Assembly (NCBI RefSeq): GCF_900119145.1
Contig: NZ_FPIY01000001.1
Span: forward strand, 1 to 64,000
Origin: Cellulophaga fucicola
Lineage (GTDB): Bacteria; Bacteroidota; Bacteroidia; Flavobacteriales; Flavobacteriaceae
Direction of reading: 5' to 3'
Length of the DNA: 64,000 bases
Below are positions 1 through 64,000 of the stretch, piece by piece. The translations under genes were made by a program, and so were the position numbers. Positions within the stretch are counted from its first letter, which is position 1; each line of letters opens with the position of its first letter. Below the pieces are notes generated by a model. The model had not been told where the DNA came from. It saw only the letters and a list, made by a program, of their open reading frames with translations, and made no database searches.

Positions 1-18
1 GCAATTAACAAACAATTT

Positions 19-125
19 AAGGTGGCCATGGCGATGAGGCTCACCCCTTTCCATTCCGAACAGGGAAGTTAAGCTCATCTGCGCCGATGGTACTGCCACT
101 AGGTGGGAGAGTAGGCCGTCGCCTT
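19..125 (+). rRNA. rrf: 5S ribosomal RNA
   Basis: The block carries the conserved 5S core (CCATTCCGAACAGGGAAGTT, then CTGCGCCGATGGTACTGC and GGTGGGAGAGTAGG). Bases 19-26 (AAGGTGGC) pair completely, allowing G-U, with 118-125 (GTCGCCTT) to form helix I, which sets the ends. Length of about 107 is normal for Bacteroidota. The 16S and 23S genes would lie just left of the window. A strong terminator follows at 131-163. Confidence 0.95.
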
Positions 126-130
126 TTTTC

Positions 131-163
131 AAAAGCCCTTATCTAACGATAAGGGCTTTTTTT
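131..163 (+). terminator. Terminator of the rRNA operon
   Basis: AAAAGCCCTTATC / GATAAGGGCTTTT arms around a short loop, followed by a T run. It sits 6 bases after the 5S gene. Confidence 0.85.
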
Positions 164-220
164 ATACCCTAAATTTAAGGATAGTATAGATTACAAGTCA
201 TAGTTTATACAAATAGCATC

Positions 221-253
221 AAAAAAGGCCTAGATATACTCTAGGCCTTTTTT
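221..253. terminator. Second, possibly bidirectional hairpin terminator
   Basis: AAAAAAGGCCTAG / CTAGGCCTTTTTT arms with a 7-base loop and A and T runs on either side. No gene lies between it and the 5S terminator, so it may be a backup terminator of the rRNA operon. From 254 to 473 I see no gene, tRNA or clear promoter; only a small TATAC/GTATA inverted repeat near 269-282. Confidence 0.6.
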
Positions 254-473
254 AGTTTATAGAGGGGTATACGCGTGTATAACCAAACTTGCACTAGTTA
301 AATCTATATAAGCTAGTATACAGCATCAGAATAGTAGTAATAGGAGGAGTGAATTGTTTTAATGTGTAGTTTACGGTAGTTAGATTATAGATAATGTATT
401 AATTAGGTACTATTTGTTGTTATTAGCTGTGTATTAATAGGAACTAGTATGAGAATATTATTGAGTTTACCAC

Positions 474-512
474 AAAGAAAAAGGGCTAGAAACATATGTT
501 TCTAGCCCTTTT
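474..512 (-). terminator. Terminator downstream of the DUF349 gene
   Basis: Stem AAGGGCTAGAAACA / TGTTTCTAGCCCTT (481-510) with a T-rich tail on the minus strand (complement of 474-480). It lies 27 bases past the stop of the minus-strand gene that ends at 539. Confidence 0.8.
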
Positions 513-538
513 ATTATATACTACTATGTGATATGAAG

Positions 539-2536
539 TTATTCTTCTTCACTACTATTTAATTCTTCTTCTTCCTCTTTATTTTTAGTATTCTCAAGTA
601 TGTTAAGCTTCTTTAATTTTGCTTTCCATGTATTTAAAGACTCTTTTTGATTGTTAATATTCTTTAAAACATTTTTAACTAAAGGATTGTCTTCAGAAGC
701 ATTTGAGAAAAACTGTAAATTGTTTTCTAACTGACGAATTTCGTTTTTAGATTCATCAATTTTTCTTCTAATAAATAACCTTTCTTTGTAGATTGCATTT
801 TCATTATCGCTAGATGATAACTTTTGAATCTTATCACCATATTTAAGCAACTCTGATTCTTGCTTGCTAATATCTAGTTTTCTAAATATGGCATCTAAAA
901 TAGTATTAAATTTATTATTTATATTTTTCTTTTTAAACGGTACGTGTCCGTAGCTTTTCCATTCGTTTATAAACTCCTTAATACTAGCTAAATCTTTAGA
1001 TCTATCGCCAGAAAGTTGAAACTCTTTTAACTTGTCTAAACAAGCTGTTTTATGTTCTAAATTTTCAAGTTCCTCTTTGCTAGATTGATTTTTTAAAGCG
1101 TGAAGTCTGTCAAAATAATGATTACAAGCAGCCTTGAACTCATTCCAAATTTTATCAGAATATTTTCTAGGAACGTGGCCAATTGTTTTCCACTCTCCTT
1201 GTACGCGTTTCATTTCTTTAGTTGCAACGTCCCAATCTTCGCTATCTTTTATTTGAATAGCGGTTTCTAATAAAGCTCTTTTTTTATCTAAATTTTCTTG
1301 TTGTTCCTTTTTTAAGTTTTTGTAAAAAGCATTTTTAGACTTGTTAAATGTTTTTACTGCTTCTTTAAAGGTTGCCCAAGTTTGTTCGTTAGATTTCTGA
1401 GGTACTTTGCCAGCGTTAAAGAATTCTTCTCTTAGAGCTTCTATTTCTTTAATTTGTTTTTGTAATTCTTTATGGTTGCTAGATGTGTTTTCTGATATGG
1501 CAATTATTTTTGCTATAATAGAGTTCTTTTTTTCTAAGTTAACCTCGTGAATTTTATCTAGGTCTTTATAATAATCTTGTCTCCTTTGGTGTAATACTTT
1601 TGTAGCATTGCTAAATTCTTCCCAGATTAACTCTCTGTGGTCTTTACCTACAGGGCCAATATCTTCTTTCCAGATTTTGTGTAATGTTTGTAATTCTCTA
1701 AAAGCTTTGCTAAGATCTGGCTCGTTAGTTAAGGCGTTAGCACGAACTATTAATTTAAGTTTTTCTTCTAAATTATGTTTAAAGTCTAAATCTCTTAATT
1801 CCCTGTTTAAATGAAGAAAGTCGTAAAAAATTTCTATATGGTGGTGGTATGTTTTCCAGACATTGTTATAATCTGTCCTAGGAATAGGTCCAGCATTTCT
1901 CCAGTTTTCTTGAAGGTCTTTAAAGTTCTTATACGTAGTATTTATATCTTCTTCTACGTTTACAAGACCTTTTAAATCTTCAATTATTTGAAGTCGTTTT
2001 TCTAAGTTTTTTTGAAGGTTTTGTTCTAGGTTTTTATAATATTCATCTCTTTTTTCTCTATAATCAGAAAATACTTCGTTAAATTGTCTTTTTGTTACAG
2101 AGTTGTATTTAAAGTCAATTTCATTGCCGCCATTAGCTATAAATTCTTCTTTTTTATGTTCAAGAAATTCTTGAAACTTTAAGTCGAATTCATATTTAAT
2201 ACCATCTATGTGTTTTTTAATGGCCTGTACTTTTTCATTCTTTACCAAGCGTTGTAGTTCGCCTACTAAATTTTCCATACTCATTGCATGGTAATCTAAT
2301 AATGGTATTTCATGCCTTTTTTGATTGTCTTGATCTTCTGCATCTTCTGCATTTGTTTCTTCAATCTCATCTATAATTTCTTTATCATCTTCAACTTCTT
2401 CGTTAGATGATGAGTTGTCAAGATCTTCATTTTTTATTTCAGTGGTTTTCTCTGATGTAGTAGTTGCATCAGTAGTTTCTGAATTTTCTTCACCCTCTAC
2501 ATTGTTTTGTAGTTCTTCTTTGCTGTCTTCCAACAT
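539..2536 (-). CDS. DUF349 repeat protein
   Basis: A 665-residue, highly charged helical protein. It contains several tandem DUF349 units, each with a W-x(6)-P motif such as ENWRNAGPIPRTDYNNVWKT, HKIWKEDIGPVGKD, GEWKTIGHVPRKYSDKIW and NEWKSYGHVPFKKKN. The N-terminal 80 residues are acidic and low-complexity (Glu/Asp/Thr/Ser), and the C-terminal tail is Glu-rich. The frame is open upstream to a TTG at 2596, but the ATG at 2536 (MLEDSKEEL) is the better start because the extra segment is hydrophobic and unlike the family. The molecular role of DUF349 proteins is not established. It follows thrB after about 125 bases on the same strand, a place where thrC is often found. Confidence 0.85.
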   Translation of the reverse strand: MLEDSKEELQNNVEGEENSETTDATTTSEKTTEIKNEDLDNSSSNEEVEDDKEIIDEIEETNAEDAEDQDNQKRHEIPLLDYHAMSMENLVGELQRLVKNEKVQAIKKHIDGIKYEFDLKFQEFLEHKKEEFIANGGNEIDFKYNSVTKRQFNEVFSDYREKRDEYYKNLEQNLQKNLEKRLQIIEDLKGLVNVEEDINTTYKNFKDLQENWRNAGPIPRTDYNNVWKTYHHHIEIFYDFLHLNRELRDLDFKHNLEEKLKLIVRANALTNEPDLSKAFRELQTLHKIWKEDIGPVGKDHRELIWEEFSNATKVLHQRRQDYYKDLDKIHEVNLEKKNSIIAKIIAISENTSSNHKELQKQIKEIEALREEFFNAGKVPQKSNEQTWATFKEAVKTFNKSKNAFYKNLKKEQQENLDKKRALLETAIQIKDSEDWDVATKEMKRVQGEWKTIGHVPRKYSDKIWNEFKAACNHYFDRLHALKNQSSKEELENLEHKTACLDKLKEFQLSGDRSKDLASIKEFINEWKSYGHVPFKKKNINNKFNTILDAIFRKLDISKQESELLKYGDKIQKLSSSDNENAIYKERLFIRRKIDESKNEIRQLENNLQFFSNASEDNPLVKNVLKNINNQKESLNTWKAKLKKLNILENTKNKEEEEELNSSEEE

Positions 2537-2661
2537 AATCTTTAGTATTTGGATTTCTATATAATGGTAATATACTAACAACCAAACAAACTTCAAAACT
2601 TAATATGTTTTTTAGCAGTCTTAAATTCTACATTTGGTAGTGGTATTTTTCTTATAATTTG

Positions 2662-3588
2662 TTATTTTATTACTTTAACTCCCTCTAAGTTTACTCTAGA
2701 AACGTGTATGTCATAAGGTATGCCTACTTTATTATAGATATCTTGCATTGCATTGGCTACTTTTTTAGCGTTTTCTTTTCCTTTGCTTAAGGCAAATATA
2801 GATGGGCCAGACCCTGAGATTCCACAACCCAACGCGCCAGCTTCTAAAGAAGCACTTTTTACATTGTCAAAAGCAGGTATAAGTATAGAGCGTATTGGTT
2901 CTATAATGTAATCTTGTAACGACCGGCCAATTAAATCATAATCTTCAGTATATAAACCAGCTATTAGTCCACCAACATTTCCCCATTGCTTAATACCGTC
3001 TGCTAAAGAAATTGTTGTTTTAAGTATTTTTCTAGAATCTGACGTTTTTATCTCTATTTGCGGATGTATAACCGTTGCGTAAAGTTCTTTAGGTGTATTT
3101 ATTTTTATTATATCCAAGGGATTATAGCTACGAACTAAAGTGAAACCTCCAAATATTGCAGGTGCTACATTATCTGCATGTTGTACACCACTTGCTAATT
3201 CTTCTCCTTTCATAGAAAATTGAACAAGTTCTAAATTAGAAAAAGGCTTGCCTAGTAATTGGTTCATTGCCCAAACAGCACCAGTAGAGCTGGCAGCGCT
3301 ACTTCCTATACCGCTACCAGCTTTAATATTCTTATATATTTCTATCTCAAAACCACCAGAGTAATCTGTTGCAGCTAACAAGGCCAAGCCCGCAACACCA
3401 GCAACGTTTTTATGGGTTTCTAATGGTAGGTCTTGACCTTCTAATTTTGTAATTGTTATGCCTTTCTTGGTAGTTTTTCTGATAACCATTTCGTCACCAA
3501 CACTGTCTAAAGCAACACCAAGAACATCAAAACCACAAGATACATTTGCTATAGTAGCAGGACAAAATACCCTAATTTCGTTTTTCAT
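2662..3588 (-). CDS. thrB: Homoserine kinase
   Basis: GHMP-family kinase of 308 residues that phosphorylates homoserine to O-phosphohomoserine in threonine synthesis. The N-terminus (VFCPATIANVSCGFDVLG), the ATP-binding glycine/serine loop (KAGSGIGSSAASSTGA, about residues 90-106) and the C-terminal GALGCGISGSGPSIFAL motif are all present. Start ATG at 3588 is 2 bases past the thrA stop, so the two genes are cotranscribed and probably translationally coupled. Cytoplasmic. Length is normal. Confidence 0.96.
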   Translation of the reverse strand: MKNEIRVFCPATIANVSCGFDVLGVALDSVGDEMVIRKTTKKGITITKLEGQDLPLETHKNVAGVAGLALLAATDYSGGFEIEIYKNIKAGSGIGSSAASSTGAVWAMNQLLGKPFSNLELVQFSMKGEELASGVQHADNVAPAIFGGFTLVRSYNPLDIIKINTPKELYATVIHPQIEIKTSDSRKILKTTISLADGIKQWGNVGGLIAGLYTEDYDLIGRSLQDYIIEPIRSILIPAFDNVKSASLEAGALGCGISGSGPSIFALSKGKENAKKVANAMQDIYNKVGIPYDIHVSRVNLEGVKVIK

Positions 3589-3590
3589 AA

Positions 3591-6035
3591 TTAAAAGTTT
3601 CCAATTCTTATTATATCAGCAAATATACCAGAAGCAGTAACATCTGCTCCTGCGCCAGCGCCTTTGATTATCATAGGTTGGTTAGGATATCTTTCAGTAA
3701 AAAATAAAACAATATTATCACTACCTTCTAGATTGTAAAAGTCGTGCCCTTTTGGTATGTGTTGTAAACCAACGCTTGCTTTTCCATTTTCAAACTGAGC
3801 GACATACTTAAGTTTGCAATCTTTTTTGTCTGATTCATTAAACATATCTTGGAAAGAATCTTCATTTTTAATAAGAGAGGCAAAGAAGTCTTCGTTATTT
3901 GTTGTAGCTAAGCTTTCTTTTGGTAAAAATGGTTTATTAGTTATTTCATCAATATCTAATTTATAACCACTTTCTCTTGCTAAAATTAAAATTTTACGGG
4001 CAACATCTATCCCGCTTAAATCTATTTTAGGGTCTGGCTCTGTGTAACCTTCTTCTTGAGCTTCTTTTACGATATCATGAAAAGTAGTAGAGCTACTAAA
4101 GTTATTAAAGACAAAGTTTAAACTACCAGATAGTACCGCTTGTATTTTTAATATTTTATCTCCAGATGCAATTAAATGTTTTAATGTATCTATAATTGGT
4201 AAACCTGCGCCTACATTAGTTTCAAACAAAAAGGGAGCATTATATTTTTGAGCTAAATATTTTAATTTACTATAGTTATCATATTCCGATGAGCATGCAA
4301 TTTTATTACAAGTAACAACAGAAATGCTATTGCGTAAATAATCTGCATAAGTCCTAGAGACTACATCACTAGCTGTGTTGTCTATAAAAATGCTATTTCT
4401 GTAGTTTAATTCATTTACTTTAGAAAAGAATTTTTCTTTATCAGCTTTATCTCCGCTAGCTAATTGTGTTTCCCAATTTTTTAAAGAGATTCCGTCTTCA
4501 TCAAAAAACATAGTTCTGGAGTTAGATATACCAACTACTCTAATGTTTAATTTTAAATTGTCTTTAAGGTATTTTTTTTGTTGTTTAATTTGATGTAATA
4601 ATTTAGAACCAACATTACCAACACCCATAATAAACAAGTTAAGTTGTTTTGTGTTTTCTTCAAAAAATTTCTCATGAAGAGCATTTAAAGCCTTTTTAAC
4701 ATCGCACTTATCTATAACGGCTGAGATATTACGTTCAGATGATCCTTGTGCTATAACTCTAATATTTACGTTATTTTTACCTAGTGTGCTAAACATTTTT
4801 CCGCTTAACCCTTGGTGGTTTTTCATATGGTCACCGACAAGAGCAATAATTGCAAGATCATTTTCAACCAAAACAGGTTTAATTTTTCGTAATGAAATTT
4901 CGTACTCAAATTCCGAATTAATTGCAGCTTCTGCAGTAGTTACATCATCAGCAGAAATACCAACACAAATTGAATGCTCTGAAGATGCTTGAGTTATAAG
5001 CACAATGCTAATTTGCGCTACCGAAAGTACTTCAAAAAAGCGTTTAGATATACCTGGTATGCCAACCATTCCGGAGCCTTCTAAAGATAATAGACTAATA
5101 TTTTCTATATGACTTATTCCGCGAACCGTTCTCCCGTTTTTATCTAAGTTTTTAGTTATAATTGTACCTTGAGACTCAGGATTAAACGTGTTTTTTATAG
5201 CAATTGATATGCCTTTTGCAAGTACCGGTTGTATTGTAGGTGGGTATAAAACTTTAGCCCCAAAATGAGAAAGTTCCATAGCTTCTTCATAAGATATATT
5301 AGCTATTGCTTTAGCTTGTTTAACTATTCTAGGATTTGCTGTAAACATACCGCTAACATCTGTCCAAATTTCTAAGTTTTCGGCATCAATGGCAGCAGCA
5401 ATAATAGATGCTGTATAATCAGATCCGCCACGGCCTAAAGTTGTAGAGTCTCCCTGAGTTGAAGAAGCAATAAAACCACCTAAAACAGTAATTTTGCTTT
5501 CTGTGCTATTAAAGAAATTTTTAATTAAGCTATTTGTTTCATTAAAGTTTTTAATTGCAGCTTTACCATAATTGGCATTAGTTTTTATAAGCTCTCTACT
5601 GTCTTTGTATGCAGTATTTAAACCTTGGGCTATAAAGTATTCACTAATAATGTAAGAAGATAATAGTTCTCCATAACTTACTATTTTGTCTGATAATTTA
5701 GGTGTTATTTCACCAATAAAGAATGCGCCCTCTAATAATGTTTCTAGTATGTTTAATTCGGTTTTTACTTTGCTTAAAACTTTACTTTGGTTGGTTACAG
5801 GAATTAGTTCTTTTATGGTGTTTATATGTCTTTCTTCAATCTTTAAAAAGACATCTTTGTAGCTTTTTTGGTGTATAGATGCTAATTGTGCAGCTTCTAA
5901 TAATAGATCTGTAACGCCACCAAAAGCAGAAACAACCACGGCTGTTTTAGATGTAGATTTTGAAACTATGTCTTTAACTAATTCTATATTTTTGGCATTG
6001 GCAACCGAAGTTCCGCCGAACTTTAATACTTTCAT
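3591..6035 (-). CDS. thrA: Bifunctional aspartokinase / homoserine dehydrogenase
   Basis: An 814-residue fusion that catalyses the first and third steps of the aspartate-to-threonine pathway. The aspartokinase half starts KFGGTSVANAKN and has GRGGSDYTA and EIWTDVSGM. Two ACT-type regulatory segments follow at about residues 310-460 (LSLEGSGMVGIPGISKRFF and LVGDHMKNHQGLSGKMF). Homoserine dehydrogenase starts near residue 465 (NLFIMGVGNVGSKLL) and contains ETNVGAGLPIIDTLKHL, SGSLNFVF and the catalytic region with DLSGIDVARKILILARE. ATG at 6035 is followed by thrB. Upstream lies a Thr/Ile-rich leader ORF (6099-6188) suggesting attenuation by charged tRNA-Thr/Ile. Confidence 0.97.
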   Translation of the reverse strand: MKVLKFGGTSVANAKNIELVKDIVSKSTSKTAVVVSAFGGVTDLLLEAAQLASIHQKSYKDVFLKIEERHINTIKELIPVTNQSKVLSKVKTELNILETLLEGAFFIGEITPKLSDKIVSYGELLSSYIISEYFIAQGLNTAYKDSRELIKTNANYGKAAIKNFNETNSLIKNFFNSTESKITVLGGFIASSTQGDSTTLGRGGSDYTASIIAAAIDAENLEIWTDVSGMFTANPRIVKQAKAIANISYEEAMELSHFGAKVLYPPTIQPVLAKGISIAIKNTFNPESQGTIITKNLDKNGRTVRGISHIENISLLSLEGSGMVGIPGISKRFFEVLSVAQISIVLITQASSEHSICVGISADDVTTAEAAINSEFEYEISLRKIKPVLVENDLAIIALVGDHMKNHQGLSGKMFSTLGKNNVNIRVIAQGSSERNISAVIDKCDVKKALNALHEKFFEENTKQLNLFIMGVGNVGSKLLHQIKQQKKYLKDNLKLNIRVVGISNSRTMFFDEDGISLKNWETQLASGDKADKEKFFSKVNELNYRNSIFIDNTASDVVSRTYADYLRNSISVVTCNKIACSSEYDNYSKLKYLAQKYNAPFLFETNVGAGLPIIDTLKHLIASGDKILKIQAVLSGSLNFVFNNFSSSTTFHDIVKEAQEEGYTEPDPKIDLSGIDVARKILILARESGYKLDIDEITNKPFLPKESLATTNNEDFFASLIKNEDSFQDMFNESDKKDCKLKYVAQFENGKASVGLQHIPKGHDFYNLEGSDNIVLFFTERYPNQPMIIKGAGAGADVTASGIFADIIRIGNF

Positions 6036-6098
6036 TGTAAGATAATTATAGATTTTTTATTTGTATTGAAAAAAATCAATACGTAAAATGGACGTGTA

Positions 6099-6188
6099 TT
6101 ATATAGCAAATAACCCCATAGGGGTAATTGTTGTGTTAGTAATAACACAAGTAAAAATGGTTGTAGAAAATGTAGTTACGTTGTCCAA
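6099..6188 (-). CDS. thrL: Putative thr operon leader peptide (attenuator)
   Basis: A 29-codon open frame 63 bases upstream of thrA. Nine of 29 residues are Thr and four are Ile, concentrated in the run VTTFSTTIFTCVITNTTITP. This is the composition expected of a leader that senses charged tRNA-Thr and tRNA-Ile. The start would be TTG at 6188; there is no ATG at the front of the frame, and the frame is closed by TAA upstream. A good promoter lies at 6221-6251. Two hairpins fall inside the ORF (6131-6150 and 6109-6129). I did not find a classical U-tract terminator after it. The symbol is by analogy to enterobacterial thrL; there is no homology claim. Confidence 0.6.
   Translation of the reverse strand: MDNVTTFSTTIFTCVITNTTITPMGLFAI
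6109..6150 (-). promoter_or_regulatory. Tandem hairpins within the thr leader
   Basis: Hairpin one (6131-6150) has perfect 8-base arms TTGTGTTA/TAACACAA around TTAC. Hairpin two (6109-6129) has 9-base arms AATTACCCC/GGGGTTATT with one T-T mismatch around TAT. They overlap the Thr/Ile codons of the leader ORF, so ribosome position would decide whether they form. A third weak stem, GTATTGA/TCAATAC, lies at 6063-6082 without a following T run. Confidence 0.5.
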
Positions 6189-6220
6189 AATGTTTATTTA
6201 AGCTTTGCTTATTAACGAAT

Positions 6221-6251
6221 CAAATGTAGTACTTTTGTCTTTTTAAACAAA
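6221..6251 (-). promoter_or_regulatory. thrA operon promoter
   Basis: On the minus strand: TTTG (6251-6248), 19-base spacer, TACATTTG (6228-6221). This matches the Bacteroidota consensus TTTG-N19/20-TAnnTTTG. Predicted transcription start is near 6215, about 27 bases before the leader ORF. Confidence 0.7.
6230..6237 (+). promoter_or_regulatory. nnr promoter -7 box
   Basis: TACTTTTG, one base away from the oppositely oriented TACATTTG of the thr promoter. A possible -33 TTTG is at 6204-6207, giving a longer than usual spacer of 22. Predicted start near 6243, about 60 bases before the nnr ATG. Confidence 0.5.
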
Positions 6252-6304
6252 TGATTTCTAAAACTTTTACCATTTTAACAGTAAAAGACTAATATTTTTA
6301 TTGA

Positions 6305-7849
6305 ATGAAGATTTTTACAGGTGCACAAATATACGAAGCTGATAAGTTTACAATTGAAAAACAGCAAATTACAAGTGATGAGTTAATGGAGCGTGTTGCA
6401 ACTCAAATTTTTAATTGGTTGCATTTAAGATTACAAGGCGCACAACCAAAAATACATTTGTTTTGTGGTATTGGTAATAATGGAGGAGATGGTTTGGCTG
6501 TTGCAAGACATTTACAAGAGCACGGCTATAATATAGAAGTATACATTGTAAACTATAATGAAAAAAGAACAGATGAGTTTTTAACAAATCTAAAACGTCT
6601 TAAGGATAGAAATATTTGGCCTAATTTTCTTACAGAAGATAACGAGTTGCCGCAAATAGCAAAAGAAGATATAGTTTTAGATGCTATTTTTGGAATTGGT
6701 TTAAATAGAGCACCTGTTAGTTGGGTTGCAAAATTAATGAACCACATTAATAATTCACAAGCATTTATATTAGCGGTAGATGTACCTTCTGGTTTATTTT
6801 TAGATAAGGTAGTAACAGATCCAAACGCAATAATACATGCAAACCATATATTAACATTTCAATCTCCTAAATTGGCTTTCTTTTTGCCAGAAACAGGTAT
6901 TTACTTTAATCAGTGGGAGATTTTAGATATTGGTATAGATGCAGAATATATAGCTAAGACAGAAACTGAATTTGATTTAGTAAGTAAAAATGAAGTTTTA
7001 CAGTTATACTTACCAAGAGAGAAATTTGCTCACAAAGGTACTTATGGTCATTCTTTAATAATAGGTGGTGGTTATGGTAAAGTAGGAGCTACAATATTAG
7101 CCTCAAAGGGTGCTTTAAACTCGGGTAGTGGTTTAGTATCTGCTTATTTACCTAGGTGTGGTTACATACCAATGCAAACAGCAATGCCCGAAGTTATGGT
7201 GCAAACTTCTAAATCTGATGAGCATATAACGGATTTTAATTTTGATATAAAAGCAACAGTTATAGGAATAGGTCCAGGTTTAGGTCAGCATAAAGAAACA
7301 GTTGAAGCTTTTTCTAAATTTTTAGAAACAAATACAACACCTTTGGTTGTAGATGCAGATGCATTAAATATTTTATCAAATAATAAAAAACTATTAGAAT
7401 TATTACCAGAAGACAGTGTGTTAACGCCGCATCCTAAAGAGTTAGAGCGTTTAATAGGTGAGTGGAGTAATGATTTTGATAAATTAGAAAAAGCAAAAGC
7501 TTTTTCTGGACAATATAAGTGTGTGCTAGTTATAAAAGGAGCACATACCATAACACTATATAAAGGAAAAGGATTTATAAATACTTCTGGAAACCCAGGA
7601 ATGGCTACAGCTGGTAGTGGAGATGTTTTAACAGGAGTTATTACAGGTTTTATAGCGCAAGGATACTCGCCAGTTATTGCTGCCGTATTTGGTGTTTACT
7701 TGCATGGAAGTGCTGGTGACTTGGCGGTAGAGAGTTTAGGGTATCAATCCTTAACAGCGTCTAATATTGCTAATACTATTGGTGGGGCGTTTATAGAATT
7801 ATTTAGAAGACCTGAAGCTCCGCAAGCACAAGAGCAACAACAAGCATAA
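6305..7849 (+). CDS. nnr: Bifunctional NAD(P)H-hydrate epimerase / ADP-dependent dehydratase
   Basis: A 514-residue YjeF-type fusion that repairs hydrated NAD(P)H. The N-terminal epimerase domain (about 1-215) has GIGNNGGDGLAVARHL and LDAIFGIGLNR. The C-terminal ribokinase-like dehydratase domain (about 220-505) has GHSLIIGGGYGKVGA, VVDADALN, LTPHPKELERL and the NPGMATAGSGDVLTGVI motif with the catalytic Asp. A Gln/Ala-rich tail ends the protein. Divergent from the thr operon and alone in its transcript; metabolically a housekeeping enzyme with no obvious link to threonine. Confidence 0.95.
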   Translation: MKIFTGAQIYEADKFTIEKQQITSDELMERVATQIFNWLHLRLQGAQPKIHLFCGIGNNGGDGLAVARHLQEHGYNIEVYIVNYNEKRTDEFLTNLKRLKDRNIWPNFLTEDNELPQIAKEDIVLDAIFGIGLNRAPVSWVAKLMNHINNSQAFILAVDVPSGLFLDKVVTDPNAIIHANHILTFQSPKLAFFLPETGIYFNQWEILDIGIDAEYIAKTETEFDLVSKNEVLQLYLPREKFAHKGTYGHSLIIGGGYGKVGATILASKGALNSGSGLVSAYLPRCGYIPMQTAMPEVMVQTSKSDEHITDFNFDIKATVIGIGPGLGQHKETVEAFSKFLETNTTPLVVDADALNILSNNKKLLELLPEDSVLTPHPKELERLIGEWSNDFDKLEKAKAFSGQYKCVLVIKGAHTITLYKGKGFINTSGNPGMATAGSGDVLTGVITGFIAQGYSPVIAAVFGVYLHGSAGDLAVESLGYQSLTASNIANTIGGAFIELFRRPEAPQAQEQQQA

Positions 7850-7878
7850 TATATTAGTTATAGTAAGGCTTACAGAAA

Positions 7879-8301
7879 CTATTCTTTAGTTTTTGTAGCC
7901 GATGCTGTAGCTAACCTTCTTTTTACCCAAGTTAATGCATTTGAGTATTCTATAAAAAACTTCATTGGTTTTTTGTAGAACATTTTTTCAATTTTAAAGT
8001 TGTGCATATCTATTTCTTTTACAGAAACAATTGCGAGTGCTTTAAGGTTTTCTAAACCTCTTACAAAATTATAAACTGTTGGATCTATAGCGTAAGAATT
8101 TTTACGTAGACTAATGTATCCAAAATCTCTATCTCTAAAATGTATTTCTGAAATGCCAATTATTTGAAAAGTTTTTTCTAATGTAATAGTAGTTCCTTCA
8201 TCAAAAGAAGCTACCATATAATTGTCATATATGTATATTCTTCCAGACTCTAATTGATATTCTTTAACAATTACAGCCTTTTTGGTTTGCCCCATTTTCA
8301 T
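7879..8301 (-). CDS. STAS/SpoIIAA-like conserved protein
   Basis: A 140-residue soluble protein without signal peptide. The pattern of alternating strands and helices, and the segment KMFYKKPMKFFIEYSNALTWVKRRL near the C-terminus, resembles the SpoIIAA-like STAS proteins common in flavobacteria, but there is no diagnostic active-site motif. Start is ATG at 8301; a second ATG two codons on is equally possible. Just upstream the sequence TAATTTAGCGCCC on the minus strand resembles the promoter family seen at rpmH. Function unknown. Confidence 0.6.
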   Translation of the reverse strand: MKMGQTKKAVIVKEYQLESGRIYIYDNYMVASFDEGTTITLEKTFQIIGISEIHFRDRDFGYISLRKNSYAIDPTVYNFVRGLENLKALAIVSVKEIDMHNFKIEKMFYKKPMKFFIEYSNALTWVKRRLATASATKTKE

Positions 8302-8403
8302 ATTCTGTATGTAATAAATAGTGTTCGGGCGCTAAATTAAATTTATGTTAAGATAATTAGAAAAAAACTAGATAAAAGGTTAATATATCCTTTAACAGTT
8401 GGT

Positions 8404-8428
8404 AAAAACAAAATATTGTTTTGTTTTT
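8404..8428. repeat. A/T-only inverted repeat
   Basis: Perfect 10-base arms AAAAACAAAA / TTTTGTTTTT around TATTG in the gap between clpC and the STAS-like gene. No GC pairs except one per arm, so it is a weak hairpin; it may be part of the upstream region of the STAS-like gene. Confidence 0.45.
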
Positions 8429-8450
8429 ATTGCCTATAATGCGATTTAAT

Positions 8451-8483
8451 AAAAAAGGAGCCAATGAAAATTGACTCCTTTTT
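8451..8483 (-). terminator. clpC terminator
   Basis: AAAAAGGAG-CAAT / ATTG-CTCCTTTTT arms, 23 bases past the clpC stop, with a T run on the minus strand. Confidence 0.8.
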
Positions 8484-8505
8484 GTTTATTTGCTTATAAT
8501 TAAAT

Positions 8506-11058
8506 TTATGCTTCAGAAGCTTTGCCTTCTTTTTCAATTTTAATAGTAAGCTCGTTCTTTTCATCATTTAAATCCATAAAAATGCTATCTCCTTCTTCTA
8601 GCTTAGAATTTACTATTTCTTCTGCTAATGCATCTTCTATGTATTTTTGAATAGCTCTTTTTAGTGGTCTTGCACCATATTGCTTGTCAAAACCTTTATC
8701 TGCTATATAGTCTTTAGCTTTTTCTGATAAGTTAAGGTTGTACCCTAAATCGCTAATTCTACTGTATAGTTTTTTAAGCTCTATATCTATGATTTTGTGA
8801 ATGTCTGCTCTCTCTAATGGGTTAAAGACAATAACGTCATCTATCCTATTTAAAAATTCAGGAGCAAATGCTTTTTTAAGAGCATTTTCTATAACACTTT
8901 TTTGATGAGAGTCTGCTTGTGCTTTTTTAGCAGATGTACCAAAACCAACACCTTGTCCAAAGTCTTTTAGTTGACGTGCACCAATGTTAGAAGTCATAAT
9001 AATGATTGTATTTCTAAAATCTATTTTACGACCTAAGCTATCTGTTAAGAAACCATCATCTAGAACCTGAAGCATCATATTAAACACATCTGGATGTGCT
9101 TTTTCTACTTCGTCTAATAAAACTACAGAATATGGTTTTCTACGTACTTTTTCAGTTAATTGACCACCTTCTTCGTAACCAACGTATCCTGGAGGTGCAC
9201 CAACTAATCTTGAGATAGCAAATTTCTCCATATACTCACTCATATCAATACGAATAAGAGCATCTTCAGAATCAAACAACTCTTTAGCTAATACTTTAGC
9301 TAATTGCGTTTTACCAACACCAGTTTGTCCTAAAAAGATAAACGAGCCAATTGGCTTGTTAGGATCTTTAAGTCCAGCTCTGTTACGTTGTATAGCTTTA
9401 GAAACTTTAGCAACAGCATCATCTTGACCAATAACATTACTTTTAATAAGGTTAGGTAATTCTGCTAATTTATTAATTTCTGTTTGTGCAATTCTGTTAA
9501 CAGGTATGCCACTCATCATAGAAACAACATCTGCTACATTGTCTTCGGATACAGTTTCTCTATGTAATTTGCTTTCTTCTTCCCATTTTTCTTGAGCAAT
9601 AGCTAAATCTTTTTCAATTCTTTTTTCGTCGTCTCTAAGTTTAGCAGCCTCTTCATAACGTTGTTTTTTTACAACGGTATTTTTTAGTACTCTAACATCT
9701 TCTAGTTGTTTTTCTAACTCTAAAATTTGTTTAGGCACGTCCATATTAATTATATGTACTCTAGAGCCAGCTTCATCTAAGGCATCAATAGCTTTGTCTG
9801 GTAAAAAACGATCTGTCATATAACGGTTCGTTAATTTAGCACAGGCAATAATAGCCTCGTCTGTATAATTTACATTGTGGTGCTCCTCATACTTACCTTT
9901 AATGTTTTGTAAAATCTCTATTGTTTCATCTACAGTAGTTGGTTCTACAATAACCTTTTGAAAACGACGCTCTAATGCACCATCTTTTTCTATGTATTGT
10001 CTATACTCGTCTAAAGTAGTTGCACCAATACATTGTATTTCTCCACGTGCTAATGCTGGTTTAAACATATTAGAAGCATCTAAGCTTCCTGTTGCACCGC
10101 CTGCGCCAACAATGGTGTGTATTTCATCAATAAAAAGAATAATATCATCATTCTTTTCTAGTTCGTTCATAACAGCTTTCATACGCTCTTCAAACTGACC
10201 ACGGTATTTTGTGCCTGCAACTAAAGAAGCTAAATCTAGTGTTACAACACGTTTATTGTATAAAATTCTAGATACTTTTTTGTTTATAATACGTAAAGCT
10301 AAACCTTCTGCAATGGCACTTTTACCAACACCAGGTTCGCCTATTAAAAGAGGGTTGTTCTTTTTTCTTCTACTTAAGATTTGCGAAACTCTCTCTATTT
10401 CTTTTTCTCTACCAACAACAGGATCTAATTTGTCTTCCTCTGCCATTTTAGTAAGGTCTCTACCAAAGTTGTCTAAAACAGGAGTTTTAGATTTTTTGTT
10501 AGATTTAGGACCTCCGGTAGTAGCGCCAAAGTTTTCTTTTTCATCATTATCACTACTGTCAGAGTCACCAGGAAAAGATTCTGCTCTTGGTGTGTCTATA
10601 AAGTCTTCATCTTTAGTGATAATAGATTTAAATTCGCTTTTAACGTTATCGTAATCTACTTTTAGCTTATGTAAAAGTTTTGTAGTTGGGTCGTTTTCGT
10701 TTCTCAAAATACATAATAATAAGTGCGCTGTATTAATAGAAGAACTTTGAAAAAGTTTAGCTTCTAAAAAAGTTGTTTTTAATGCGCGTTCTGCTTGCCT
10801 AGTCAAGTGCAAGTTTTTTTTATCTTTTTGCAGATTGTCAGAATTAGGGTTTGCAGGGCTCAGTATTTCCACCTTGCGTCGCAAATGATCTAAATCTATC
10901 TCTAATGCATCTAATATGTTAATTGCTTTTCCGTTTCCGTCTCGCAATAAGCCAAGCATTAAGTGCTCGGTACCTATAAAATCGTGCCCAAGTCTTAAAG
11001 CCTCCTCTTTGCTATACGCAATTACATCCTTTACTCTAGGTGAAAAATTGTCATCCAT
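8506..11058 (-). CDS. clpC: ClpC-type AAA+ unfoldase
   Basis: An 850-residue Hsp100 ATPase that unfolds substrates for ClpP or acts in protein quality control. It begins with two Clp_N repeats (about 1-145), has a first AAA+ module with Walker [10 protein letters not shown] and Walker B LFIDEIH, a UVR-like middle segment ([21 protein letters not shown]), and a second AAA+ module with GQTGVGKTQ, ending in ClpB_D2-small. The UVR segment and short middle domain separate it from ClpB. The linker after the Clp_N repeats is acidic and Ser/Asp-rich. Divergent from gyrA over 257 bases. Confidence 0.95.
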
Positions 11059-11315
11059 AAATTAATCCTTAATCAATTATAAAAGTAATAAATCTATTTC
11101 TATATAAGGCAAATACTGTTCCTATATTCGTTAAAGTTGGAATATTTGTCGAAAAAATAAGGTTGGACTACCATATTTTAAATAATTATTAACTATTTGC
11201 CTATTAAAAAGTGTTAATAAAAAATGTATTAAAGTGGGGTAATTGTGCTTTTCTCGTAATGATTTTATGTATATTGGCATCAAATTTTTAATCAAATAGT
11301 ATATAAGATTTTAAT

Positions 11316-13889
11316 ATGGCAGAAGGGGAAAAAATTATTCCAATAAACATAGAAGACGAAATGAAATCTGCCTACATTGATTATTCAATGTCGGTTATTG
11401 TATCACGTGCTTTACCAGACGTAAGAGATGGTTTAAAGCCTGTACATAGGAGGGTTTTATATGGTATGCATGAGTTGGGTGTTCGTTCCAATAGTGCGCA
11501 TAAGAAATCTGCCCGTATTGTGGGTGAGGTTTTAGGTAAGTATCACCCACACGGAGATACTTCTGTATATGACTCTATGGTGCGTATGGCTCAAGAATGG
11601 AGTTTGCGTTATATGCTTGTAGATGGTCAAGGTAACTTTGGTTCTATAGATGGTGATAGCCCGGCAGCAATGCGTTATACGGAAGCACGTATGCGTAAAA
11701 TTGCCGATGACATGTTGGCAGATATAGAAAAAGATACAGTAGATCATCAACTAAACTTTGATGACTCTTTAAAAGAGCCAACAGTTTTACCAGCAAGAAT
11801 TCCAAACTTATTAGTAAACGGTGCCTCTGGTATTGCAGTAGGTATGGCTACAAATATGCCACCACATAACTTAACAGAAGTTGTAGATGGTACTATTGCA
11901 TATATAGATAATAATGATATTGAGATAGACGAGTTAATAACACATATAAAAGCTCCAGATTTTCCTACTGGTGGTATAATATATGGTTATGATGGCGTTA
12001 GAGAAGCCTTTAAAACAGGTCGTGGACGTGTAATGATGCGTGCTAAAGCTACTTTTGAAGAAGTTCAAGGTAGAGAATGCATTGTTGTTACAGAGATACC
12101 ATACCAGGTGAATAAGGCTGATATGATTAAGAAAACAGCCGATCTTGTTAACGATAAAAAAATAGAAGGTATTTCTACTATTAGAGATGAGTCTGATAGA
12201 AACGGTATGCGTATAGTTTACATCTTAAAAAGAGATGCTATACCTAATATTGTACTTAATACCCTTTATAAATATACTGCATTACAAACGTCTTTTAGTG
12301 TTAACAACATTGCACTAGTAAAAGGTAGACCACAATTACTTAATGTTAAAGAGATGATTCACTATTTTGTGGAGCATAGACATGAGGTTGTTGTACGTAG
12401 AACCGAGTTTGAACTTAAGAAAGCAGAAGACAGAGCGCACATCTTAGAAGGTTTAATTATTGCGTCTGATAATATAGACGAAGTAATTGCTATTATTAGA
12501 GGTTCTTCTAATGCAGATGAAGCTAGGGAAAACTTAATTGAAAGGTTTAAACTTTCTGAAATACAAGCCAAAGCAATTGTAGAGATGCGTTTGCGTCAAT
12601 TAACAGGTCTGGAACAAGACAAGTTAAGAGCAGAGTACGACGAAATTGTTAAAACTATTGCAGACTTAAAAGATATTCTTGCTAATCAAGAGCGTAGAAT
12701 GCAAATTATTAAGGATGAGCTTTTAGAAGTTAAAGAGAAATACGGAGACGAAAGAAGATCTGAAATTAATTTTGCAGGTGGCGATTTAAGTATAGAAGAT
12801 ATGATACCAGATGAGCAAGTGGTAATTACCATTTCTCATGCAGGTTATATTAAACGTACCCCTTTAACAGAATATAAAACACAAAATAGAGGTGGTGTTG
12901 GGCAAAAAGCATCATCAACTAGAACAGAAGACTTCTTAGAGCACTTATTTGTTGGTACAAACCATCAGTATATGTTGTTCTTTACACAAAAAGGAAAATG
13001 TTTCTGGATGCGTGTTTACGAAATACCAGAAGGTAGCAAAACATCTAAAGGTAGAGCAATACAAAACCTTATAAATATTGAGCAAGATGATGCTGTTAAG
13101 GCATTTATTTGTACACAAGATTTAAAGGATGAAGAGTATGTAAATAGTCACTATGTAATTATGGCGACTAAAAAAGGTACCGTTAAAAAGACATCTTTAG
13201 AGCAATATTCTAGACCACGTTTAAATGGTATTAATGCCATAGGTATTAAAGATGATGATGAGCTACTAGAAGCTAAATTAACAACTGGTACTAGTCAAAT
13301 ATTCCTAGGTTTAAAATCTGGTAAAGCCATTAGATTCGAAGAAAGTAAAACAAGACCAATGGGTAGAAATGCTTCTGGTGTTAGAGGTATTACACTTGCA
13401 GATGATAATGACGAGGTTGTAGGTATGGTATCTGTACATAACTTTGATGATGACATTTTAGTAGTGTCTGAGAAAGGTTACGGTAAGCGTTCTAGTTTAG
13501 AAGATTATAGAATAACAAATAGAGGAGGTAAAGGAGTTAAAACTATCAGTGTTACCGATAAAACAGGTGGACTAGTAGCAATTAAAAATGTTACTGACTC
13601 TGATGATTTAATGATTATTAATAAATCTGGTATTGCAATACGTATGGGTGTAGAAGATCTACGTGTTATGGGTAGAGCAACGCAAGGTGTTAGGTTGATA
13701 AACATAAAAGGTAAAGATTCTATTGCGGCTGTAGCTAAGGTTATGAAAGACGAAGAAGCAGTTATAGAAGACGAACTTGCAGATGGTGAAGAAGCTATTG
13801 AAGGTGAAGCTCTAGATATTACAGAAGGAGAAGGTACATCTGAAGATGGCACGGCTCTTGATAATGATACTACCGAATCAGAAGAATAA
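11316..13889 (+). CDS. gyrA: DNA gyrase subunit A
   Basis: An 857-residue type II topoisomerase subunit. The catalytic tyrosine is Tyr121 in AAMRYTEAR. The quinolone-determining region reads [17 protein letters not shown], with Thr82 and Asp86 at the E. coli Ser83/Asp87 positions; Thr here is, to my knowledge, normal in flavobacteria rather than a resistance change. The C-terminal beta-pinwheel has a GyrA-box-like QNRGGVGQK and repeats such as NRGGKGVK. The tail is strongly acidic (about the last 45 residues). ATG at 11316; a near-consensus TATATTGG lies about 45 bases upstream. Confidence 0.98.
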
Positions 13890-13922
13890 ATTTTTTACAC
13901 TAATTATTTAATAGAAATTGAA

Positions 13923-15188
13923 ATGAAAACTAAATTTTTAATATTAACAGCAGCAATGTCGTTTTCGGCGATGACTTTTGCACAAAAAAACGAAGTAAAG
14001 GCTGCTGATAAAGCATTAAAATCTGATAATGCTGCTGAAGCTAAATCTGCTTTAGCAAAAGCAGAACCATTATTAGGTTCTGCAGACGAGAAAACTAAAG
14101 CATTATATTACTTGGTAAAAGGTAAAACATATTCAAAATTAGCTAAAGCTGGTGAAGAAGGTGCTTTTAAAGAATCTATTGCAGCTTTTAATGACTTAAT
14201 TGCTTACGAAGAAGAAGTAGGTAAAAAGAAATATACTGTAGAAGCTAAACAAGCTATGTCTGGTATGACTGGTGATATTGTTAACGCGGCAATAAAAGAT
14301 AACAACGAGAAGAAGTTTGATGCTGGTGCAGATAAATTATACCTAGCATATAACTTAAGTAAGCAAGATACTGTTTACTTGTTTTATGCAGCTAACAGCG
14401 CTGTAAACGGTCAGAATATGGAAAAAGCTCTTAAGTATTACAACGAGCTTAAAGATATAAACTACGATGGTAGCGAAATTAAATATTCTGCTGTAAACAT
14501 TGCAACTGGAGAAAGAGAAGAAATGGCTAAATCTCAAAGAGATTTAATGGTTAAATCTAAACAATACAAGGATCCAAAAGAAGAAAAAATGCCTTCTAGA
14601 AAAGCTGAGATTGTTAAGAATATAGCGCTTATCTATACGCAATTAGGGCAAGATGAAAAAGCATTAGAAGCTTACCAAGATGCAAGAGCAAACAATCCTG
14701 GTGATGTTAATTTAATTTTAAACGAAGCTAACCTACAATATAAATTAGGAAACAAAGACAAGTTTAAAGAGCTAATGGCAGAAGCAACTAGAGTAGATCC
14801 AAATAATCCAGATTTATTTTACAACATTGGTGTAATTAATATGGAGCAAGAAAATATAGCTGAAGCTAGATCTGCATACGAAAAAGCAATTGAATTAAAT
14901 CCAGGGTATGTAAATGCTCAGTTAAATTTATCTACAACATATGTAAATGAAGGTAACGGATTAATTGATTCTATGAATGCATTAGGAAGCTCAAGAGCAG
15001 ATATTGCAAAGTATGATGAATTAAAGGCTAAGAAAGATAGTATGTTTAAAGAAGGAGCACAGATTTTAGAAGATGCTTTAAAACAAACTCCAGGCAACCA
15101 AGCATTATTATCTCAGTTGAAAAATATATATGGTGCATTAGGTGATAACGAAAACTTTATGCGTCTTAAGAAGTTATTAGGAGAGTAA
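13923..15188 (+). CDS. Secreted TPR-repeat protein
   Basis: A 421-residue protein with a cleavable signal peptide (MKTKFLILTAAMSFSAMTFAQ). It has TPR units, clearest at about residues 225-330 (EIVKNIALIYTQLGQDEKALEAYQDAR, PDLFYNIGVINMEQENIAEARSAYEKAIELNPGY split across two repeats). It starts 33 bases after gyrA and shares its terminator, so it is probably cotranscribed. Role unknown; presumably periplasmic scaffolding. Confidence 0.85.
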   Translation: MKTKFLILTAAMSFSAMTFAQKNEVKAADKALKSDNAAEAKSALAKAEPLLGSADEKTKALYYLVKGKTYSKLAKAGEEGAFKESIAAFNDLIAYEEEVGKKKYTVEAKQAMSGMTGDIVNAAIKDNNEKKFDAGADKLYLAYNLSKQDTVYLFYAANSAVNGQNMEKALKYYNELKDINYDGSEIKYSAVNIATGEREEMAKSQRDLMVKSKQYKDPKEEKMPSRKAEIVKNIALIYTQLGQDEKALEAYQDARANNPGDVNLILNEANLQYKLGNKDKFKELMAEATRVDPNNPDLFYNIGVINMEQENIAEARSAYEKAIELNPGYVNAQLNLSTTYVNEGNGLIDSMNALGSSRADIAKYDELKAKKDSMFKEGAQILEDALKQTPGNQALLSQLKNIYGALGDNENFMRLKKLLGE

Positions 15189-15252
15189 TCTTTTAAAACT
15201 TTCTAGTTCTATATAATTGAATATCGGTTATTAAGGAATTAATTATTTTACT

Positions 15253-15287
15253 AAAAGCTGAACAATGATATCATTGTTCAGCTTTTT
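15253..15287 (+). terminator. Terminator of gyrA-TPR operon
   Basis: AAAAGCTGAACAATGA / TCATTGTTCAGCTTTT arms with a T-rich tail. The following stretch to 15590 holds no recognisable gene, tRNA or promoter. Confidence 0.85.
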
Positions 15288-15594
15288 TGTTGTTTGTTAT
15301 TTTGTTTTAGATGTTGTTATTTGTGTTATGACTTACTTGGTTTAATAGCTGCATTCTTTTATTATTGTAAAGAGCTATTGCATTTTAAAAAGTTCTTTAC
15401 ATCTAAATTCTCTAAAATGTATTCTCGCGAAGACAATACTTTTCTGTTACATTAGATTTTGTATAATTATTTATAGAGCTTTTGGTATTTACTAAAGTGA
15501 TGCACCAATACTCTATTAGGTGAATAATTATAGGTTTTGCTTTGTAAGTATTAAAATACAGGTTAGATTAATTTTTTAGTAACCCTTTAAAAAT

Positions 15595-15628
15595 AAAAAA
15601 CCATCTACATATAGTAGATGGTTTTTTT
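15595..15628 (-). terminator. Terminator of the sigma/membrane-protein pair
   Basis: AAAAAACCATCTAC / GTAGATGGTTTTTT arms around ATATA, with a T run on the minus strand, 26 bases past the stop at 15654. Confidence 0.85.
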
Positions 15629-15653
15629 GGTTGTATAAATAGGGTAGTTTGGT

Positions 15654-16298
15654 TTAAATCTCCATTTTCTTTAACTCGTGGTAGTTTCTATTTAGCTTTT
15701 TAAGTAATAAACCATATAATAAAAAGTATATTAAAGCTAATAATGCGGTTGTAAGTAGAGCTACTACAATAAAACTAATTGCCATTATAGTTCTTAACTT
15801 TTCTTCTGTTAACCCCTCAGGAATCTCATTTGGATAAACAGCGGTAAGCATATTAGGATCAAAATAAAAACTAGCAGCAAACAAACTCATTGTTAGTAGT
15901 ATCATAGATAAACTAAAAATTACGTAATGTTTTACGGTTCTTCTTGTTTTTATAATGTTTTTCATTAAAGTTCTAGCGTCATCTAAAACAGAAATTTCTT
16001 TATACCTTTTATAGAATTGAAAAATAAAATAAAAAATAACTAAGTATTGTATTCCAGATAAAACTATAAAAAACGTAGAGCTGTCATTAGTATAATATAT
16101 ACTCATACGCTCTCTAGTGCTAGGTAGTAAGTATAATAGGTTTGGTAATACAAACTCTAGAATACTAATAATAAATATCCACTTAACAATAGAGGAAGAT
16201 TTCTTCCATATCATTTTATAAATATCATTGTAAGACAGTTTAGGGTGTTCTATTTCCCTTTTTTGCCAGTCTTTTTTTAAGATGTCCAATTCATCCAT
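15654..16298 (-). CDS. Four-helix membrane protein next to an ECF sigma factor
   Basis: A 214-residue protein with a cytosolic N-terminal helix (MDELDILKKDWQKREIEHPKLSYNDIYKMI) and four hydrophobic segments near residues 38-58, 78-97, 125-145 and 170-195. It starts 5 bases after the sigma-factor gene, so the pair is one operon. A regulatory partner (anti-sigma-like) role is inferred from position only; no zinc-binding anti-sigma motif is present. Function unknown. Confidence 0.75.
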   Translation of the reverse strand: MDELDILKKDWQKREIEHPKLSYNDIYKMIWKKSSSIVKWIFIISILEFVLPNLLYLLPSTRERMSIYYTNDSSTFFIVLSGIQYLVIFYFIFQFYKRYKEISVLDDARTLMKNIIKTRRTVKHYVIFSLSMILLTMSLFAASFYFDPNMLTAVYPNEIPEGLTEEKLRTIMAISFIVVALLTTALLALIYFLLYGLLLKKLNRNYHELKKMEI

Positions 16299-16303
16299 AT
16301 ATA

Positions 16304-16798
16304 TTAAGGATTTAAAATGGTTTTTAATTTTTTCTTTATTCTATTCATCTTTACTCTAGCGTTTACTTCAGAAATACCAAGTGTTTCAGATATTTCTGTG
16401 TAGTTTTTATCTTCTAGATAAAGAAAAACGAGTGCTTTTTCTATGTCTCCTAACTGTTTTACAGCTTTGTACATTAACTTAAGTTGTAATTCTTCCGTCT
16501 CATCATATTCATCTGCCTTAATTTTAAAAATTACAGACTCGTAGTCTTGTGTGTTTACCCTTCTTTTAGATTTTCTATAAAGTGTTATTGCTGTGTTTAG
16601 TGCAACTCTATACATCCAGGTACTAAATTTAGCGTCTCCCCTAAACTTTGGGTACGCTTTCCATAACTGTATTGTAATTTCCTGAAACAAGTCGTTATGC
16701 GCATCCCTATCATTAGTATATAAGGTGCAGACTTTGTGAACAATGTTCTGATTGTTCTCTAGTTCTGTTACAAATGCATGCTCTAAGTCTTTGCTCAC
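16304..16798 (-). CDS. ECF-type RNA polymerase sigma factor
   Basis: A 164-residue sigma-70 family protein. Region 2 is at about residues 10-75 (DLFQEITIQLWKAYPKFRGDAKFSTWMYRVALNTA), and region 4 near 105-160 ends in the helix-turn-helix NYTEISETLGISEVNARVKMNRIKKKL. The start is GTG at 16798 (protein SKDLEHAF); no in-frame ATG precedes region 2. Operon with the membrane protein that follows 5 bases downstream. Its regulon cannot be read from the window. Confidence 0.92.
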   Translation of the reverse strand: MSKDLEHAFVTELENNQNIVHKVCTLYTNDRDAHNDLFQEITIQLWKAYPKFRGDAKFSTWMYRVALNTAITLYRKSKRRVNTQDYESVIFKIKADEYDETEELQLKLMYKAVKQLGDIEKALVFLYLEDKNYTEISETLGISEVNARVKMNRIKKKLKTILNP

Positions 16799-16864
16799 TT
16801 TTAGTTGGTAGTTATACTAGTTAGTAGTTGTAATGCATTATTTGTTACACTAGAATTTAAAAAA

Positions 16865-17761
16865 TTATTTTCTTGGATGATAATTTGCAATTACCTCTGC
16901 CAAGTGTGTTCTATCTAAGTGTAAGTATACTTCGGTTGTTGTAATACTTTCGTGACCTAACATTTGTTGTATTGCCCTCAAATCTGCTCCGTTTTCGAGT
17001 AGGTGTGTTGCAAATGAGTGTCTTAGCGTGTGCGGACTAATTGTTTTTTTTAGACCTATTTGTTCAGCTAGCTGTTTAATAATAGTAAATATCATTGCGC
17101 GGGTTAATTGTCTACCTCTTCTATTTAAAAACAAAATATCTTCAAACCCTTTTTTAATATCTAGATGATTTCTTATTTGGTCCTTATATATAGTAATGTA
17201 CTTTTTGTTAATATCACTAATAGGTACAAAACGTTGTTTGTCTCCTTTGCCGGTAACTCTAATAAAGTCTTCTTTAAAAAAAAGATCAGACAGTCTTAGG
17301 TTGGTAAGTTCAGATACACGCAAGCCACAACCATATAAGGTTTCTAGCATTGCTCTGTTGCGCTCGCCCTCGGGTTTGCTTAAATCTATAGCGTTAATTA
17401 AATCGTTAATTTCTTCTAAATTCAGTGTATCCGGGAGTTTACGACCGGTTTTAGGAGATTCTATTAAGTCCATAGGGTTGTCTAGCCTATAGTCTTCAAA
17501 AATTAGATAGTTAAAAAAACTCTTTAAACCAGATATAATTCTTGCCTGTGATCTGGGGTTAATGCTGGCAGATATCTCGTATATAAATTGCTGAGTAGTT
17601 TGTTTAGAGATAGAAATAGGTGTTTCTGTGATATTTCTTTGCTCTAAAAACAGAATTAACTTTTCTACATCTAAAACGTAATTTGTAATAGAATTGTCCA
17701 TTAATCCTCTTTCTATCTTCAGATAGTGTTGATAATCAGTTAGTCCCTGTCTCCATTTCAT
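16865..17761 (-). CDS. xerD: Site-specific tyrosine recombinase XerD
   Basis: A 298-residue integrase that resolves chromosome dimers at dif. The N-terminal SAM-like domain starts MKWRQGLTDYQHYLKIERGL. The catalytic domain has the Arg in LYGCGLRVSELTNLRL, Lys in TGKGDKQRFVP, HxxR in SPHTLRHSFATHL, and the tyrosine in TEVYLHLD. The frame extends upstream to 17899 through a TTG-like codon, but the Cys-rich extra segment is not part of the family, so ATG 17761 is chosen. The gene faces away from the outer-membrane protein genes and aroQ. Confidence 0.95.
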   Translation of the reverse strand: MKWRQGLTDYQHYLKIERGLMDNSITNYVLDVEKLILFLEQRNITETPISISKQTTQQFIYEISASINPRSQARIISGLKSFFNYLIFEDYRLDNPMDLIESPKTGRKLPDTLNLEEINDLINAIDLSKPEGERNRAMLETLYGCGLRVSELTNLRLSDLFFKEDFIRVTGKGDKQRFVPISDINKKYITIYKDQIRNHLDIKKGFEDILFLNRRGRQLTRAMIFTIIKQLAEQIGLKKTISPHTLRHSFATHLLENGADLRAIQQMLGHESITTTEVYLHLDRTHLAEVIANYHPRK

Positions 17762-17835
17762 GTAGGTTAAAATTAAGTTAATAATTTGGTTAAAAAAAGA
17801 GTTTTTAAACCGTGTTTTTTCTTCACATCTAGTTA

Positions 17836-17880
17836 TTGTTGGTTTACAACAAATACTTACATTTACACAACAAATGTTGT
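17836..17880. promoter_or_regulatory. Two palindromes between xerD and the first barrel gene
   Basis: TTGTTG-N5-CAACAA (17836-17852) and ACAACA-AA-TGTTGT (17867-17880) have related half-sites. A larger inverted repeat ACTTACA/TGTAAGT overlaps the second. Spacing and related half-sites suggest a bound repressor or a hairpin; this is inference. Confidence 0.4.
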
Positions 17881-17904
17881 AAGTAAACAAAATTAACAAT
17901 CTAT

Positions 17905-17937
17905 GTTTACTGCATAATTATAAACTAAAAATTAAAA
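17905..17937 (+). repeat. Duplicated 5' leader, copy 1
   Basis: A 33-base stretch (starting GTTTACTGCATAATTATAAA) identical to 18628-18660. Each copy lies just before a small outer-membrane barrel gene, and similarity continues through the signal-peptide codons. Confidence 0.9.
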
Positions 17938-17944
17938 ATTTTTT

Positions 17945-18484
17945 ATGAAAAAGTTATTTATTGTAGCTATCACAGCTCTAGGATTTACTTTTGCTGCACA
18001 AGCACAAGATGCAGCTACTTCTACTAACGGCGGACAAACTGCTCAAGGTAAATGGTTAATTGAAGCTAACACAGGTTTTGGTGCTGTTAATGCTGCTAGT
18101 ACTTCTTTTGGTTTAACATCTGTAGATGGAGAAACTACTTGGTCTTTAGGTGCTGAAGGTGGTTATTTTGTTGCTGATGATTTAGCAGTAAAAGTTGGTT
18201 TAGGATACCAAGATCAAGGTAATGATGTATCTGCTTTTACTTATAAAGTTGGAGCTAAATATTACATCGCTAGTATGATTCCTGTACAGGTTGATTATGC
18301 TGGTGCAAGTGTTAAAGATGCAGATGAAAACCCAAGCTTTTTAGGTTTGCAAGGTGGTTATGCTATTTTCTTAGGTGAAAACGTTAGTATTGAGCCAGGT
18401 CTACGTTACAACATTACTATGAATGATGATGCATTTTCTGAAGATGTTTTTCAATTCCAAATTGGTTTCGCTTTACATTTCTAA
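17945..18484 (+). CDS. Small outer-membrane beta-barrel protein (paralogue 1)
   Basis: A 179-residue protein with a signal peptide (MKKLFIVAITALGFTFAAQAQ) and alternating-residue strands typical of an 8-strand OmpX/Ompβ-type barrel, ending in the aromatic FQFQIGFALHF (terminal Phe recognised by BAM). Gly/Tyr/Phe-rich repeats such as GGYFVADDLAVKVGLGY and GGYAIFLGENVSIEPGLRY support this. It shares its leader and signal peptide with the next gene. Its own terminator follows at 18505. Function beyond membrane barrel unknown. Confidence 0.85.
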   Translation: MKKLFIVAITALGFTFAAQAQDAATSTNGGQTAQGKWLIEANTGFGAVNAASTSFGLTSVDGETTWSLGAEGGYFVADDLAVKVGLGYQDQGNDVSAFTYKVGAKYYIASMIPVQVDYAGASVKDADENPSFLGLQGGYAIFLGENVSIEPGLRYNITMNDDAFSEDVFQFQIGFALHF

Positions 18485-18504
18485 GTAAAACTTATTAATA
18501 GTAT

Positions 18505-18538
18505 TAAGGCTGTCTAATTTTAGGCAGCCTTTTTTTTG
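18505..18538 (+). terminator. Terminator after barrel paralogue 1
   Basis: AAGGCTG-CTAA / TTAG-CAGCCTT arms with an 8-T tail. Confidence 0.85.
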
Positions 18539-18627
18539 TTTATTTTTTTTGAGTTGATATTGTTAATTAAATATTAAATTAATGCATATACTACAGTCTT
18601 TGTAGGTAAATTAAAATATTTGTTTAA

Positions 18628-18660
18628 GTTTACTGCATAATTATAAACTAAAAATTAAAA
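18628..18660 (+). repeat. Duplicated 5' leader, copy 2
   Basis: Identical 33 bases to 17905-17937. In both copies a TTGTAnGTAAA element lies about 22 bases before a TAnGTTTA element that overlaps the repeat, so the promoter seems to have been duplicated with the leader. Confidence 0.9.
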
Positions 18661-18669
18661 TTATTATTT

Positions 18670-19173
18670 ATGAAAAAGTTATTTATTGTAGCTATTGCGG
18701 CTTTAGGATTTGCTTTTAGTGCACAGGCTCAAGAAGGTTTTGGTGCAGGTGTTAATTTAGGTCTTCCAATGGGAGATTTAGATGATTTTTATGGTTTTAA
18801 TGCAGGTGTTGATGTACAGTATTTGGGTGCTGTTTCAGAAACTTTTTATGCAGGGGGTACTATTGGGTATTCTCACTATTTTGGTAAAACTTATGATGCA
18901 GCTCCTGGTATAGAAATAGAGCAAGAAGATATTCAGTTTTTACCAATTGCTGCTGTAGCTAAATTTATGATTACAGAAGATTTTTCTGTAGGTACAGATT
19001 TAGGTTATGCTCTTGGTCTTAAGGAAGATGTAGATGGTGGTTTTTATTACCGCCCTAAGTTAGGATACAGAATAGCAGATTCAATTGAGCTTAACTTATC
19101 ATATGCTGGTATTAGTTTAGAAGATGATATAAATGCATCTACTTTTAACATAGGATTTATGTTTCAGTTGTAA
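18670..19173 (+). CDS. Small outer-membrane beta-barrel protein (paralogue 2)
   Basis: A 167-residue protein with signal peptide MKKLFIVAIAALGFAFSAQAQ, nearly the same as paralogue 1 and identical in its first 26 coding bases. The mature part diverges more: it has an N-terminal VNLGLPMGDLDDFYGFNAGVDVQYL typical of outer-membrane protein beta-barrel domains and ends in FNIGFMFQL. Retained leader plus diverged body points to an old tandem duplication. Confidence 0.85.
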   Translation: MKKLFIVAIAALGFAFSAQAQEGFGAGVNLGLPMGDLDDFYGFNAGVDVQYLGAVSETFYAGGTIGYSHYFGKTYDAAPGIEIEQEDIQFLPIAAVAKFMITEDFSVGTDLGYALGLKEDVDGGFYYRPKLGYRIADSIELNLSYAGISLEDDINASTFNIGFMFQL

Positions 19174-19195
19174 AAATAACTGATATAAAATATTT

Positions 19196-19226
19196 AAAAG
19201 GAAGCCTTATGGCTTCCTTTTTTTAT
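19196..19226 (+). terminator. Terminator after barrel paralogue 2
   Basis: AAAAGGAAGCC-TTAT-GGCTTCCTTTT with a T run. Confidence 0.85.
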
Positions 19227-19251
19227 GCATAATATTTAGTATTTTTACAGT

Positions 19252-19674
19252 ATGAAGTTACTAATAATCAATGGTCCTAATCTTAATCTTTTAGGTAAAA
19301 GAGAGCCAACTATATATGGCAATACTACATTTGTAGACTATTTTTCAAGCTTACAGTTAACCTATAAAAATATAGAGTTAAGCTATTATCAATCTAACAT
19401 AGAAGGAGAGCTTATAGATAAAATACAAGAAGTTGGTTTTTCTTATGATGGTATTATTTTAAATGCAGCTGCTTATACACATACATCTGTGGGTATTGGA
19501 GATGCTATAAAAGCTATTGAAACACCTGTTGTAGAGGTACATATTTCTAATACATTTGGTCGTGAAGAGTTCCGTCATCAATCTTACATATCTCCTAACG
19601 CTAAAGGTGTAATACTAGGTTTTGGTTTACAGAGTTATGACTTGGCTATACAAAGCTTTTTAGCTTCTAAATAA
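19252..19674 (+). CDS. aroQ: Type II 3-dehydroquinate dehydratase
   Basis: A 140-residue enzyme of the shikimate pathway that dehydrates 3-dehydroquinate. Motifs: IINGPNLNLLGKREPTIYG with the active-site tyrosine, QSNIEGELIDKIQ, ILNAAAYTHTSVGIGDAI, and VEVHISNTFGREEFRHQSY with catalytic His and Arg. Normal length. A near-consensus TATTTTTA box lies immediately upstream. It is 10 bases before the next gene, so probably cotranscribed with it. Confidence 0.96.
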   Translation: MKLLIINGPNLNLLGKREPTIYGNTTFVDYFSSLQLTYKNIELSYYQSNIEGELIDKIQEVGFSYDGIILNAAAYTHTSVGIGDAIKAIETPVVEVHISNTFGREEFRHQSYISPNAKGVILGFGLQSYDLAIQSFLASK

Positions 19675-19683
19675 CTTATTTTA

Positions 19684-20412
19684 ATGCACAAAACATATTT
19701 TAATTGGAGTAGTGGTAAAGATTCTGCTTTGGCATTGTATAAAATGCAGCAATCTAAAACGCATAAAGTAGATAAGCTGGTAACCTCTGTTAATGCAAGT
19801 TTTAATAGGGTTTCTATGCACGGTTTGCGTTTGCCTTTGTTAGAGTTACAAGCAGAAGCTTTAGGTTTTTCTTTACAAACTATTTTGTTAGATGCAGATG
19901 TGTCTATGACGAGCTATAATGAGCTTATGAAATCTGCTATGCAAGACTTAATAGCAGAAGGTTATACGCACGCTGTTTTTGGAGATATCTTTTTAGAAGA
20001 TTTAAAAAAATATAGAGAAGATAAGTTAAAAGAAGTTGGTGTAACAGGTGTTTTTCCTTTGTGGAAACAAGATACAGAGCAACTGCTTAAAGAGTTGTTA
20101 CAATTGGGCTTTAAGGCAATTACAGTATGTGTTAATGCCAAGCTGTTAGATGCATCTTTTTGTGGTAGAGAAATAGACGAAAGTTTTTTTAATGATTTAC
20201 CTGAAGGTGTAGATCCTTGCGGAGAAAATGGAGAGTTTCATACGTTTGTGTATGATGGACCTAATTTTGCGCAGCCAGTAGCGTTTACTATAGGAGAGAA
20301 AGTACAGAAAAGTTACGCTCCAACTAGTAATGATGATGACAATTGTTTTAAAAAAGATGAGAATACTACTTGGGATACTTCCTTTTGGTATTGCGATCTT
20401 ATTCCAAAATAA
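19684..20412 (+). CDS. Dph6-family ATP pyrophosphatase
   Basis: A 242-residue PP-loop protein. The PP-loop is FNWSSGKDSALALY (residues 5-18), and the diphthine-ammonia-ligase-like EGVDPCGENGEFHTFVYDGP motif is near residue 178-197. Diphthamide is absent from bacteria, so the amidation substrate of these bacterial homologues is unknown. Starts 10 bases after aroQ. Confidence 0.88.
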   Translation: MHKTYFNWSSGKDSALALYKMQQSKTHKVDKLVTSVNASFNRVSMHGLRLPLLELQAEALGFSLQTILLDADVSMTSYNELMKSAMQDLIAEGYTHAVFGDIFLEDLKKYREDKLKEVGVTGVFPLWKQDTEQLLKELLQLGFKAITVCVNAKLLDASFCGREIDESFFNDLPEGVDPCGENGEFHTFVYDGPNFAQPVAFTIGEKVQKSYAPTSNDDDNCFKKDENTTWDTSFWYCDLIPK

Positions 20413-20446
20413 AAAAAAGTCCTAAGCTTTTAAAGCTTTAGGACTT
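20413..20446. terminator. Convergent terminator overlapping a stop codon
   Basis: GTCCTAA-GCTTT / AAAGC-TTTAGGAC stem at 20419-20445. On the minus strand it is followed by eight Ts. The stem contains the stop codon and last codons of the DUF3817 gene. Confidence 0.7.
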
Positions 20447-20712
20447 AAGTATTTTTCTTCTATATAAAATGTTCCAAAGGGTAGTAGTGATGCAATAAAT
20501 AGTATTGCATATCTTTTTATGCCCCAATTTTGTTGTCTACATACTAGAACTGCTATAATAGCATAGGCTATAAATAAAACTCCGTGTGCATTACCAATAT
20601 AAATATTAGGTTCTTTTATGCCTGCTAAATATTTTAAAGGCATACCAACACCAAATAAAAGTAAATAAGAAATACCTTCTAATATAGCAATAAGTCTAAA
20701 TGTTTTAAGCAT
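20422..20712 (-). CDS. DUF3817 integral membrane protein
   Basis: A 96-residue protein with three hydrophobic segments (about residues 5-30, 40-60, 68-86). The pattern FRLIAILEGISYLLLFGVGMPLKY and GNAHGVLFIAYAI fits DUF3817. Its final codons form the stem of the terminator. Function unknown. Confidence 0.85.
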   Translation of the reverse strand: MLKTFRLIAILEGISYLLLFGVGMPLKYLAGIKEPNIYIGNAHGVLFIAYAIIAVLVCRQQNWGIKRYAILFIASLLPFGTFYIEEKYLSPKALKA

Positions 20713-20724
20713 ATTTTTTAATTT

Positions 20725-20769
20725 AAAAAAAGCCTAAAATCTAAGAGTTAACACGCTTAGACTTTAGGC
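20725..20769 (-). terminator. lpdA terminator
   Basis: Arms GCCTAAA-TCTAAG / CTTAGA-TTTAGGC (20732-20745 and 20756-20769) followed by a 7-T run on the minus strand. Confidence 0.85.
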
Positions 20770-20796
20770 AATTTATATTGTATAAGTTTTTTACTA

Positions 20797-22188
20797 CTAC
20801 AAGTGTATCACCTCGTCATAAGCATCTGCAACAGCTTCCATAACAGCTTCACTCATTGTTGGGTGTGGGTGTATAGCTTTTAGTATTTCATGACCAGTAG
20901 TTTCTAGTTTACGTGCAACAACAGCTTCAGCTATCATATCTGTAACACCAACACCAATCATATGACAACCTAACCACTCACCATATTTAGCATCAAAAAT
21001 AACTTTTACAAAACCATCTGGAGTACCAGAAGCTTTTGCTTTACCACTTGCAGAGAATGGGAATTTACCAACTTTAAGTTCAAATCCTTTTTCTTTAGCT
21101 TGCTTTTCTGTTAAACCAACAGAAGCTATTTCTGGAATACAGTATGTACAGCCTGGTATATTACCATAGTCAATAGGCTCTACGTGTAAACCTGCTATTT
21201 TCTCTACACAAAGTATACCTTCTGCAGAAGCAACGTGTGCTAAAGCAGGGCCAGGAGTAACATCTCCGATGGCATAGTAACCTGGTATGTTTGTTTGGTA
21301 ATAATCATTTACCATTATTTTATCTCTATCTGTAGCAATACCAACACTTTCTAAACCAATGTTTTCTATGTTAGTTTTAATACCTACAGCAGATAAAACA
21401 ACATCAGCCTGTATAATTTCTTCTCCTTTACTAGTTTTAACGTAAACGCTAACACCGTTACCAGAAGTATCTACTTTAGTAACCTCAGAAGATGTTTTAA
21501 TTGTAACACCTGCTTTTTTAAAGCTACGCTCTAATTGCTTAGAAATGTCTTGGTCTTCTACAGGTACAATATTTGGTAAATATTCTACAACAGTAACTTC
21601 TGTACCAATAGAATTGTAAAAGTATGCAAACTCCATACCTATAGCACCACTACCAACAACAACCATTTTTTTAGGTTGTTCTTTTAAAGACATTGCTTCT
21701 CTATAACCAATAATTTTTTTACCGTCTTGTGGTAAACTAGGTAATTCTCTACTACGTGCACCAGTTGCAACTATAACGTGGTCTGCACTGTATTCAGTTT
21801 CTTTACCATCTGCATCTTTAACAGATACTTTTTTACCAGCTTTTAATGTGCCGTAACCGTTAATGACTTCAATTTTATTTTTTTTCATTAAAAATTGAAC
21901 CCCTTTACTCATTCCTTCGGCAACATTACGACTACGATTAACAATAGCGCCAAAATCTTTATCAACATTTTCAGCATTTAAACCGTAATCCGAAGCGTGT
22001 TTTAAATATTCAAAAACTTGAGCAGATTTTATTAATGCTTTGGTAGGGATACAACCCCAATTTAGACATACTCCGCCTAAACTTTCTTTTTCTACTATAG
22101 CTGTTTTTAAACCTAATTGTGAAGCTCTAATAGCAGTTACATAACCACCTGGTCCACTGCCTAAAACAATAACATCAAAATTGCTCAT
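20797..22188 (-). CDS. lpdA: Dihydrolipoyl dehydrogenase (E3)
   Basis: A 463-residue FAD flavoprotein that reoxidises dihydrolipoamide in 2-oxoacid dehydrogenase complexes. FAD-binding GSGPGGYVTAIRA, redox-active disulfide Cys41/Cys46 (GGVCLNWGCIPTKAL), NAD-binding GSGAIGMEFAY, AIGDVTPGPALAH, and the C-terminal catalytic His-Glu pair in HPHPTMSEAVMEA are all seen. Full length. Encoded alone, away from E1/E2 genes. Confidence 0.96.
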   Translation of the reverse strand: MSNFDVIVLGSGPGGYVTAIRASQLGLKTAIVEKESLGGVCLNWGCIPTKALIKSAQVFEYLKHASDYGLNAENVDKDFGAIVNRSRNVAEGMSKGVQFLMKKNKIEVINGYGTLKAGKKVSVKDADGKETEYSADHVIVATGARSRELPSLPQDGKKIIGYREAMSLKEQPKKMVVVGSGAIGMEFAYFYNSIGTEVTVVEYLPNIVPVEDQDISKQLERSFKKAGVTIKTSSEVTKVDTSGNGVSVYVKTSKGEEIIQADVVLSAVGIKTNIENIGLESVGIATDRDKIMVNDYYQTNIPGYYAIGDVTPGPALAHVASAEGILCVEKIAGLHVEPIDYGNIPGCTYCIPEIASVGLTEKQAKEKGFELKVGKFPFSASGKAKASGTPDGFVKVIFDAKYGEWLGCHMIGVGVTDMIAEAVVARKLETTGHEILKAIHPHPTMSEAVMEAVADAYDEVIHL

Positions 22189-22347
22189 ATATATACTTTT
22201 ATTTGTCTAAAATTTTAAAGTAACAAATGTACAAAACCAATTAGCAATTAGCAATTACCAAAATCTATAAATATCAATAATAACAGAATGCTAACGTTTT
22301 AGTACTTATCTTTATATTTTACACACTAAAACAAACATTATATAGAT

Positions 22348-23247
22348 ATGAAAACAGTTAAATTTCAATTTTTAATGCTATTTCTTTTTGTTGGCGTATC
22401 TGTTACGGCACAATCTAAAGAGGTAATTATACAAGTGCAAAAGGTAACACCACAAGTATATATGCTAGTTGGGCAAGGTGGAAATATTGGTGTTTTTGTA
22501 GGAGAAGATAATGTACTAATGATAGATGATCAGTTTAGTAGGTTAAGTCCTAAGATTAAAGCTGCTATAGAAACTATAACAACAAAACCAATTGCATATC
22601 TAATAAATACACATATGCACGGTGACCATACAGGTGGTAATGCTAATTTTAACGATGCTACTACTATGGTTATTGCACACCATAAGGTTAGAGAGCGTTT
22701 AGAGCAGCAAAATACAGAAGCACTTTCCGCTAAAAAAATAGATTCTTTAACAGCTAAGAATATGTTGCCAGAACTAACATTTTCTGATAATATGTTGTTG
22801 TATGATGGTAATGAGACTATAATGGCAATACACGTACATAATGCACATACAGATGGTGATTCACAAATTTATTTTAGTGATAACAATGTATTGCATATGG
22901 GAGATACTTATTTTGCTGGTAAATACCCTTATATAGATTTAAGTCGTGGTGGTAGTGTAGACGGTTATATAGCTGCATTAAAAAACGGAGCTATGTTGGC
23001 TAATGCCGATACTAAAATTATACCTGGACATGGAGAATTGTCTAATAAAAAAGAGTTATTAGAGTATATAAAAACACTAGAAACTATTTATAGTAGTGTG
23101 ATGAAAGAAATTAAAGCTGGTAAAAGTCTAGAAGAAGTAGTGGCAAATAAAGCAATAACAGCTCCGTTTGACGCTACTTATGATTGGAGTTTTATATCAG
23201 CAGAAAAAATTAGAACAACATTTTACAAAAGCCTGAAGAACAAGTAA
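22348..23247 (+). CDS. Exported MBL-fold metallo-hydrolase
   Basis: A 299-residue protein with a signal peptide (MKTVKFQFLMLFLFVGVSVTAQ). Metal ligands are in NTHMHGDHTGGN (HxHxDH), HNAHTDGD (third His) and IIPGHGELSN. This is the beta-lactamase superfamily, of the kind annotated as cyclase or hydrolase in flavobacteria. The sequence gives no basis to call it an antibiotic-degrading enzyme. Single gene. Confidence 0.85.
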   Translation: MKTVKFQFLMLFLFVGVSVTAQSKEVIIQVQKVTPQVYMLVGQGGNIGVFVGEDNVLMIDDQFSRLSPKIKAAIETITTKPIAYLINTHMHGDHTGGNANFNDATTMVIAHHKVRERLEQQNTEALSAKKIDSLTAKNMLPELTFSDNMLLYDGNETIMAIHVHNAHTDGDSQIYFSDNNVLHMGDTYFAGKYPYIDLSRGGSVDGYIAALKNGAMLANADTKIIPGHGELSNKKELLEYIKTLETIYSSVMKEIKAGKSLEEVVANKAITAPFDATYDWSFISAEKIRTTFYKSLKNK

Positions 23248-23250
23248 TAA

Positions 23251-23778
23251 TTACTTGCCAAACATTTTTTTGTTAAACTCATCAGATTTTCCAGAAGGTA
23301 TAGAGAGCGATTGCCACTCTGTACCTTTTATCATTCTGCCTACATATGCAATTTGTGCTATGTGTCCAGCATAATGAGCAAGTTGCCTACTTACGGCTGC
23401 CATAACAGAATGCTCTACAGCGCGTATTTTAATTTTTAAAGTAAAATTGTCTTCGTTAATGTTGTCAATGGCAGTAAATAGGCAATCCCAGCCTTTGTTC
23501 CAGTGCACAAGCATTTCTTCTTTTGTTTTATATGGCGCAACAAACTCAGATTCTCTATTACGCCATTCTTTTTCTCCGTCTTCAGTAAAAAAGTTTGTCC
23601 ACCTACTTAACATATTGCCAACCATATGCTTTACAATAATGGCAATACTGTTATCAGCTTCGCCATACATCCAATGTAAATCTTCATTAGTTAGTTGGTC
23701 AAATGTTTTTTCAGCCATTGTTTTGTTTCGGTTAAACTCAAACAACATACTTTCTTTGTATGCTTCAACAAAATTCAT
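23251..23778 (-). CDS. DUF1572 (DinB-superfamily) protein
   Basis: A 175-residue four-helix protein. Metal-binding-type histidines appear at IIVKHMVGNMLSRW and RQLAHYAGHIAQIAYVGR, as in the DinB/YfiT fold. No signal peptide. It ends 3 bases from the convergent MBL-fold gene and starts 11 bases after msrB, so it may be the last gene of that transcript. Function unknown; the fold is often linked to thiol-dependent enzymes. Confidence 0.82.
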   Translation of the reverse strand: MNFVEAYKESMLFEFNRNKTMAEKTFDQLTNEDLHWMYGEADNSIAIIVKHMVGNMLSRWTNFFTEDGEKEWRNRESEFVAPYKTKEEMLVHWNKGWDCLFTAIDNINEDNFTLKIKIRAVEHSVMAAVSRQLAHYAGHIAQIAYVGRMIKGTEWQSLSIPSGKSDEFNKKMFGK

Positions 23779-23789
23779 AGTTACTTTTT

Positions 23790-24191
23790 TTAAGACGGAT
23801 TAAAATTTAAGCTAGCAGAGTTAATACAGTAACGCTGTCCGGTAGTTTCCTGTGGGCCATCATCAAAAACGTGACCTAAATGTCCGCCACAATTAGCACA
23901 AACTGTTTCTACTCTTGTCATACCGTGCGTTGTATCTTTAATGTATTCTATAGAACCTTCTATGGCTTTGTCAAAAGAAGGCCATCCACAACCACTTTCA
24001 AATTTATGGTCTCCATTAAAAAGCTTGGCGTTACAACCTTTACAATTGTAACTACCTTCTTTAAAATGTAGGTTAAACTCTCCTGTATGTGGGTATTCTG
24101 TACCTTTATTTCGTAAAACGGTATAAGATTTCTCAGGTAACTGAGCTTTCCATTCAGAATCTGTTTTCTCTACGTTGTATTTTTTACTCAT
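23790..24191 (-). CDS. msrB: Peptide methionine-(R)-S-oxide reductase, cytosolic copy
   Basis: A 133-residue MsrB that reduces methionine-R-sulfoxide. Zinc-site CxxC pairs are CKGC and CANC; GGHLGHVFDDGP and the catalytic Cys in GQRYCINSASLNF are present. ATG at 24191 overlaps the stop of the upstream msrB (TAATG), which favours this start over a TTG further upstream. No signal peptide, so it acts in the cytoplasm. Confidence 0.93.
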   Translation of the reverse strand: MSKKYNVEKTDSEWKAQLPEKSYTVLRNKGTEYPHTGEFNLHFKEGSYNCKGCNAKLFNGDHKFESGCGWPSFDKAIEGSIEYIKDTTHGMTRVETVCANCGGHLGHVFDDGPQETTGQRYCINSASLNFNPS

Positions 24192-24682
24192 TATTTTGTA
24201 GGTGTAAATTTTAAGGCAGCGCCATTTATACAATGTCTTTCTCCTGTTGTGTTTTTAGGTCCATCATCAAAAACGTGTCCTAAATGTCCGCCACAAACAG
24301 CGCAATGTTCTTCTGTGCGCTTGTAACCAATTTTGTAATCTACATCAAAAGCAACATTGCCGTCTATTGTTCTATCAAAACTAGGCCAACCTGTACCAGA
24401 TTTAAATTTGTGCTCGCTCTTAAATAAAGGAGTATCACAAGCAGCGCAACTATAAATTCCTTTTTCTTTAATTTCTAAAAGGTTACTAGAAAAAGCACGC
24501 TCTGTACCAGCTTTACGCAAAACATTGTATTCTAAAGGTGTTAACTGAGCTTTCCATTGCGCATCTGTTTTTTCAACCTTTACTATGTCTTGTTTTGTTG
24601 TAGCTTCTTTTGTTTTTTGTGAGTTTCCCTTGCAGCTTATAAATAATGCTACTATGCTAAAAATTAATAATTTTTTATACAT
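24191..24682 (-). CDS. msrB: Peptide methionine-(R)-S-oxide reductase, lipoprotein copy
   Basis: A 163-residue MsrB with a lipoprotein signal (MYKKLLIFSIVALFISC, lipid Cys17). It has CAAC and CAVC zinc pairs, GGHLGHVFDDGP and catalytic GERHCINGAALKF. Its export implies repair of oxidised periplasmic or surface proteins. It is the first gene of a coupled pair with the cytosolic msrB. ATG at 24682 is chosen over a TTG one codon earlier. Confidence 0.92.
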   Translation of the reverse strand: MYKKLLIFSIVALFISCKGNSQKTKEATTKQDIVKVEKTDAQWKAQLTPLEYNVLRKAGTERAFSSNLLEIKEKGIYSCAACDTPLFKSEHKFKSGTGWPSFDRTIDGNVAFDVDYKIGYKRTEEHCAVCGGHLGHVFDDGPKNTTGERHCINGAALKFTPTK

Positions 24683-24751
24683 CAATTTTATATTTTAAGG
24701 TTATTCAAATTTAGTCGATTTTTAATGCAATTCCTATCAAACTAAATGCAT

Positions 24752-24783
24752 AAAAAAAGCCTCTACTTATTATAAATAGAGGC
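24752..24783 (-). terminator. Terminator of collagen-like lipoprotein gene
   Basis: GCCTCTA / TAGAGGC arms (24759-24765, 24777-24783) with a T run on the minus strand. Confidence 0.75.
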
Positions 24784-24804
24784 TTGTAATTTTTGGTGTT
24801 ATTT

Positions 24805-25341
24805 TTATTCTGCTACAACACGTACAACATCTTCTTCTGTAGTATCTAAAATACCCATAACATCATTAATATTAGTTGTATCTAATTTACCATTTATAAG
24901 TTCTGAAGGTAAAATAACTACTCTAAAAGTTTGGTTATCTGTATCACCAGTCGCTAAAGTGCTTAAATCAAAATCTGACTCTAAAAACAAGTTAACATCT
25001 AAAAATGTGTGGTCGTAGTTGTATAATAAAGTACCTTGATCTAATAATCTTGTTTGCGGTAATAAGCGCCATATGTCTACAGACTGTCCGTTACTGTCTG
25101 TTGTTTGGTCCCATAAAATATAAGCTAATACAACATCAGATTCAAAAACCTCTACAGTTGTAGGGAATTCAAAATATAAAGAATAGTCATTAGCAGGAGT
25201 AAAGTTGCCTGTAATTTCATATACACTTCCGGTGATGTTTACGCCATCTACGCCATCAACTCCATCTCTTCCGTCAGAGCTGCTACAAGCTGTTAATACT
25301 AATGCAAATACTGCTGCTATGGTCAAGGTAATTTTTTTCAT
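24805..25341 (-). CDS. Lipoprotein with short collagen-like stretch
   Basis: A 178-residue lipoprotein (MKKITLTIAAVFALVLTAC, lipid Cys19). Immediately after the lipidated Cys comes GRDGVDGVDGVN, four Gly-x-y triplets. The rest (VYEITGNFTPANDYSLYFEFP and following) is a beta-rich domain of unknown function. Single gene with own terminator. Four triplets are too few for a stable collagen helix, so this may only be a linker. Confidence 0.75.
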   Translation of the reverse strand: MKKITLTIAAVFALVLTACSSSDGRDGVDGVDGVNITGSVYEITGNFTPANDYSLYFEFPTTVEVFESDVVLAYILWDQTTDSNGQSVDIWRLLPQTRLLDQGTLLYNYDHTFLDVNLFLESDFDLSTLATGDTDNQTFRVVILPSELINGKLDTTNINDVMGILDTTEEDVVRVVAE

Positions 25342-25469
25342 AATGTATAATTTTTTCGTTTTCTTTTATAAGTGTTTCAAAAAGCGTTCCAATTTTAAAA
25401 TTAGAGAATTTATTTTGCATATCAACTAAAGAAATAAGATTATATCTATGATATTATTACAACATAGAA

Positions 25470-25477
25470 TATTTTTG
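25470..25477 (+). promoter_or_regulatory. -7 box of M48 protease gene
   Basis: TATTTTTG, 34 bases before the ATG; no clear -33 TTTG. Confidence 0.45.
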
Positions 25478-25511
25478 TATTTTTAAAAAACACACTAAAC
25501 ACATTACTATT

Positions 25512-26321
25512 ATGAAAAAGATATTATTAGTATTAACCATTTTTATTGCAGTTTCGGCCTGTAAGGTGAATCCTTTTACGGGTAAAAAAACGTTGAATAT
25601 GTATCCAAACAGTTCAATTTTTCCGACTGCATTTGCTCAATACGACCAGTTTTTAACAGAAAATAAAACAATTACAGGTACTACAGATGCAAAAATGATT
25701 GCTTCTGTGGGGCAACGTATAGCCTCTGCAGCAGAACGTTGGTTAACAGCAAATGGTTACCCAGGATATTTACAAGATTACAAATGGGAATATAATTTAG
25801 TTGATGATAACACTGTAAATGCTTGGTGTATGCCAGGAGGTAAAATTGTTTTTTACACGGGGATATTGCCAATTTGCCAAGGAGAAACAGGAGTTGCTGT
25901 TGTTATGGGTCACGAGGTTGCACACGCTTTAGCAGATCACGGAGCACAACGTATGTCTGCAGGACAGTTACAGCAAATAGGAGCTGTTGCAGGTAATGTT
26001 TTAATTAAGGACGATAAAACAAAAGGAATGTTTAATCAGGCTTACGGTGTAGGTTCTCAAGTAGGTGTTATGCTACCTTTTAGTAGAGGTCATGAGACTG
26101 AAGCAGACCGTATTGGGTTACAAATTATGGCTATTGCAGGTTACAATCCGGATGAAGCAGCAGAACTTTGGAAAAGAATGAAAGCAAATAGTGGGGGACA
26201 AGCGCAACCAGAATTTATGAGTACGCACCCATCTAACGATACTAGAATTAATAATTTAACAGCTTGGGCCCCAATGGCAAGAGAAGAAGCTAAGAAATTT
26301 GGAGTAACTACTTTTAAGTAA
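25512..26321 (+). CDS. M48-family metallopeptidase lipoprotein
   Basis: A 269-residue zinc protease with lipoprotein signal (lipid Cys17 in FIAVSAC). The HExxH motif is HEVAH (134-138), with the third ligand Glu in SRGHETEADRIGLQIMA. This is the Oma1/LoiP/BepA-like envelope quality-control group. Ends in a strong hairpin at 26360-26400. Confidence 0.93.
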   Translation: MKKILLVLTIFIAVSACKVNPFTGKKTLNMYPNSSIFPTAFAQYDQFLTENKTITGTTDAKMIASVGQRIASAAERWLTANGYPGYLQDYKWEYNLVDDNTVNAWCMPGGKIVFYTGILPICQGETGVAVVMGHEVAHALADHGAQRMSAGQLQQIGAVAGNVLIKDDKTKGMFNQAYGVGSQVGVMLPFSRGHETEADRIGLQIMAIAGYNPDEAAELWKRMKANSGGQAQPEFMSTHPSNDTRINNLTAWAPMAREEAKKFGVTTFK

Positions 26322-26359
26322 TAGTAGTATAAAAGTAAAATTCATTTATAATTGTATAT

Positions 26360-26400
26360 TAGAGCTGTTCAAAACAAAATTTGAACAGCTCTAATTTTTT
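26360..26400 (+). terminator. Strong terminator directly before the MFS start codon
   Basis: Perfect 14-base arms (26360-26373 and 26380-26393) and a T6 tail that ends at 26400, 4 bases before ATG 26404. Confidence 0.85.
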
Positions 26401-26403
26401 TAT

Positions 26404-27738
26404 ATGACTAGTATTGCATTAGTAAAAGGAAGTAAAAAACTATTAAATGCCTGGGCCTTTTACGATTGGGCTAATTCTGTTTACAGTCTGGTAATAGCAT
26501 CTGCAATATTTCCTATTTTTTATGGCGCACTATTTAGATCTGCAAACATAGAAAAAGTAACTGTTTTTGGAGGTGAAATTGCAAGAGCGCCTTTAATTAG
26601 TTACACTACATCTTTAGCATTTGTATTTATAGCTATTATAACACCTTTAATTTCTGGAGTTGCAGATTATTTAGGAAACAAAAGAATGTTTATGAAATTC
26701 TTTTGTTATTTGGGAGGTATCTCTTGCATTGGTTTATACTGGTTTTCTTTAGAGAATATCTACTTTGGGCTGCTTTGCTTTTTTATGGGCTTGGTTGGTT
26801 TTTGGGTGAGCTTTGCAATAAATAATTCTTATTTACCAGACGTTGCACATCCAGAGCAAATGGATGCTATTAGTGCCAAAGGTTTTTCTATGGGGTATGC
26901 AGGTAGTGTATTGCTATTGCTTTTTAATTTAGCAATGGTAATGAAACCAAAGTTTTTTGGAATAGAGTCTGATATTGAAGGGGTTGCAGAGCTTAAGGCG
27001 ATGAAATATTCTTTTGTTACTGTAGGTATTTGGTGGATAATTTTTAGTCAGTATACATTTTATTACTTACCAAAAGGAAACAAGCAAGAAGGGAAGCGTA
27101 GTAACGTAATTTTAAATGGTTTTAAGGAGTTAAAAGGAGTTTGGCATCAACTAGGAGATCAAATAAAATTAAAACGTTATTTAGTTGCCTTTTTTGTGTA
27201 CAGTATGGCAGTACAAACAGTAATGCTAATTGCTACTTATTTTGGAGAAGAAGAAATTGGTTGGGGTTCTGATAGTGAGCGAACAACAGGTTTAATAATA
27301 AGTATTTTGGTAATACAGTTAGTTGCTATTTTAGGTGCTGTAATTACAGCAAATGCATCTAAAAAGTTTGGTAATGTTAAAACATTAGCAGTTGTAAATT
27401 TACTTTGGATTGTTATATGTGTCTATGCTTTTTTTATGTTAACACCAGTAGATTTTTATATTGGAGCAGGTTGTGTAGGTTTGGTAATGGGTGGTATACA
27501 AGCATTGTCTAGATCTACGTATTCTAAGTTTATACCAGAAACCAAAGACACTACATCTTTTTTTAGTTTTTACGATGTAGCAGAGAAAATAGGAATAGTA
27601 ATAGGAACTTTTTTATACGGTTTTGTAGCGCAAGTAACAGGTAGTATGCGTAATGCTATTGTTTTTTTAGCAGTGTTTTTTATAATGGGAGTAATACTTT
27701 TATTGCGAGTAGATAAAAAAATAGAGACAAAAGAATAA
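26404..27738 (+). CDS. UMF1/Atg22-type MFS transporter
   Basis: A 444-residue transporter with about 12 membrane segments. The N-terminal LLNAWAFYDWANSVYSLVI and the region MGLVGFWVSFAINNSYLPD are typical of the UMF1 (Vacuole effluxer Atg22-like) family. The transported compound is unknown. No good promoter lies between the terminator and the ATG, so the expression route is unclear (read-through, or a promoter inside the hairpin region, for example TATATTAG at 26355-26362). Confidence 0.9.
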   Translation: MTSIALVKGSKKLLNAWAFYDWANSVYSLVIASAIFPIFYGALFRSANIEKVTVFGGEIARAPLISYTTSLAFVFIAIITPLISGVADYLGNKRMFMKFFCYLGGISCIGLYWFSLENIYFGLLCFFMGLVGFWVSFAINNSYLPDVAHPEQMDAISAKGFSMGYAGSVLLLLFNLAMVMKPKFFGIESDIEGVAELKAMKYSFVTVGIWWIIFSQYTFYYLPKGNKQEGKRSNVILNGFKELKGVWHQLGDQIKLKRYLVAFFVYSMAVQTVMLIATYFGEEEIGWGSDSERTTGLIISILVIQLVAILGAVITANASKKFGNVKTLAVVNLLWIVICVYAFFMLTPVDFYIGAGCVGLVMGGIQALSRSTYSKFIPETKDTTSFFSFYDVAEKIGIVIGTFLYGFVAQVTGSMRNAIVFLAVFFIMGVILLLRVDKKIETKE

Positions 27739-27742
27739 AAAC

Positions 27743-27778
27743 AAAAAGGCAGATTATATTTTTATAATCTGCCTTTTT
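27743..27778. terminator. Bidirectional terminator (MFS and GIN-domain operon)
   Basis: AAAAAGGCAGATTATA / TATAATCTGCCTTTTT arms between two convergent genes. Confidence 0.85.
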
Positions 27779-27795
27779 TTATGTGTGATGTTTTT

Positions 27796-28518
27796 TTATC
27801 CTTTAGAAATACCTCCAGAACCAGAAGTCTTACTTTCAATTTTTTTAGGATTACCTCTATATTTAATATCTCCAGAACCAGAAACTCTAGCGTCTAGTGT
27901 TTCTGTTGCTGTTACTTTTATGTCTGCAGAACCAGAAACTAAGGCAGAAACATAACTAGCTTTTAAGTCGTAAGCAGAAATATCTCCAGAACCAGAAACT
28001 CTAATAGTAAAGTCTGTTGCTGTACCGCTTAAATTAATATCACCGGAACCAGACATAGAGGCTTTGAGTTCTTTAGTATCTACTTTTAGTCTAATATCAC
28101 CAGAACCAGAAATACGAGTTTCAAAAGAGTTGCTTACTAAAGTTGTTTTACCAACAATATCTCCAGAGCCAGATACTGTAGCTTCGTTAATATGTTCTAC
28201 AGGAACTGTAACTGTTAATTTACTGTTGCGAGACGGAGTTAAATTCATCCCTTTTTCAGCTTTAATTACAAGTTTTCCGTTTTTAACTTCGGTTTTAATA
28301 TGTTCAAGAATATTTTCATCACCCTTAAGTGTAATGTTTCCTTCTTTGCCATCAATTAATTCTACATCAAAAAAACCAGCTAAAGAAATAGCTTCGTAAT
28401 CGCCAACACTTCTAGTTGTGGTAGTTATATTGCCATTTCCTTTTATACGCTTTCCCCATTGTGCATTTGCAGTAAAAGCTAAGGTTAGTGCTAAACTAAG
28501 AGTTATTATTTTTTTCAT
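27796..28518 (-). CDS. DUF2807 (head GIN domain) secreted protein
   Basis: A 240-residue exported protein (signal MKKIITLSLALTLAFTANAQ). Its core is a regular parallel beta structure with the motif SGSGDI repeated about every 17-20 residues (SGSGDIVGKTTL, SGSGDIRLKV, SGSGDINLSG, SGSGDISAYD, SGSADIKVTA, SGSGDIKYRG), the signature of DUF2807. Last gene of the sigma operon, 11 bases after the previous stop. Probably at the envelope; ligand unknown. Confidence 0.92.
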   Translation of the reverse strand: MKKIITLSLALTLAFTANAQWGKRIKGNGNITTTTRSVGDYEAISLAGFFDVELIDGKEGNITLKGDENILEHIKTEVKNGKLVIKAEKGMNLTPSRNSKLTVTVPVEHINEATVSGSGDIVGKTTLVSNSFETRISGSGDIRLKVDTKELKASMSGSGDINLSGTATDFTIRVSGSGDISAYDLKASYVSALVSGSADIKVTATETLDARVSGSGDIKYRGNPKKIESKTSGSGGISKG

Positions 28519-28529
28519 TCTATTGTGTT

Positions 28530-29609
28530 TTAGTTTTTATGTATTGATATACTTCCGTACTCGGTTTCTACAGTTACAAAGTTATTACTGTTTTCTGATC
28601 CGCAATTGCCTTTATAATATTTTTTAGAGTTTTTAACTTCTTTAACACTTAGGTTGCAGTTGTCTAATCCGTTTATTCCTCCGTAAGATGAGTTTAACTC
28701 AAAATTAAAGTTATAAGTAGGGCTGTAGCCAATTTTAACTCCTGTGTAATCTGCACTAATATCTACATCTCCTGCATTTTCAGTTAACTCATTAATTTTT
28801 ATAGAACCGTAATCTGCATTAATAGATACATTACCGTTTATTTTACCAAGTTTAACACTTATATAATCGCCATTACCTTTTATGCTAGAAACATCATCAA
28901 CTGTAATGCTGCCATAATCACTATTATAGATAAGGTTTTTCATCTTTTTAATAGACGCGTTTGTGTAATCTGTAATTAAAGTTAAATCTCCTGCTTTTGC
29001 AATGGTAAAACCAGAGTAGTCTGCATTAATTTTACCACTGTTTATATAGTCTATTTCAGATTTTGAGGTATAATCAAAATTTAAATTGTTGTTTCGCCCT
29101 CTAAGTTCACCAATATCTAGTCTGCCGTAATCGCAATTAATTGTTGCGTGGCCATCAATCCTATCTATAGTAATGGAACCATAATCATTAGTTAAATCTA
29201 TGTTGTTTTTAATAGGTAATTTAATGGTGTAGTTAATTTCCATATTAACATTGTTATTATTGCCCCAACCCCAGCTACTACTTTTGCCTATGTTTGTTTT
29301 AGCAGAAACTAAACTGCTAGAGCCATCAAAATTAATGGTAATATCATCTAACTTGCGTTGTACTTTTTCTTTGTTATTACCGCTAGTTTTAATGTGCACA
29401 ATTATTTCTACTCGGTTTTTATCCCAAGAAATAATATTTAAATTACCATATTTATTAGCTACTTTTAATAGCGCATTGGTATTTACAGAAAAGTCTTTTT
29501 TAATTGTTTTTTCTTTGGTGTATTTACCAATATCATTATTAGCAATGCTAAGTAATGGTATGGCAAGTAAGAGTAAGGTTATTACCTTATAAAGTAAAGT
29601 TTTCATCAT
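28530..29609 (-). CDS. DUF4097-like beta-repeat exported protein
   Basis: A 359-residue protein with signal MMKTLLYKVITLLLLAIPLLSIA. It is a right-handed beta-helix-like repeat protein with recurrent DYGSI/DYGRL/DYTGV units (NDYGSITIDRIDG, CDYGRLDIGEL, SDYGSITVDDV, ADYGSIKINEL), resembling the DUF4097/adhesin-like families. Its start overlaps the anti-sigma-like gene by 23 bases. Related in design to the DUF2807 protein that follows. Function unknown. Confidence 0.78.
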   Translation of the reverse strand: MMKTLLYKVITLLLLAIPLLSIANNDIGKYTKEKTIKKDFSVNTNALLKVANKYGNLNIISWDKNRVEIIVHIKTSGNNKEKVQRKLDDITINFDGSSSLVSAKTNIGKSSSWGWGNNNNVNMEINYTIKLPIKNNIDLTNDYGSITIDRIDGHATINCDYGRLDIGELRGRNNNLNFDYTSKSEIDYINSGKINADYSGFTIAKAGDLTLITDYTNASIKKMKNLIYNSDYGSITVDDVSSIKGNGDYISVKLGKINGNVSINADYGSIKINELTENAGDVDISADYTGVKIGYSPTYNFNFELNSSYGGINGLDNCNLSVKEVKNSKKYYKGNCGSENSNNFVTVETEYGSISIHKN

Positions 29610-30147
29610 TGTATTTCTTTAGATTTTTAATAGTATCAATTTGTTCCATAACATCTTTTACAAGATCTATTCTGGTTTGGTAATTTGTTATTATGGCGCT
29701 TAATATTAGTTTGGTATTACCTCCGTTTACTAGGTTTTGTTCTAAAACTGTATAGTCTTTTTCTAGTTTTTGCAATTGTAAAAGGGTGTCGTCTATAATT
29801 TTTTTAGTAGTAGGCGAATTCTCTTTTTTTAAATTATTAATTTGATCATTAATTAAACTAGCAAAGTAATTTTTTGTTTCTGTAACCTCAGGAGCCATTT
29901 CTGTAATTTGCTCTGTTGTAGTTTGGTTTGTATTAAAAAACGTAATGCCAATTGCGCATAAAAATGCAATAGATGCAGCGATAGCAAAAGGTTTCCAAAA
30001 AGAATTTTTATTGTTTTTTGGTTCACTATTATTGGTGGTGTTCAGTTTTTTTAAAAACCGATCTTTATGTCCAACACTAGGTTCTTGGGTGTCAAAATTA
30101 CCTTCAAGATTTTTAAAAAGATCTTCTATATTATTGTTATCGATCAT
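29587..30147 (-). CDS. Single-pass membrane anti-sigma-like protein
   Basis: A 186-residue protein with a cytosolic N-terminus, one membrane segment near residues 48-68 (FWKPFAIAASIAFLCAIGITFF) and a periplasmic coiled-coil-like C-terminus. ATG 30147 overlaps the sigma-factor stop as ATGA, indicating translational coupling; a TTG two codons upstream is less likely. The role as anti-sigma factor is inferred from topology and position; no ZAS zinc motif is present. Confidence 0.72.
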   Translation of the reverse strand: MIDNNNIEDLFKNLEGNFDTQEPSVGHKDRFLKKLNTTNNSEPKNNKNSFWKPFAIAASIAFLCAIGITFFNTNQTTTEQITEMAPEVTETKNYFASLINDQINNLKKENSPTTKKIIDDTLLQLQKLEKDYTVLEQNLVNGGNTKLILSAIITNYQTRIDLVKDVMEQIDTIKNLKKYNDENFTL

Positions 30148-30701
30148 ATGCAATCGTGTATTAATTTTTTACGTAAACTGTCTTTAGCTCTAGAAATTGT
30201 AGTTCTACAATTGGCATTGCTAATGTTCATTATTTCACTTATTTCTTCATAGTCGTACCCTTCTATTAAATGTAAGGTCAAAGAAATTCTGTAATTGTCT
30301 TTCAATTGTGTCATGGCAGCCATCACTTTTTGAGCCTTCAATTGTGTTTCACCATTATCTATTGTACTACTATCAGTATCTTTGACCTTGTACATTATGT
30401 CATCTATAGCAACTTCGTTATTTTTTTGTTGCTTTCTGTATTGGTAAATACTATTGTTTATTACAATACGTTTTAACCAAGCCCCAAAAGCTACTTCACC
30501 TTTATAGGTATGTAATTTTGTAAAGGCACTTAAAAACGATTCCTGCATTATATCCTCTGCTTCAGCGCTATGTTTTACAATTCGGTACGCAGTATTGTGC
30601 ATTGCTTTATAGTACCGGTTATAGATCTCTAGCTGTGCACTTTGCTTGCCTTCTTTGCATTGTAGCAATAAAGTATTGATATGTTCTTTTTGTTGGCTCA
30701 A
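30144..30701 (-). CDS. ECF-type RNA polymerase sigma factor
   Basis: A 185-residue sigma-70 protein with region 2 (RYYKAMHNTAYRIVKHSAEAEDIMQESFLSAFTKLHTYKG) and region 4 (LHLIEGYDYEEISEIMNISNANCRTTISRAKDSLRKKL). The only plausible start is TTG at 30701; the frame is closed by a stop about 20 bases further upstream and no ATG occurs before region 2. First gene of a four-gene operon ending in two beta-repeat envelope proteins. Confidence 0.92.
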   Translation of the reverse strand: MSQQKEHINTLLLQCKEGKQSAQLEIYNRYYKAMHNTAYRIVKHSAEAEDIMQESFLSAFTKLHTYKGEVAFGAWLKRIVINNSIYQYRKQQKNNEVAIDDIMYKVKDTDSSTIDNGETQLKAQKVMAAMTQLKDNYRISLTLHLIEGYDYEEISEIMNISNANCRTTISRAKDSLRKKLIHDCI

Positions 30702-30879
30702 AAAAATGTGTGGTTTGTTTTATAGATGATAGATTGATTTAATTGTTACAATTTTTTTAAAATCTATTTGGTATTGGCATAAGAATTGACCTAATATACA
30801 AGATTAAACTACGGTAAAAGCCAAGTAACAAGGGGTTTTGCTTAGATTTTATAAAAATAACTAAATTTAAATAATAGAT

Positions 30880-30903
30880 TTCTGTTTTTATTTTATGACA
30901 GAA
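30880..30903 (+). promoter_or_regulatory. Inverted repeat upstream of lon
   Basis: TTCTGT-N12-ACAGAA, 16 bases before the lon ATG. Could be an operator or a hairpin in the 5' leader; no known heat-shock element matched. Confidence 0.35.
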
Positions 30904-30919
30904 TGACTGAAATATAATT

Positions 30920-33364
30920 ATGCGAGATTCAGAATTTGACAATTTGGCGCTGAAAGGTATTAATGAAGAAGCAGAGCTTATACCATTATTAACGCCAGAA
31001 GACGAGGAGGAGATGAGTAATGAGCAGCTGCCAGAAACACTACCTATATTGCCCTTACGTAATACGGTATTATTTCCAGGTGTTGTTGTGCCTATTACAG
31101 CTGGTAGAGACGCGTCTATACACTTAATTAAAGATGCTAATAATGGCTCTAAAGTTATTGGTGTTGTAGCGCAAAAAGATGAAGAAACAGAAAATCCAGG
31201 TATAGACGATATACATACTTTAGGTACTGTTGCTAGAATATTACGTGTTTTAAAAATGCCAGATGGTAATACAACCGTAATTATACAGGGTAAAAAAAGA
31301 TTCGAAGTTGCTGAGGTTTTAACAGAAAAACCATATATGACGGCTACTGTACGCGAAACTAAAGAGGTTAGGGAAGAAGAAGATACGCCAGAATTTAAAG
31401 CTATAATAGAGTCTATTAAAGAAATGGCTTTAAAAGTAATTTCTGAAAGTCCAAATATACCTAGTGAGGCTTCTTTTGCTATAAAGAATATAGAAAGCAA
31501 TTCTTTTTTAATAAACTTTGTATCATCTAACTTAAGATTACCAGTAAAAGATAAGCAAGCGTTATTAGAGATTGAAAACTTAAAAGAAAGAGCTTTAGCT
31601 ACATTAAAGTTTATGAATGTTGAAATGCAGAAATTGCAATTAAAAAACGACATTCAGTCTCGCGTACGTACAGATATGGATCGCCAACAAAGAGAATACT
31701 TTTTGCATCAGCAAATGAGAACCATACAAGAAGAATTGGGTGGTGGCGCTACGGCAGAAGATGAGTTGGCTGAACTTAGAGAAAGGGCGAAAGACAAAAA
31801 GTTTACTAAAAAAGAAAGAGAGTACTTTAATAAGGAGTTAAACAAAATGCAACGTATGAATCCGCAAGTGGCGGAATATGCTATACAACGTAATTACTTA
31901 GATTTTTTTGTAGACTTACCATGGGGAGATTATTCTACAGATAAGTTCGATTTAAAAGAGGCTCAAAGAATATTAGATAGAGATCATTACGGTTTAGAAG
32001 ATGTAAAAAAGAGAATTATAGAATATCTAGCGGTGTTAAAACTGCGTAATGATATGAAATCTCCTATTTTATGTCTTTATGGACCTCCAGGAACAGGAAA
32101 AACATCTTTAGGTAAATCTATAGCAGAGGCTTTAGGTAGAAGTTATGTTAGAATGTCTTTAGGTGGTTTAAGAGATGAGTCTGAAATTAGAGGTCACCGT
32201 AAAACCTACATTGGTGCAATGCCAGGTAGAGTTTTAAAAAACATTAAAAAAGCAGAACACTCTAACCCTGTTTTTGTATTAGACGAAATAGATAAACTAT
32301 CTAACAGTCATCAAGGAGACCCTTCTTCTGCAATGTTAGAGGTTTTAGATCCTGAGCAAAACAATGAGTTCTATGATAATTTCTTAGAGCTTGGCTACGA
32401 TTTATCTAAGGTGATGTTTATTGCTACGGCAAATAATCTAGGAGCTATACAGCCAGCACTTAGAGACCGTATGGAGATTATAAATGTATCTGGTTATACT
32501 ATTGAAGAAAAGGTAGAGATAGCTAAAAGACATTTGTTGCCAAAACAATTAAAAGAGCACGGTTTAAAGCCTAAAGATTTAAAAATTGGAAAGGCACAAT
32601 TAGAGAAAATTGTAGAAGGTTATACAAGAGAATCTGGTGTGCGTTCTTTAGATAAGCAAATAGCTAAAATGGTGCGTTATGCAGCAAAATCTATCGCAAC
32701 AGAAGAAGAGTACGAGGTGAAAATTACCAATGAAGTTATAGAAAAAGTTTTAGGTCCTGCAAGGTTAGAAAGAGATAAGTACGAGAATAATGATGTTGCA
32801 GGAGTTGTAACAGGTTTAGCTTGGACTAGTGTTGGAGGCGATATTTTATTTATAGAGTCTATTTTATCTAAGGGTAAGGGAGCTATGAATATTACGGGTA
32901 ACCTTGGTAAGGTAATGAAGGAGTCTGCTACCATAGCATTAGAGTACATAAAATCTAATGCAGAAAATTTTGGTATTAAAGATGAGGTTTTTGAGAAGTA
33001 CAACGTACATATACACGTACCAGAAGGAGCAACACCAAAAGACGGTCCTAGTGCAGGTATAACTATGTTAACGTCTCTAGTGTCTTTATTTACACAACGT
33101 AAAATTAAAAAGAGCTTGGCTATGACAGGTGAAATTACATTACGTGGTAAAGTATTGCCAGTTGGTGGTATTAAAGAAAAAATATTGGCTGCTAAACGTG
33201 CTAGAATTAAAGAAATAATCCTGTGCGAAGAAAACAGAAAAGATATTTTAGAAATTAAAGAAGATTATCTAAAAGGTCTTACCTTTCATTATGTAACAGA
33301 TATGAGTCAGGTTATAGAAATTGCTATAACAGATCAGAAAGTAAAAAACGCAAAGAAAATCTAG
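30920..33364 (+). CDS. lon: ATP-dependent protease Lon
   Basis: An 814-residue AAA+ serine protease that degrades misfolded and regulatory proteins. The N-terminal LonN domain starts near [19 protein letters not shown] (about residue 40). Walker A is GPPGTGKTS, Walker [11 protein letters not shown]. The catalytic dyad is Ser711 ([11 protein letters not shown]) and Lys754 ([13 protein letters not shown]). The first about 38 residues are an acidic extension before the LonN domain. Cytoplasmic; cmk follows about 55 bases later. Confidence 0.97.
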
Positions 33365-33419
33365 AATACTAAGGGCTATTTAATTAAATTTAGGTAGCCT
33401 TTAGTTTAAGTATATAAAT

Positions 33420-34112
33420 ATGAGAAAAATTACCATAGCAATAGATGGTTATTCATCTACCGGAAAAAGTACAATTGCAAAGCAACTAGCAAAAGCTCTA
33501 GGTTATGTTTATGTAGATACAGGAGCAATGTATAGAGCGGTAACTTTATATGCTATAAGAAAAGGTTTTGTTTCAGATACCAGTGATAATTTTACTGTAT
33601 TAATAGAAGCTTTACCAAACATAAATGTAAAATTTGTACATAATGATGAATTAGGTTTTTCAGAAATGTTTTTAAATGATGAAAACGTAGAAAAAGAAAT
33701 TAGATCATTAGCGGTTTCTGGGCAAGTAAGTAAGGTGGCGGCTGTAAAAGAAGTGCGTACAAAGCTAGTAGAAATGCAAAAGGAAATGGGTAAGGAAAAA
33801 GGCATTGTAATGGACGGTAGAGATATTGGTTCTGTTGTTTTTCCTGATGCAGAATTTAAGGTGTTTATGACTGCTTCTCCAGAAACAAGAGCACACAGAC
33901 GTTATAAAGAACTATTAGATAGGGGAGATGATGTGACTTATGAAGAAGTTCTAAAAAATGTTAGAAGTAGAGACTATATAGACTCTAACCGTAAAGAATC
34001 ACCATTATTATTAGCTAAAGATGCTATTGAATTTGATAATAGTGATATGGGGCTTGTAGAGCAATTTGAGCGAATGCATAATTACGCATTACGTATTATA
34101 GAAAAAGAATAG
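33420..34112 (+). CDS. cmk: Cytidylate kinase
   Basis: A 230-residue kinase that phosphorylates CMP/dCMP. P-loop IAIDGYSSTGKSTIAKQLA, the YVDTGAMYRAVTLY substrate-binding segment, and MDGRDIGSVVFPDAEFKVFMTAS are typical. In many bacteria cmk adjoins rpsA; here a LysM gene on the other strand lies between them. Own terminator at 34118. Confidence 0.95.
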   Translation: MRKITIAIDGYSSTGKSTIAKQLAKALGYVYVDTGAMYRAVTLYAIRKGFVSDTSDNFTVLIEALPNINVKFVHNDELGFSEMFLNDENVEKEIRSLAVSGQVSKVAAVKEVRTKLVEMQKEMGKEKGIVMDGRDIGSVVFPDAEFKVFMTASPETRAHRRYKELLDRGDDVTYEEVLKNVRSRDYIDSNRKESPLLLAKDAIEFDNSDMGLVEQFERMHNYALRIIEKE

Positions 34113-34117
34113 TAAAA

Positions 34118-34149
34118 AAAACGGCAATCTAAAACTAGATTGCCGTTTT
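34118..34149. terminator. Bidirectional terminator (cmk and LysM gene)
   Basis: AAAACGGCAATCT / AGATTGCCGTTTT arms between convergent genes. Confidence 0.85.
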
Positions 34150-34166
34150 CTTTTAACCACTGTATT

Positions 34167-34547
34167 TTATAAATTTGGTATTACCAAAACTTGGTCAGGG
34201 TGTATAACGTCAGGATTTTTTAAGACACTAGTGTTAGCCTCAAAAATTTGCTTGTATTTCATTGGATCTCCGTAATAATGCTTAGCAATTTTACTTAAAG
34301 AATCACCACCTTTTACAGTATGTCTGTGGTATACAGATTCGTCTTCAACAGAAATGTTAGCTGTTACATCTGCAGGACTATCACCACCAACTTCTTTAAT
34401 TTTATCCCAAATTAGGTTTTTCTCGTACTGCGTAGCAGCTTGTCCTTTTATTTTTAAAACGCCACCTTCTTCAGTTACGTTACCATCTTTAATTGCTAAT
34501 TTTTCACCAAGATCTAAAACAGATTGGTATTTCGCTTTTACGCTCAT
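34167..34547 (-). CDS. LysM-domain protein (YgaU/Kbp-like)
   Basis: A 126-residue protein with a C-terminal LysM (HTVKGGDSLSKIAKHYYGDPMKYKQIFEANTSVLKNPDVIHPDQVLVIPNL, residues 76-126; shown here in parts by key pattern) and an N-terminal BON-like part (LKIKGQAATQYEKNLIWDKI). No signal peptide, as in E. coli Kbp/YgaU, which binds potassium in the cytoplasm; whether this one does is untested. Single gene. Confidence 0.85.
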   Translation of the reverse strand: MSVKAKYQSVLDLGEKLAIKDGNVTEEGGVLKIKGQAATQYEKNLIWDKIKEVGGDSPADVTANISVEDESVYHRHTVKGGDSLSKIAKHYYGDPMKYKQIFEANTSVLKNPDVIHPDQVLVIPNL

Positions 34548-34671
34548 AATGTTTATTATTTATAGTTAATTAATATGCTCAATATACTAAAAATTACATC
34601 AATTTTAAAGTAAAAAATCTAAAAAAATAGAGCGGGTAGCTAATGTCTTGAGAATTAGTTAAAAGCAGTAC

Positions 34672-34702
34672 TTGTTTTAGTAAGTATTTAGTTGTATTTT
34701 TG
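34672..34702 (+). promoter_or_regulatory. rpsA promoter
   Basis: TTG (34672-34674), 20-base spacer, TATTTTTG (34695-34702), followed by CACCCC. Predicted transcription start near 34706. Confidence 0.65.
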
Positions 34703-34704
34703 CA

Positions 34705-34739
34705 CCCCTTTTTTAACGGTAGTGTAAGAGAAAAAGGGG
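34705..34739 (+). promoter_or_regulatory. Hairpin at 5' end of rpsA mRNA
   Basis: CCCCTTTTT (34705-34713) pairs perfectly with AAAAAGGGG (34731-34739) around a 17-base loop. It starts at about the predicted transcription start, and the leader then continues about 80 bases to ATG 34819. A role in mRNA stability or S1 autoregulation is inference. Confidence 0.5.
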
Positions 34740-34818
34740 ATAACAAAATTTATATAACATCTTTTGTAGTGGAAGTTTAACTCTTATAACATTACAAAAT
34801 ACAAATTTTAATCAGCAA

Positions 34819-36651
34819 ATGGCTGAAGACAAAAAAAACGCTCAAGTAGAGGAATCTACAACGGCACCAGAAGTAAAAGCAGTAACACCTAAACAAGATC
34901 CAAAAGCATTTTTGGCTGAATTTGATTGGGATAAGTACGAAGAAGGAATTGAGCGTGTAGACGATTCTAAATTAGAAGAGTTTGAAGCGATGGTTGCTGA
35001 AAACTTCGTAGATACTGCAGATGAAGAGGTAGTTACAGGTACAGTTGTTCATTTAACTGAGCGTGAAGCTATTATTGATATTAACGCTAAATCTGAAGGT
35101 GTTATATCATTAAACGAATTTCGTTACAATCCAGATCTTAAGGTTGGAGACAGCGTTGAGGTTTTAATTGATATTCGTGAAGACAGAAGTGGACAATTAG
35201 TATTATCTCACAGAAAAGCTAGAACAATCAAGGCTTGGGACAGAGTTAATAACGCTTGTGAAAAAGAAGAAATCGTTAATGGTTTTGTTAAATGCAGAAC
35301 TAAAGGTGGTATGATCGTAGATGTATTTGGAATTGAAGCATTCTTGCCAGGTTCTCAAATAGACGTGAAGCCAATTAGAGATTACGATCAGTATGTTGGT
35401 AAAAACATGGAATTCAAGGTTGTTAAGATTAACCAAGAATTTAAGAACGTAGTTGTTTCTCATAAAGCATTAATTGAAGCTGATATTGAAGAACAGAAGA
35501 AAGAAATCATTGGTCAATTAGAAAAAGGACAAGTATTAGAAGGTGTTGTTAAAAACATTACTTCTTACGGTGTGTTTATTGATCTTGGTGGTGTAGATGG
35601 TTTAATCCATATTACAGATCTTTCTTGGTCTAGAATTAACCATCCAAATGAGGTTGTTGAGTTAGATCAGAAAATGAATGTTGTAATTTTAGATTTTGAT
35701 GATAACAAATCTAGAATTCAATTAGGTCTTAAGCAGTTAGAGAAGCACCCATGGGAAGCGTTAAGCGAAGACATGAAAGTTGGTGACAAAGTTAAAGGTA
35801 AAGTAGTTGTTATAGCAGATTACGGTGCATTTATTGAAGTTGCTGAAGGTGTTGAAGGTTTAGTACACGTTTCTGAAATGTCTTGGTCTACGCACTTGCG
35901 TTCTGCTCAAGATTTCGTAAAAGTTGGAGATGAGATAGAAGCTCAAATCTTAACTTTAGATCGTGACGATCGTAAAATGTCACTTGGTATTAAGCAATTA
36001 ACTCCAGATCCATGGACTGATATTGTAACTAAATACCCAGTTAACTCTAAGCATAAAGGTATTGTACGTAACTTTACTAACTTTGGTGTGTTTGTAGAAA
36101 TGGAAGAAGGTATAGATGGTTTAATCTATATTTCTGATCTTTCTTGGACTAAGAAAATTAAGCACCCATCTGAGTTTGTAACTGTTGGTGAAACTTTAGA
36201 AGTAGAGGTATTAGAATTAGATGTAGATGCACGTAAACTTAGTTTAGGTCATAAACAAACTACTGATAACCCTTGGGATAAATACGAAACTGAATTCGCT
36301 TTAGATACAGTACATAAAGGTACTATAGATGAAATGGTAGACAAAGGAGCAATTGTTAACTTTAACGAAGACATTGCAGCATTTGTACCAACTCGTCACT
36401 TAGAGAAAGAAGACGGTAAGAAAATTGAAAAAGGTGAAGAAGCAGACTTTAAAATAATTGAATTCAATAAAGAATTTAAGAGAGTTGTTGCTAGTCATAC
36501 TGCAATTTTTAGAGAAGAAGAACAACGTAATGTAAAAGCAGCTGTTAAGAGACAATCAGCAGCAGCAGACGAAGCTAAGCCAACTTTAGGTGATGCTAAC
36601 GAAGCTTTACAAGCGTTAAAAGATAAAATGGACGCGGCTAACAAAAAGTAA
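34819..36651 (+). CDS. rpsA: 30S ribosomal protein S1
   Basis: A 610-residue protein with six S1 repeats (roughly GTVVHLTEREAIIDI, VNGFVKCRTKGGMIVDV, LEGVVKNITSYGVFIDL, VKGKVVVIADYGAFIEV, HKGIVRNFTNFGVFVEM, HKGTIDEMVDKGAIVNF). It binds mRNA for translation. In Bacteroidota, where Shine-Dalgarno sequences are scarce, A/T-rich leaders and S1 may matter more for initiation. Followed by a terminator at 36673. Confidence 0.97.
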   Translation: MAEDKKNAQVEESTTAPEVKAVTPKQDPKAFLAEFDWDKYEEGIERVDDSKLEEFEAMVAENFVDTADEEVVTGTVVHLTEREAIIDINAKSEGVISLNEFRYNPDLKVGDSVEVLIDIREDRSGQLVLSHRKARTIKAWDRVNNACEKEEIVNGFVKCRTKGGMIVDVFGIEAFLPGSQIDVKPIRDYDQYVGKNMEFKVVKINQEFKNVVVSHKALIEADIEEQKKEIIGQLEKGQVLEGVVKNITSYGVFIDLGGVDGLIHITDLSWSRINHPNEVVELDQKMNVVILDFDDNKSRIQLGLKQLEKHPWEALSEDMKVGDKVKGKVVVIADYGAFIEVAEGVEGLVHVSEMSWSTHLRSAQDFVKVGDEIEAQILTLDRDDRKMSLGIKQLTPDPWTDIVTKYPVNSKHKGIVRNFTNFGVFVEMEEGIDGLIYISDLSWTKKIKHPSEFVTVGETLEVEVLELDVDARKLSLGHKQTTDNPWDKYETEFALDTVHKGTIDEMVDKGAIVNFNEDIAAFVPTRHLEKEDGKKIEKGEEADFKIIEFNKEFKRVVASHTAIFREEEQRNVKAAVKRQSAAADEAKPTLGDANEALQALKDKMDAANKK

Positions 36652-36672
36652 GCTCACATTTTAATAAATTTT

Positions 36673-36704
36673 AAAAGCCTAGACGAAAGTTTAGGCTTTT
36701 TTTT
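36673..36704 (+). terminator. rpsA terminator
   Basis: AAAAGCCTA / TAGGCTTTT arms and an 8-T tail. Confidence 0.8.
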
Positions 36705-36836
36705 ATGCATAAAAATGAACAGCTAAATTGCTGTTATGTAGTTCATTTTATAACCTATTTAATCTTCTAAGTTTTAAAAAATAGAAACATATAAATAAAG
36801 AGTTTAGTTTATTTAACTACTTTACGTATAAATTGC

Positions 36837-36844
36837 TATTTTTG
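36837..36844 (+). promoter_or_regulatory. -7 box of pyrR operon
   Basis: TATTTTTG, 28 bases before pyrR ATG. No clear -33 element. Confidence 0.45.
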
Positions 36845-36872
36845 TGTAGCAAAAGTCTTGGTATCCTAACCT

Positions 36873-37412
36873 ATGAGTAAAAAAGTACTACTTTCCTCTA
36901 AAGAAATCCAAATCATATTAAATAGATTGGCTTGTCAGTTATTAGAAAATCATTCAGATTTTAAAGACACCGTCTTAATAGGGTTGCAGCCACGTGGCAC
37001 ATTTTTAGCAAAAAGACTTACAGATCTTTTAACAAAAGAATATGGTGTTAAAGAAATAAACTTAGGTTCTTTAGATATCACTTTCTATAGAGATGACTTT
37101 AGAAGAGGAGATAAAACCCTAGAAGCAAGTAAAACTCACATAGATTTTTTAGTTGAAGATAAAAAAGTAGTCTTTATAGATGACGTACTTTATACAGGAC
37201 GAAGCATTAGATCTGCATTAACGGCAATACAATCTTTTGGTAGACCTGCAGAAATAGAATTACTAACCTTAATAGATCGTAGATTTAGCAGACATTTACC
37301 AATACAACCTAATTATAGAGGTAGGCAAGTAGATGTTATTAACGGTGAAAAGGTACAAGTACTTTGGCAAGAGAATGAAGGACAAGATATTGTCTATTTA
37401 ATAAATGAATAA
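36873..37412 (+). CDS. pyrR: PyrR: bifunctional pyr regulator / uracil phosphoribosyltransferase
   Basis: A 179-residue type I phosphoribosyltransferase with PRPP loop VVFIDDVLYTGRSIRSAL and IGLQPRGTFLAKRL. It converts uracil and PRPP to UMP and, in Firmicutes, binds pyr mRNA. No obvious PyrR-binding loop or attenuator is visible in the 60 bases before it, so the regulatory role here is uncertain. Overlaps pyrB by 8 bases. Confidence 0.95.
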   Translation: MSKKVLLSSKEIQIILNRLACQLLENHSDFKDTVLIGLQPRGTFLAKRLTDLLTKEYGVKEINLGSLDITFYRDDFRRGDKTLEASKTHIDFLVEDKKVVFIDDVLYTGRSIRSALTAIQSFGRPAEIELLTLIDRRFSRHLPIQPNYRGRQVDVINGEKVQVLWQENEGQDIVYLINE

Positions 37413-38349
37413 AACAACGAAAATGAGCGAATTGAGTGTAAAGCACTTATTAGGAATAAAATATCTTAACAAAAACGATATTAATCTCATTTTTGAAACC
37501 GCTGATCATTTTAAAGAAGTTATTAATAGATCTATTAAAAAAGTACCTTCTTTAAGAGATGTTACAATAGCTAACGTTTTTTTTGAAAACAGTACAAGAA
37601 CTAAACTCTCTTTTGAGTTAGCAGAAAAAAGACTTTCTGCAGATGTTATTAATTTTTCTGCAGCTCAATCATCCGTAAAAAAAGGAGAAACCTTAATAGA
37701 TACAGTTAACAATATATTATCTATGAAAGTAGATATGGTTGTTATGCGTCATCCAAACCCTGGAGCAGGTGTATTTTTGTCTAAGCACGTAAATGCATCA
37801 ATTATAAATGCAGGTGACGGTGCGCATGAGCACCCAACACAAGCTTTGTTAGATTCTTATTCTATAAGAGAGAAGCTAGGAGAAGTTGCTGGTAAAAATG
37901 TAGTTATTGTGGGTGATATTTTACACTCAAGAGTAGCTTTGTCTAATATCTTAGCTTTAAAATTACAAGGGGCAAATGTTAAGGTTTGCGGACCAAAAAC
38001 ATTAATTCCAAAACATATAGAGTCTTTAGGGGTAACAGTAGAAACAGATCTACGTAAAGCGCTTAATTGGTGCGATGTTGCTAACATGTTACGCGTACAA
38101 AACGAACGTATGGATATTAGTTATTTTCCAACAACTAGAGAATATACCCAGCAATTTGGCGTAAACAAAGCATTGCTAGAAAGTCTAGATAAAGAAATAG
38201 TAATAATGCACCCAGGACCAATAAACAGGGGAGTAGAGATTACTAGTGATGTTGCAGACTCTAATCAATCTATAATCCTAGATCAGGTAGAAAATGGCGT
38301 AGCCGTACGTATGGCTGTTATTTATTTACTGGCATCTAAAATAAAATAA
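37405..38349 (+). CDS. pyrB: Aspartate carbamoyltransferase catalytic chain
   Basis: A 314-residue enzyme of pyrimidine synthesis. Carbamoyl-phosphate site VFFENSTRTKLSFELAEKRL, HPTQALLDSYSI and the MHPGPINRGVEI loop are present. The ATG at 37405 overlaps pyrR; the ATG at 37423 (MSELSVKHLLG) is another option. No regulatory chain (pyrI) is nearby. Confidence 0.96.
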   Translation: MNKTTKMSELSVKHLLGIKYLNKNDINLIFETADHFKEVINRSIKKVPSLRDVTIANVFFENSTRTKLSFELAEKRLSADVINFSAAQSSVKKGETLIDTVNNILSMKVDMVVMRHPNPGAGVFLSKHVNASIINAGDGAHEHPTQALLDSYSIREKLGEVAGKNVVIVGDILHSRVALSNILALKLQGANVKVCGPKTLIPKHIESLGVTVETDLRKALNWCDVANMLRVQNERMDISYFPTTREYTQQFGVNKALLESLDKEIVIMHPGPINRGVEITSDVADSNQSIILDQVENGVAVRMAVIYLLASKIK

Positions 38350-38355
38350 TACATT

Positions 38356-38688
38356 ATGGTTTTTGAAAAAGATGGTACAACAACAATTGTGGATCAAGAG
38401 AACATCTCTTTAGCAAAATTTTTAGAAAATTTAAACAACGCCTACGATAAAATAAAGAACGATCATATTATTGTAAATCTTTTTTCGTTTTCTGCGTTAA
38501 CCACTTCAGATGTGTTAGAGTTTTTAGACTTGTCTAATACGCATAGAGCTTCTAATAAATCTTTTGTTTTGGTTACTAACAAAGTTTCTTATGATGATGT
38601 GCCAGAAGAAATTTCTGTAGTTCCTACCATAAAAGAAGCCAGAGATATTGTAGAAATGGAAGAAATAGAACGTGATTTAGGCATTTAA
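38356..38688 (+). CDS. Small conserved protein between pyrB and rnz
   Basis: A 110-residue soluble protein with alternating beta and alpha segments (IIVNLFSFSALTTSDVLEFLDLSNTHRA... SFVLVTNKVSYDDVPEEISVVPTIKEARDIV, positions about 38-100). The pattern resembles STAS-like folds, but I see no diagnostic motif. Starts 6 bases after pyrB. Function unknown. Confidence 0.7.
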   Translation: MVFEKDGTTTIVDQENISLAKFLENLNNAYDKIKNDHIIVNLFSFSALTTSDVLEFLDLSNTHRASNKSFVLVTNKVSYDDVPEEISVVPTIKEARDIVEMEEIERDLGI

Positions 38689-38772
38689 TTTTAGAGATAT
38701 TATTTTTTAATAGTAAATAAGTTATTTCTGTTTGCTGTTTTTTATCATATTAACTTATCAATTACAACTATT

Positions 38773-39678
38773 TTGCAATTAACAGTATTAGGTTGCCACG
38801 CAGCTACGCCACGTACACTGGCTAACCCTACATCTCAGACATTAGATATTAGAGGACATTTATTTTTAATAGATTGTGGGGAAGGTACGCAAGTGCAACT
38901 TAGAAAGAGTAAGCTTAAGTTTTCTAGAATAAAACATATATTTATATCTCACTTACATGGCGATCATTTTTTTGGTTTACCAGGACTAGTATCTACTTTT
39001 AGATTATTGGGTAGGGAAAACGAACTACATATTTACGGACCAAAAGGTATAAAAGAGGCAATAACGATGCTGTTAAAACTTGGAGATTCATGGACAAATT
39101 ATCCACTTTATTTTCACGAGTTAACCAGTAAAGAATCTATCGTAGTTTTTGAAGATGATAAAATAAAAGTATCTACTATACCGCTAAATCATAGAATTTA
39201 CACAAACGGTTTTTTGTTTCAGGAAAAGGAGGTGGATCGTAAACTAAATATTGAGGCTGTTACTGCTTTTGGTATTGATAAATGTTACTATCAAAAAATA
39301 AAAAACGGAAAAGACATTACTTTAGATAATGGTAATGTGGTTTCTAATACAAAGTTAACTTTTGATCCGCCTAAACCAAAAAGTTATGCTTTTTGTAGTG
39401 ATACTGTTTTTGAGCCAAGTATAGTTCCTATTATTAAAGATGTAGATGTTTTATATCATGAAGCTACATTTTTAGATTCTGAAGCCGAGTTAGCAACAAA
39501 AACAAAGCATTCTACAGCAAAACAAGCGGCTATAATAGCTAAAGATGCAAATGTTGGTGCTTTAGTATTAGGTCACTATTCTACACGTTATAAATCTACC
39601 GACTTATTTAAACAAGAAGCAGAAGAGGTTTTTAAGCCTGTGTTTTTGGGAGAAGATGGTAAAGCCTTCAATTTTTAA
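38773..39678 (+). CDS. rnz: Ribonuclease Z
   Basis: A 301-residue tRNA 3'-processing endonuclease. Family N-terminus LTVLGCHAATPRTLANPTSQ, metal site SHLHGDHFFGLPG (His60, His62, Asp64, His65), SDTVF and HEATFLDS, and GHYSTRY. The start is TTG at 38773: this gives the exact family N-terminus, and there is no ATG upstream in frame after a stop. Follows the small protein gene after 84 bases. Confidence 0.94.
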   Translation: MQLTVLGCHAATPRTLANPTSQTLDIRGHLFLIDCGEGTQVQLRKSKLKFSRIKHIFISHLHGDHFFGLPGLVSTFRLLGRENELHIYGPKGIKEAITMLLKLGDSWTNYPLYFHELTSKESIVVFEDDKIKVSTIPLNHRIYTNGFLFQEKEVDRKLNIEAVTAFGIDKCYYQKIKNGKDITLDNGNVVSNTKLTFDPPKPKSYAFCSDTVFEPSIVPIIKDVDVLYHEATFLDSEAELATKTKHSTAKQAAIIAKDANVGALVLGHYSTRYKSTDLFKQEAEEVFKPVFLGEDGKAFNF

Positions 39679-39709
39679 GCCTAACAACAGTTATCTATTT
39701 TATAAACTT

Positions 39710-39717
39710 TATCTTTG
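39710..39717 (+). promoter_or_regulatory. -7 box of EamA transporter gene
   Basis: TATCTTTG followed by CCC, 107 bases before the ATG. Predicted start near 39721, where the long closing stem begins. Confidence 0.5.
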
Positions 39718-39720
39718 CCC

Positions 39721-39805
39721 GCTTTTTAAAGTTTGGGAATAACTAGTATATGTTCTGGTTTTGTACTGAATAGATTGCTTAACTATACAACAAACTTTAA
39801 AATGC
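39721..39805 (+). promoter_or_regulatory. Structured 5' leader with long closing stem
   Basis: TTTTAAAGTTTG (39724-39735) is perfectly complementary to CAAACTTTAAAA (39791-39802). The outer bases GC/GC also pair across one T-T mismatch, so 14 of 15 positions pair. Inside, GTATA and TATAC, and AGTA/TACU, could form further stems. This resembles the P1 stem of a riboswitch or a structured regulatory leader, but no known class was recognised. Confidence 0.45.
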
Positions 39806-39823
39806 AATAATTTATAATTTAGT

Positions 39824-40747
39824 ATGGAGAAGTTAAAAGGAGTGTTATATGTCCTTATTGGGGCAGCTAGCTATGGTGTGTTAGCAACATTTGTTAAAAA
39901 AGCTAACTTAGAAGGGTTTAGTACTAGTGGGTTAAATACATTACAATATCTTATTGGTTTTGTTGGTGTTGCTTTATTGGCTTTGCTAAACAAGAAGAAC
40001 CGTACTGTTGCAAAAACAAAAGAAAATAATAACGGAAAATTAAAGCTTGTGCTTTTTGGTACTGCAGCAGGTTTAACCAGTTATTTTTATTATTTAAGTC
40101 TTAATTATATTCCTGTTTCTGTTGCAATTATTTTTTTAATGCAGGCCATTTGGTTGGGTGTTGTATTAGAGATGATATTAAGTAGAAAGGTAGATAAACT
40201 TAAGTTATTTGGTAGTATACTGGTTGTAATAGGTACTTTATTTGCGGTAAATGTTTTTCAGGAAAGTCAATCTATAGATCCAAAAGGTTTTGTTTTGGGT
40301 ATTATGGCAAGTATATGTTATACAGCTACATTGTATGCCTCTAACACAGTTGCGGTTAACTTACCCAATATGGTTAGGAGTAAATATTTGGTATTGGGTG
40401 GTTTATTAATTGTTTTGTTAATATGGAATACTGCGCTTATATCGGAATTTGATTATGCTAGTTTAAGTTTCTGGAAGTACGGATTGTTTTTGGGTTTTTT
40501 CGGAGCTGTTTTGCCTCCAATTGCATTTAACAAAGGGTTTCCTATTACAGGTATTGGCTTAGGTAGTATTTTAACATCATTAGAAATTCCTGTTTCTATT
40601 TTAACGGCAAGCCTAATTTTGCATGAAGAAATTAAAGGCATACAATGGTTTGGTGTTTTTGTTATTATTATTTCTGTTGCAGTTATTAACTACAAGAGTA
40701 TAGTTAACGATATTAAAAACACTAAAAACGAGTCTGCTTCTGCCTAA
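39824..40747 (+). CDS. EamA-family (DMT) transporter
   Basis: A 307-residue inner-membrane transporter with about ten helices in two EamA repeats (residues about 5-140 and 155-295). N-terminal GVLYVLIGAASYGVLATFVKKANLEGFS and GAVLPPIAFNKGFPITGIGLGSILTSLEIPVSI are typical of the drug/metabolite family. Substrate unknown. The structured leader suggests ligand-responsive control. Confidence 0.9.
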   Translation: MEKLKGVLYVLIGAASYGVLATFVKKANLEGFSTSGLNTLQYLIGFVGVALLALLNKKNRTVAKTKENNNGKLKLVLFGTAAGLTSYFYYLSLNYIPVSVAIIFLMQAIWLGVVLEMILSRKVDKLKLFGSILVVIGTLFAVNVFQESQSIDPKGFVLGIMASICYTATLYASNTVAVNLPNMVRSKYLVLGGLLIVLLIWNTALISEFDYASLSFWKYGLFLGFFGAVLPPIAFNKGFPITGIGLGSILTSLEIPVSILTASLILHEEIKGIQWFGVFVIIISVAVINYKSIVNDIKNTKNESASA

Positions 40748-40755
40748 ATAATTGC

Positions 40756-40763
40756 TAAATTTG
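40756..40763 (+). promoter_or_regulatory. -7 box of pdxH
   Basis: TAAATTTG, about 73 bases before the pdxH ATG. Confidence 0.4.
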
Positions 40764-40835
40764 TAGTTGTAAATACGGTATTGTTTTAAGTTTTTAGAAT
40801 GATGTTGTTTGCGTTATAAAATTAGACATCACGTT

Positions 40836-41483
40836 ATGAAAAAGGATTTAGGAAACTATAGAAAATCGTACCAGAAAAGTGAACTTTTAGAAGGTGGAGT
40901 ATCAGAGAATCCAATAGAGTTATTTCAAAAATGGTTTTATGAGGTTGAAGCTGCAGATGGTATAGATGAGCCAAATGCTATGACAATTTCTACCATAGGA
41001 TTAGATGGTTTTCCTAAAAGTAGAGTGGTTCTATTAAAAAAATATACGCACGAGGGTTTTATTTTTTATACCAATTACGAAAGTGAAAAAGGCAAAGCAA
41101 TAGCTAATAATCCTAATATGTGTGTGTCTTTTTTTTGGCCTAATCTAGAAAGACAGGTCATTATTAAAGGGAAAGCAGAGAAAATAGCAGAAAATTTATC
41201 TGATGGTTATTTTGAGTCTAGGCCAGATGGCAGTAAGCTAGGTGCAATAGTATCAGACCAAAGCACGGTTATACCTTCTAGAGAATATTTAGAAGCCAAA
41301 TTAAAATCGCTAGAAGAAGAATATCAGAATAAAGAAATAGAAAGACCAAAACACTGGGGCGGGTATATTGTAAAACCTGTTTCTATAGAGTTTTGGCAGG
41401 GAAGACCAAATAGGTTGCATGACCGAATTAGGTACGAGTTGCAAGAAGATTATAATTGGAAGATTGAAAGGCTTGCGCCTTAA
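40836..41483 (+). CDS. pdxH: Pyridoxine/pyridoxamine 5'-phosphate oxidase
   Basis: A 215-residue FMN enzyme that makes pyridoxal 5'-phosphate. FMN/substrate segments GFPKSRVVLLKKY, GFIFYTNYESEKGKAI, SFFWPNLERQVIIKGKAE and the C-terminal EFWQGRPNRLHDRIRYEL and ERLAP are present. The frame extends 9 codons upstream to a TTG, but ATG 40836 (MKKDLGNYRKSY) matches the family start. Confidence 0.95.
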   Translation: MKKDLGNYRKSYQKSELLEGGVSENPIELFQKWFYEVEAADGIDEPNAMTISTIGLDGFPKSRVVLLKKYTHEGFIFYTNYESEKGKAIANNPNMCVSFFWPNLERQVIIKGKAEKIAENLSDGYFESRPDGSKLGAIVSDQSTVIPSREYLEAKLKSLEEEYQNKEIERPKHWGGYIVKPVSIEFWQGRPNRLHDRIRYELQEDYNWKIERLAP

Positions 41484-41571
41484 TAAGCTTATTGGTTTTA
41501 ATGGAGTTTGATAAGTAGTAGTTGTACCAATTATGGTTGCGTTGCTAGCTTCTATATACAGAAGTAATTTG

Positions 41572-41579
41572 TATCTTTG
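41572..41579 (+). promoter_or_regulatory. -7 box of mtaB
   Basis: TATCTTTG, 33 bases before ATG. Confidence 0.45.
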
Positions 41580-41612
41580 TTTCCCAATAAAAAATGCTGT
41601 AATTAATTAAGA

Positions 41613-42941
41613 ATGAAGAAGAAAGTAGCTTTTTATACACTAGGTTGTAAACTAAACTTTTCAGAAACTTCTACCATAGCACGTAGCTTTGTAGATGAAG
41701 GTTTTGATAGGGTAGATTTTGCAGAAGCTGCAGATATGTATGTAATTAATACATGTTCTGTTACAGAAAATGCAGATAAAAGATTTAAATCTATAGTAAA
41801 GCAAGCTCAAAAGAAAAATCCAGATGCTTTTGTTGCGGCAGTTGGTTGTTATGCACAGTTAAAGCCAGAAGAATTAGCCGCGGTAGACGGTGTAGATTTG
41901 GTTTTGGGGGCAACAGAAAAATTTAAAATTACAGATTACATAAACGATTTGTCTAAAAACGATTTTGGAGAAGTACATTCTTGTGAAATTGAAGAGGTAG
42001 ATTTTTATGTTGGTAGTTATGCAATAGGAGACAGGACTCGCGCTTTTTTAAAGGTGCAAGATGGTTGCGATTATAAATGTACGTATTGTACTATTCCGTT
42101 AGCAAGAGGTATTTCTAGAAGTGATACTTTGGATAACGTTTTAAAAAACGCAGCAGAAATAGCGACAAAAAATATAAAAGAAATTGTGCTTACCGGTGTT
42201 AATATTGGTGATTATGGTAAAGGTGAATTTGGAAATAAAAAGCACCAGCATACGTTTTTAGACCTAGTAAAGGCTTTAGATACTGTTGAAGGTATTAACA
42301 GGCTTAGAATATCTTCTATAGAACCAAATCTGTTAAAGAACGAGACTATTGAATTTGTATCTAAAAGTAATTCTTTTGTGCCACATTTTCATATTCCGTT
42401 ACAGAGTGGTAGCGATGCTATTCTAAAATTAATGCGTCGTAGGTATTTAACTAATTTATATATAGATCGTGTTGCTAAAATTAGAGAAGTAATGCCACAC
42501 GCTTGTGTAGGTGTAGATGTTATTGTTGGTTTCCCTGGAGAAACAGATGAGCACTTTTTAGAAACATATCATTTTTTAAATGAATTAGATATATCCTACT
42601 TACATGTTTTTACGTATTCTGAAAGAGATAATACGGTAGCAGCATCTATGGACAATGTAGTGCCTAAGAATGTTAGAGCAAAGCGAAGTAAAATGCTTAG
42701 AGGTTTATCTGTTAAAAAGCGTAGAGCTTTTTATGAAAGTCAGCTTGGTACAACAAGAACAGTTTTGTTCGAGAGTGAAAATAAAGAAGGATATATAAAT
42801 GGTTTTACAGAGAATTATGTAAAAGTAAAAGCTCCTTGGAATCCGGAATTGGTAAATACATTACATAAGATAGAGCTAACAGAAATAGATGAAGATGGCT
42901 TAGTCAGATTCGATTTTGTAAATACAATAGCCACAGTATAA
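41613..42941 (+). CDS. mtaB: tRNA t6A37 methylthiotransferase
   Basis: A 442-residue radical-SAM enzyme that converts t6A to ms2t6A at tRNA position 37. The N-terminal MTTase domain has TLGCKLNFSET, NTCSVTENAD and AAVGCYAQ (three Cys of one cluster). The radical-SAM CxxxCxxC is CDYKCTYC. SIEPNLLKNETIEF, HFHIPLQSGSDAILKLMRRRY and VGFPGETDEHF follow. A TRAM-like tail is present. Confidence 0.94.
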   Translation: MKKKVAFYTLGCKLNFSETSTIARSFVDEGFDRVDFAEAADMYVINTCSVTENADKRFKSIVKQAQKKNPDAFVAAVGCYAQLKPEELAAVDGVDLVLGATEKFKITDYINDLSKNDFGEVHSCEIEEVDFYVGSYAIGDRTRAFLKVQDGCDYKCTYCTIPLARGISRSDTLDNVLKNAAEIATKNIKEIVLTGVNIGDYGKGEFGNKKHQHTFLDLVKALDTVEGINRLRISSIEPNLLKNETIEFVSKSNSFVPHFHIPLQSGSDAILKLMRRRYLTNLYIDRVAKIREVMPHACVGVDVIVGFPGETDEHFLETYHFLNELDISYLHVFTYSERDNTVAASMDNVVPKNVRAKRSKMLRGLSVKKRRAFYESQLGTTRTVLFESENKEGYINGFTENYVKVKAPWNPELVNTLHKIELTEIDEDGLVRFDFVNTIATV

Positions 42942-42942
42942 A

Positions 42943-42990
42943 AAAAATGAGCTAAAAAGTATAATAACTTTTTAGCTCATTTTTTATTTT
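42943..42990. terminator. Bidirectional terminator (mtaB and small GNAT-like gene)
   Basis: ATGAGCTAAAAAGT / ACTTTTTAGCTCAT arms with A and T runs between convergent genes. Confidence 0.85.
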
Positions 42991-42993
42991 TTT

Positions 42994-43290
42994 TTAGATA
43001 CGTATACCTATTGGTAGCATTTCTTTATATAGTCTTTTGTTTTTTCTTAAAAAACTTGCTACATCTGGACTAGTAGGGACTACTCGCATATTCTTTTCTT
43101 GAATATCACTTAAAACGGCTTTGATAAAGTTTTCTTTAAAATCTACAGCTACAATCTCTTCAGGAATAATTAGTTTTGTTAAAAACACTTTGCGTTCTTG
43201 TGAAGAGTATTCTAATTTAGCCAAGTGTCCATTAACTTTAGTTTCATACTGGCGTAAAAAACTATTGTCTTTAATCTCTACTTCATTCAT
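42994..43290 (-). CDS. Small YjdJ-type GNAT-like protein, degenerate motif
   Basis: A 98-residue protein. The C-terminal segment VLSDIQEKNMRVVPTSPDVASFLRKN strongly resembles the YjdJ/Gcn5-related small acetyltransferases. However, the acetyl-CoA loop (usually R/Q-x-x-G-x-G/A) is replaced by EEIVAVDFKENFI. It may have lost acetyl-CoA binding or belong to a divergent subgroup. Single gene; function unknown. Confidence 0.65.
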   Translation of the reverse strand: MNEVEIKDNSFLRQYETKVNGHLAKLEYSSQERKVFLTKLIIPEEIVAVDFKENFIKAVLSDIQEKNMRVVPTSPDVASFLRKNKRLYKEMLPIGIRI

Positions 43291-43471
43291 ATAGTATATG
43301 GTTTTAAATTGTAGTTAAAATATGCGTCAATGTGTTCAAAAATGACGATATTTAGATAAGTTTTATCATAAAATACTTACTATAAATAAGTGATGATAAC
43401 CTCACAAAGTTACGTCAAAAATACGTAAAAACCTAGTTTTCAATTTACTAAACACTTAGTTGTCTTAATAT

Positions 43472-44122
43472 ATGATTAACGTTTACTTAATGCCTGGTAT
43501 GGCTGCTAATCCATCGATATTTAAAAATATTAAACTGCCGGAAGAGACTTTTAATCAGCATTTATTAGAGTGGTTTGTGCCCAGTAAAGGTATGTCTCTA
43601 GAAGAATACGCAATAGAGATGTGTACTAAAATTACACATACAGACGTTGTATTAATAGGTATTTCTTTTGGAGGTATCTTGGTGCAAGAGATGGCAAAGC
43701 ATATAAGAACCAAAAAAGTAATTCTAATATCTAGTGTAAAAACTAAATACGAACTTCCAAAACGTATGCGCTTAGCTAAGTTTACAAAAGCGTATAAACT
43801 ACTACCAACGGGCTTGGTAACTAATATGGAGGTTTTGGGTAAGTATGCCTTTGGAGAAACTGTAACAAAGCGTTTAGAGTTGTATGAAGAGTACTTATCT
43901 GTTAAGGATAAGTATTATTTAGATTGGTCTTTAGATCAGATGATAAATTGGGAGCAGACAGAATACGACCCTAATTTGGTACATATTCACGGAGATAACG
44001 ACCCTGTTTTTCCTATAAAATATATAAAAGATTGTATTCCTGTGTCTAAGGGAACTCATATTATGATTATAAATAGGTTTAAGTGGTTTAATGAGCATTT
44101 GCCACAAATAATTTTAGAATAG
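43472..44122 (+). CDS. Alpha/beta-hydrolase-fold protein
   Basis: A 216-residue protein with nucleophile elbow GISFGG (about residues 73-78) and VHIHGDNDPVFPIKYIKDC, placing Asp and a C-terminal His (GTHIMI) as the likely triad. No signal peptide. Substrate unknown. Followed by the transglycosylase gene after 56 bases that include a -7 box. Confidence 0.82.
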   Translation: MINVYLMPGMAANPSIFKNIKLPEETFNQHLLEWFVPSKGMSLEEYAIEMCTKITHTDVVLIGISFGGILVQEMAKHIRTKKVILISSVKTKYELPKRMRLAKFTKAYKLLPTGLVTNMEVLGKYAFGETVTKRLELYEEYLSVKDKYYLDWSLDQMINWEQTEYDPNLVHIHGDNDPVFPIKYIKDCIPVSKGTHIMIINRFKWFNEHLPQIILE

Positions 44123-44135
44123 ATAAGGTATTTAA

Positions 44136-44143
44136 TATCTTTG
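44136..44143 (+). promoter_or_regulatory. -7 box of lytic transglycosylase gene
   Basis: TATCTTTG, 35 bases before ATG 44179. Confidence 0.45.
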
Positions 44144-44178
44144 GTAAGAATTGAATTTAATAAAGAAATAGGTAGAAG

Positions 44179-45123
44179 ATGAAAGTTGTAAAAAGTATAC
44201 TAATGTTTTTAGGAGTGGTTTTAGTGGCAGGTTCACTAATGTTTGCAGTGCAGAGTAGTGCAGTTGTACCACAAGAAAATAATGAAGAAGCTGCCGATAT
44301 AGCTCCAGATAATGGATACAGAGTATCGTCAATAGAAATTCCGGCAGATTTAAATTTTGCAGGAGAATCTGTGCCGTTAACAGATCCAGAGGTTATGGAG
44401 CGTATAGATCGTGAGTTTTTGGTAAACACTTACTGGCAGTCTAATGCTTTGTTGTTAATGAAAAGAGCAAATAAGTACTTTCCTATAATTGAACCAATTT
44501 TAGCAAAAAATGGTGTGCCAGACGATTTTAAATATTTAGCTGTTGCAGAAAGTGGATTGCAAAACGTAGTATCGCCAGCAGGTGCAACTGGTTTTTGGCA
44601 AATTATGAGAGCTACAGGTAAAGAATATGGTTTAGAGGTTAATGATAACGTAGATGAACGCTATCATATTCAAAAATCTACAGAGGTTGCTTGTAGGTAC
44701 TTAAAAAAATACAAAGAGAAATTTGGTAATTGGACATTAGCTGCTGCGTCTTACAATGCAGGGGCAGGTGCTATTAACAAATATTTAAATCAGCAAAAAG
44801 TAGATTCTTATTACGATTTGCTATTAGGGCAGGAGACAGGTAGATACCTTTTTAGAATAATGGCTATTAAAGAAATATTATCTGCTCCAGACAAATATGG
44901 TTTTGAGATTTCTGAAAAAGATATGTATAATGCTGTGCCTAGTTTTACTGTAGATGTAGATGTTCCAGTATCTAACTTTGCTGACTTTGCAAATGAGTAC
45001 GAGATTAACTACAAGGTATTAAAAAGACACAACCCTTGGTTAAGAGAGCCACATTTAAATAACAACTCTAGAAAAAAATATACTATTGAAATTCCTAATA
45101 AAGGATATTACAAGATAGATTAG
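44179..45123 (+). CDS. MltD-like lytic transglycosylase
   Basis: A 314-residue envelope enzyme that cleaves peptidoglycan. One N-terminal hydrophobic segment (SILMFLGVVLVAGSLMFAV) acts as signal or anchor. The SLT domain contains the catalytic Glu in AVAESGLQNVVSPAGATGFWQIM and ASYNAGAGAINKYL (about residues 115-215). The C-terminal part, which resembles a region before LysM, has no clear LysM. Confidence 0.92.
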   Translation: MKVVKSILMFLGVVLVAGSLMFAVQSSAVVPQENNEEAADIAPDNGYRVSSIEIPADLNFAGESVPLTDPEVMERIDREFLVNTYWQSNALLLMKRANKYFPIIEPILAKNGVPDDFKYLAVAESGLQNVVSPAGATGFWQIMRATGKEYGLEVNDNVDERYHIQKSTEVACRYLKKYKEKFGNWTLAAASYNAGAGAINKYLNQQKVDSYYDLLLGQETGRYLFRIMAIKEILSAPDKYGFEISEKDMYNAVPSFTVDVDVPVSNFADFANEYEINYKVLKRHNPWLREPHLNNNSRKKYTIEIPNKGYYKID

Positions 45124-45141
45124 TAACAAGTTACTTTTAAT

Positions 45142-45179
45142 AAAAAAGCCCTTAAAACATATGTTTTAAGGGCTTTTTT
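45142..45179. terminator. Bidirectional terminator
   Basis: AAAAAAGCCCTTAAAACAT palindromic arms with T run, between convergent genes. Confidence 0.85.
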
Positions 45180-45202
45180 TGTAATGTATAATTTATAAAG
45201 AA

Positions 45203-45718
45203 TTAGATTTTTTTCATCTGTTGTTTCATCATCTTTATTTGATCTGCAAGCATATTCTGCTTGTCTAGCTTTTTAGCTTCATTTAAAAGCATTGTAGCTT
45301 CTCTTTTACGTCTTTTCTGCATAGCTATACCAGCTAAACTTAATTTAGCCATAGCCATATCATAATCCATTGTTAAGCCAAGCTTAAGTGCTTTTTTAAA
45401 GTACTTTTCAGCTTGAGTTAAGTTTGTTTGAGAAAATATAATTCCATGTAAGTAGTTATAATAACCTTGTTGTTTAACGGTTAAAGCTCCCTCTGGATTT
45501 TTAATTTTAGTTAACCAATTTTGAGTTCCAGCAAGATCTTGCTTTCTCATCTTTAAAAAGGCAAGTAAAATAATTTCGTTTCTAAAGTAGAAGAATACAA
45601 ATACAAGAGAAAGGAGAATAAGGGCAATGCCATTACCTATATTACCTTCTATAAATTGATAAACTGCGTAAGCTATGATTAAGGCTGCAATGCCTATTTT
45701 AATGTTTTTATTGAACAT
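45203..45718 (-). CDS. Membrane-anchored TPR-like protein
   Basis: A 171-residue protein with two N-terminal membrane helices (about residues 8-22 and 28-48) and a helical C-terminus with repeats resembling TPR (YYNYLHGIIFSQTNLTQAEKYFKKALKLG). Starts 7 bases after the secreted DUF6263 gene stop. Function unknown. Confidence 0.7.
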   Translation of the reverse strand: MFNKNIKIGIAALIIAYAVYQFIEGNIGNGIALILLSLVFVFFYFRNEIILLAFLKMRKQDLAGTQNWLTKIKNPEGALTVKQQGYYNYLHGIIFSQTNLTQAEKYFKKALKLGLTMDYDMAMAKLSLAGIAMQKRRKREATMLLNEAKKLDKQNMLADQIKMMKQQMKKI

Positions 45719-45725
45719 ATTATTT

Positions 45726-46613
45726 TTATTCTATTGTTTTATAAGTAATTGTTGATGTAATCTTAGTTGGTATTTTTTGATCTCCTAACATAGCTACACT
45801 AGAGCTTCCCTTGTAAGATCCGGTAACAGTCATTTCCTTAATAAAGCCAGTTTTAGCATTTGCTGTAACCTTGGTAGATTGTGAACCTTTTAATTCCATA
45901 GAAGTAGCAGCCTCATTAACACTCATAACTACATCAGCCTCACAGCTAAGTGTAGTAGTGGTTGCATTTATAGCATTTAAAGTCCAATTATTTTTAGTGC
46001 TTAATTTTCCTGAGTATGCATTTTTCCATGTATCACCGCTAGCAACTTTTTCTCCAGAATTAGGATAGATATATGTCATTTGTTTAAAACTGTTGGCTAA
46101 ACCATCAGAACCATATTCTTTACCTAATGAAGTTCTAATTGTATTTATGGTATTGCTATCTGTTACACCAGAAGCGTTAATCATTTTATCAATTAAATCT
46201 TCGCCGCCAGTAACATTAGTAATATTACCATTGTTAGCTAAAACAATTTTAACAGGAGTATTTAAAATAGAATTAAACATAGTAGATTGTATGTCTCCTT
46301 CATTAACATTTTTAGCTTTTACATCCATTAAAACACCCTGCAGATTAGATGTCATCTTCATATTTAAGTCTGTAAAAGACATTTCTAGTACGTAGGCACC
46401 ATCTTTTTTCTCTAAAACTTTCATCTTATACTCACCAAAAATATCGTTAGTAAGCTCGTGAGACATACCTTCCATTTCTTGAGTAATTACTTGTTGTGCA
46501 TTTTGTTGTACAATAAAAGTATCGCCAACAGAAAGTTTGTATTCTAAATTAGATTGGGCTTTAATGACTAGAGAGCATAGTAAAACCGTGGCAAGAAAGA
46601 ATAATTTTTTCAT
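45726..46613 (-). CDS. DUF6263 secreted protein
   Basis: A 295-residue exported protein (signal MKKLFFLATVLLCSLVIKAQ) with beta-rich mature part (YKLSVGDTFIVQQNAQQVITQ and GDTWKNAYSGKLSTKNNWTLNAINATTTTLSCEADVVM near residues 195-235), matching DUF6263. Role unknown; likely periplasmic or surface. Operon with the membrane-anchored gene downstream. Confidence 0.75.
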   Translation of the reverse strand: MKKLFFLATVLLCSLVIKAQSNLEYKLSVGDTFIVQQNAQQVITQEMEGMSHELTNDIFGEYKMKVLEKKDGAYVLEMSFTDLNMKMTSNLQGVLMDVKAKNVNEGDIQSTMFNSILNTPVKIVLANNGNITNVTGGEDLIDKMINASGVTDSNTINTIRTSLGKEYGSDGLANSFKQMTYIYPNSGEKVASGDTWKNAYSGKLSTKNNWTLNAINATTTTLSCEADVVMSVNEAATSMELKGSQSTKVTANAKTGFIKEMTVTGSYKGSSSVAMLGDQKIPTKITSTITYKTIE

Positions 46614-46683
46614 TTAAAAATAGTGTTATAAATTTGCAAATGCAAAAGTACTAAAAACAAACTAAAATATTTTATTAATTAGG

Positions 46684-46714
46684 TTTGCTAATGAAAAAAC
46701 TCTTTGTATATTTG
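46684..46714 (+). promoter_or_regulatory. rpmH promoter
   Basis: TTTG (46684-46687), 19-base spacer, TATATTTG (46707-46714), followed by CGCCC. This is the cleanest match to the Bacteroidota consensus in the window. Leader about 65 bases. Confidence 0.75.
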
Positions 46715-46782
46715 CGCCCAGCTTTTATAGAGCAGAATTAAAGTTAAGATTTTACATTACATTATTATAAAGATATTCTAGT

Positions 46783-46944
46783 ATGCCGAAAAGAACGTTT
46801 CAACCATCAAAGAGAAAGAGAAAAAATAAACACGGTTTTAGAGAGCGTATGGCTTCTGTAAACGGTAGAAAAGTTTTAGCAAGAAGAAGAGCTAAGGGTA
46901 GAAAAAAACTTACTGTATCTTCTGAGTTGAGACATAAGAAATAA
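46783..46944 (+). CDS. rpmH: 50S ribosomal protein L34
   Basis: A 53-residue ribosomal protein starting [20 protein letters not shown], with the family signature [22 protein letters not shown]. Short enough to be missed by length-filtered ORF calling. In many bacteria rpmH lies next to rnpA and the replication origin; here it is followed by its own terminator and carB. Confidence 0.97.
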
Positions 46945-46969
46945 TGATTATATATATTATAAAATAATA

Positions 46970-47005
46970 AAGGTGTTACTTTTTTAAAAGTAGCACCTTT
47001 TTTTT
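46970..47005 (+). terminator. rpmH terminator
   Basis: AAGGTG-TTAC / GTAG-CACCTT arms, with a long T run. Confidence 0.8.
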
Positions 47006-47064
47006 GACCTAATCGTACGTATACTACGTTTTTAATTACACCCAAAACAATAAAATAAGTTACA

Positions 47065-49917
47065 ATGCCGAAAAGAGAAGACATTAAATCTATTTTAATA
47101 ATAGGTTCTGGACCAATAGTAATAGGGCAAGCATGTGAATTTGATTATTCTGGTTCACAAGCATTACGTTCTTTGCGTGAAGATGGAATAGAGACAATCT
47201 TAATTAATAGCAACCCAGCTACAATTATGACAGATCCAACAATGGCGGATCATGTGTACTTAAAACCATTGACAACAAAATCTATTATAGAAATCTTAAA
47301 AAATCATCCAAATATAGATGCTGTTTTGCCAACAATGGGTGGGCAAACTGCATTAAATCTGTGTATAGAGGCAGACGAAAAAGGAATTTGGGAAGATTTT
47401 AATGTAGAGATAATAGGTGTAGATATAGACGCTATTAATATTACAGAAGATCGCGAAAAATTTAGAGAGCTAATGCTTAAAATTGGTGTTGGTATGGCGC
47501 CACAAGCAACAGCAACTTCTTTTTTAAAGGGTAAAGAAATAGCTCAGGAATTTGGTTTTCCGTTAGTAATTAGAGCTTCTTATACTTTAGGTGGTGCAGG
47601 AGCTTCTATAGTTTACAAACCAGAAGATTTTGATGAGTTACTTAGTGTAGGATTAGAGATTTCTCCTATACATGAAGTAATGATTGATAAAGCATTACTA
47701 GGTTGGAAAGAATACGAATTAGAGTTATTACGTGATAAAAATGATAACGTTGTTATTATTTGTGCTATAGAAAATATGGATCCTATGGGGATACATACAG
47801 GAGATTCTATAACTGTAGCTCCTGCTATGACATTGTCTGATGCTACTTACCAAAGAATGCGAGATATGGCTATCCATATGATGCGTAGTATTGGTGACTT
47901 TGCAGGTGGTTGTAATGTGCAGTTTGCAGTTAGTCCGGATGAAAAAGAAGATATTATCGCAATTGAAATTAACCCAAGGGTTTCTAGATCATCTGCATTA
48001 GCATCTAAAGCAACAGGGTATCCTATTGCTAAAATAGCTTCTAAATTAGCTATTGGTTATAACTTAGATGAATTAGATAACCAAATTACTAAATCTACAT
48101 CTGCTTTATTTGAGCCTACTTTAGATTATGTTATTGTAAAAATACCACGTTGGAATTTTGATAAATTTGAAGGGTCTGATAGAACTTTAGGTTTACAGAT
48201 GAAATCTGTAGGTGAAGTTATGGGTATTGGCCGTTCTTTTCAAGAAGCATTGCACAAGGCAACACAGTCTTTAGAAATTAAACGTAATGGTTTAGGTGCA
48301 GATGGTAAAGGTTATAAAGATTATGACCAAATAATACAAAAACTTACAGTACCAAGCTGGGACAGAGTTTTTGTTATATATGATGCAATACAGTTAGGAA
48401 TTCCTTTAAGTAGAATTCATGAAATAACTAAAATAGATATGTGGTTCTTACGTCAGTATGAAGAATTACATCACCTAGAAAAAGAAATTTCTAAGTACAC
48501 AGTAGAAAGTTTACCAAGAGAGTTATTGTTAGAAGCAAAGCAAAAAGGTTTTGCAGACAGACAAATAGCACATATGTTAGACTGTTACGAGAGTGAAGTA
48601 CATAAAAAACGTTCTGCACAAGGCATAAACAGAGTATTTAAATTAGTAGATACTTGTGCTGCAGAATTTAAGGCAATGACACCTTATTACTACTCTACTT
48701 TTGAAGAAGAGATAGAAACTCCAGACGGTAAACGTTATGTACAGAATGATAGTGTTGTAAGTGATAAGAAAAAAGTTGTAGTACTAGGTTCTGGACCAAA
48801 CAGAATAGGGCAAGGTATAGAATTTGATTATTGCTGTGTGCACGGTGTTTTAGCAGCTGCAGAATGTGGTTACGAGACTATAATGATTAACTGTAACCCA
48901 GAAACGGTTTCTACCGATTTTGATACAGCTGACAAATTATATTTTGAACCAGTTTTCTGGGAGCATATTTATGATATTATTCAGCATGAAAAACCAGAAG
49001 GTGTTATTGTACAATTAGGCGGACAAACAGCTTTAAAGCTTGCAGAAAAATTATCTAAATATGGTATAAAAATTATAGGAACTAGTTTTGAATCTTTAGA
49101 TTTAGCTGAAGACAGAGGTAGTTTCTCTAAAATGTTATTAGAGAATAATATACCTTTTCCTAAGTACGGTATAGCAGAAACTGCAGATGAGGCTTTAGAA
49201 TTAGCAGACGAGTTAGACTTTCCGTTATTAGTTAGACCATCTTATGTATTAGGAGGTCAAGGAATGAAAATTGTAATAAACAAAGCAGAGCTAGAAGAGC
49301 ACGTTGTTAATTTATTAAAATCTATTCCAGGAAATAAACTTCTTTTAGATCACTACTTAGATGGTGCAATAGAGGCAGAGGCAGATGCTATTTGTGACGG
49401 GGAAGATGTTTACATTATAGGCATTATGGAGCATATAGAACCTTGTGGTGTACACTCAGGAGATTCTAATGCAACATTACCACCTTTTAATTTGGGTGAG
49501 TTTGTAATGCAGCAAATAAAAGACCATACTAAAAAGATAGCATTAGCATTAAATACAGTAGGTTTAATAAACATACAGTTTGCTATTAAGGATGATATGG
49601 TATACATTATAGAGGCCAATCCTAGAGCATCTAGAACAGTTCCTTTTATAGCAAAAGCATACAAAGAACCGTATGTAAATTACGCTACAAAGGTAATGTT
49701 AGGAGAGAAAAAAGTAAAAGACTTTAATTTTAACCCTCAATTAGAAGGTTTTGCAATTAAGCAACCTGTTTTTTCTTTCAATAAATTTCCTAATGTAAAC
49801 AAGAATTTAGGTCCAGAGATGAAGAGTACTGGAGAAAGCATCTTGTTTATAGATAGTTTAAAAGATGATGAGTTTTACAACTTATATGCAAGACGTAAAA
49901 TGTACTTAAGCAAATAG
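47065..49917 (+). CDS. carB: Carbamoyl-phosphate synthase large chain, without MGS domain
   Basis: A 950-residue enzyme that makes carbamoyl phosphate for pyrimidines and arginine. Two ATP-grasp halves are present: first with IIGSGPIVIGQACEFDYSG, TMGGQTALNLC and IEINPRVSRSSALASKATGYPIA; second with VLGSGPNRIGQGIEFDYCCV, QLGGQTALKLA and IEANPRASRTVPFIAKA. The protein ends shortly after FPNVNKNLGPEMKSTGE. E. coli CarB (1073 residues) has a C-terminal MGS domain that binds UMP and ornithine; it is missing here. carA is not in the window. Confidence 0.97.
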   Translation: MPKREDIKSILIIGSGPIVIGQACEFDYSGSQALRSLREDGIETILINSNPATIMTDPTMADHVYLKPLTTKSIIEILKNHPNIDAVLPTMGGQTALNLCIEADEKGIWEDFNVEIIGVDIDAINITEDREKFRELMLKIGVGMAPQATATSFLKGKEIAQEFGFPLVIRASYTLGGAGASIVYKPEDFDELLSVGLEISPIHEVMIDKALLGWKEYELELLRDKNDNVVIICAIENMDPMGIHTGDSITVAPAMTLSDATYQRMRDMAIHMMRSIGDFAGGCNVQFAVSPDEKEDIIAIEINPRVSRSSALASKATGYPIAKIASKLAIGYNLDELDNQITKSTSALFEPTLDYVIVKIPRWNFDKFEGSDRTLGLQMKSVGEVMGIGRSFQEALHKATQSLEIKRNGLGADGKGYKDYDQIIQKLTVPSWDRVFVIYDAIQLGIPLSRIHEITKIDMWFLRQYEELHHLEKEISKYTVESLPRELLLEAKQKGFADRQIAHMLDCYESEVHKKRSAQGINRVFKLVDTCAAEFKAMTPYYYSTFEEEIETPDGKRYVQNDSVVSDKKKVVVLGSGPNRIGQGIEFDYCCVHGVLAAAECGYETIMINCNPETVSTDFDTADKLYFEPVFWEHIYDIIQHEKPEGVIVQLGGQTALKLAEKLSKYGIKIIGTSFESLDLAEDRGSFSKMLLENNIPFPKYGIAETADEALELADELDFPLLVRPSYVLGGQGMKIVINKAELEEHVVNLLKSIPGNKLLLDHYLDGAIEAEADAICDGEDVYIIGIMEHIEPCGVHSGDSNATLPPFNLGEFVMQQIKDHTKKIALALNTVGLINIQFAIKDDMVYIIEANPRASRTVPFIAKAYKEPYVNYATKVMLGEKKVKDFNFNPQLEGFAIKQPVFSFNKFPNVNKNLGPEMKSTGESILFIDSLKDDEFYNLYARRKMYLSK

Positions 49918-49935
49918 TGTAAAGTTTTTACAAAT

Positions 49936-49974
49936 AAAAAATCCCCATTAGAAATTACTCTAATGGGGATTTTT
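49936..49974. terminator. Bidirectional terminator after carB
   Basis: AAAAATCCCCATTAGA / TCTAATGGGGATTTTT arms. Between this and the next gene (49980-50070) lies a pair of near-copies of TGGGGTTTGnTnGT flanking an imperfect AAGGGAGAGA / TCTCTTCCCTT palindrome. Confidence 0.85.
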
Positions 49975-50070
49975 ATTTATTAACTAATCTAAATGTGGGG
50001 TTTGGTAGTCTTATTTTTTTATCCCAAAAGGGAGAGAAAAATCTCTTCCCTTAAGTTGGGGTTTGTTGTT

Positions 50071-50706
50071 CTACTCTTGTAAATTAAGAGGTAGTATATT
50101 GTAAATAGATTTCTCTCCTTTAGTAATAGTTTTTGCTAAAGTTTCATAAGATTCTTTTTCTGGATCATTAGAATTCCATTCAACTCTTCCTTTTTCAAAA
50201 TCTGAGAAGTAAGTATCCCAATCTGTGTATTTCTCTTTAGCAATAACCAATGTTTCAGATAAAATTTCTAAAGATTCTTCTTTAGTTATATAGCCAGATG
50301 CGTACCCCATACAAACGTTATTAGTAACTCTAGCATAATCCCAAGATTTGTATGTGTAATCTCTAGTTTTTAATTCTTCAAGCGACTCTAATAAAGATTC
50401 TTTGCTTGTAATATCCCAAGCGCTTTTAAGCATTCTTTTAGCTCCTGCAGCATCAGATTTTTCAAAAGGAAATTCAAATATTTCTTTATAACCACTAACT
50501 AACTCTTCATTTGTAGTATAACCAGCATTACTCATCATAGCTTCTACATCACCAACACCGCCGTATCCGTGAATAAAATATATACCACCAAGCATAAAAC
50601 TGCTTAGTTGTTCGTCTTTTAATTGTTCGCTTTTAGAGCAAGAAACAGCACTAAATATTGCTATGCAATAGATAGCAGCTAATTTAAGTTGTTTTACTTT
50701 TTTCAT
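50071..50706 (-). CDS. DUF1266-family lipoprotein
   Basis: A 211-residue protein with lipoprotein signal (lipid Cys23 in FSAVSC). SWDYARVTNNVCMGYASGYITKEESLEIL (around residues 121-150) matches DUF1266. No known enzymatic role. It is the last gene in a minus-strand envelope cluster. Confidence 0.78.
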   Translation of the reverse strand: MKKVKQLKLAAIYCIAIFSAVSCSKSEQLKDEQLSSFMLGGIYFIHGYGGVGDVEAMMSNAGYTTNEELVSGYKEIFEFPFEKSDAAGAKRMLKSAWDITSKESLLESLEELKTRDYTYKSWDYARVTNNVCMGYASGYITKEESLEILSETLVIAKEKYTDWDTYFSDFEKGRVEWNSNDPEKESYETLAKTITKGEKSIYNILPLNLQE

Positions 50707-50817
50707 AATTTTTAATTTTGAATAGGACTTATTTTAATATATACGCTAATTTATGACGAGACAGTTGTAATTAGTTTAGACAATAAATATTTGTCTAGAG
50801 TTAATTCATATTCGTTT

Positions 50818-51375
50818 TTAGTTTAGACCGTTTAGCGCTACGTTAGCTAAATAATAATAGTTAGATGTTGTGCTATCTATTTTAGATTTTAATTGTATTT
50901 GGTATTCTAACCCAGACTTGTTGCCGTCTATAGGAGAGGAGATAACTATTTTATGAAGAAATAAATCTTCTTTAGGACTGTTTTCGTTACCAGTCTTTAT
51001 AGCTCTCTTAACTAAGCTGTCTAGAGAGCTAATATCTATTTCTTTTTGTAGAGAAAACATATAGTTTTCTATTTTACCTTCTTCTAATTTTAAAGAAATT
51101 TCTGAAAGTTGTGCCCAAGCATTATCCTTGAACGACCAACCTTCCATACTTAAAGATTCAGGAGTATTTGTAACAGTAGCATCAACTTGGATTCCTTTTT
51201 CTTGGTAATTTTGTAATATTAAATCTGTGTATAGCGCGTCTTCTCCAAATTTATTTTTAAGAACTTCTTCAATCTGTACAAACCCATCTGCATTAGCTTT
51301 ATATACTTTTTCTTTGCAAGAAAAGAATATAAAGAGTAGGAGTATAGGTAAAATAGATTTTAGTTTCATTATCAT
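50818..51375 (-). CDS. Lipoprotein of unknown function
   Basis: A 185-residue lipoprotein (MIMKLKSILPILLLFIFFSC, lipid Cys20). The mature part is beta-rich without a family I recognise. ATG 51375 is used; ATG 51369 is an alternative. 112 bases upstream of the DUF1266 gene. Confidence 0.65.
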   Translation of the reverse strand: MIMKLKSILPILLLFIFFSCKEKVYKANADGFVQIEEVLKNKFGEDALYTDLILQNYQEKGIQVDATVTNTPESLSMEGWSFKDNAWAQLSEISLKLEEGKIENYMFSLQKEIDISSLDSLVKRAIKTGNENSPKEDLFLHKIVISSPIDGNKSGLEYQIQLKSKIDSTTSNYYYLANVALNGLN

Positions 51376-51491
51376 TTTTGCTAAAGAGTATTTACTCTTA
51401 ATTTAGGAGTAAATGTATAATCTAAAGGCGGTTATGTATATGAAGAATCTATATTAGTTAACGATCAGTTTATATTTGAAGCTAAAAGCGG

Positions 51492-52226
51492 TTAGTTGTT
51501 TAGTAAGCGTTCTACAAACTCTGTCTTACGGCGTGCAGAAACTGGAATTTGTTCTCCTGATTTTAGAAAAATATATCCGTTTTTATCATACTTATCTATA
51601 AAATCTAAATTAACAACATAAGATTGGTGTGTACGCATAAAACGATCTTCAGGGAACTGATCTTCAAACTCCTTAATTGGTTTAGATGCGATATAAGATT
51701 TTCCGTTAGACAAATAGAATGTAGTATATCCTTTATCAGACTTGCAATGTGTTAAATGTTTAAATTCTATAATTTGTAAGCCTTCTTGTAAGCGTAAAAT
51801 CAGTTTTTCTTTTTTGCGACCAAGCATTTCATTTTTAACAACTTGCAATTGTTCTTGCTGTGTTTCTGTATTTGTAGTTATAGCTTTGTCTATTGCAGCC
51901 TCTAACTCTTCAATATCTACGGGTTTTAAAATATAATCTACAGCACCGTTTTTTAATGCTTGTAGCGCATACTGCTCGTACGCAGTAATAAATATTACAT
52001 TATAATTTAAGTTGGTGGTTTGCTCTAAAAAATCGAAAGCATTACCATCTATAAGGTTTATGTCTAAAAAAATTAAATCTGGATTACAAGCATTTGCAAC
52101 AACAACTGCTTCTTTTACAGATTCGCATTCTCCTAATATTGTTATATCTTTTTCTAAAGAAGTTATCATTGCTAATAACCCTTTTCTAATATAAAGTTCG
52201 TCTTCTACTATTAAAGCTTTAAGCAT
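51492..52226 (-). CDS. LytTR response regulator
   Basis: A 244-residue response regulator with receiver domain (phosphorylated Asp55 in LIFLDINLIDG, conserved Lys in LKPVDIEELE) and C-terminal LytTR DNA-binding domain (ITHCKSDKGYTTFYLSNGKSYIASKPIKEFEDQF and RTHQSYVVNLDFIDKY regions, here by pattern). Overlaps the histidine-kinase gene by 8 bases. Targets are unknown; may act on the neighbouring lipoproteins (inference). Confidence 0.93.
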   Translation of the reverse strand: MLKALIVEDELYIRKGLLAMITSLEKDITILGECESVKEAVVVANACNPDLIFLDINLIDGNAFDFLEQTTNLNYNVIFITAYEQYALQALKNGAVDYILKPVDIEELEAAIDKAITTNTETQQEQLQVVKNEMLGRKKEKLILRLQEGLQIIEFKHLTHCKSDKGYTTFYLSNGKSYIASKPIKEFEDQFPEDRFMRTHQSYVVNLDFIDKYDKNGYIFLKSGEQIPVSARRKTEFVERLLNN

Positions 52227-53922
52227 CTTCTGGTTCTATTTTATATGGTAAAGTAAGTGTAACAAGTGTTCCTTGTTCTTTGTAAATTGATCTATCTTCT
52301 ATTATAACGCCAGTTTCTACTTTTAATTCTTTAGAAATAATTTTTAGGCGTTCTGCCGTTATCTGTGTAGATAAAGACTTCTTTTTACTATTAGTATTTT
52401 GCTTGGTTGCATTAATACCTAAACCGTTGTCTTTAATTAAGCAGACTAGTTTGTTATCTTCTAAACTAATTTTTAGTGATATCTCTGCGTTTTCCATATT
52501 GTTTTTAAAGCCGTGTTCTATGGCATTTTCTACAAATGGTTGCATTAACATTGGAGGTACAAGAACGTTTATGTTATTTAATTTTTCATCAACTATTAAG
52601 CTATAATTAAAACCATTCTGACCTCTCATATTTTGTAAGTCAATATAGTTTTGTAGCGCTTTTAACTCTTGTTTTAATGGTACAAGTTTTTCTCTAGAGT
52701 TTTCTAAGATTAAACGTAAAAGTTTAGAAAATTTAGATAGATAAATAATTGCTTTTTTGTCTTCCTTGTTTAGGATCATCCCTTGTAGAACAGACAAACT
52801 ATTAAAAATAAAATGAGGAGTCATTTGTGAGCGCAACAAACGTTGTTCTGTTTGTATATGTTCGTGGGCTGTTTTTATGTTTCGATATTTAAAAACAAAT
52901 AAAGCAGAAAGTAGGGCAACGGTTAATAAAAGTAATAAAAAGGCACCCCATATTTTTTGCTTTTCAGCAATTTCTAAACGGTTATCTATAACTTTTACTT
53001 GCTTTATTAAAGTAGTTTCTCGTCTATTTGCAACTTTTAGTTGTTTATCAGAGCTTTCTAAAGCGTGTATTTTTTCACTAATTTTTTGTCTAAAAATCTC
53101 TTCATTAGTATCTTCTATATAATCTAAATATCCAGAAGCTTCAATTAGTTTATTTTGAGATCTATACAAATCAAAATAATGCTCGTACAAGCTTTTTTTA
53201 TTGTAGAGAGTAGAGCTTTCTGTTAGTGACATAGCAGCTGAATCTAAGTACATTTTTGCATTTTTCCAGCTTCCTTTTCTTATATATGCTAAGCCAATGT
53301 TAGAGTAGTGTACATTATGGTTTCTATCATCAGACTGTTTTAATGTTTTTTTAAGGTATACAATGGCTTCATCCCACTTTTCTAGCCCCATTAGGGTTAA
53401 CGCATAATTATTTGTAAATAACGATAGTTTTCTATATTTAGGGTATGTAATATTGTTGTATATTTTATGAGCTTTTTTAAAATCATCATTATGATAATAC
53501 AACATTCCCCATTTAAAACATAGACTTTGGTAAGCAATAGAATCTTTTTCTCTAAAAATAGGAGCTACCTTTTCGCAATACTCAATTCCTTTTTGAATTT
53601 CATTTAAATCGATAAGATTTTCTGCCATTAGATTAAAAGCTCTAACCAAATTGGTTGTATCTTTTAAACGCATAGCCTCCTTTGTCATTTTATTAGAAAA
53701 TACCAATCCATTAGAATACTGTCTTGTTCTTCCATAAGATTTAGTAAGATAAAAGAGCTCGTCTAAACTAAGTTTTTGTGTTTCTTTTTTTTTGCTAAGC
53801 GTATCTATAACTACATAATACTCTCTAGAATTAAATAATTCTTCTAGTGTTTGCTGTGCTTTTATAGGTTGATATATTACAACGCATAAGAAAAATAAAA
53901 TTATGGTTTTTAACTGCTTCAT
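52219..53922 (-). CDS. LytS-type histidine kinase with TPR sensor
   Basis: A 567-residue sensor kinase. Signal-like N-terminus MKQLKTIILFFLCVVIYQPIKAQ, a periplasmic region of TPR-like repeats (about residues 100-290), a coiled coil, one membrane helix near 322-342, and a His_kinase domain with LRSQMTPHFIFNSLS (His near residue 367) and N-box PFVENAIEHGFKNN. ATG 53922 is chosen over a TTG five codons upstream. Confidence 0.93.
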   Translation of the reverse strand: MKQLKTIILFFLCVVIYQPIKAQQTLEELFNSREYYVVIDTLSKKKETQKLSLDELFYLTKSYGRTRQYSNGLVFSNKMTKEAMRLKDTTNLVRAFNLMAENLIDLNEIQKGIEYCEKVAPIFREKDSIAYQSLCFKWGMLYYHNDDFKKAHKIYNNITYPKYRKLSLFTNNYALTLMGLEKWDEAIVYLKKTLKQSDDRNHNVHYSNIGLAYIRKGSWKNAKMYLDSAAMSLTESSTLYNKKSLYEHYFDLYRSQNKLIEASGYLDYIEDTNEEIFRQKISEKIHALESSDKQLKVANRRETTLIKQVKVIDNRLEIAEKQKIWGAFLLLLLTVALLSALFVFKYRNIKTAHEHIQTEQRLLRSQMTPHFIFNSLSVLQGMILNKEDKKAIIYLSKFSKLLRLILENSREKLVPLKQELKALQNYIDLQNMRGQNGFNYSLIVDEKLNNINVLVPPMLMQPFVENAIEHGFKNNMENAEISLKISLEDNKLVCLIKDNGLGINATKQNTNSKKKSLSTQITAERLKIISKELKVETGVIIEDRSIYKEQGTLVTLTLPYKIEPEDA

Positions 53923-53989
53923 AGATTGGTTTAACAAAATTGAATATAACCAAATGCTTGTAATTATCTACAATATGTTTTTAGAAATA

Positions 53990-56038
53990 TTAATTATTTT
54001 TTCCTTTTTTTAATAATTCGCCCTCCGCATTGTAAGTTTCACCATTATATAGGCTATATGTAGCATTATTACTATCGGTGCTTAACGTCATTGAGTTTGC
54101 TGTATCTGGAAACTTTTTAAAAACTTTGTTGTTTTTATCTATTAGATATGCTGTGTTGTTTTTTTCTACATAAGCGTATTTTTCTTGAAAATATTTAGCG
54201 CTTTCATATTCAAAGGGAATAACAACTTCTCCTTTTGTATTAATATAGCCATATAAATTACTTCCTTTTTCCTTTACAGCAGCTAGGCCATTAGAAAAAA
54301 TATCTGCCCATTGGTACTCTTTTAAGTCAATAATTACTTTTCCGTTTTCATTAATAAAGGCATCCTTATCTGTATAATTTACATTGTCTTTTATATAGTT
54401 TTTAGCGGCAAGTATAAGACCCGCTTTACCAAAGTCACCTTCAAAATTTTGCCATCTACCATTGGTAATGTTTTTTCCTGTTAGGGTATATATATCAGTG
54501 TTGCTTATACCATTTTCATTATCAATTTCAGTTATAAAACTATTTTCTAAAACCGTTATTCTATTAAACCTTTCTGGTAATATTTGTTTTCCGTATTTAT
54601 TATAAAGACTAGTTTTACGATTATTATAAACGTTAAAATAGCCCTTTTCGTGGTAAATATTATTATAAATATTAGGTAATAATACTTTACCTGTTTTTGC
54701 ATTAATTAGACCTTTAGGTCCATTAACTTCTTTTTCTGTAATAACAATGTTACCATCATATATTTCATATCTATATAATACATAATCTATTTTCTCTAGA
54801 GTATTGTTTGTAGTATTTAGCCAAAGATATTCTCTAGTGTAGTCTGTGTCCTCTGTGTAGTAATAATAATCTAAAACGTATTCTAAGTCGTTGAACGTAG
54901 GCCTAATAACCCAATTACCAGCAGCATTAACAAAACCGCTTTTATTTGTGGTACTGTCTTGTGCTATATAATAACCAAAATTAGATTTTTTGTAGCTAGG
55001 TGGTTTTATGGTTACTTTTTTTGTGTTTAATGTTGGTTTGCCTTTATTAATAAACAGCTTTATTTTATCTATCTCTCCTTTAGCAGAATAAGTAGTATAG
55101 GTTGTACGTGAGTTTATAGGTGTTTCTGGTACGGTTTGTAATAAACTGTTTTTTAAATCTTCTTTTGTTTTAATCTTATTATTATCAATTTTTTTAATTG
55201 TTTTAGAAAAGATAGACTTTACATCTTTTAAATAAGATAGCATTTCTTCAGTAGGTTTAGAATTACTAGAAATCCCTTTTTCTTCTAAAATTTCGCCATT
55301 TTTATGTATTGCTTCAATAGATACAATATTATCTTCTAAATAAGAGGGATATGTAATCTGTACCTTGTTGTAATCTACTTTTTTATAACTTATAACAATG
55401 GTATCAACTTCTGTTGTAGAAGCGTCTATTATATATTCTTTAATATTTGGTACACTGTAAATAAAGTTAACATTTAAACTGTCTATATTTTTAGCAGAAG
55501 AAAAATTATGAACTAGGTATCCGTTGGAGTTTACAGTAGTCGTGGCTGTATCTGCTACAGTTGTTTTATCAGAAAGGAATTTTTTTTCTATTTGTAATTT
55601 TATTGGATTATCAATTTTATCCCAATGCTCTTCAATAGATTTTAATTTTAAATCTGAAGTACTATAACCACCAAACCTTAATGTAGAGTTAGGAGGTATT
55701 ATTTTTTGCTCAAATATAATCTCATTTGTAAAATCTGAAATGTGTTTATCTATGGTATCCTTTGAGTAAATTTTATATGGATTTTTATTAAAAATAGTAG
55801 TGTCTTTTTTCTGAGATGTCTCTACCGATAATTCTAAATTTATACTAGAAAAATTTAGTAGCATAGTAATACCTTGGTTTTCCTCTTCTAGAAGTTTTTT
55901 AGCTTCGGCTAGAGTTAAAGTATCTATGGCTTTTATTAACGGATTGTCCTTGTCTATATTCTTTAATGGTTTTTTCTGTGAAGTACAAGAGCAAATACCA
56001 ATAATTAAAGCTAATGGTACTATTACATTTTTAAGCAT
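53990..56038 (-). CDS. WG-repeat lipoprotein
   Basis: A 682-residue lipoprotein (MLKNVIVPLALIIGICSC). The C-terminal half has WG/KWG repeats (GFVNAAGNWVIRPTF, LINAKTGKVLLPNIY, GYINTKGEVVIPFEYESAKYF) forming a propeller-like domain. The N-terminal half has no known family. It starts 24 bases after the two-pass membrane protein gene upstream of it. Possible surface sensor or scaffold. Confidence 0.82.
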   Translation of the reverse strand: MLKNVIVPLALIIGICSCTSQKKPLKNIDKDNPLIKAIDTLTLAEAKKLLEEENQGITMLLNFSSINLELSVETSQKKDTTIFNKNPYKIYSKDTIDKHISDFTNEIIFEQKIIPPNSTLRFGGYSTSDLKLKSIEEHWDKIDNPIKLQIEKKFLSDKTTVADTATTTVNSNGYLVHNFSSAKNIDSLNVNFIYSVPNIKEYIIDASTTEVDTIVISYKKVDYNKVQITYPSYLEDNIVSIEAIHKNGEILEEKGISSNSKPTEEMLSYLKDVKSIFSKTIKKIDNNKIKTKEDLKNSLLQTVPETPINSRTTYTTYSAKGEIDKIKLFINKGKPTLNTKKVTIKPPSYKKSNFGYYIAQDSTTNKSGFVNAAGNWVIRPTFNDLEYVLDYYYYTEDTDYTREYLWLNTTNNTLEKIDYVLYRYEIYDGNIVITEKEVNGPKGLINAKTGKVLLPNIYNNIYHEKGYFNVYNNRKTSLYNKYGKQILPERFNRITVLENSFITEIDNENGISNTDIYTLTGKNITNGRWQNFEGDFGKAGLILAAKNYIKDNVNYTDKDAFINENGKVIIDLKEYQWADIFSNGLAAVKEKGSNLYGYINTKGEVVIPFEYESAKYFQEKYAYVEKNNTAYLIDKNNKVFKKFPDTANSMTLSTDSNNATYSLYNGETYNAEGELLKKGKNN

Positions 56039-56062
56039 AAATTTTATTTTAGTTGTGGTGGT

Positions 56063-56677
56063 TTAGCTATAAATTTCTTGCTCTAGAGTACTCTTTTTAT
56101 AAGACTTTATGGCAAAAAAGATAAATACTAATGTAATAAGAGTTCCTAATATTAGTGTATTGGTAGATCCTAAAGTTTCAGAAATTGATATAAGTATTTT
56201 TTTTAATCCTCTTCTAGATCCAGACACACTTATGTTTTCTCCTGCTTCTAATTTTAAAGCACTAGAATAACAAGCAAAAGTAAGAATTGCTGCGATTAGA
56301 GAATATATACTAGGTTTAACCCAAGCCTTGGTTTTTTTCTGCTCTGTATTTTTTGTTAAACTTGCACTAGAAACTATGGTGTCTAGTGTAGATTGATATT
56401 CTTCTTGTGTAGCAAAATCCAAATACACTTTTTCTTTCTTCCCTTTTTCAGTAAAAAATACTTGAAACCCTTGTTCTGCTGCAAAAGGAACAATTTTTAA
56501 AATATCGGTATAGCTAAATGTATGTTGTGTGTTTAGTAGTCCTTTTTTATCGGAATCTAATTCTGTTGTAAAAGCTTCTATAGTTTTATAATCCTCGTCA
56601 GATACCCTAATTGTAGCATCTGTTAGTGCTATGTTTTTAATATATGTTGCTTTAGGATTAATTATGAATTGTTGCAT
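56063..56677 (-). CDS. Two-pass membrane protein of unknown function
   Basis: A 204-residue protein with a soluble N-terminal domain (about 1-115) and two membrane helices near 122-140 and 172-193. No family recognised. Upstream of the WG-repeat gene, 24 bases apart, so probably cotranscribed with it. Confidence 0.65.
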   Translation of the reverse strand: MQQFIINPKATYIKNIALTDATIRVSDEDYKTIEAFTTELDSDKKGLLNTQHTFSYTDILKIVPFAAEQGFQVFFTEKGKKEKVYLDFATQEEYQSTLDTIVSSASLTKNTEQKKTKAWVKPSIYSLIAAILTFACYSSALKLEAGENISVSGSRRGLKKILISISETLGSTNTLILGTLITLVFIFFAIKSYKKSTLEQEIYS

Positions 56678-56788
56678 TTATCTAATTTTTAAATTTTTGA
56701 TAAATGTAGACAAGCATATTAAAATACCTATATATCAATATATATTTGACTATAGTTAATTAATATTTGATTGCTTTTAAGATTTAAA

Positions 56789-57331
56789 CTAAAGTGCAAT
56801 TTTAATGTTTTCAGATTCTAAGGTGTCTAAAAAATCTTCCATCTTAAAGTTAGAAGACTCAAAAGTGTTACTTCTTTTAAAAGCTTGCTCTTTACGTCTA
56901 ATACTACGTGCAAATCTACGTATACCTTGTTTGTCTTCTACTAAAAGACCTGGTACTACTAAACTTTTACCATCTGCATCTTTTGCAACCATTGTAAAAT
57001 AAGACGAATTACAGTGTTTTTTTTCTCCTGTAGTAATATTTTCAGACTCTACTCTAACACCAACAACCATAGAGGTTCTTCCTGTATAGTTTATAGATGC
57101 TTTAAGTGTAACTAATTCTCCTACTTCTATAGGGTTTAAAAAATCTACTCTGTTTACAGATGCAGTTACACAGTAGCCTCTAGAGTGTTTAGAGGCACAA
57201 GCAAATGCAATTTGGTCCATTAGATTTAAAATATAACCACCGTGCACTTTACCTCCAAAATTAGAGTGTGCAGGTAACATTAATTCTGTTATAGAAACTT
57301 TAGATTCTTTAGCCGTTTTAAATTTTTTCAT
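56789..57331 (-). CDS. Acyl-CoA thioesterase (hotdog fold)
   Basis: A 180-residue YciA-type thioesterase. Catalytic region HSNFGGKVHGGYILNLMDQIAFACASKHS and CVTASVNRVDFLNPIEVGELVTLKASI are typical. Cytoplasmic. Starts 4 bases before the downstream small protein gene (its neighbour on the same strand ends at 57336). Confidence 0.9.
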   Translation of the reverse strand: MKKFKTAKESKVSITELMLPAHSNFGGKVHGGYILNLMDQIAFACASKHSRGYCVTASVNRVDFLNPIEVGELVTLKASINYTGRTSMVVGVRVESENITTGEKKHCNSSYFTMVAKDADGKSLVVPGLLVEDKQGIRRFARSIRRKEQAFKRSNTFESSNFKMEDFLDTLESENIKIAL

Positions 57332-57335
57332 AGTC

Positions 57336-57701
57336 TTAATTTCTAACGTGTGGAGATTTTTCTTTTGTTACTTCTGTAATAAAATATTTAGTGTCACCTA
57401 ACCAAGAAAAAGTTGCGTAACGCTCCACATAGGTAACTTTTACATAGTTACCTTGGTACTCTTTTAATTTGTCTATAATATCTACGTCCTTATCTAAAAC
57501 CGAAAAAGAGAATATCTGTGCTCCAGATATTCCTTGACTTATTTCTCCTTCCCAGGTTTTAACAATAACACCTTTGTGGCTAAATTTTATTAATTCGCCA
57601 GATCTGTACCCCTCACTAATAGGTACATAATATATAAAGGCATATATAGCCGCAAATACAGCAACAATAAGTAATAAGGTAATAATTAATGCTTTTTTCA
57701 T
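57336..57701 (-). CDS. Small single-pass membrane protein
   Basis: A 121-residue protein with one N-terminal membrane helix (IITLLLIVAVFAAIYAFIYYV) and a beta-rich part (KFSHKGVIVKTWEGEISQGISGAQIFSFSVLDKD, by pattern). Homologues in flavobacteria are often misannotated as 6-phosphogluconate dehydrogenase; there is no dehydrogenase feature. Operon with thioesterase and rmuC likely. Confidence 0.65.
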   Translation of the reverse strand: MKKALIITLLLIVAVFAAIYAFIYYVPISEGYRSGELIKFSHKGVIVKTWEGEISQGISGAQIFSFSVLDKDVDIIDKLKEYQGNYVKVTYVERYATFSWLGDTKYFITEVTKEKSPHVRN

Positions 57702-57729
57702 TTTATAAAAGTATAATGGTTGTTTTTGT

Positions 57730-59061
57730 TTATAATTCTTCGTGGTTATCTAATGCTCTATTTAAAATTGGCTCAGGAATAGATTTTTTAGCTTTGGCGC
57801 CCATTTTCTTCAGTTTTTCTATAGAAGTTACAATGTTTCCGCGGCCTTCTACTAACTTATTCATAGCACCTTTGTACTCGGTTTTAGCCTCGTCCATTTT
57901 TTTGCCAACTCTAGTTAAATCGCCAACAAATCCCTCAAACTTATCATACAAAGCACCTGCTTGTTTGGCAATTTGTATGGCATTACGCTGTTGTTTTTCG
58001 TTATTCCACATAGTATCTATAGTACGTAAAGTAGCAAGTAGAGTAGATGGGGTAACTATAACAATGTTCTGTTCAAAAGCCTTGTTGTATAAGCTGTTAT
58101 CATTATTAATGGCTATTGCAAATGCTGGTTCTATAGGTACAAAAAGCAATACAAAATCTGGACTTTCCATTTCGTATAAATCTTCGTACTTTTTTGCAGA
58201 TAATTGATCTACGTGTTTACGCAGAGATGTAATATGTTCTTTTAAAAATTGCTCTCTGTCAGTTTCATCATCTGCATTTACATAGCGCTCATAAGCGGTT
58301 AAAGATACTTTAGAATCTACTACCATTTTTTTATTATCGGGTAAATTAATAATAACGTCTGGTAATACTCTAGAACCATCTTCTCTGGTAAAACTTTGTT
58401 GTACAGTATACTCTCTATCTTTTTCTAATCCAGATTTCTCTAGTACACGTTCTAGCACAAGTTCTCCCCAGTTTCCTTGCATTTTACTATCGCCTTTTAA
58501 TGCTTTAGTTAAGTTTTCTGCTTCCTGGGTAATTTTAAGATTCTGACTCTGTAAGTTTAGTAATTGTTCTTTTAAAGCAGAATGTATGCTAATGTTCTCT
58601 TTCTGACTTTCTTCAACTTTCTTCTCAAACAACAGAATTTTTTCTTGTAGCGGATGTAAAATATTTTTAATGTTTACTTGATTTTGCTCTGTAAACTTGG
58701 TGCTTTTTTCATCTAAAATCTTATTTGCTAAGTTTTCAAACTCTTTGGTAAACTTTTCTTGAAGCTGCTCTACTTCTTGTTTTTGTTCTGTATTCTTAAG
58801 TTCAAGGTTTTCTAAATCTGCTTGGTATCTTGTAATTCTATTTCCAAGTAACTCTTTGTCTTCGCGCAAAGAGTTTTTTTCATCTTCTAGAGATAATAGT
58901 TTATTTTCTAATGTAGTCAAGTTTTGCTTTAATATAGATTCTCTTTCTAATAGAGCACTTTGGCTAGATTTTGTTTTAAGGTTCTGAATATAATTACCTA
59001 AAAAGTAACCTGCGGTAAGGCATAAAATGGCAACTAAAAAGTAAATTAAAAAATCGGTCAT
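57730..59061 (-). CDS. rmuC: DNA recombination protein RmuC
   Basis: A 443-residue protein with an N-terminal membrane helix, coiled coil (about 25-180) and the RmuC nuclease-like domain (KGDSKMQGNWGELVLERVLEKSGLEKDREY, then DVIINLPDNKKMVVDSKVSLTAYERY with acidic active-site residues). It limits inversions at short repeats in E. coli. ATG 59061. Confidence 0.93.
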   Translation of the reverse strand: MTDFLIYFLVAILCLTAGYFLGNYIQNLKTKSSQSALLERESILKQNLTTLENKLLSLEDEKNSLREDKELLGNRITRYQADLENLELKNTEQKQEVEQLQEKFTKEFENLANKILDEKSTKFTEQNQVNIKNILHPLQEKILLFEKKVEESQKENISIHSALKEQLLNLQSQNLKITQEAENLTKALKGDSKMQGNWGELVLERVLEKSGLEKDREYTVQQSFTREDGSRVLPDVIINLPDNKKMVVDSKVSLTAYERYVNADDETDREQFLKEHITSLRKHVDQLSAKKYEDLYEMESPDFVLLFVPIEPAFAIAINNDNSLYNKAFEQNIVIVTPSTLLATLRTIDTMWNNEKQQRNAIQIAKQAGALYDKFEGFVGDLTRVGKKMDEAKTEYKGAMNKLVEGRGNIVTSIEKLKKMGAKAKKSIPEPILNRALDNHEEL

Positions 59062-59142
59062 AAAGTTCTAGTGTCTATAAAAAGTAAAGATAAACGTTTT
59101 GTCTTTTGTTTTCTTTATAGTTTTTAGAAACTGATAAAAAAT

Positions 59143-59943
59143 TTAGACTACTTTAAAAGAACCACTTTCTGGATTAAAAGTAATAGTATCTTTAGGAAAA
59201 AGAGCATCAAACTTTTTTGCAGCAATAAGAGCTGCTGGAGTGTTAAAATGACTTGTGTTTTTATCTAAAATCAAGATTTTATCGCATAATTGTAATGCAA
59301 CTTCTATTTCGTGAGTCGTAAACAGAATAGTCTTTTTGGTTTTATGCGCTATGTTTTTTAATAGTTTAAGAATTGTTGCTTTGTGGTACAAGTCTAAATG
59401 AGAAGTTGGCTCGTCTAGTAAAATAATAGAGGTGTCTTGTGCCAAGGCTCTAGCAATCATTACTTTTTGTAATTGTCCGTCACTAAGTTCGTAACATTTT
59501 TTATGTTGTAACTCTTCAATTTGAACCAAAGAAATAGCTTCTGTAATTTTTTGTTTGTCGGTTGTTGTTAAGGTACCTATCCAGTTTGTGTATGGCTGTC
59601 TTCCTAAAGCAATAACCTCTAATGCTGTTAAATTTTTAGATGCTATTTTCTCTGTTAAAACAACACTTATTTTAGATGCTAATAGTTCTGTTTTGTAAGA
59701 TTCTAATAACAAATTATCTATATAAATAGTGCCGCTTAGTTTAGGTTGTACATTGCCTAATGTACGTAGTAATGTAGATTTCCCTATGCCATTTACACCA
59801 ACAATAGCCGTTAATTCTCCTTTTTGTAACGCAAAATTAATATCCTTAGAAATAACAATTTGTTTTTTCTTAGAGCTGTAACCAACACTTAGGTTTGTTA
59901 CTTGTAGTGCTATATGTTGTTCTTCTTTTTTGATGTTTTTTAT
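59143..59943 (-). CDS. ABC transporter ATP-binding protein of the B12 locus, no canonical start codon
   Basis: ATPase of a FecCD/BtuCD-type importer. Walker A GVNGIGKST (about 59760-59800 on the minus strand) and preceding residues are in frame with signature LSDGQLQKVMIARAL, Walker B IILLDEPTSHLD and the H-loop TTHE. The frame is closed by TGA at 59964-59962. Between that stop and the Walker A there is no ATG, GTG or TTG; the first TTG (59712) would remove the Walker A. The family-like N-terminus KNIKKEEQHIALQVTNL follows ATA at 59943, which I use as start. Possible rare start (AUA or AUC at 59934), a mutation, or a sequencing error in the A-rich stretch. Confidence 0.82.
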   Translation of the reverse strand: MKNIKKEEQHIALQVTNLSVGYSSKKKQIVISKDINFALQKGELTAIVGVNGIGKSTLLRTLGNVQPKLSGTIYIDNLLLESYKTELLASKISVVLTEKIASKNLTALEVIALGRQPYTNWIGTLTTTDKQKITEAISLVQIEELQHKKCYELSDGQLQKVMIARALAQDTSIILLDEPTSHLDLYHKATILKLLKNIAHKTKKTILFTTHEIEVALQLCDKILILDKNTSHFNTPAALIAAKKFDALFPKDTITFNPESGSFKVV

Positions 59944-59968
59944 TTTTTTATTCTGTTTTAATCAATCT

Positions 59969-61000
59969 TTAAAATACCATTTTCTTTTTGCGTACCAATA
60001 ACCAAATTACAACAGGAGCACCAATAATAGATGTAATAGCATTTATTGGTAATACATAAGCACTGGAAGGTATTTGTGCAATGGTATCACACAGGAGCAT
60101 TAAAATAGCGCCATATAATAGTACAGCTGGTATTAATATTTTATGGTTGGTTGTATTAAAAATTTGGCGAGTTAAATGTGGTACTGCCAAGCCTATAAAA
60201 GCAATTGGTCCTGCAAAAGCTGTTATGCTTCCGGCTAATAAACCTGTTGCTAAAATAATTAAAAAACGTTGTTTCTTTATGTTAACACCAAGGCTACGGG
60301 CATAATTTTCGCCTAATAAAAAGGCATTTAAAGATTTTATGGCAAATATACTTAAGCTAACACCTAAGCCAATTATAGCGCTTAATAGTCCAAGTTGTGT
60401 CCAAGTTAAATTACCAAGACTACCAAAAGACCAGTAGATATATTGTTGTAATTGTTCTGCATCTGTAAAATAAGAAAGAACACTTACAATTGCAGCAGTG
60501 ATGCTCCCAAACATTAATCCTATAATTAATAGTGCCATTGTGTCTTTTACTTTAGATGCAACAACCATAACGGCTAATAATACTAAAAAACTACCAGCGC
60601 TAGAAGCTATAGCAAGTGTAACATTTGTTACTATACCAAAAGTAATAATTCCAGATAATACAGAAGAGCCCATAATTAAAATGGCAGCTCCTAAACTTGC
60701 GCCAGAACTAATACCAAGTACAAAAGGGCCCGCCAAAGGGTTTCTAAATAGTGTTTGCATTAACAAACCACTTAACGCCAAACCACCACCAGCTAGTATA
60801 GCAGTAATAGCTTTTGGTATTCTGTAATTTCTAATAATATAACCCCAGGATTCTTTTTGCAAATCACCTCCAAAAATTGCACTTAATGTATCTGAAAACG
60901 GTATGCTTACAGAACCAAAACTTATACTAATGCAGAAGCATATTACCAGTAAAACAAGTAATAGTAAAAAAGTTAATTTATAGGATTTGGTTGTTAACAC
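59969..61000 (-). CDS. FecCD-type ABC transporter permease (B12 locus)
   Basis: A 343-residue permease with about ten membrane helices. It has GGGLALSGLLMQTLFRNPLAGPFVLGISSGASLGAAI and the C-terminal GLAVPHLTRQIFN, typical of FecCD/BtuC proteins. The frame could start at an ATG at 61048, overlapping the binding-protein gene by 47 bases. The GTG at 61000 is one base after that gene's stop and gives the family N-terminus, so it is preferred. Substrate (probably cobalamin) inferred from the neighbouring riboswitch-TonB gene. Confidence 0.9.
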   Translation of the reverse strand: MLTTKSYKLTFLLLLVLLVICFCISISFGSVSIPFSDTLSAIFGGDLQKESWGYIIRNYRIPKAITAILAGGGLALSGLLMQTLFRNPLAGPFVLGISSGASLGAAILIMGSSVLSGIITFGIVTNVTLAIASSAGSFLVLLAVMVVASKVKDTMALLIIGLMFGSITAAIVSVLSYFTDAEQLQQYIYWSFGSLGNLTWTQLGLLSAIIGLGVSLSIFAIKSLNAFLLGENYARSLGVNIKKQRFLIILATGLLAGSITAFAGPIAFIGLAVPHLTRQIFNTTNHKILIPAVLLYGAILMLLCDTIAQIPSSAYVLPINAITSIIGAPVVIWLLVRKKKMVF

Positions 61001-61001
61001 G

Positions 61002-62159
61002 TTATTGCAATGGTTTAAAAAAGGTAGTCTTATAGTCTGGCAAAACATCTGGATGAAAAATAGAAATAAGATCTTTTAATACTAAGTCTGGCCTATTTGG
61101 AGCAAGTTCAAAAAATAGTACGCCGCCAGTTTCTCCTTTAGAAAGTGTAATTGTGTATATTTTTTTATTCTTGTACGCATTAAACTGAGTGTAATGTTCG
61201 CTAGATGCAGCAACTTCTTTATAACTAGAATTATTAGAAGGAGATATCCAAAAATCTGCTTTACCAGCTTTGTCAAAAACACTTTCTACGCTTAAACCAA
61301 TACCGCCAGTTTCCTCTAGATCGCTCCATAAATAATTAGAGTTTGCATCTTTTAAAAATTGAGCCATCCAGCTTTTTCCGCCAGCAACGTGCCATAAATC
61401 TTTGTATAAACCTCCTGTTAAAACACTTGGTCTGTTGCTCGATTTTTTGGCTAGTTCTTTAGCTTGATTGTAATTTGTTTCAATTGTTTTAAAGATTGAA
61501 TCTGCCTTTACTTCAGTATTAAAAAAAGGAGCAAAAAATTTAATCCATTCTGCTTTACCTAGTGGTGTTTCCTCTGTCCAATCACCATTAAAAACAACAG
61601 GTATATTAGAGCGTTGTAAAGTACTGTATGTTTTATTGTTATTGTCTATGCCAAAACCAACAACAACCTCTGGATTAAGGGCTATAACCATTTCTGTATT
61701 AAGAGATTGGTTAACGCCAAGTTCTTCTATTTTTCCTTTGTTAATTAGTGTTCTTGCATTAGGAGATGAAATATAATCTGTATTAGGAAAACCTACTAAT
61801 TTATCTAAAACTCCTAGAGATTCTAATGCCGGAATATGGGTTGTAGATGTTACAACAATACGCTCTACAGGCACACTAACAATAGCATCATAATCGTCTT
61901 TATTTAATGTAATACTAGCTGCTTTTTCTTTAGGGACAAGTGCGTATGTAAAAGCAGATTCTGCTTTTGGCCAAGGAGAGGTAATTTTTAAAATTGTAAC
62001 ACCATTTTCTTGTTTTTCTATGTTAAACCCCTTTGCATAGGTTAACGGTATAGTATTTACTTCTTGCTTTAGAGAAGTTGGTAATGGCGCAGGCTTATTT
62101 TCTTTACAAGCTGCAAGTAGTATAAAGCAACTTAAAAAAAAAGTTTTAAAAATTTTCAT
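61002..62159 (-). CDS. ABC transporter substrate-binding lipoprotein (BtuF-like)
   Basis: A 385-residue lipoprotein (MKIFKTFFLSCFILLAAC, lipid Cys18) of the Peripla_BP_2 class. VERIVVTSTTHIPALESLGVLDKLVG and EMVIALNPEVVVGFGIDNN fit metal-chelate/cobalamin binding proteins. ATG 62159 is chosen over an upstream in-frame TTG or ATG-like codon at 62180. The start codon is one base from an inverted repeat (62161-62177). Likely binds cobalamin (inferred from the divergent riboswitch-controlled receptor). Confidence 0.88.
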   Translation of the reverse strand: MKIFKTFFLSCFILLAACKENKPAPLPTSLKQEVNTIPLTYAKGFNIEKQENGVTILKITSPWPKAESAFTYALVPKEKAASITLNKDDYDAIVSVPVERIVVTSTTHIPALESLGVLDKLVGFPNTDYISSPNARTLINKGKIEELGVNQSLNTEMVIALNPEVVVGFGIDNNNKTYSTLQRSNIPVVFNGDWTEETPLGKAEWIKFFAPFFNTEVKADSIFKTIETNYNQAKELAKKSSNRPSVLTGGLYKDLWHVAGGKSWMAQFLKDANSNYLWSDLEETGGIGLSVESVFDKAGKADFWISPSNNSSYKEVAASSEHYTQFNAYKNKKIYTITLSKGETGGVLFFELAPNRPDLVLKDLISIFHPDVLPDYKTTFFKPLQ

Positions 62160-62160
62160 T

Positions 62161-62177
62161 GACTCTGGATTAGAGTC
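62161..62177 (-). promoter_or_regulatory. Hairpin abutting the binding-protein start codon
   Basis: GACTCT-N5-AGAGTC inverted repeat; the ATG begins 2 bases downstream. Predicted transcription start (from the -7 box at 62178-62185) is around 62174, so the hairpin would form the 5' end of a very short leader. Confidence 0.45.
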
Positions 62178-62185
62178 CAAAAGTA
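62178..62185 (-). promoter_or_regulatory. -7 box of ABC operon
   Basis: TACTTTTG on the minus strand; no clear -33 TTTG. Confidence 0.5.
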
Positions 62186-62226
62186 GTGTAATTTAAATTT
62201 GAATAAAAAAATTGAGTAAAAAGGAT

Positions 62227-62234
62227 TACTTTTG
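62227..62234 (+). promoter_or_regulatory. -7 box of riboswitch-TonB receptor transcript
   Basis: TACTTTTG, followed by CGCC. About 42 bases from the divergent -7 box of the ABC operon. Confidence 0.55.
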
Positions 62235-62244
62235 CGCCGAATTT

Positions 62245-62421
62245 TGGTTCTAACTACATAGTGTAGTAAGATTAAAAGGGAATTTGGTGCAAAACCAAAA
62301 CTGTTCCCGCAACTGTAAGCTTAGTTTACCTAGGGTAAATGCTTTTTGTAACTACAATCCACTGTCTAATTTATGGCGGGAAGGAAGGCAAAAAGACGCA
62401 AGTCAGGAGACCTGCCATATT
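62245..62421 (+). ncRNA. Cobalamin riboswitch
   Basis: Conserved elements in order: GGGAATTTGGTG with CAAAACCAAAAC and TGTTCCCGCAACTGTAAGC, a central stem, CCACTG, and the B12 box AGTCAGGAGACCTGCCAT (62401-62418). Just downstream is ATCCT/AGGAT (62441-62455) near the receptor ATG, a possible expression-platform stem. It should repress the downstream TonB receptor when cobalamin is bound. Confidence 0.95.
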
Positions 62422-62469
62422 ATATTAACAATTTAATAAAATCCTCGGGTAAAGGATATTTAAATAATT

Positions 62470-64000
62470 ATGGTGCACAATAAATTTTTATTTTTTTCAC
62501 TGTGTTTTTTCACAGTCCTATTTTCTTATGCTCAAAGAGATAGTGTAGTAGTTTTAGATGAAGTTGTTTTAACAGATGCAAAGTTATCTCAGTTTTCTGT
62601 AGGTAATAAAAAGCAAGTTTTAAAAGATTCGGTTTTAAGCAAGAGTCAATCTTTTACAGATTTGTTACGTTACAATAGCACAATATATTTTAAAGAAAAT
62701 GGCTATGGTATGGTATCTTCACCTTCTTTTAGAGGAACAAATGCGCAGCAAACTGCTGTAATTTGGAATGGTATAAACATTAACTCTCAATTAAACGGGC
62801 AAACAGATTTTAATACTGTTGTTACATCTAACTACAATAACGTAACCATAAAAAGTGGAGGAGGAAGTGTACAATACGGTAGTGGAGCCATAGGAGGTAG
62901 TATTCACCTAAATAGTACTTTTAATTTTAAAGAGCATTTAGATAACGAGGTGCGTATTGGTTATGGTAGTTTTAATACTCAAAGTACAAACTATAAACTT
63001 TCTTTAGGCTCTAAAAAGTTTTCACTAGACCTTGGTGTAAATTATAATTCATCTAATAATGATTATAAATATTTAGGAACAGATCAGAAAAATGAAAATG
63101 GAGCTTATGAAAACGGAAACGTTGACCTTAGTTTAGGGTATTTAATTTCAGACAATAATATTTTAAAACTATACCACAACACGTATTTGGGTTCTAGAGA
63201 TTTTTCAGGGACTTTATTAGTAAAGTCTAACGAGAATTATAAGAATACAAATGTTAGAACAATGTTAGAGTGGAGTAATTTTAATGATAAAAAAATTAGT
63301 CGCTTAAAACTTGCTCATTTATATGAAAGATATAGATATTATGCAAATAAAGATAGACCTGAATATGCCTTTGGTTATGCAAATTCTTATTTGTTTAATT
63401 ATGATTATAAATACACTTTTTCAAACGTAATACTAAACGGTATTGTAGATCATAATTATACAGATGTTATTGGGAGAAATATAGAGGAGTCTAACAGAAG
63501 CATTACATCATTATCAATCTTAATGCAGCACAAACTATCTAGTAAGTTTAAATATACATTTAATGTTAGAAAAGATTATACAGAAGATTTCTCTAGTCCA
63601 TTTCTGTTTGTTTTTAATGGTGATTATAGTTTTTCTAACATTTATAATATAACACTTAGTGCATCTAAAAATTATAGAATACCCACTTTTAACGATATGT
63701 ATTGGGTAGGAGCAGGTAATAAAGACTTAGTGCCAGAAACATCTAAACAAGTAGAGATTGGTAATTATTTTAAATTTAAAAATATTCAGTTTAACGTATT
63801 AGGTTATTATACCAAGTTGTCTGAAATGATACAATGGAGACCTATCTCTGGTGAAGGGTGGATACCTGTAAATGTAAAAGATGTTACACAATATGGAGCA
63901 GAAGCAGAAGTAGCTGTAACAAAACAAATAGGAAAAAGTAAATTAGTATGGTTAACTAATTACGCATATACAAAGTCTATAGACGATAGTAACGACAAAC
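62470..64000 (+). CDS. btuB: TonB-dependent receptor (BtuB-like), partial at window end
   Basis: First 510 codons of an outer-membrane receptor; no stop before the window ends. Signal peptide (MVHNKFLFFSLCFFTVLFSYAQ) is followed directly by a TonB-box-like VVVLDEVVLTDAKL and the plug domain (FTDLLRYNSTIYFKENGYGM, FRGTNAQQTAVIWNGININ, GGGSVQYGSGAIGG). Barrel strands with aromatic residues follow. ATG 62470 lies about 50 bases after the cobalamin riboswitch, which strongly implies corrinoid uptake. Divergent from the putative B12 ABC importer. Confidence 0.92.
   Translation, partial: MVHNKFLFFSLCFFTVLFSYAQRDSVVVLDEVVLTDAKLSQFSVGNKKQVLKDSVLSKSQSFTDLLRYNSTIYFKENGYGMVSSPSFRGTNAQQTAVIWNGININSQLNGQTDFNTVVTSNYNNVTIKSGGGSVQYGSGAIGGSIHLNSTFNFKEHLDNEVRIGYGSFNTQSTNYKLSLGSKKFSLDLGVNYNSSNNDYKYLGTDQKNENGAYENGNVDLSLGYLISDNNILKLYHNTYLGSRDFSGTLLVKSNENYKNTNVRTMLEWSNFNDKKISRLKLAHLYERYRYYANKDRPEYAFGYANSYLFNYDYKYTFSNVILNGIVDHNYTDVIGRNIEESNRSITSLSILMQHKLSSKFKYTFNVRKDYTEDFSSPFLFVFNGDYSFSNIYNITLSASKNYRIPTFNDMYWVGAGNKDLVPETSKQVEIGNYFKFKNIQFNVLGYYTKLSEMIQWRPISGEGWIPVNVKDVTQYGAEAEVAVTKQIGKSKLVWLTNYAYTKSIDDSNDK

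Follow-up and report, generated by a model that had tools for sequence, protein, structure and literature searches.

The 64,000-nucleotide stretch of Cellulophaga fucicola DNA analysed here (the window; positions 1 to 64,000 of contig NZ_FPIY01000001.1) carries thrA, which encodes a bifunctional aspartokinase-homoserine dehydrogenase, and a thrB-like gene behind it. The region between thrA and its putative promoter holds a short leader ORF and several predicted RNA structures, named P1 to P4 (Table 1). The thrA sequence shares 96% identity with its counterpart in Cellulophaga sp. 20_2_10 and 88% with the one in C. omnivescoria. A gene for a DUF349 protein (539-2596, minus strand) comes after the thrB-like gene. 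The thrC homologue is unlinked (G000:C8:1214230-1215228), so the thr genes are split, and no leader of the thrA type was seen by eye in the 600 nt upstream of thrC. The window also includes a 5S rRNA gene at its very start (18-127, plus strand) and a cobalamin riboswitch at 62228-62433 on the plus strand (Rfam RF00174, 104.9 bits).

Table 1. Features of the thrA locus, with positions counted from the first nucleotide of the window.
Feature	Position	Strand	Description	Basis
thrA	3591..6035	minus	bifunctional aspartokinase-homoserine dehydrogenase, 814 aa; domains AA_kinase, ACT, NAD_binding_3, Homoserine_dh	
thrB-like GHMP kinase gene	2662..3588	minus	308 aa; probable homoserine kinase	function from gene position
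Promoter -33 element	6248..6251	minus	TTTG, 19 nt ahead of the -7 element	read from the sequence
Promoter -7 element	6221..6228	minus	TACATTTG, TAnnTTTG type	sequence and comparison of thrA upstream regions
Leader ORF	6099..6188	minus	29 codons, TTG start, 9 Thr and 4 Ile codons; between promoter and thrA	
P1 5' strand (tentative)	6183..6187	minus	UGGAC, overlaps the start codon	folding
P1 3' strand (tentative)	6089..6093	minus	GUCCA, inside a conserved CGTCC segment	folding and alignment
P2 hairpin	6131..6150	minus	TTGTGTTA-TTAC-TAACACAA, within the Thr codons	folding
P3 hairpin	6113..6125	minus	ACCCC-TAT-GGGGT, at the end of the Thr codons	folding; conserved in relatives
TATAT element	6101..6105	minus	8 nt 3' of P3	YATAT conserved in relatives
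P4 hairpin	6063..6082	minus	GTATTGA-TTTTTT-TCAATAC, between YATAT and thrA	arms covary

An initial annotation had described a minus-strand frame with a TTG start, rich in Thr and Ile codons, downstream of a consensus promoter, and had proposed it as a candidate attenuator. When the ORF was re-read, its length, start codon, composition and location were all recovered, and its translation is LDNVTTFSTTIFTCVITNTTITPMGLFAI followed by the stop codon. In the alignment, the TTG of the window's clade corresponds to an ATG in other members of the genus (TTGGAC versus ATGGAC). Nine Thr codons in any frame, open or not, were found in 47 of 5000 dinucleotide shuffles of the 90-nt ORF stretch. The Thr content of this ORF taken alone is notable, not overwhelming, and its reality is settled by the comparison with relatives. 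The promoter reads as one of the Bacteroidota type. The -33 and -7 elements of such promoters follow a spacing rule, and the predicted promoter upstream of the leader ORF (6251-6221) has the arrangement TTTG-19 nt-TACATTTG. The primary sigma factor of flavobacteria has TAnnTTTG as its -7 box (PMC9723704). A sigma-70 scan returned promoter-like sites no more commonly than in shuffled sequences (3 versus 4.1).

The 186-nt stretch from 6215 to 6030 was predicted to fold with an energy of -29.1 kcal/mol (z -3.18), and 1 of 200 shuffles folded as well. Folding also predicted the two hairpins overlapping the Thr codons that had been noted before, P2 and P3. The P3 sequence, ACCCCNNNGGGGT, is a palindrome present as a single copy in the window and absent from 100 of 100 shuffles; the whole genome has three occurrences of the pattern CCCCN3-4GGGG, and neither of the other two is a leader of the thrA type. 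Base pairing was then assessed separately in 28 loci nearer to the window in thrA (group A, which holds the window) and in 67 further loci (group B). With the group A sequences aligned by MAFFT, RNAalifold recovered P3 alone; in alignment A1, also made with MAFFT, P4 was misaligned. The core of P3 is nearly invariant, and there is covariation in the outer pairs of this hairpin (z 3.4, 3 of 5000 permutations, n=112). Within the genus, P2 shows a paired change from GTGTTA/TAACAC to GTGATA/TATCAC in the aligned sequences, and the pairing test gave z -2.5 in group A and z -0.3 in group B; this hairpin is supported in the former and unsupported in the latter. In P1, GGAC close to the start of the leader may pair over a long range with GTCC on the 3' side of P3. 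The self-versus-cross test of P1 gave z -3.1 when the loci were pooled and about -1.5 in each group, and we regard P1 as tentative because it is significant in neither subgroup. Covariation of the P4 arms is strong in group B (z -9.2, 0 of 5000 permutations) and moderate in group A (z -2.4, 53 of 5000). Among loci of the Flavobacterium-like group, P4 mostly ends 38-40 nt ahead of the thrA start; for the window this distance is 27 nt. The YATAT element starts 7-13 nt past P3 in 90 of 123 loci, compared to a mean of 7.15 and a maximum of 18 in 500 shuffles. A second copy, CATAT, in the 5' part of the leader was found only sporadically and is not conserved.

Conservation was assessed on a first set of regions upstream of thrA, taken from 18 members of the genus, including the genome of the window, and from 109 other family genomes of the 160 that had a match. 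A hairpin of the form CCC..GGG together with an open frame was present in 114 of these 127 loci, one of which (L084) is clearly spurious. Three of the 13 non-matching loci (L053, L071 and L134) have variant hairpins by eye. Adding 20 family loci and a sample of the phylum produced a classified set of 208 loci. Within the family, a P3-like hairpin precedes thrA at 132 of 152 loci. Outside it, 13 of 56 loci have such a hairpin, and some of these 13 carry the label of another class of the phylum; the other 43 lack it. Neither P3, a terminator, nor as many as 5 Thr codons in any open window of 15 codons was found in 44 of 206 loci. The best open frame within the 57 nt ahead of P3 has on average 5.85 Thr codons in a thinned set of P3 loci (n=123, with the window counted), compared to 2.11 in dinucleotide shuffles, where the largest of 100 shuffle means was 2.41. 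Only two of the 123 are without an open frame before P3 by this best-frame rule. In 109 of 121 loci the leader stop codon starts between -8 and +4 nt relative to where P3 ends; that of the window, at +12, is outside this usual range. L057 and L124 keep the leader and P3 and have about 190 and 90 extra bases, respectively, before thrA.

Substitutions within the frame were counted in two clades. Pairwise comparison of the six sequences of the TTG clade showed 15, 15 and 40 differences at codon positions 1, 2 and 3 (28 synonymous and 30 non-synonymous codon differences). The corresponding numbers in the ATG clade were 68, 28 and 55 (38 synonymous and 87 non-synonymous). The codon signature is mixed, with a coding signal visible mainly in the TTG clade, the one closest to the window. 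Taken together, the leader frame and its Thr codons are conserved in the genus and in the majority of the family loci examined and, farther out, in a smaller part of the loci. In the comparison with other Flavobacteriaceae thrA upstream regions that the initial annotation had suggested, the frame and its Thr codons were thus retained rather than lost.

A classical attenuator would end transcription at an intrinsic terminator. A strict terminator scan of the region from P3 to 30 nt into thrA had one match in 145 loci, and that match was the P3 of L222 itself. As positive controls, the hisG, ilvD and pheA leaders of the same genome were scanned with the same criteria and all three terminators were found. 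The frequency of T after P4 did not exceed 0.68 at any single position. Under lax criteria P3 or P4 passed in 23 of 145 loci, including the P3 of the window (5 T of 7), which a simple scan lists too. The earlier remark that the leader has no classical U-tract terminator is correct under the strict scan, with the qualification that the window's P3 passes the lax one. Pairing of the Thr region with a downstream region, as expected of an antiterminator, showed no covariation (z -0.5 and -0.2). In Flavobacterium-type leaders, the 5' arm of P4 can be seen by eye to pair with the Thr codons in ATTACAA; this pairing was unsupported in the self-versus-cross test and was discarded. Following the strict scans, an intrinsic terminator was rejected as the output, and it is highly probable that the thrA leader acts in another way.

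Some relatives do have a terminator at this place. Eight thrA leaders of the phylum (L181, L183, L186, L190, L191, L197, L227 and L233) are without P3, and in each a strong terminator follows the leader ahead of the gene; two of them, L227 and L233, belong to the window's own family. A rule of 5 Thr in 15 codons selected 10 loci without P3, seven with a terminator and three without (L105, L177 and L179), and L191, with 4 Thr codons, was joined to the terminator-type set by eye. The three loci without a terminator have a Thr-rich stretch and neither P3 nor a terminator by scan. Three thrA leaders of another family (f8; L176, L180 and L182) have a flipped P3 stem, CGGGG..CCCG, whose loop contains the stop codon (ACGGGGTRA..CCCGT-like), and L179 of that family shows a weaker variant hairpin by eye. 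The terminator-type leaders L181 and L183 have a nearly identical Thr/Ile run, each followed by a very strong terminator, and would be useful as natural swaps in experiments. The two designs, P3 and terminator, thus replace one another at thrA.

These results make it very probable that the element is a leader that senses Thr and Ile. The proposal of an attenuator stands in this respect, with the conserved frame and Thr codons behind it. A mechanism like that of thrL is unsupported, as the strict scan found no intrinsic terminator and the alternative pairing of the Thr codons showed no covariation. A translation-coupled structure near thrA, the example of another mechanism that had been suggested, is likewise unsupported: neither group A nor group B showed a covarying pairing that involves the region of the thrA start, and the mean predicted accessibility of the start did not vary with the position of the ribosome. 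The mean unpaired probability of this region was 0.545 with no ribosome present and came to 0.538, 0.545 and 0.546 when one was placed at three positions (n=117); for the window the value was 0.636 without and 0.661-0.682 with a ribosome. Sequestration of the thrA start, as in translational attenuation of the erm type, is unsupported on both grounds, as judged by folding. Nascent-peptide arrest was rejected as well. No conserved arrest peptide was found, the C-terminus being TPLG in one group and TTLWGC in another while P3 is unchanged, and the frame in which the peptide ends, taken against P3, differs from group to group. In its place we propose that the ribosome stalls at codons whose tRNAs are scarce.

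We tentatively propose that the leader peptide controls thrA and the thrB-like gene by ribosome stalling, without an intrinsic terminator and most likely in a Rho-dependent manner. Rho as the output is by itself only a possibility. Rho-dependent termination is favoured because the RNA after P3 has more C than G, Rho is encoded in the genome (Rho_RNA_bind match, E 5.7e-35) and folding and covariation revealed no switch that hides the thrA start. C exceeds G after P3 in 115 of 117 loci (mean C 0.176, G 0.075), compared to C 0.126 and G 0.115 in the 90 nt upstream of 32 genes of the window. In the eight terminator-type leaders C exceeds G in two, in what is a different stretch, the 60 nt before the terminator. 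This composition is a weak sign of Rho loading. When threonine is ample, the ribosome would reach the leader stop codon and depart, exposing C-rich, G-poor RNA; the Thr codons, ACN, are C-rich and G-poor themselves. Rho would then load on the exposed RNA and transcription would end ahead of thrA or early in it; P3-YATAT or P4 may set a pause at which this happens. In a shortage of Thr-tRNA or Ile-tRNA, the ribosome would stall just before P3 and cover the Rho loading site, and thrA and the gene behind it would be transcribed. The near-fixed spacing of P3 and YATAT and the conserved P4 are not needed by such a simple occlusion model and would call for an added role. Also counting against the proposal are the mixed codon signature, the stop codon of the window's own leader beyond the usual range, the weak P1, the three Thr-rich loci with neither P3 nor a terminator, and the lack of P3 in 43 of 56 loci outside the family.

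The main rival to Rho is a polymerase signal formed by P3 and YATAT, either a pause stabilised by the hairpin or a non-canonical terminator that lacks a U-tract, which the position of the leader ribosome would open or leave closed and which would not need Rho. The place of YATAT favours such a signal, because it follows P3 while the stop codon moves between -8 and +4 in most loci, and so does the flipped stem that replaces P3 in the other family. Nonetheless, ordinary U-tract terminators are found in the his, ilv and phe leaders of this genome, the known pause consensus is not evident by eye, and the excess of C over G would be left unexplained; we consider this explanation somewhat doubtful. 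A broader version, also doubtful, would make P3-YATAT-P4 an RNA module through which the leader ribosome directly controls polymerase pausing or processivity with no U-tract, shared by several Bacteroidota families and evolutionarily interchangeable with the terminator-type thrA leaders. Control of translation or RNA processing, in which the ribosome alters the P3-P4 structure or its cleavage and thereby thrA translation or mRNA stability, would agree with the strong conservation of P4 at a mostly constant distance from the thrA start in the Flavobacterium-like group, and YATAT, AU-rich and single-stranded with a hairpin on either side, could well serve as a site for an endonuclease. It is nevertheless unlikely in view of the missing covariation with the start region in both groups and the flat accessibility values described above.

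Two further explanations are less likely still. A classic attenuator whose weak or degenerate intrinsic terminator was missed by the scan could point to the 23 lax matches, the window's P3 among them, and to the true terminator-type thrA leaders of the phylum; the single strict match, the limited T frequency after P4 and the lack of antiterminator covariation make it very unlikely. P3 could also be a DNA operator, a palindrome bound by a repressor within the transcribed region, with the Thr codons being incidental. The palindromic nature of ACCCCNNNGGGGT and its rarity in the genome would fit, but the open Thr-rich frame ahead of P3 in all but two of 123 loci, the stop codon that tracks P3 and the flipped stem of another family, where the sequence is not kept, leave this idea with hardly any probability. 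Termination by Rho after the leader ribosome departs thus remains our preferred, if tentative, reading.

In enterobacteria the thr operon is attenuated by thrL (Rfam Thr_leader). Both thrL and the leader described here are short Thr/Ile-rich ORFs before a gene for a bifunctional aspartokinase-homoserine dehydrogenase; the difference is that here the strict scan found no U-tract terminator and no antiterminator pairing was found. The thrA leader had no Rfam match at the gathering score, and at E values up to 10 there were five unrelated families, all far below their thresholds. The regions upstream of hisG, ilvD and pheA (L172, L173 and L174) are textbook leader-peptide attenuators with U-tract terminators, also without Rfam matches at the gathering score. 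They resemble the thrA leader in having a peptide before the cognate gene (MRNNNTHHHHFTPCYQAS, MKTNNIIIIVLVIIISLWG and MNTRYFWNGFYFYFFFKRGAGLL, respectively, by eye) and differ from it in their strong intrinsic terminators (-15.7, -23.3 and -14.9 kcal/mol). Clues to leader-peptide attenuation upstream of amino-acid operons have been described in Flavobacterium psychrophilum, where the structured 5' regions of pheA and hisG are among the elements conserved in the family (PMC9723704). The words thrA and threonine are absent from the main text of that paper, and the parts of it considered here describe no design lacking a terminator. Leader-peptide attenuation is an established kind of regulation, and a terminator-less Thr leader was not described in the literature searched, with subscription papers and supplements lying outside that search.

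The Bacteroid-trp motif is a leader for tryptophan genes. It was reported as a candidate cis-regulatory RNA of Bacteroidetes (RF01692; PMC2864571), and it differs from the thrA leader in the gene that it precedes and in having no Rfam match to the window. Attenuation by leader peptides is a textbook mechanism, and the literature searched holds little on its output in the Bacteroidota. Here his, ilv and phe of a single genome are preceded by ordinary terminator attenuators and thr by a conserved design of another kind, and the occurrence of either the terminator or the P3 design at thrA among relatives would offer the same codon sensor with two outputs that are directly comparable. Such a comparison is feasible in genetically tractable flavobacteria.

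In the tnaC-tna system of E. coli, the position of the ribosome decides Rho-dependent termination, and tryptophan is sensed by nascent-peptide arrest. The toiL leader of topAI, which also acts with Rho-dependent termination, senses antibiotics and occludes a ribosome-binding site (PMC12121999). The sensor of the thrA leader would differ from both, being a run of Thr and Ile codons, and its dependence on Rho is what we infer here. The likeness that we propose to tna and to toiL, as far as the latter is described in the parts of the source considered, is that the position of a leader ribosome would govern Rho-dependent termination without an intrinsic terminator.
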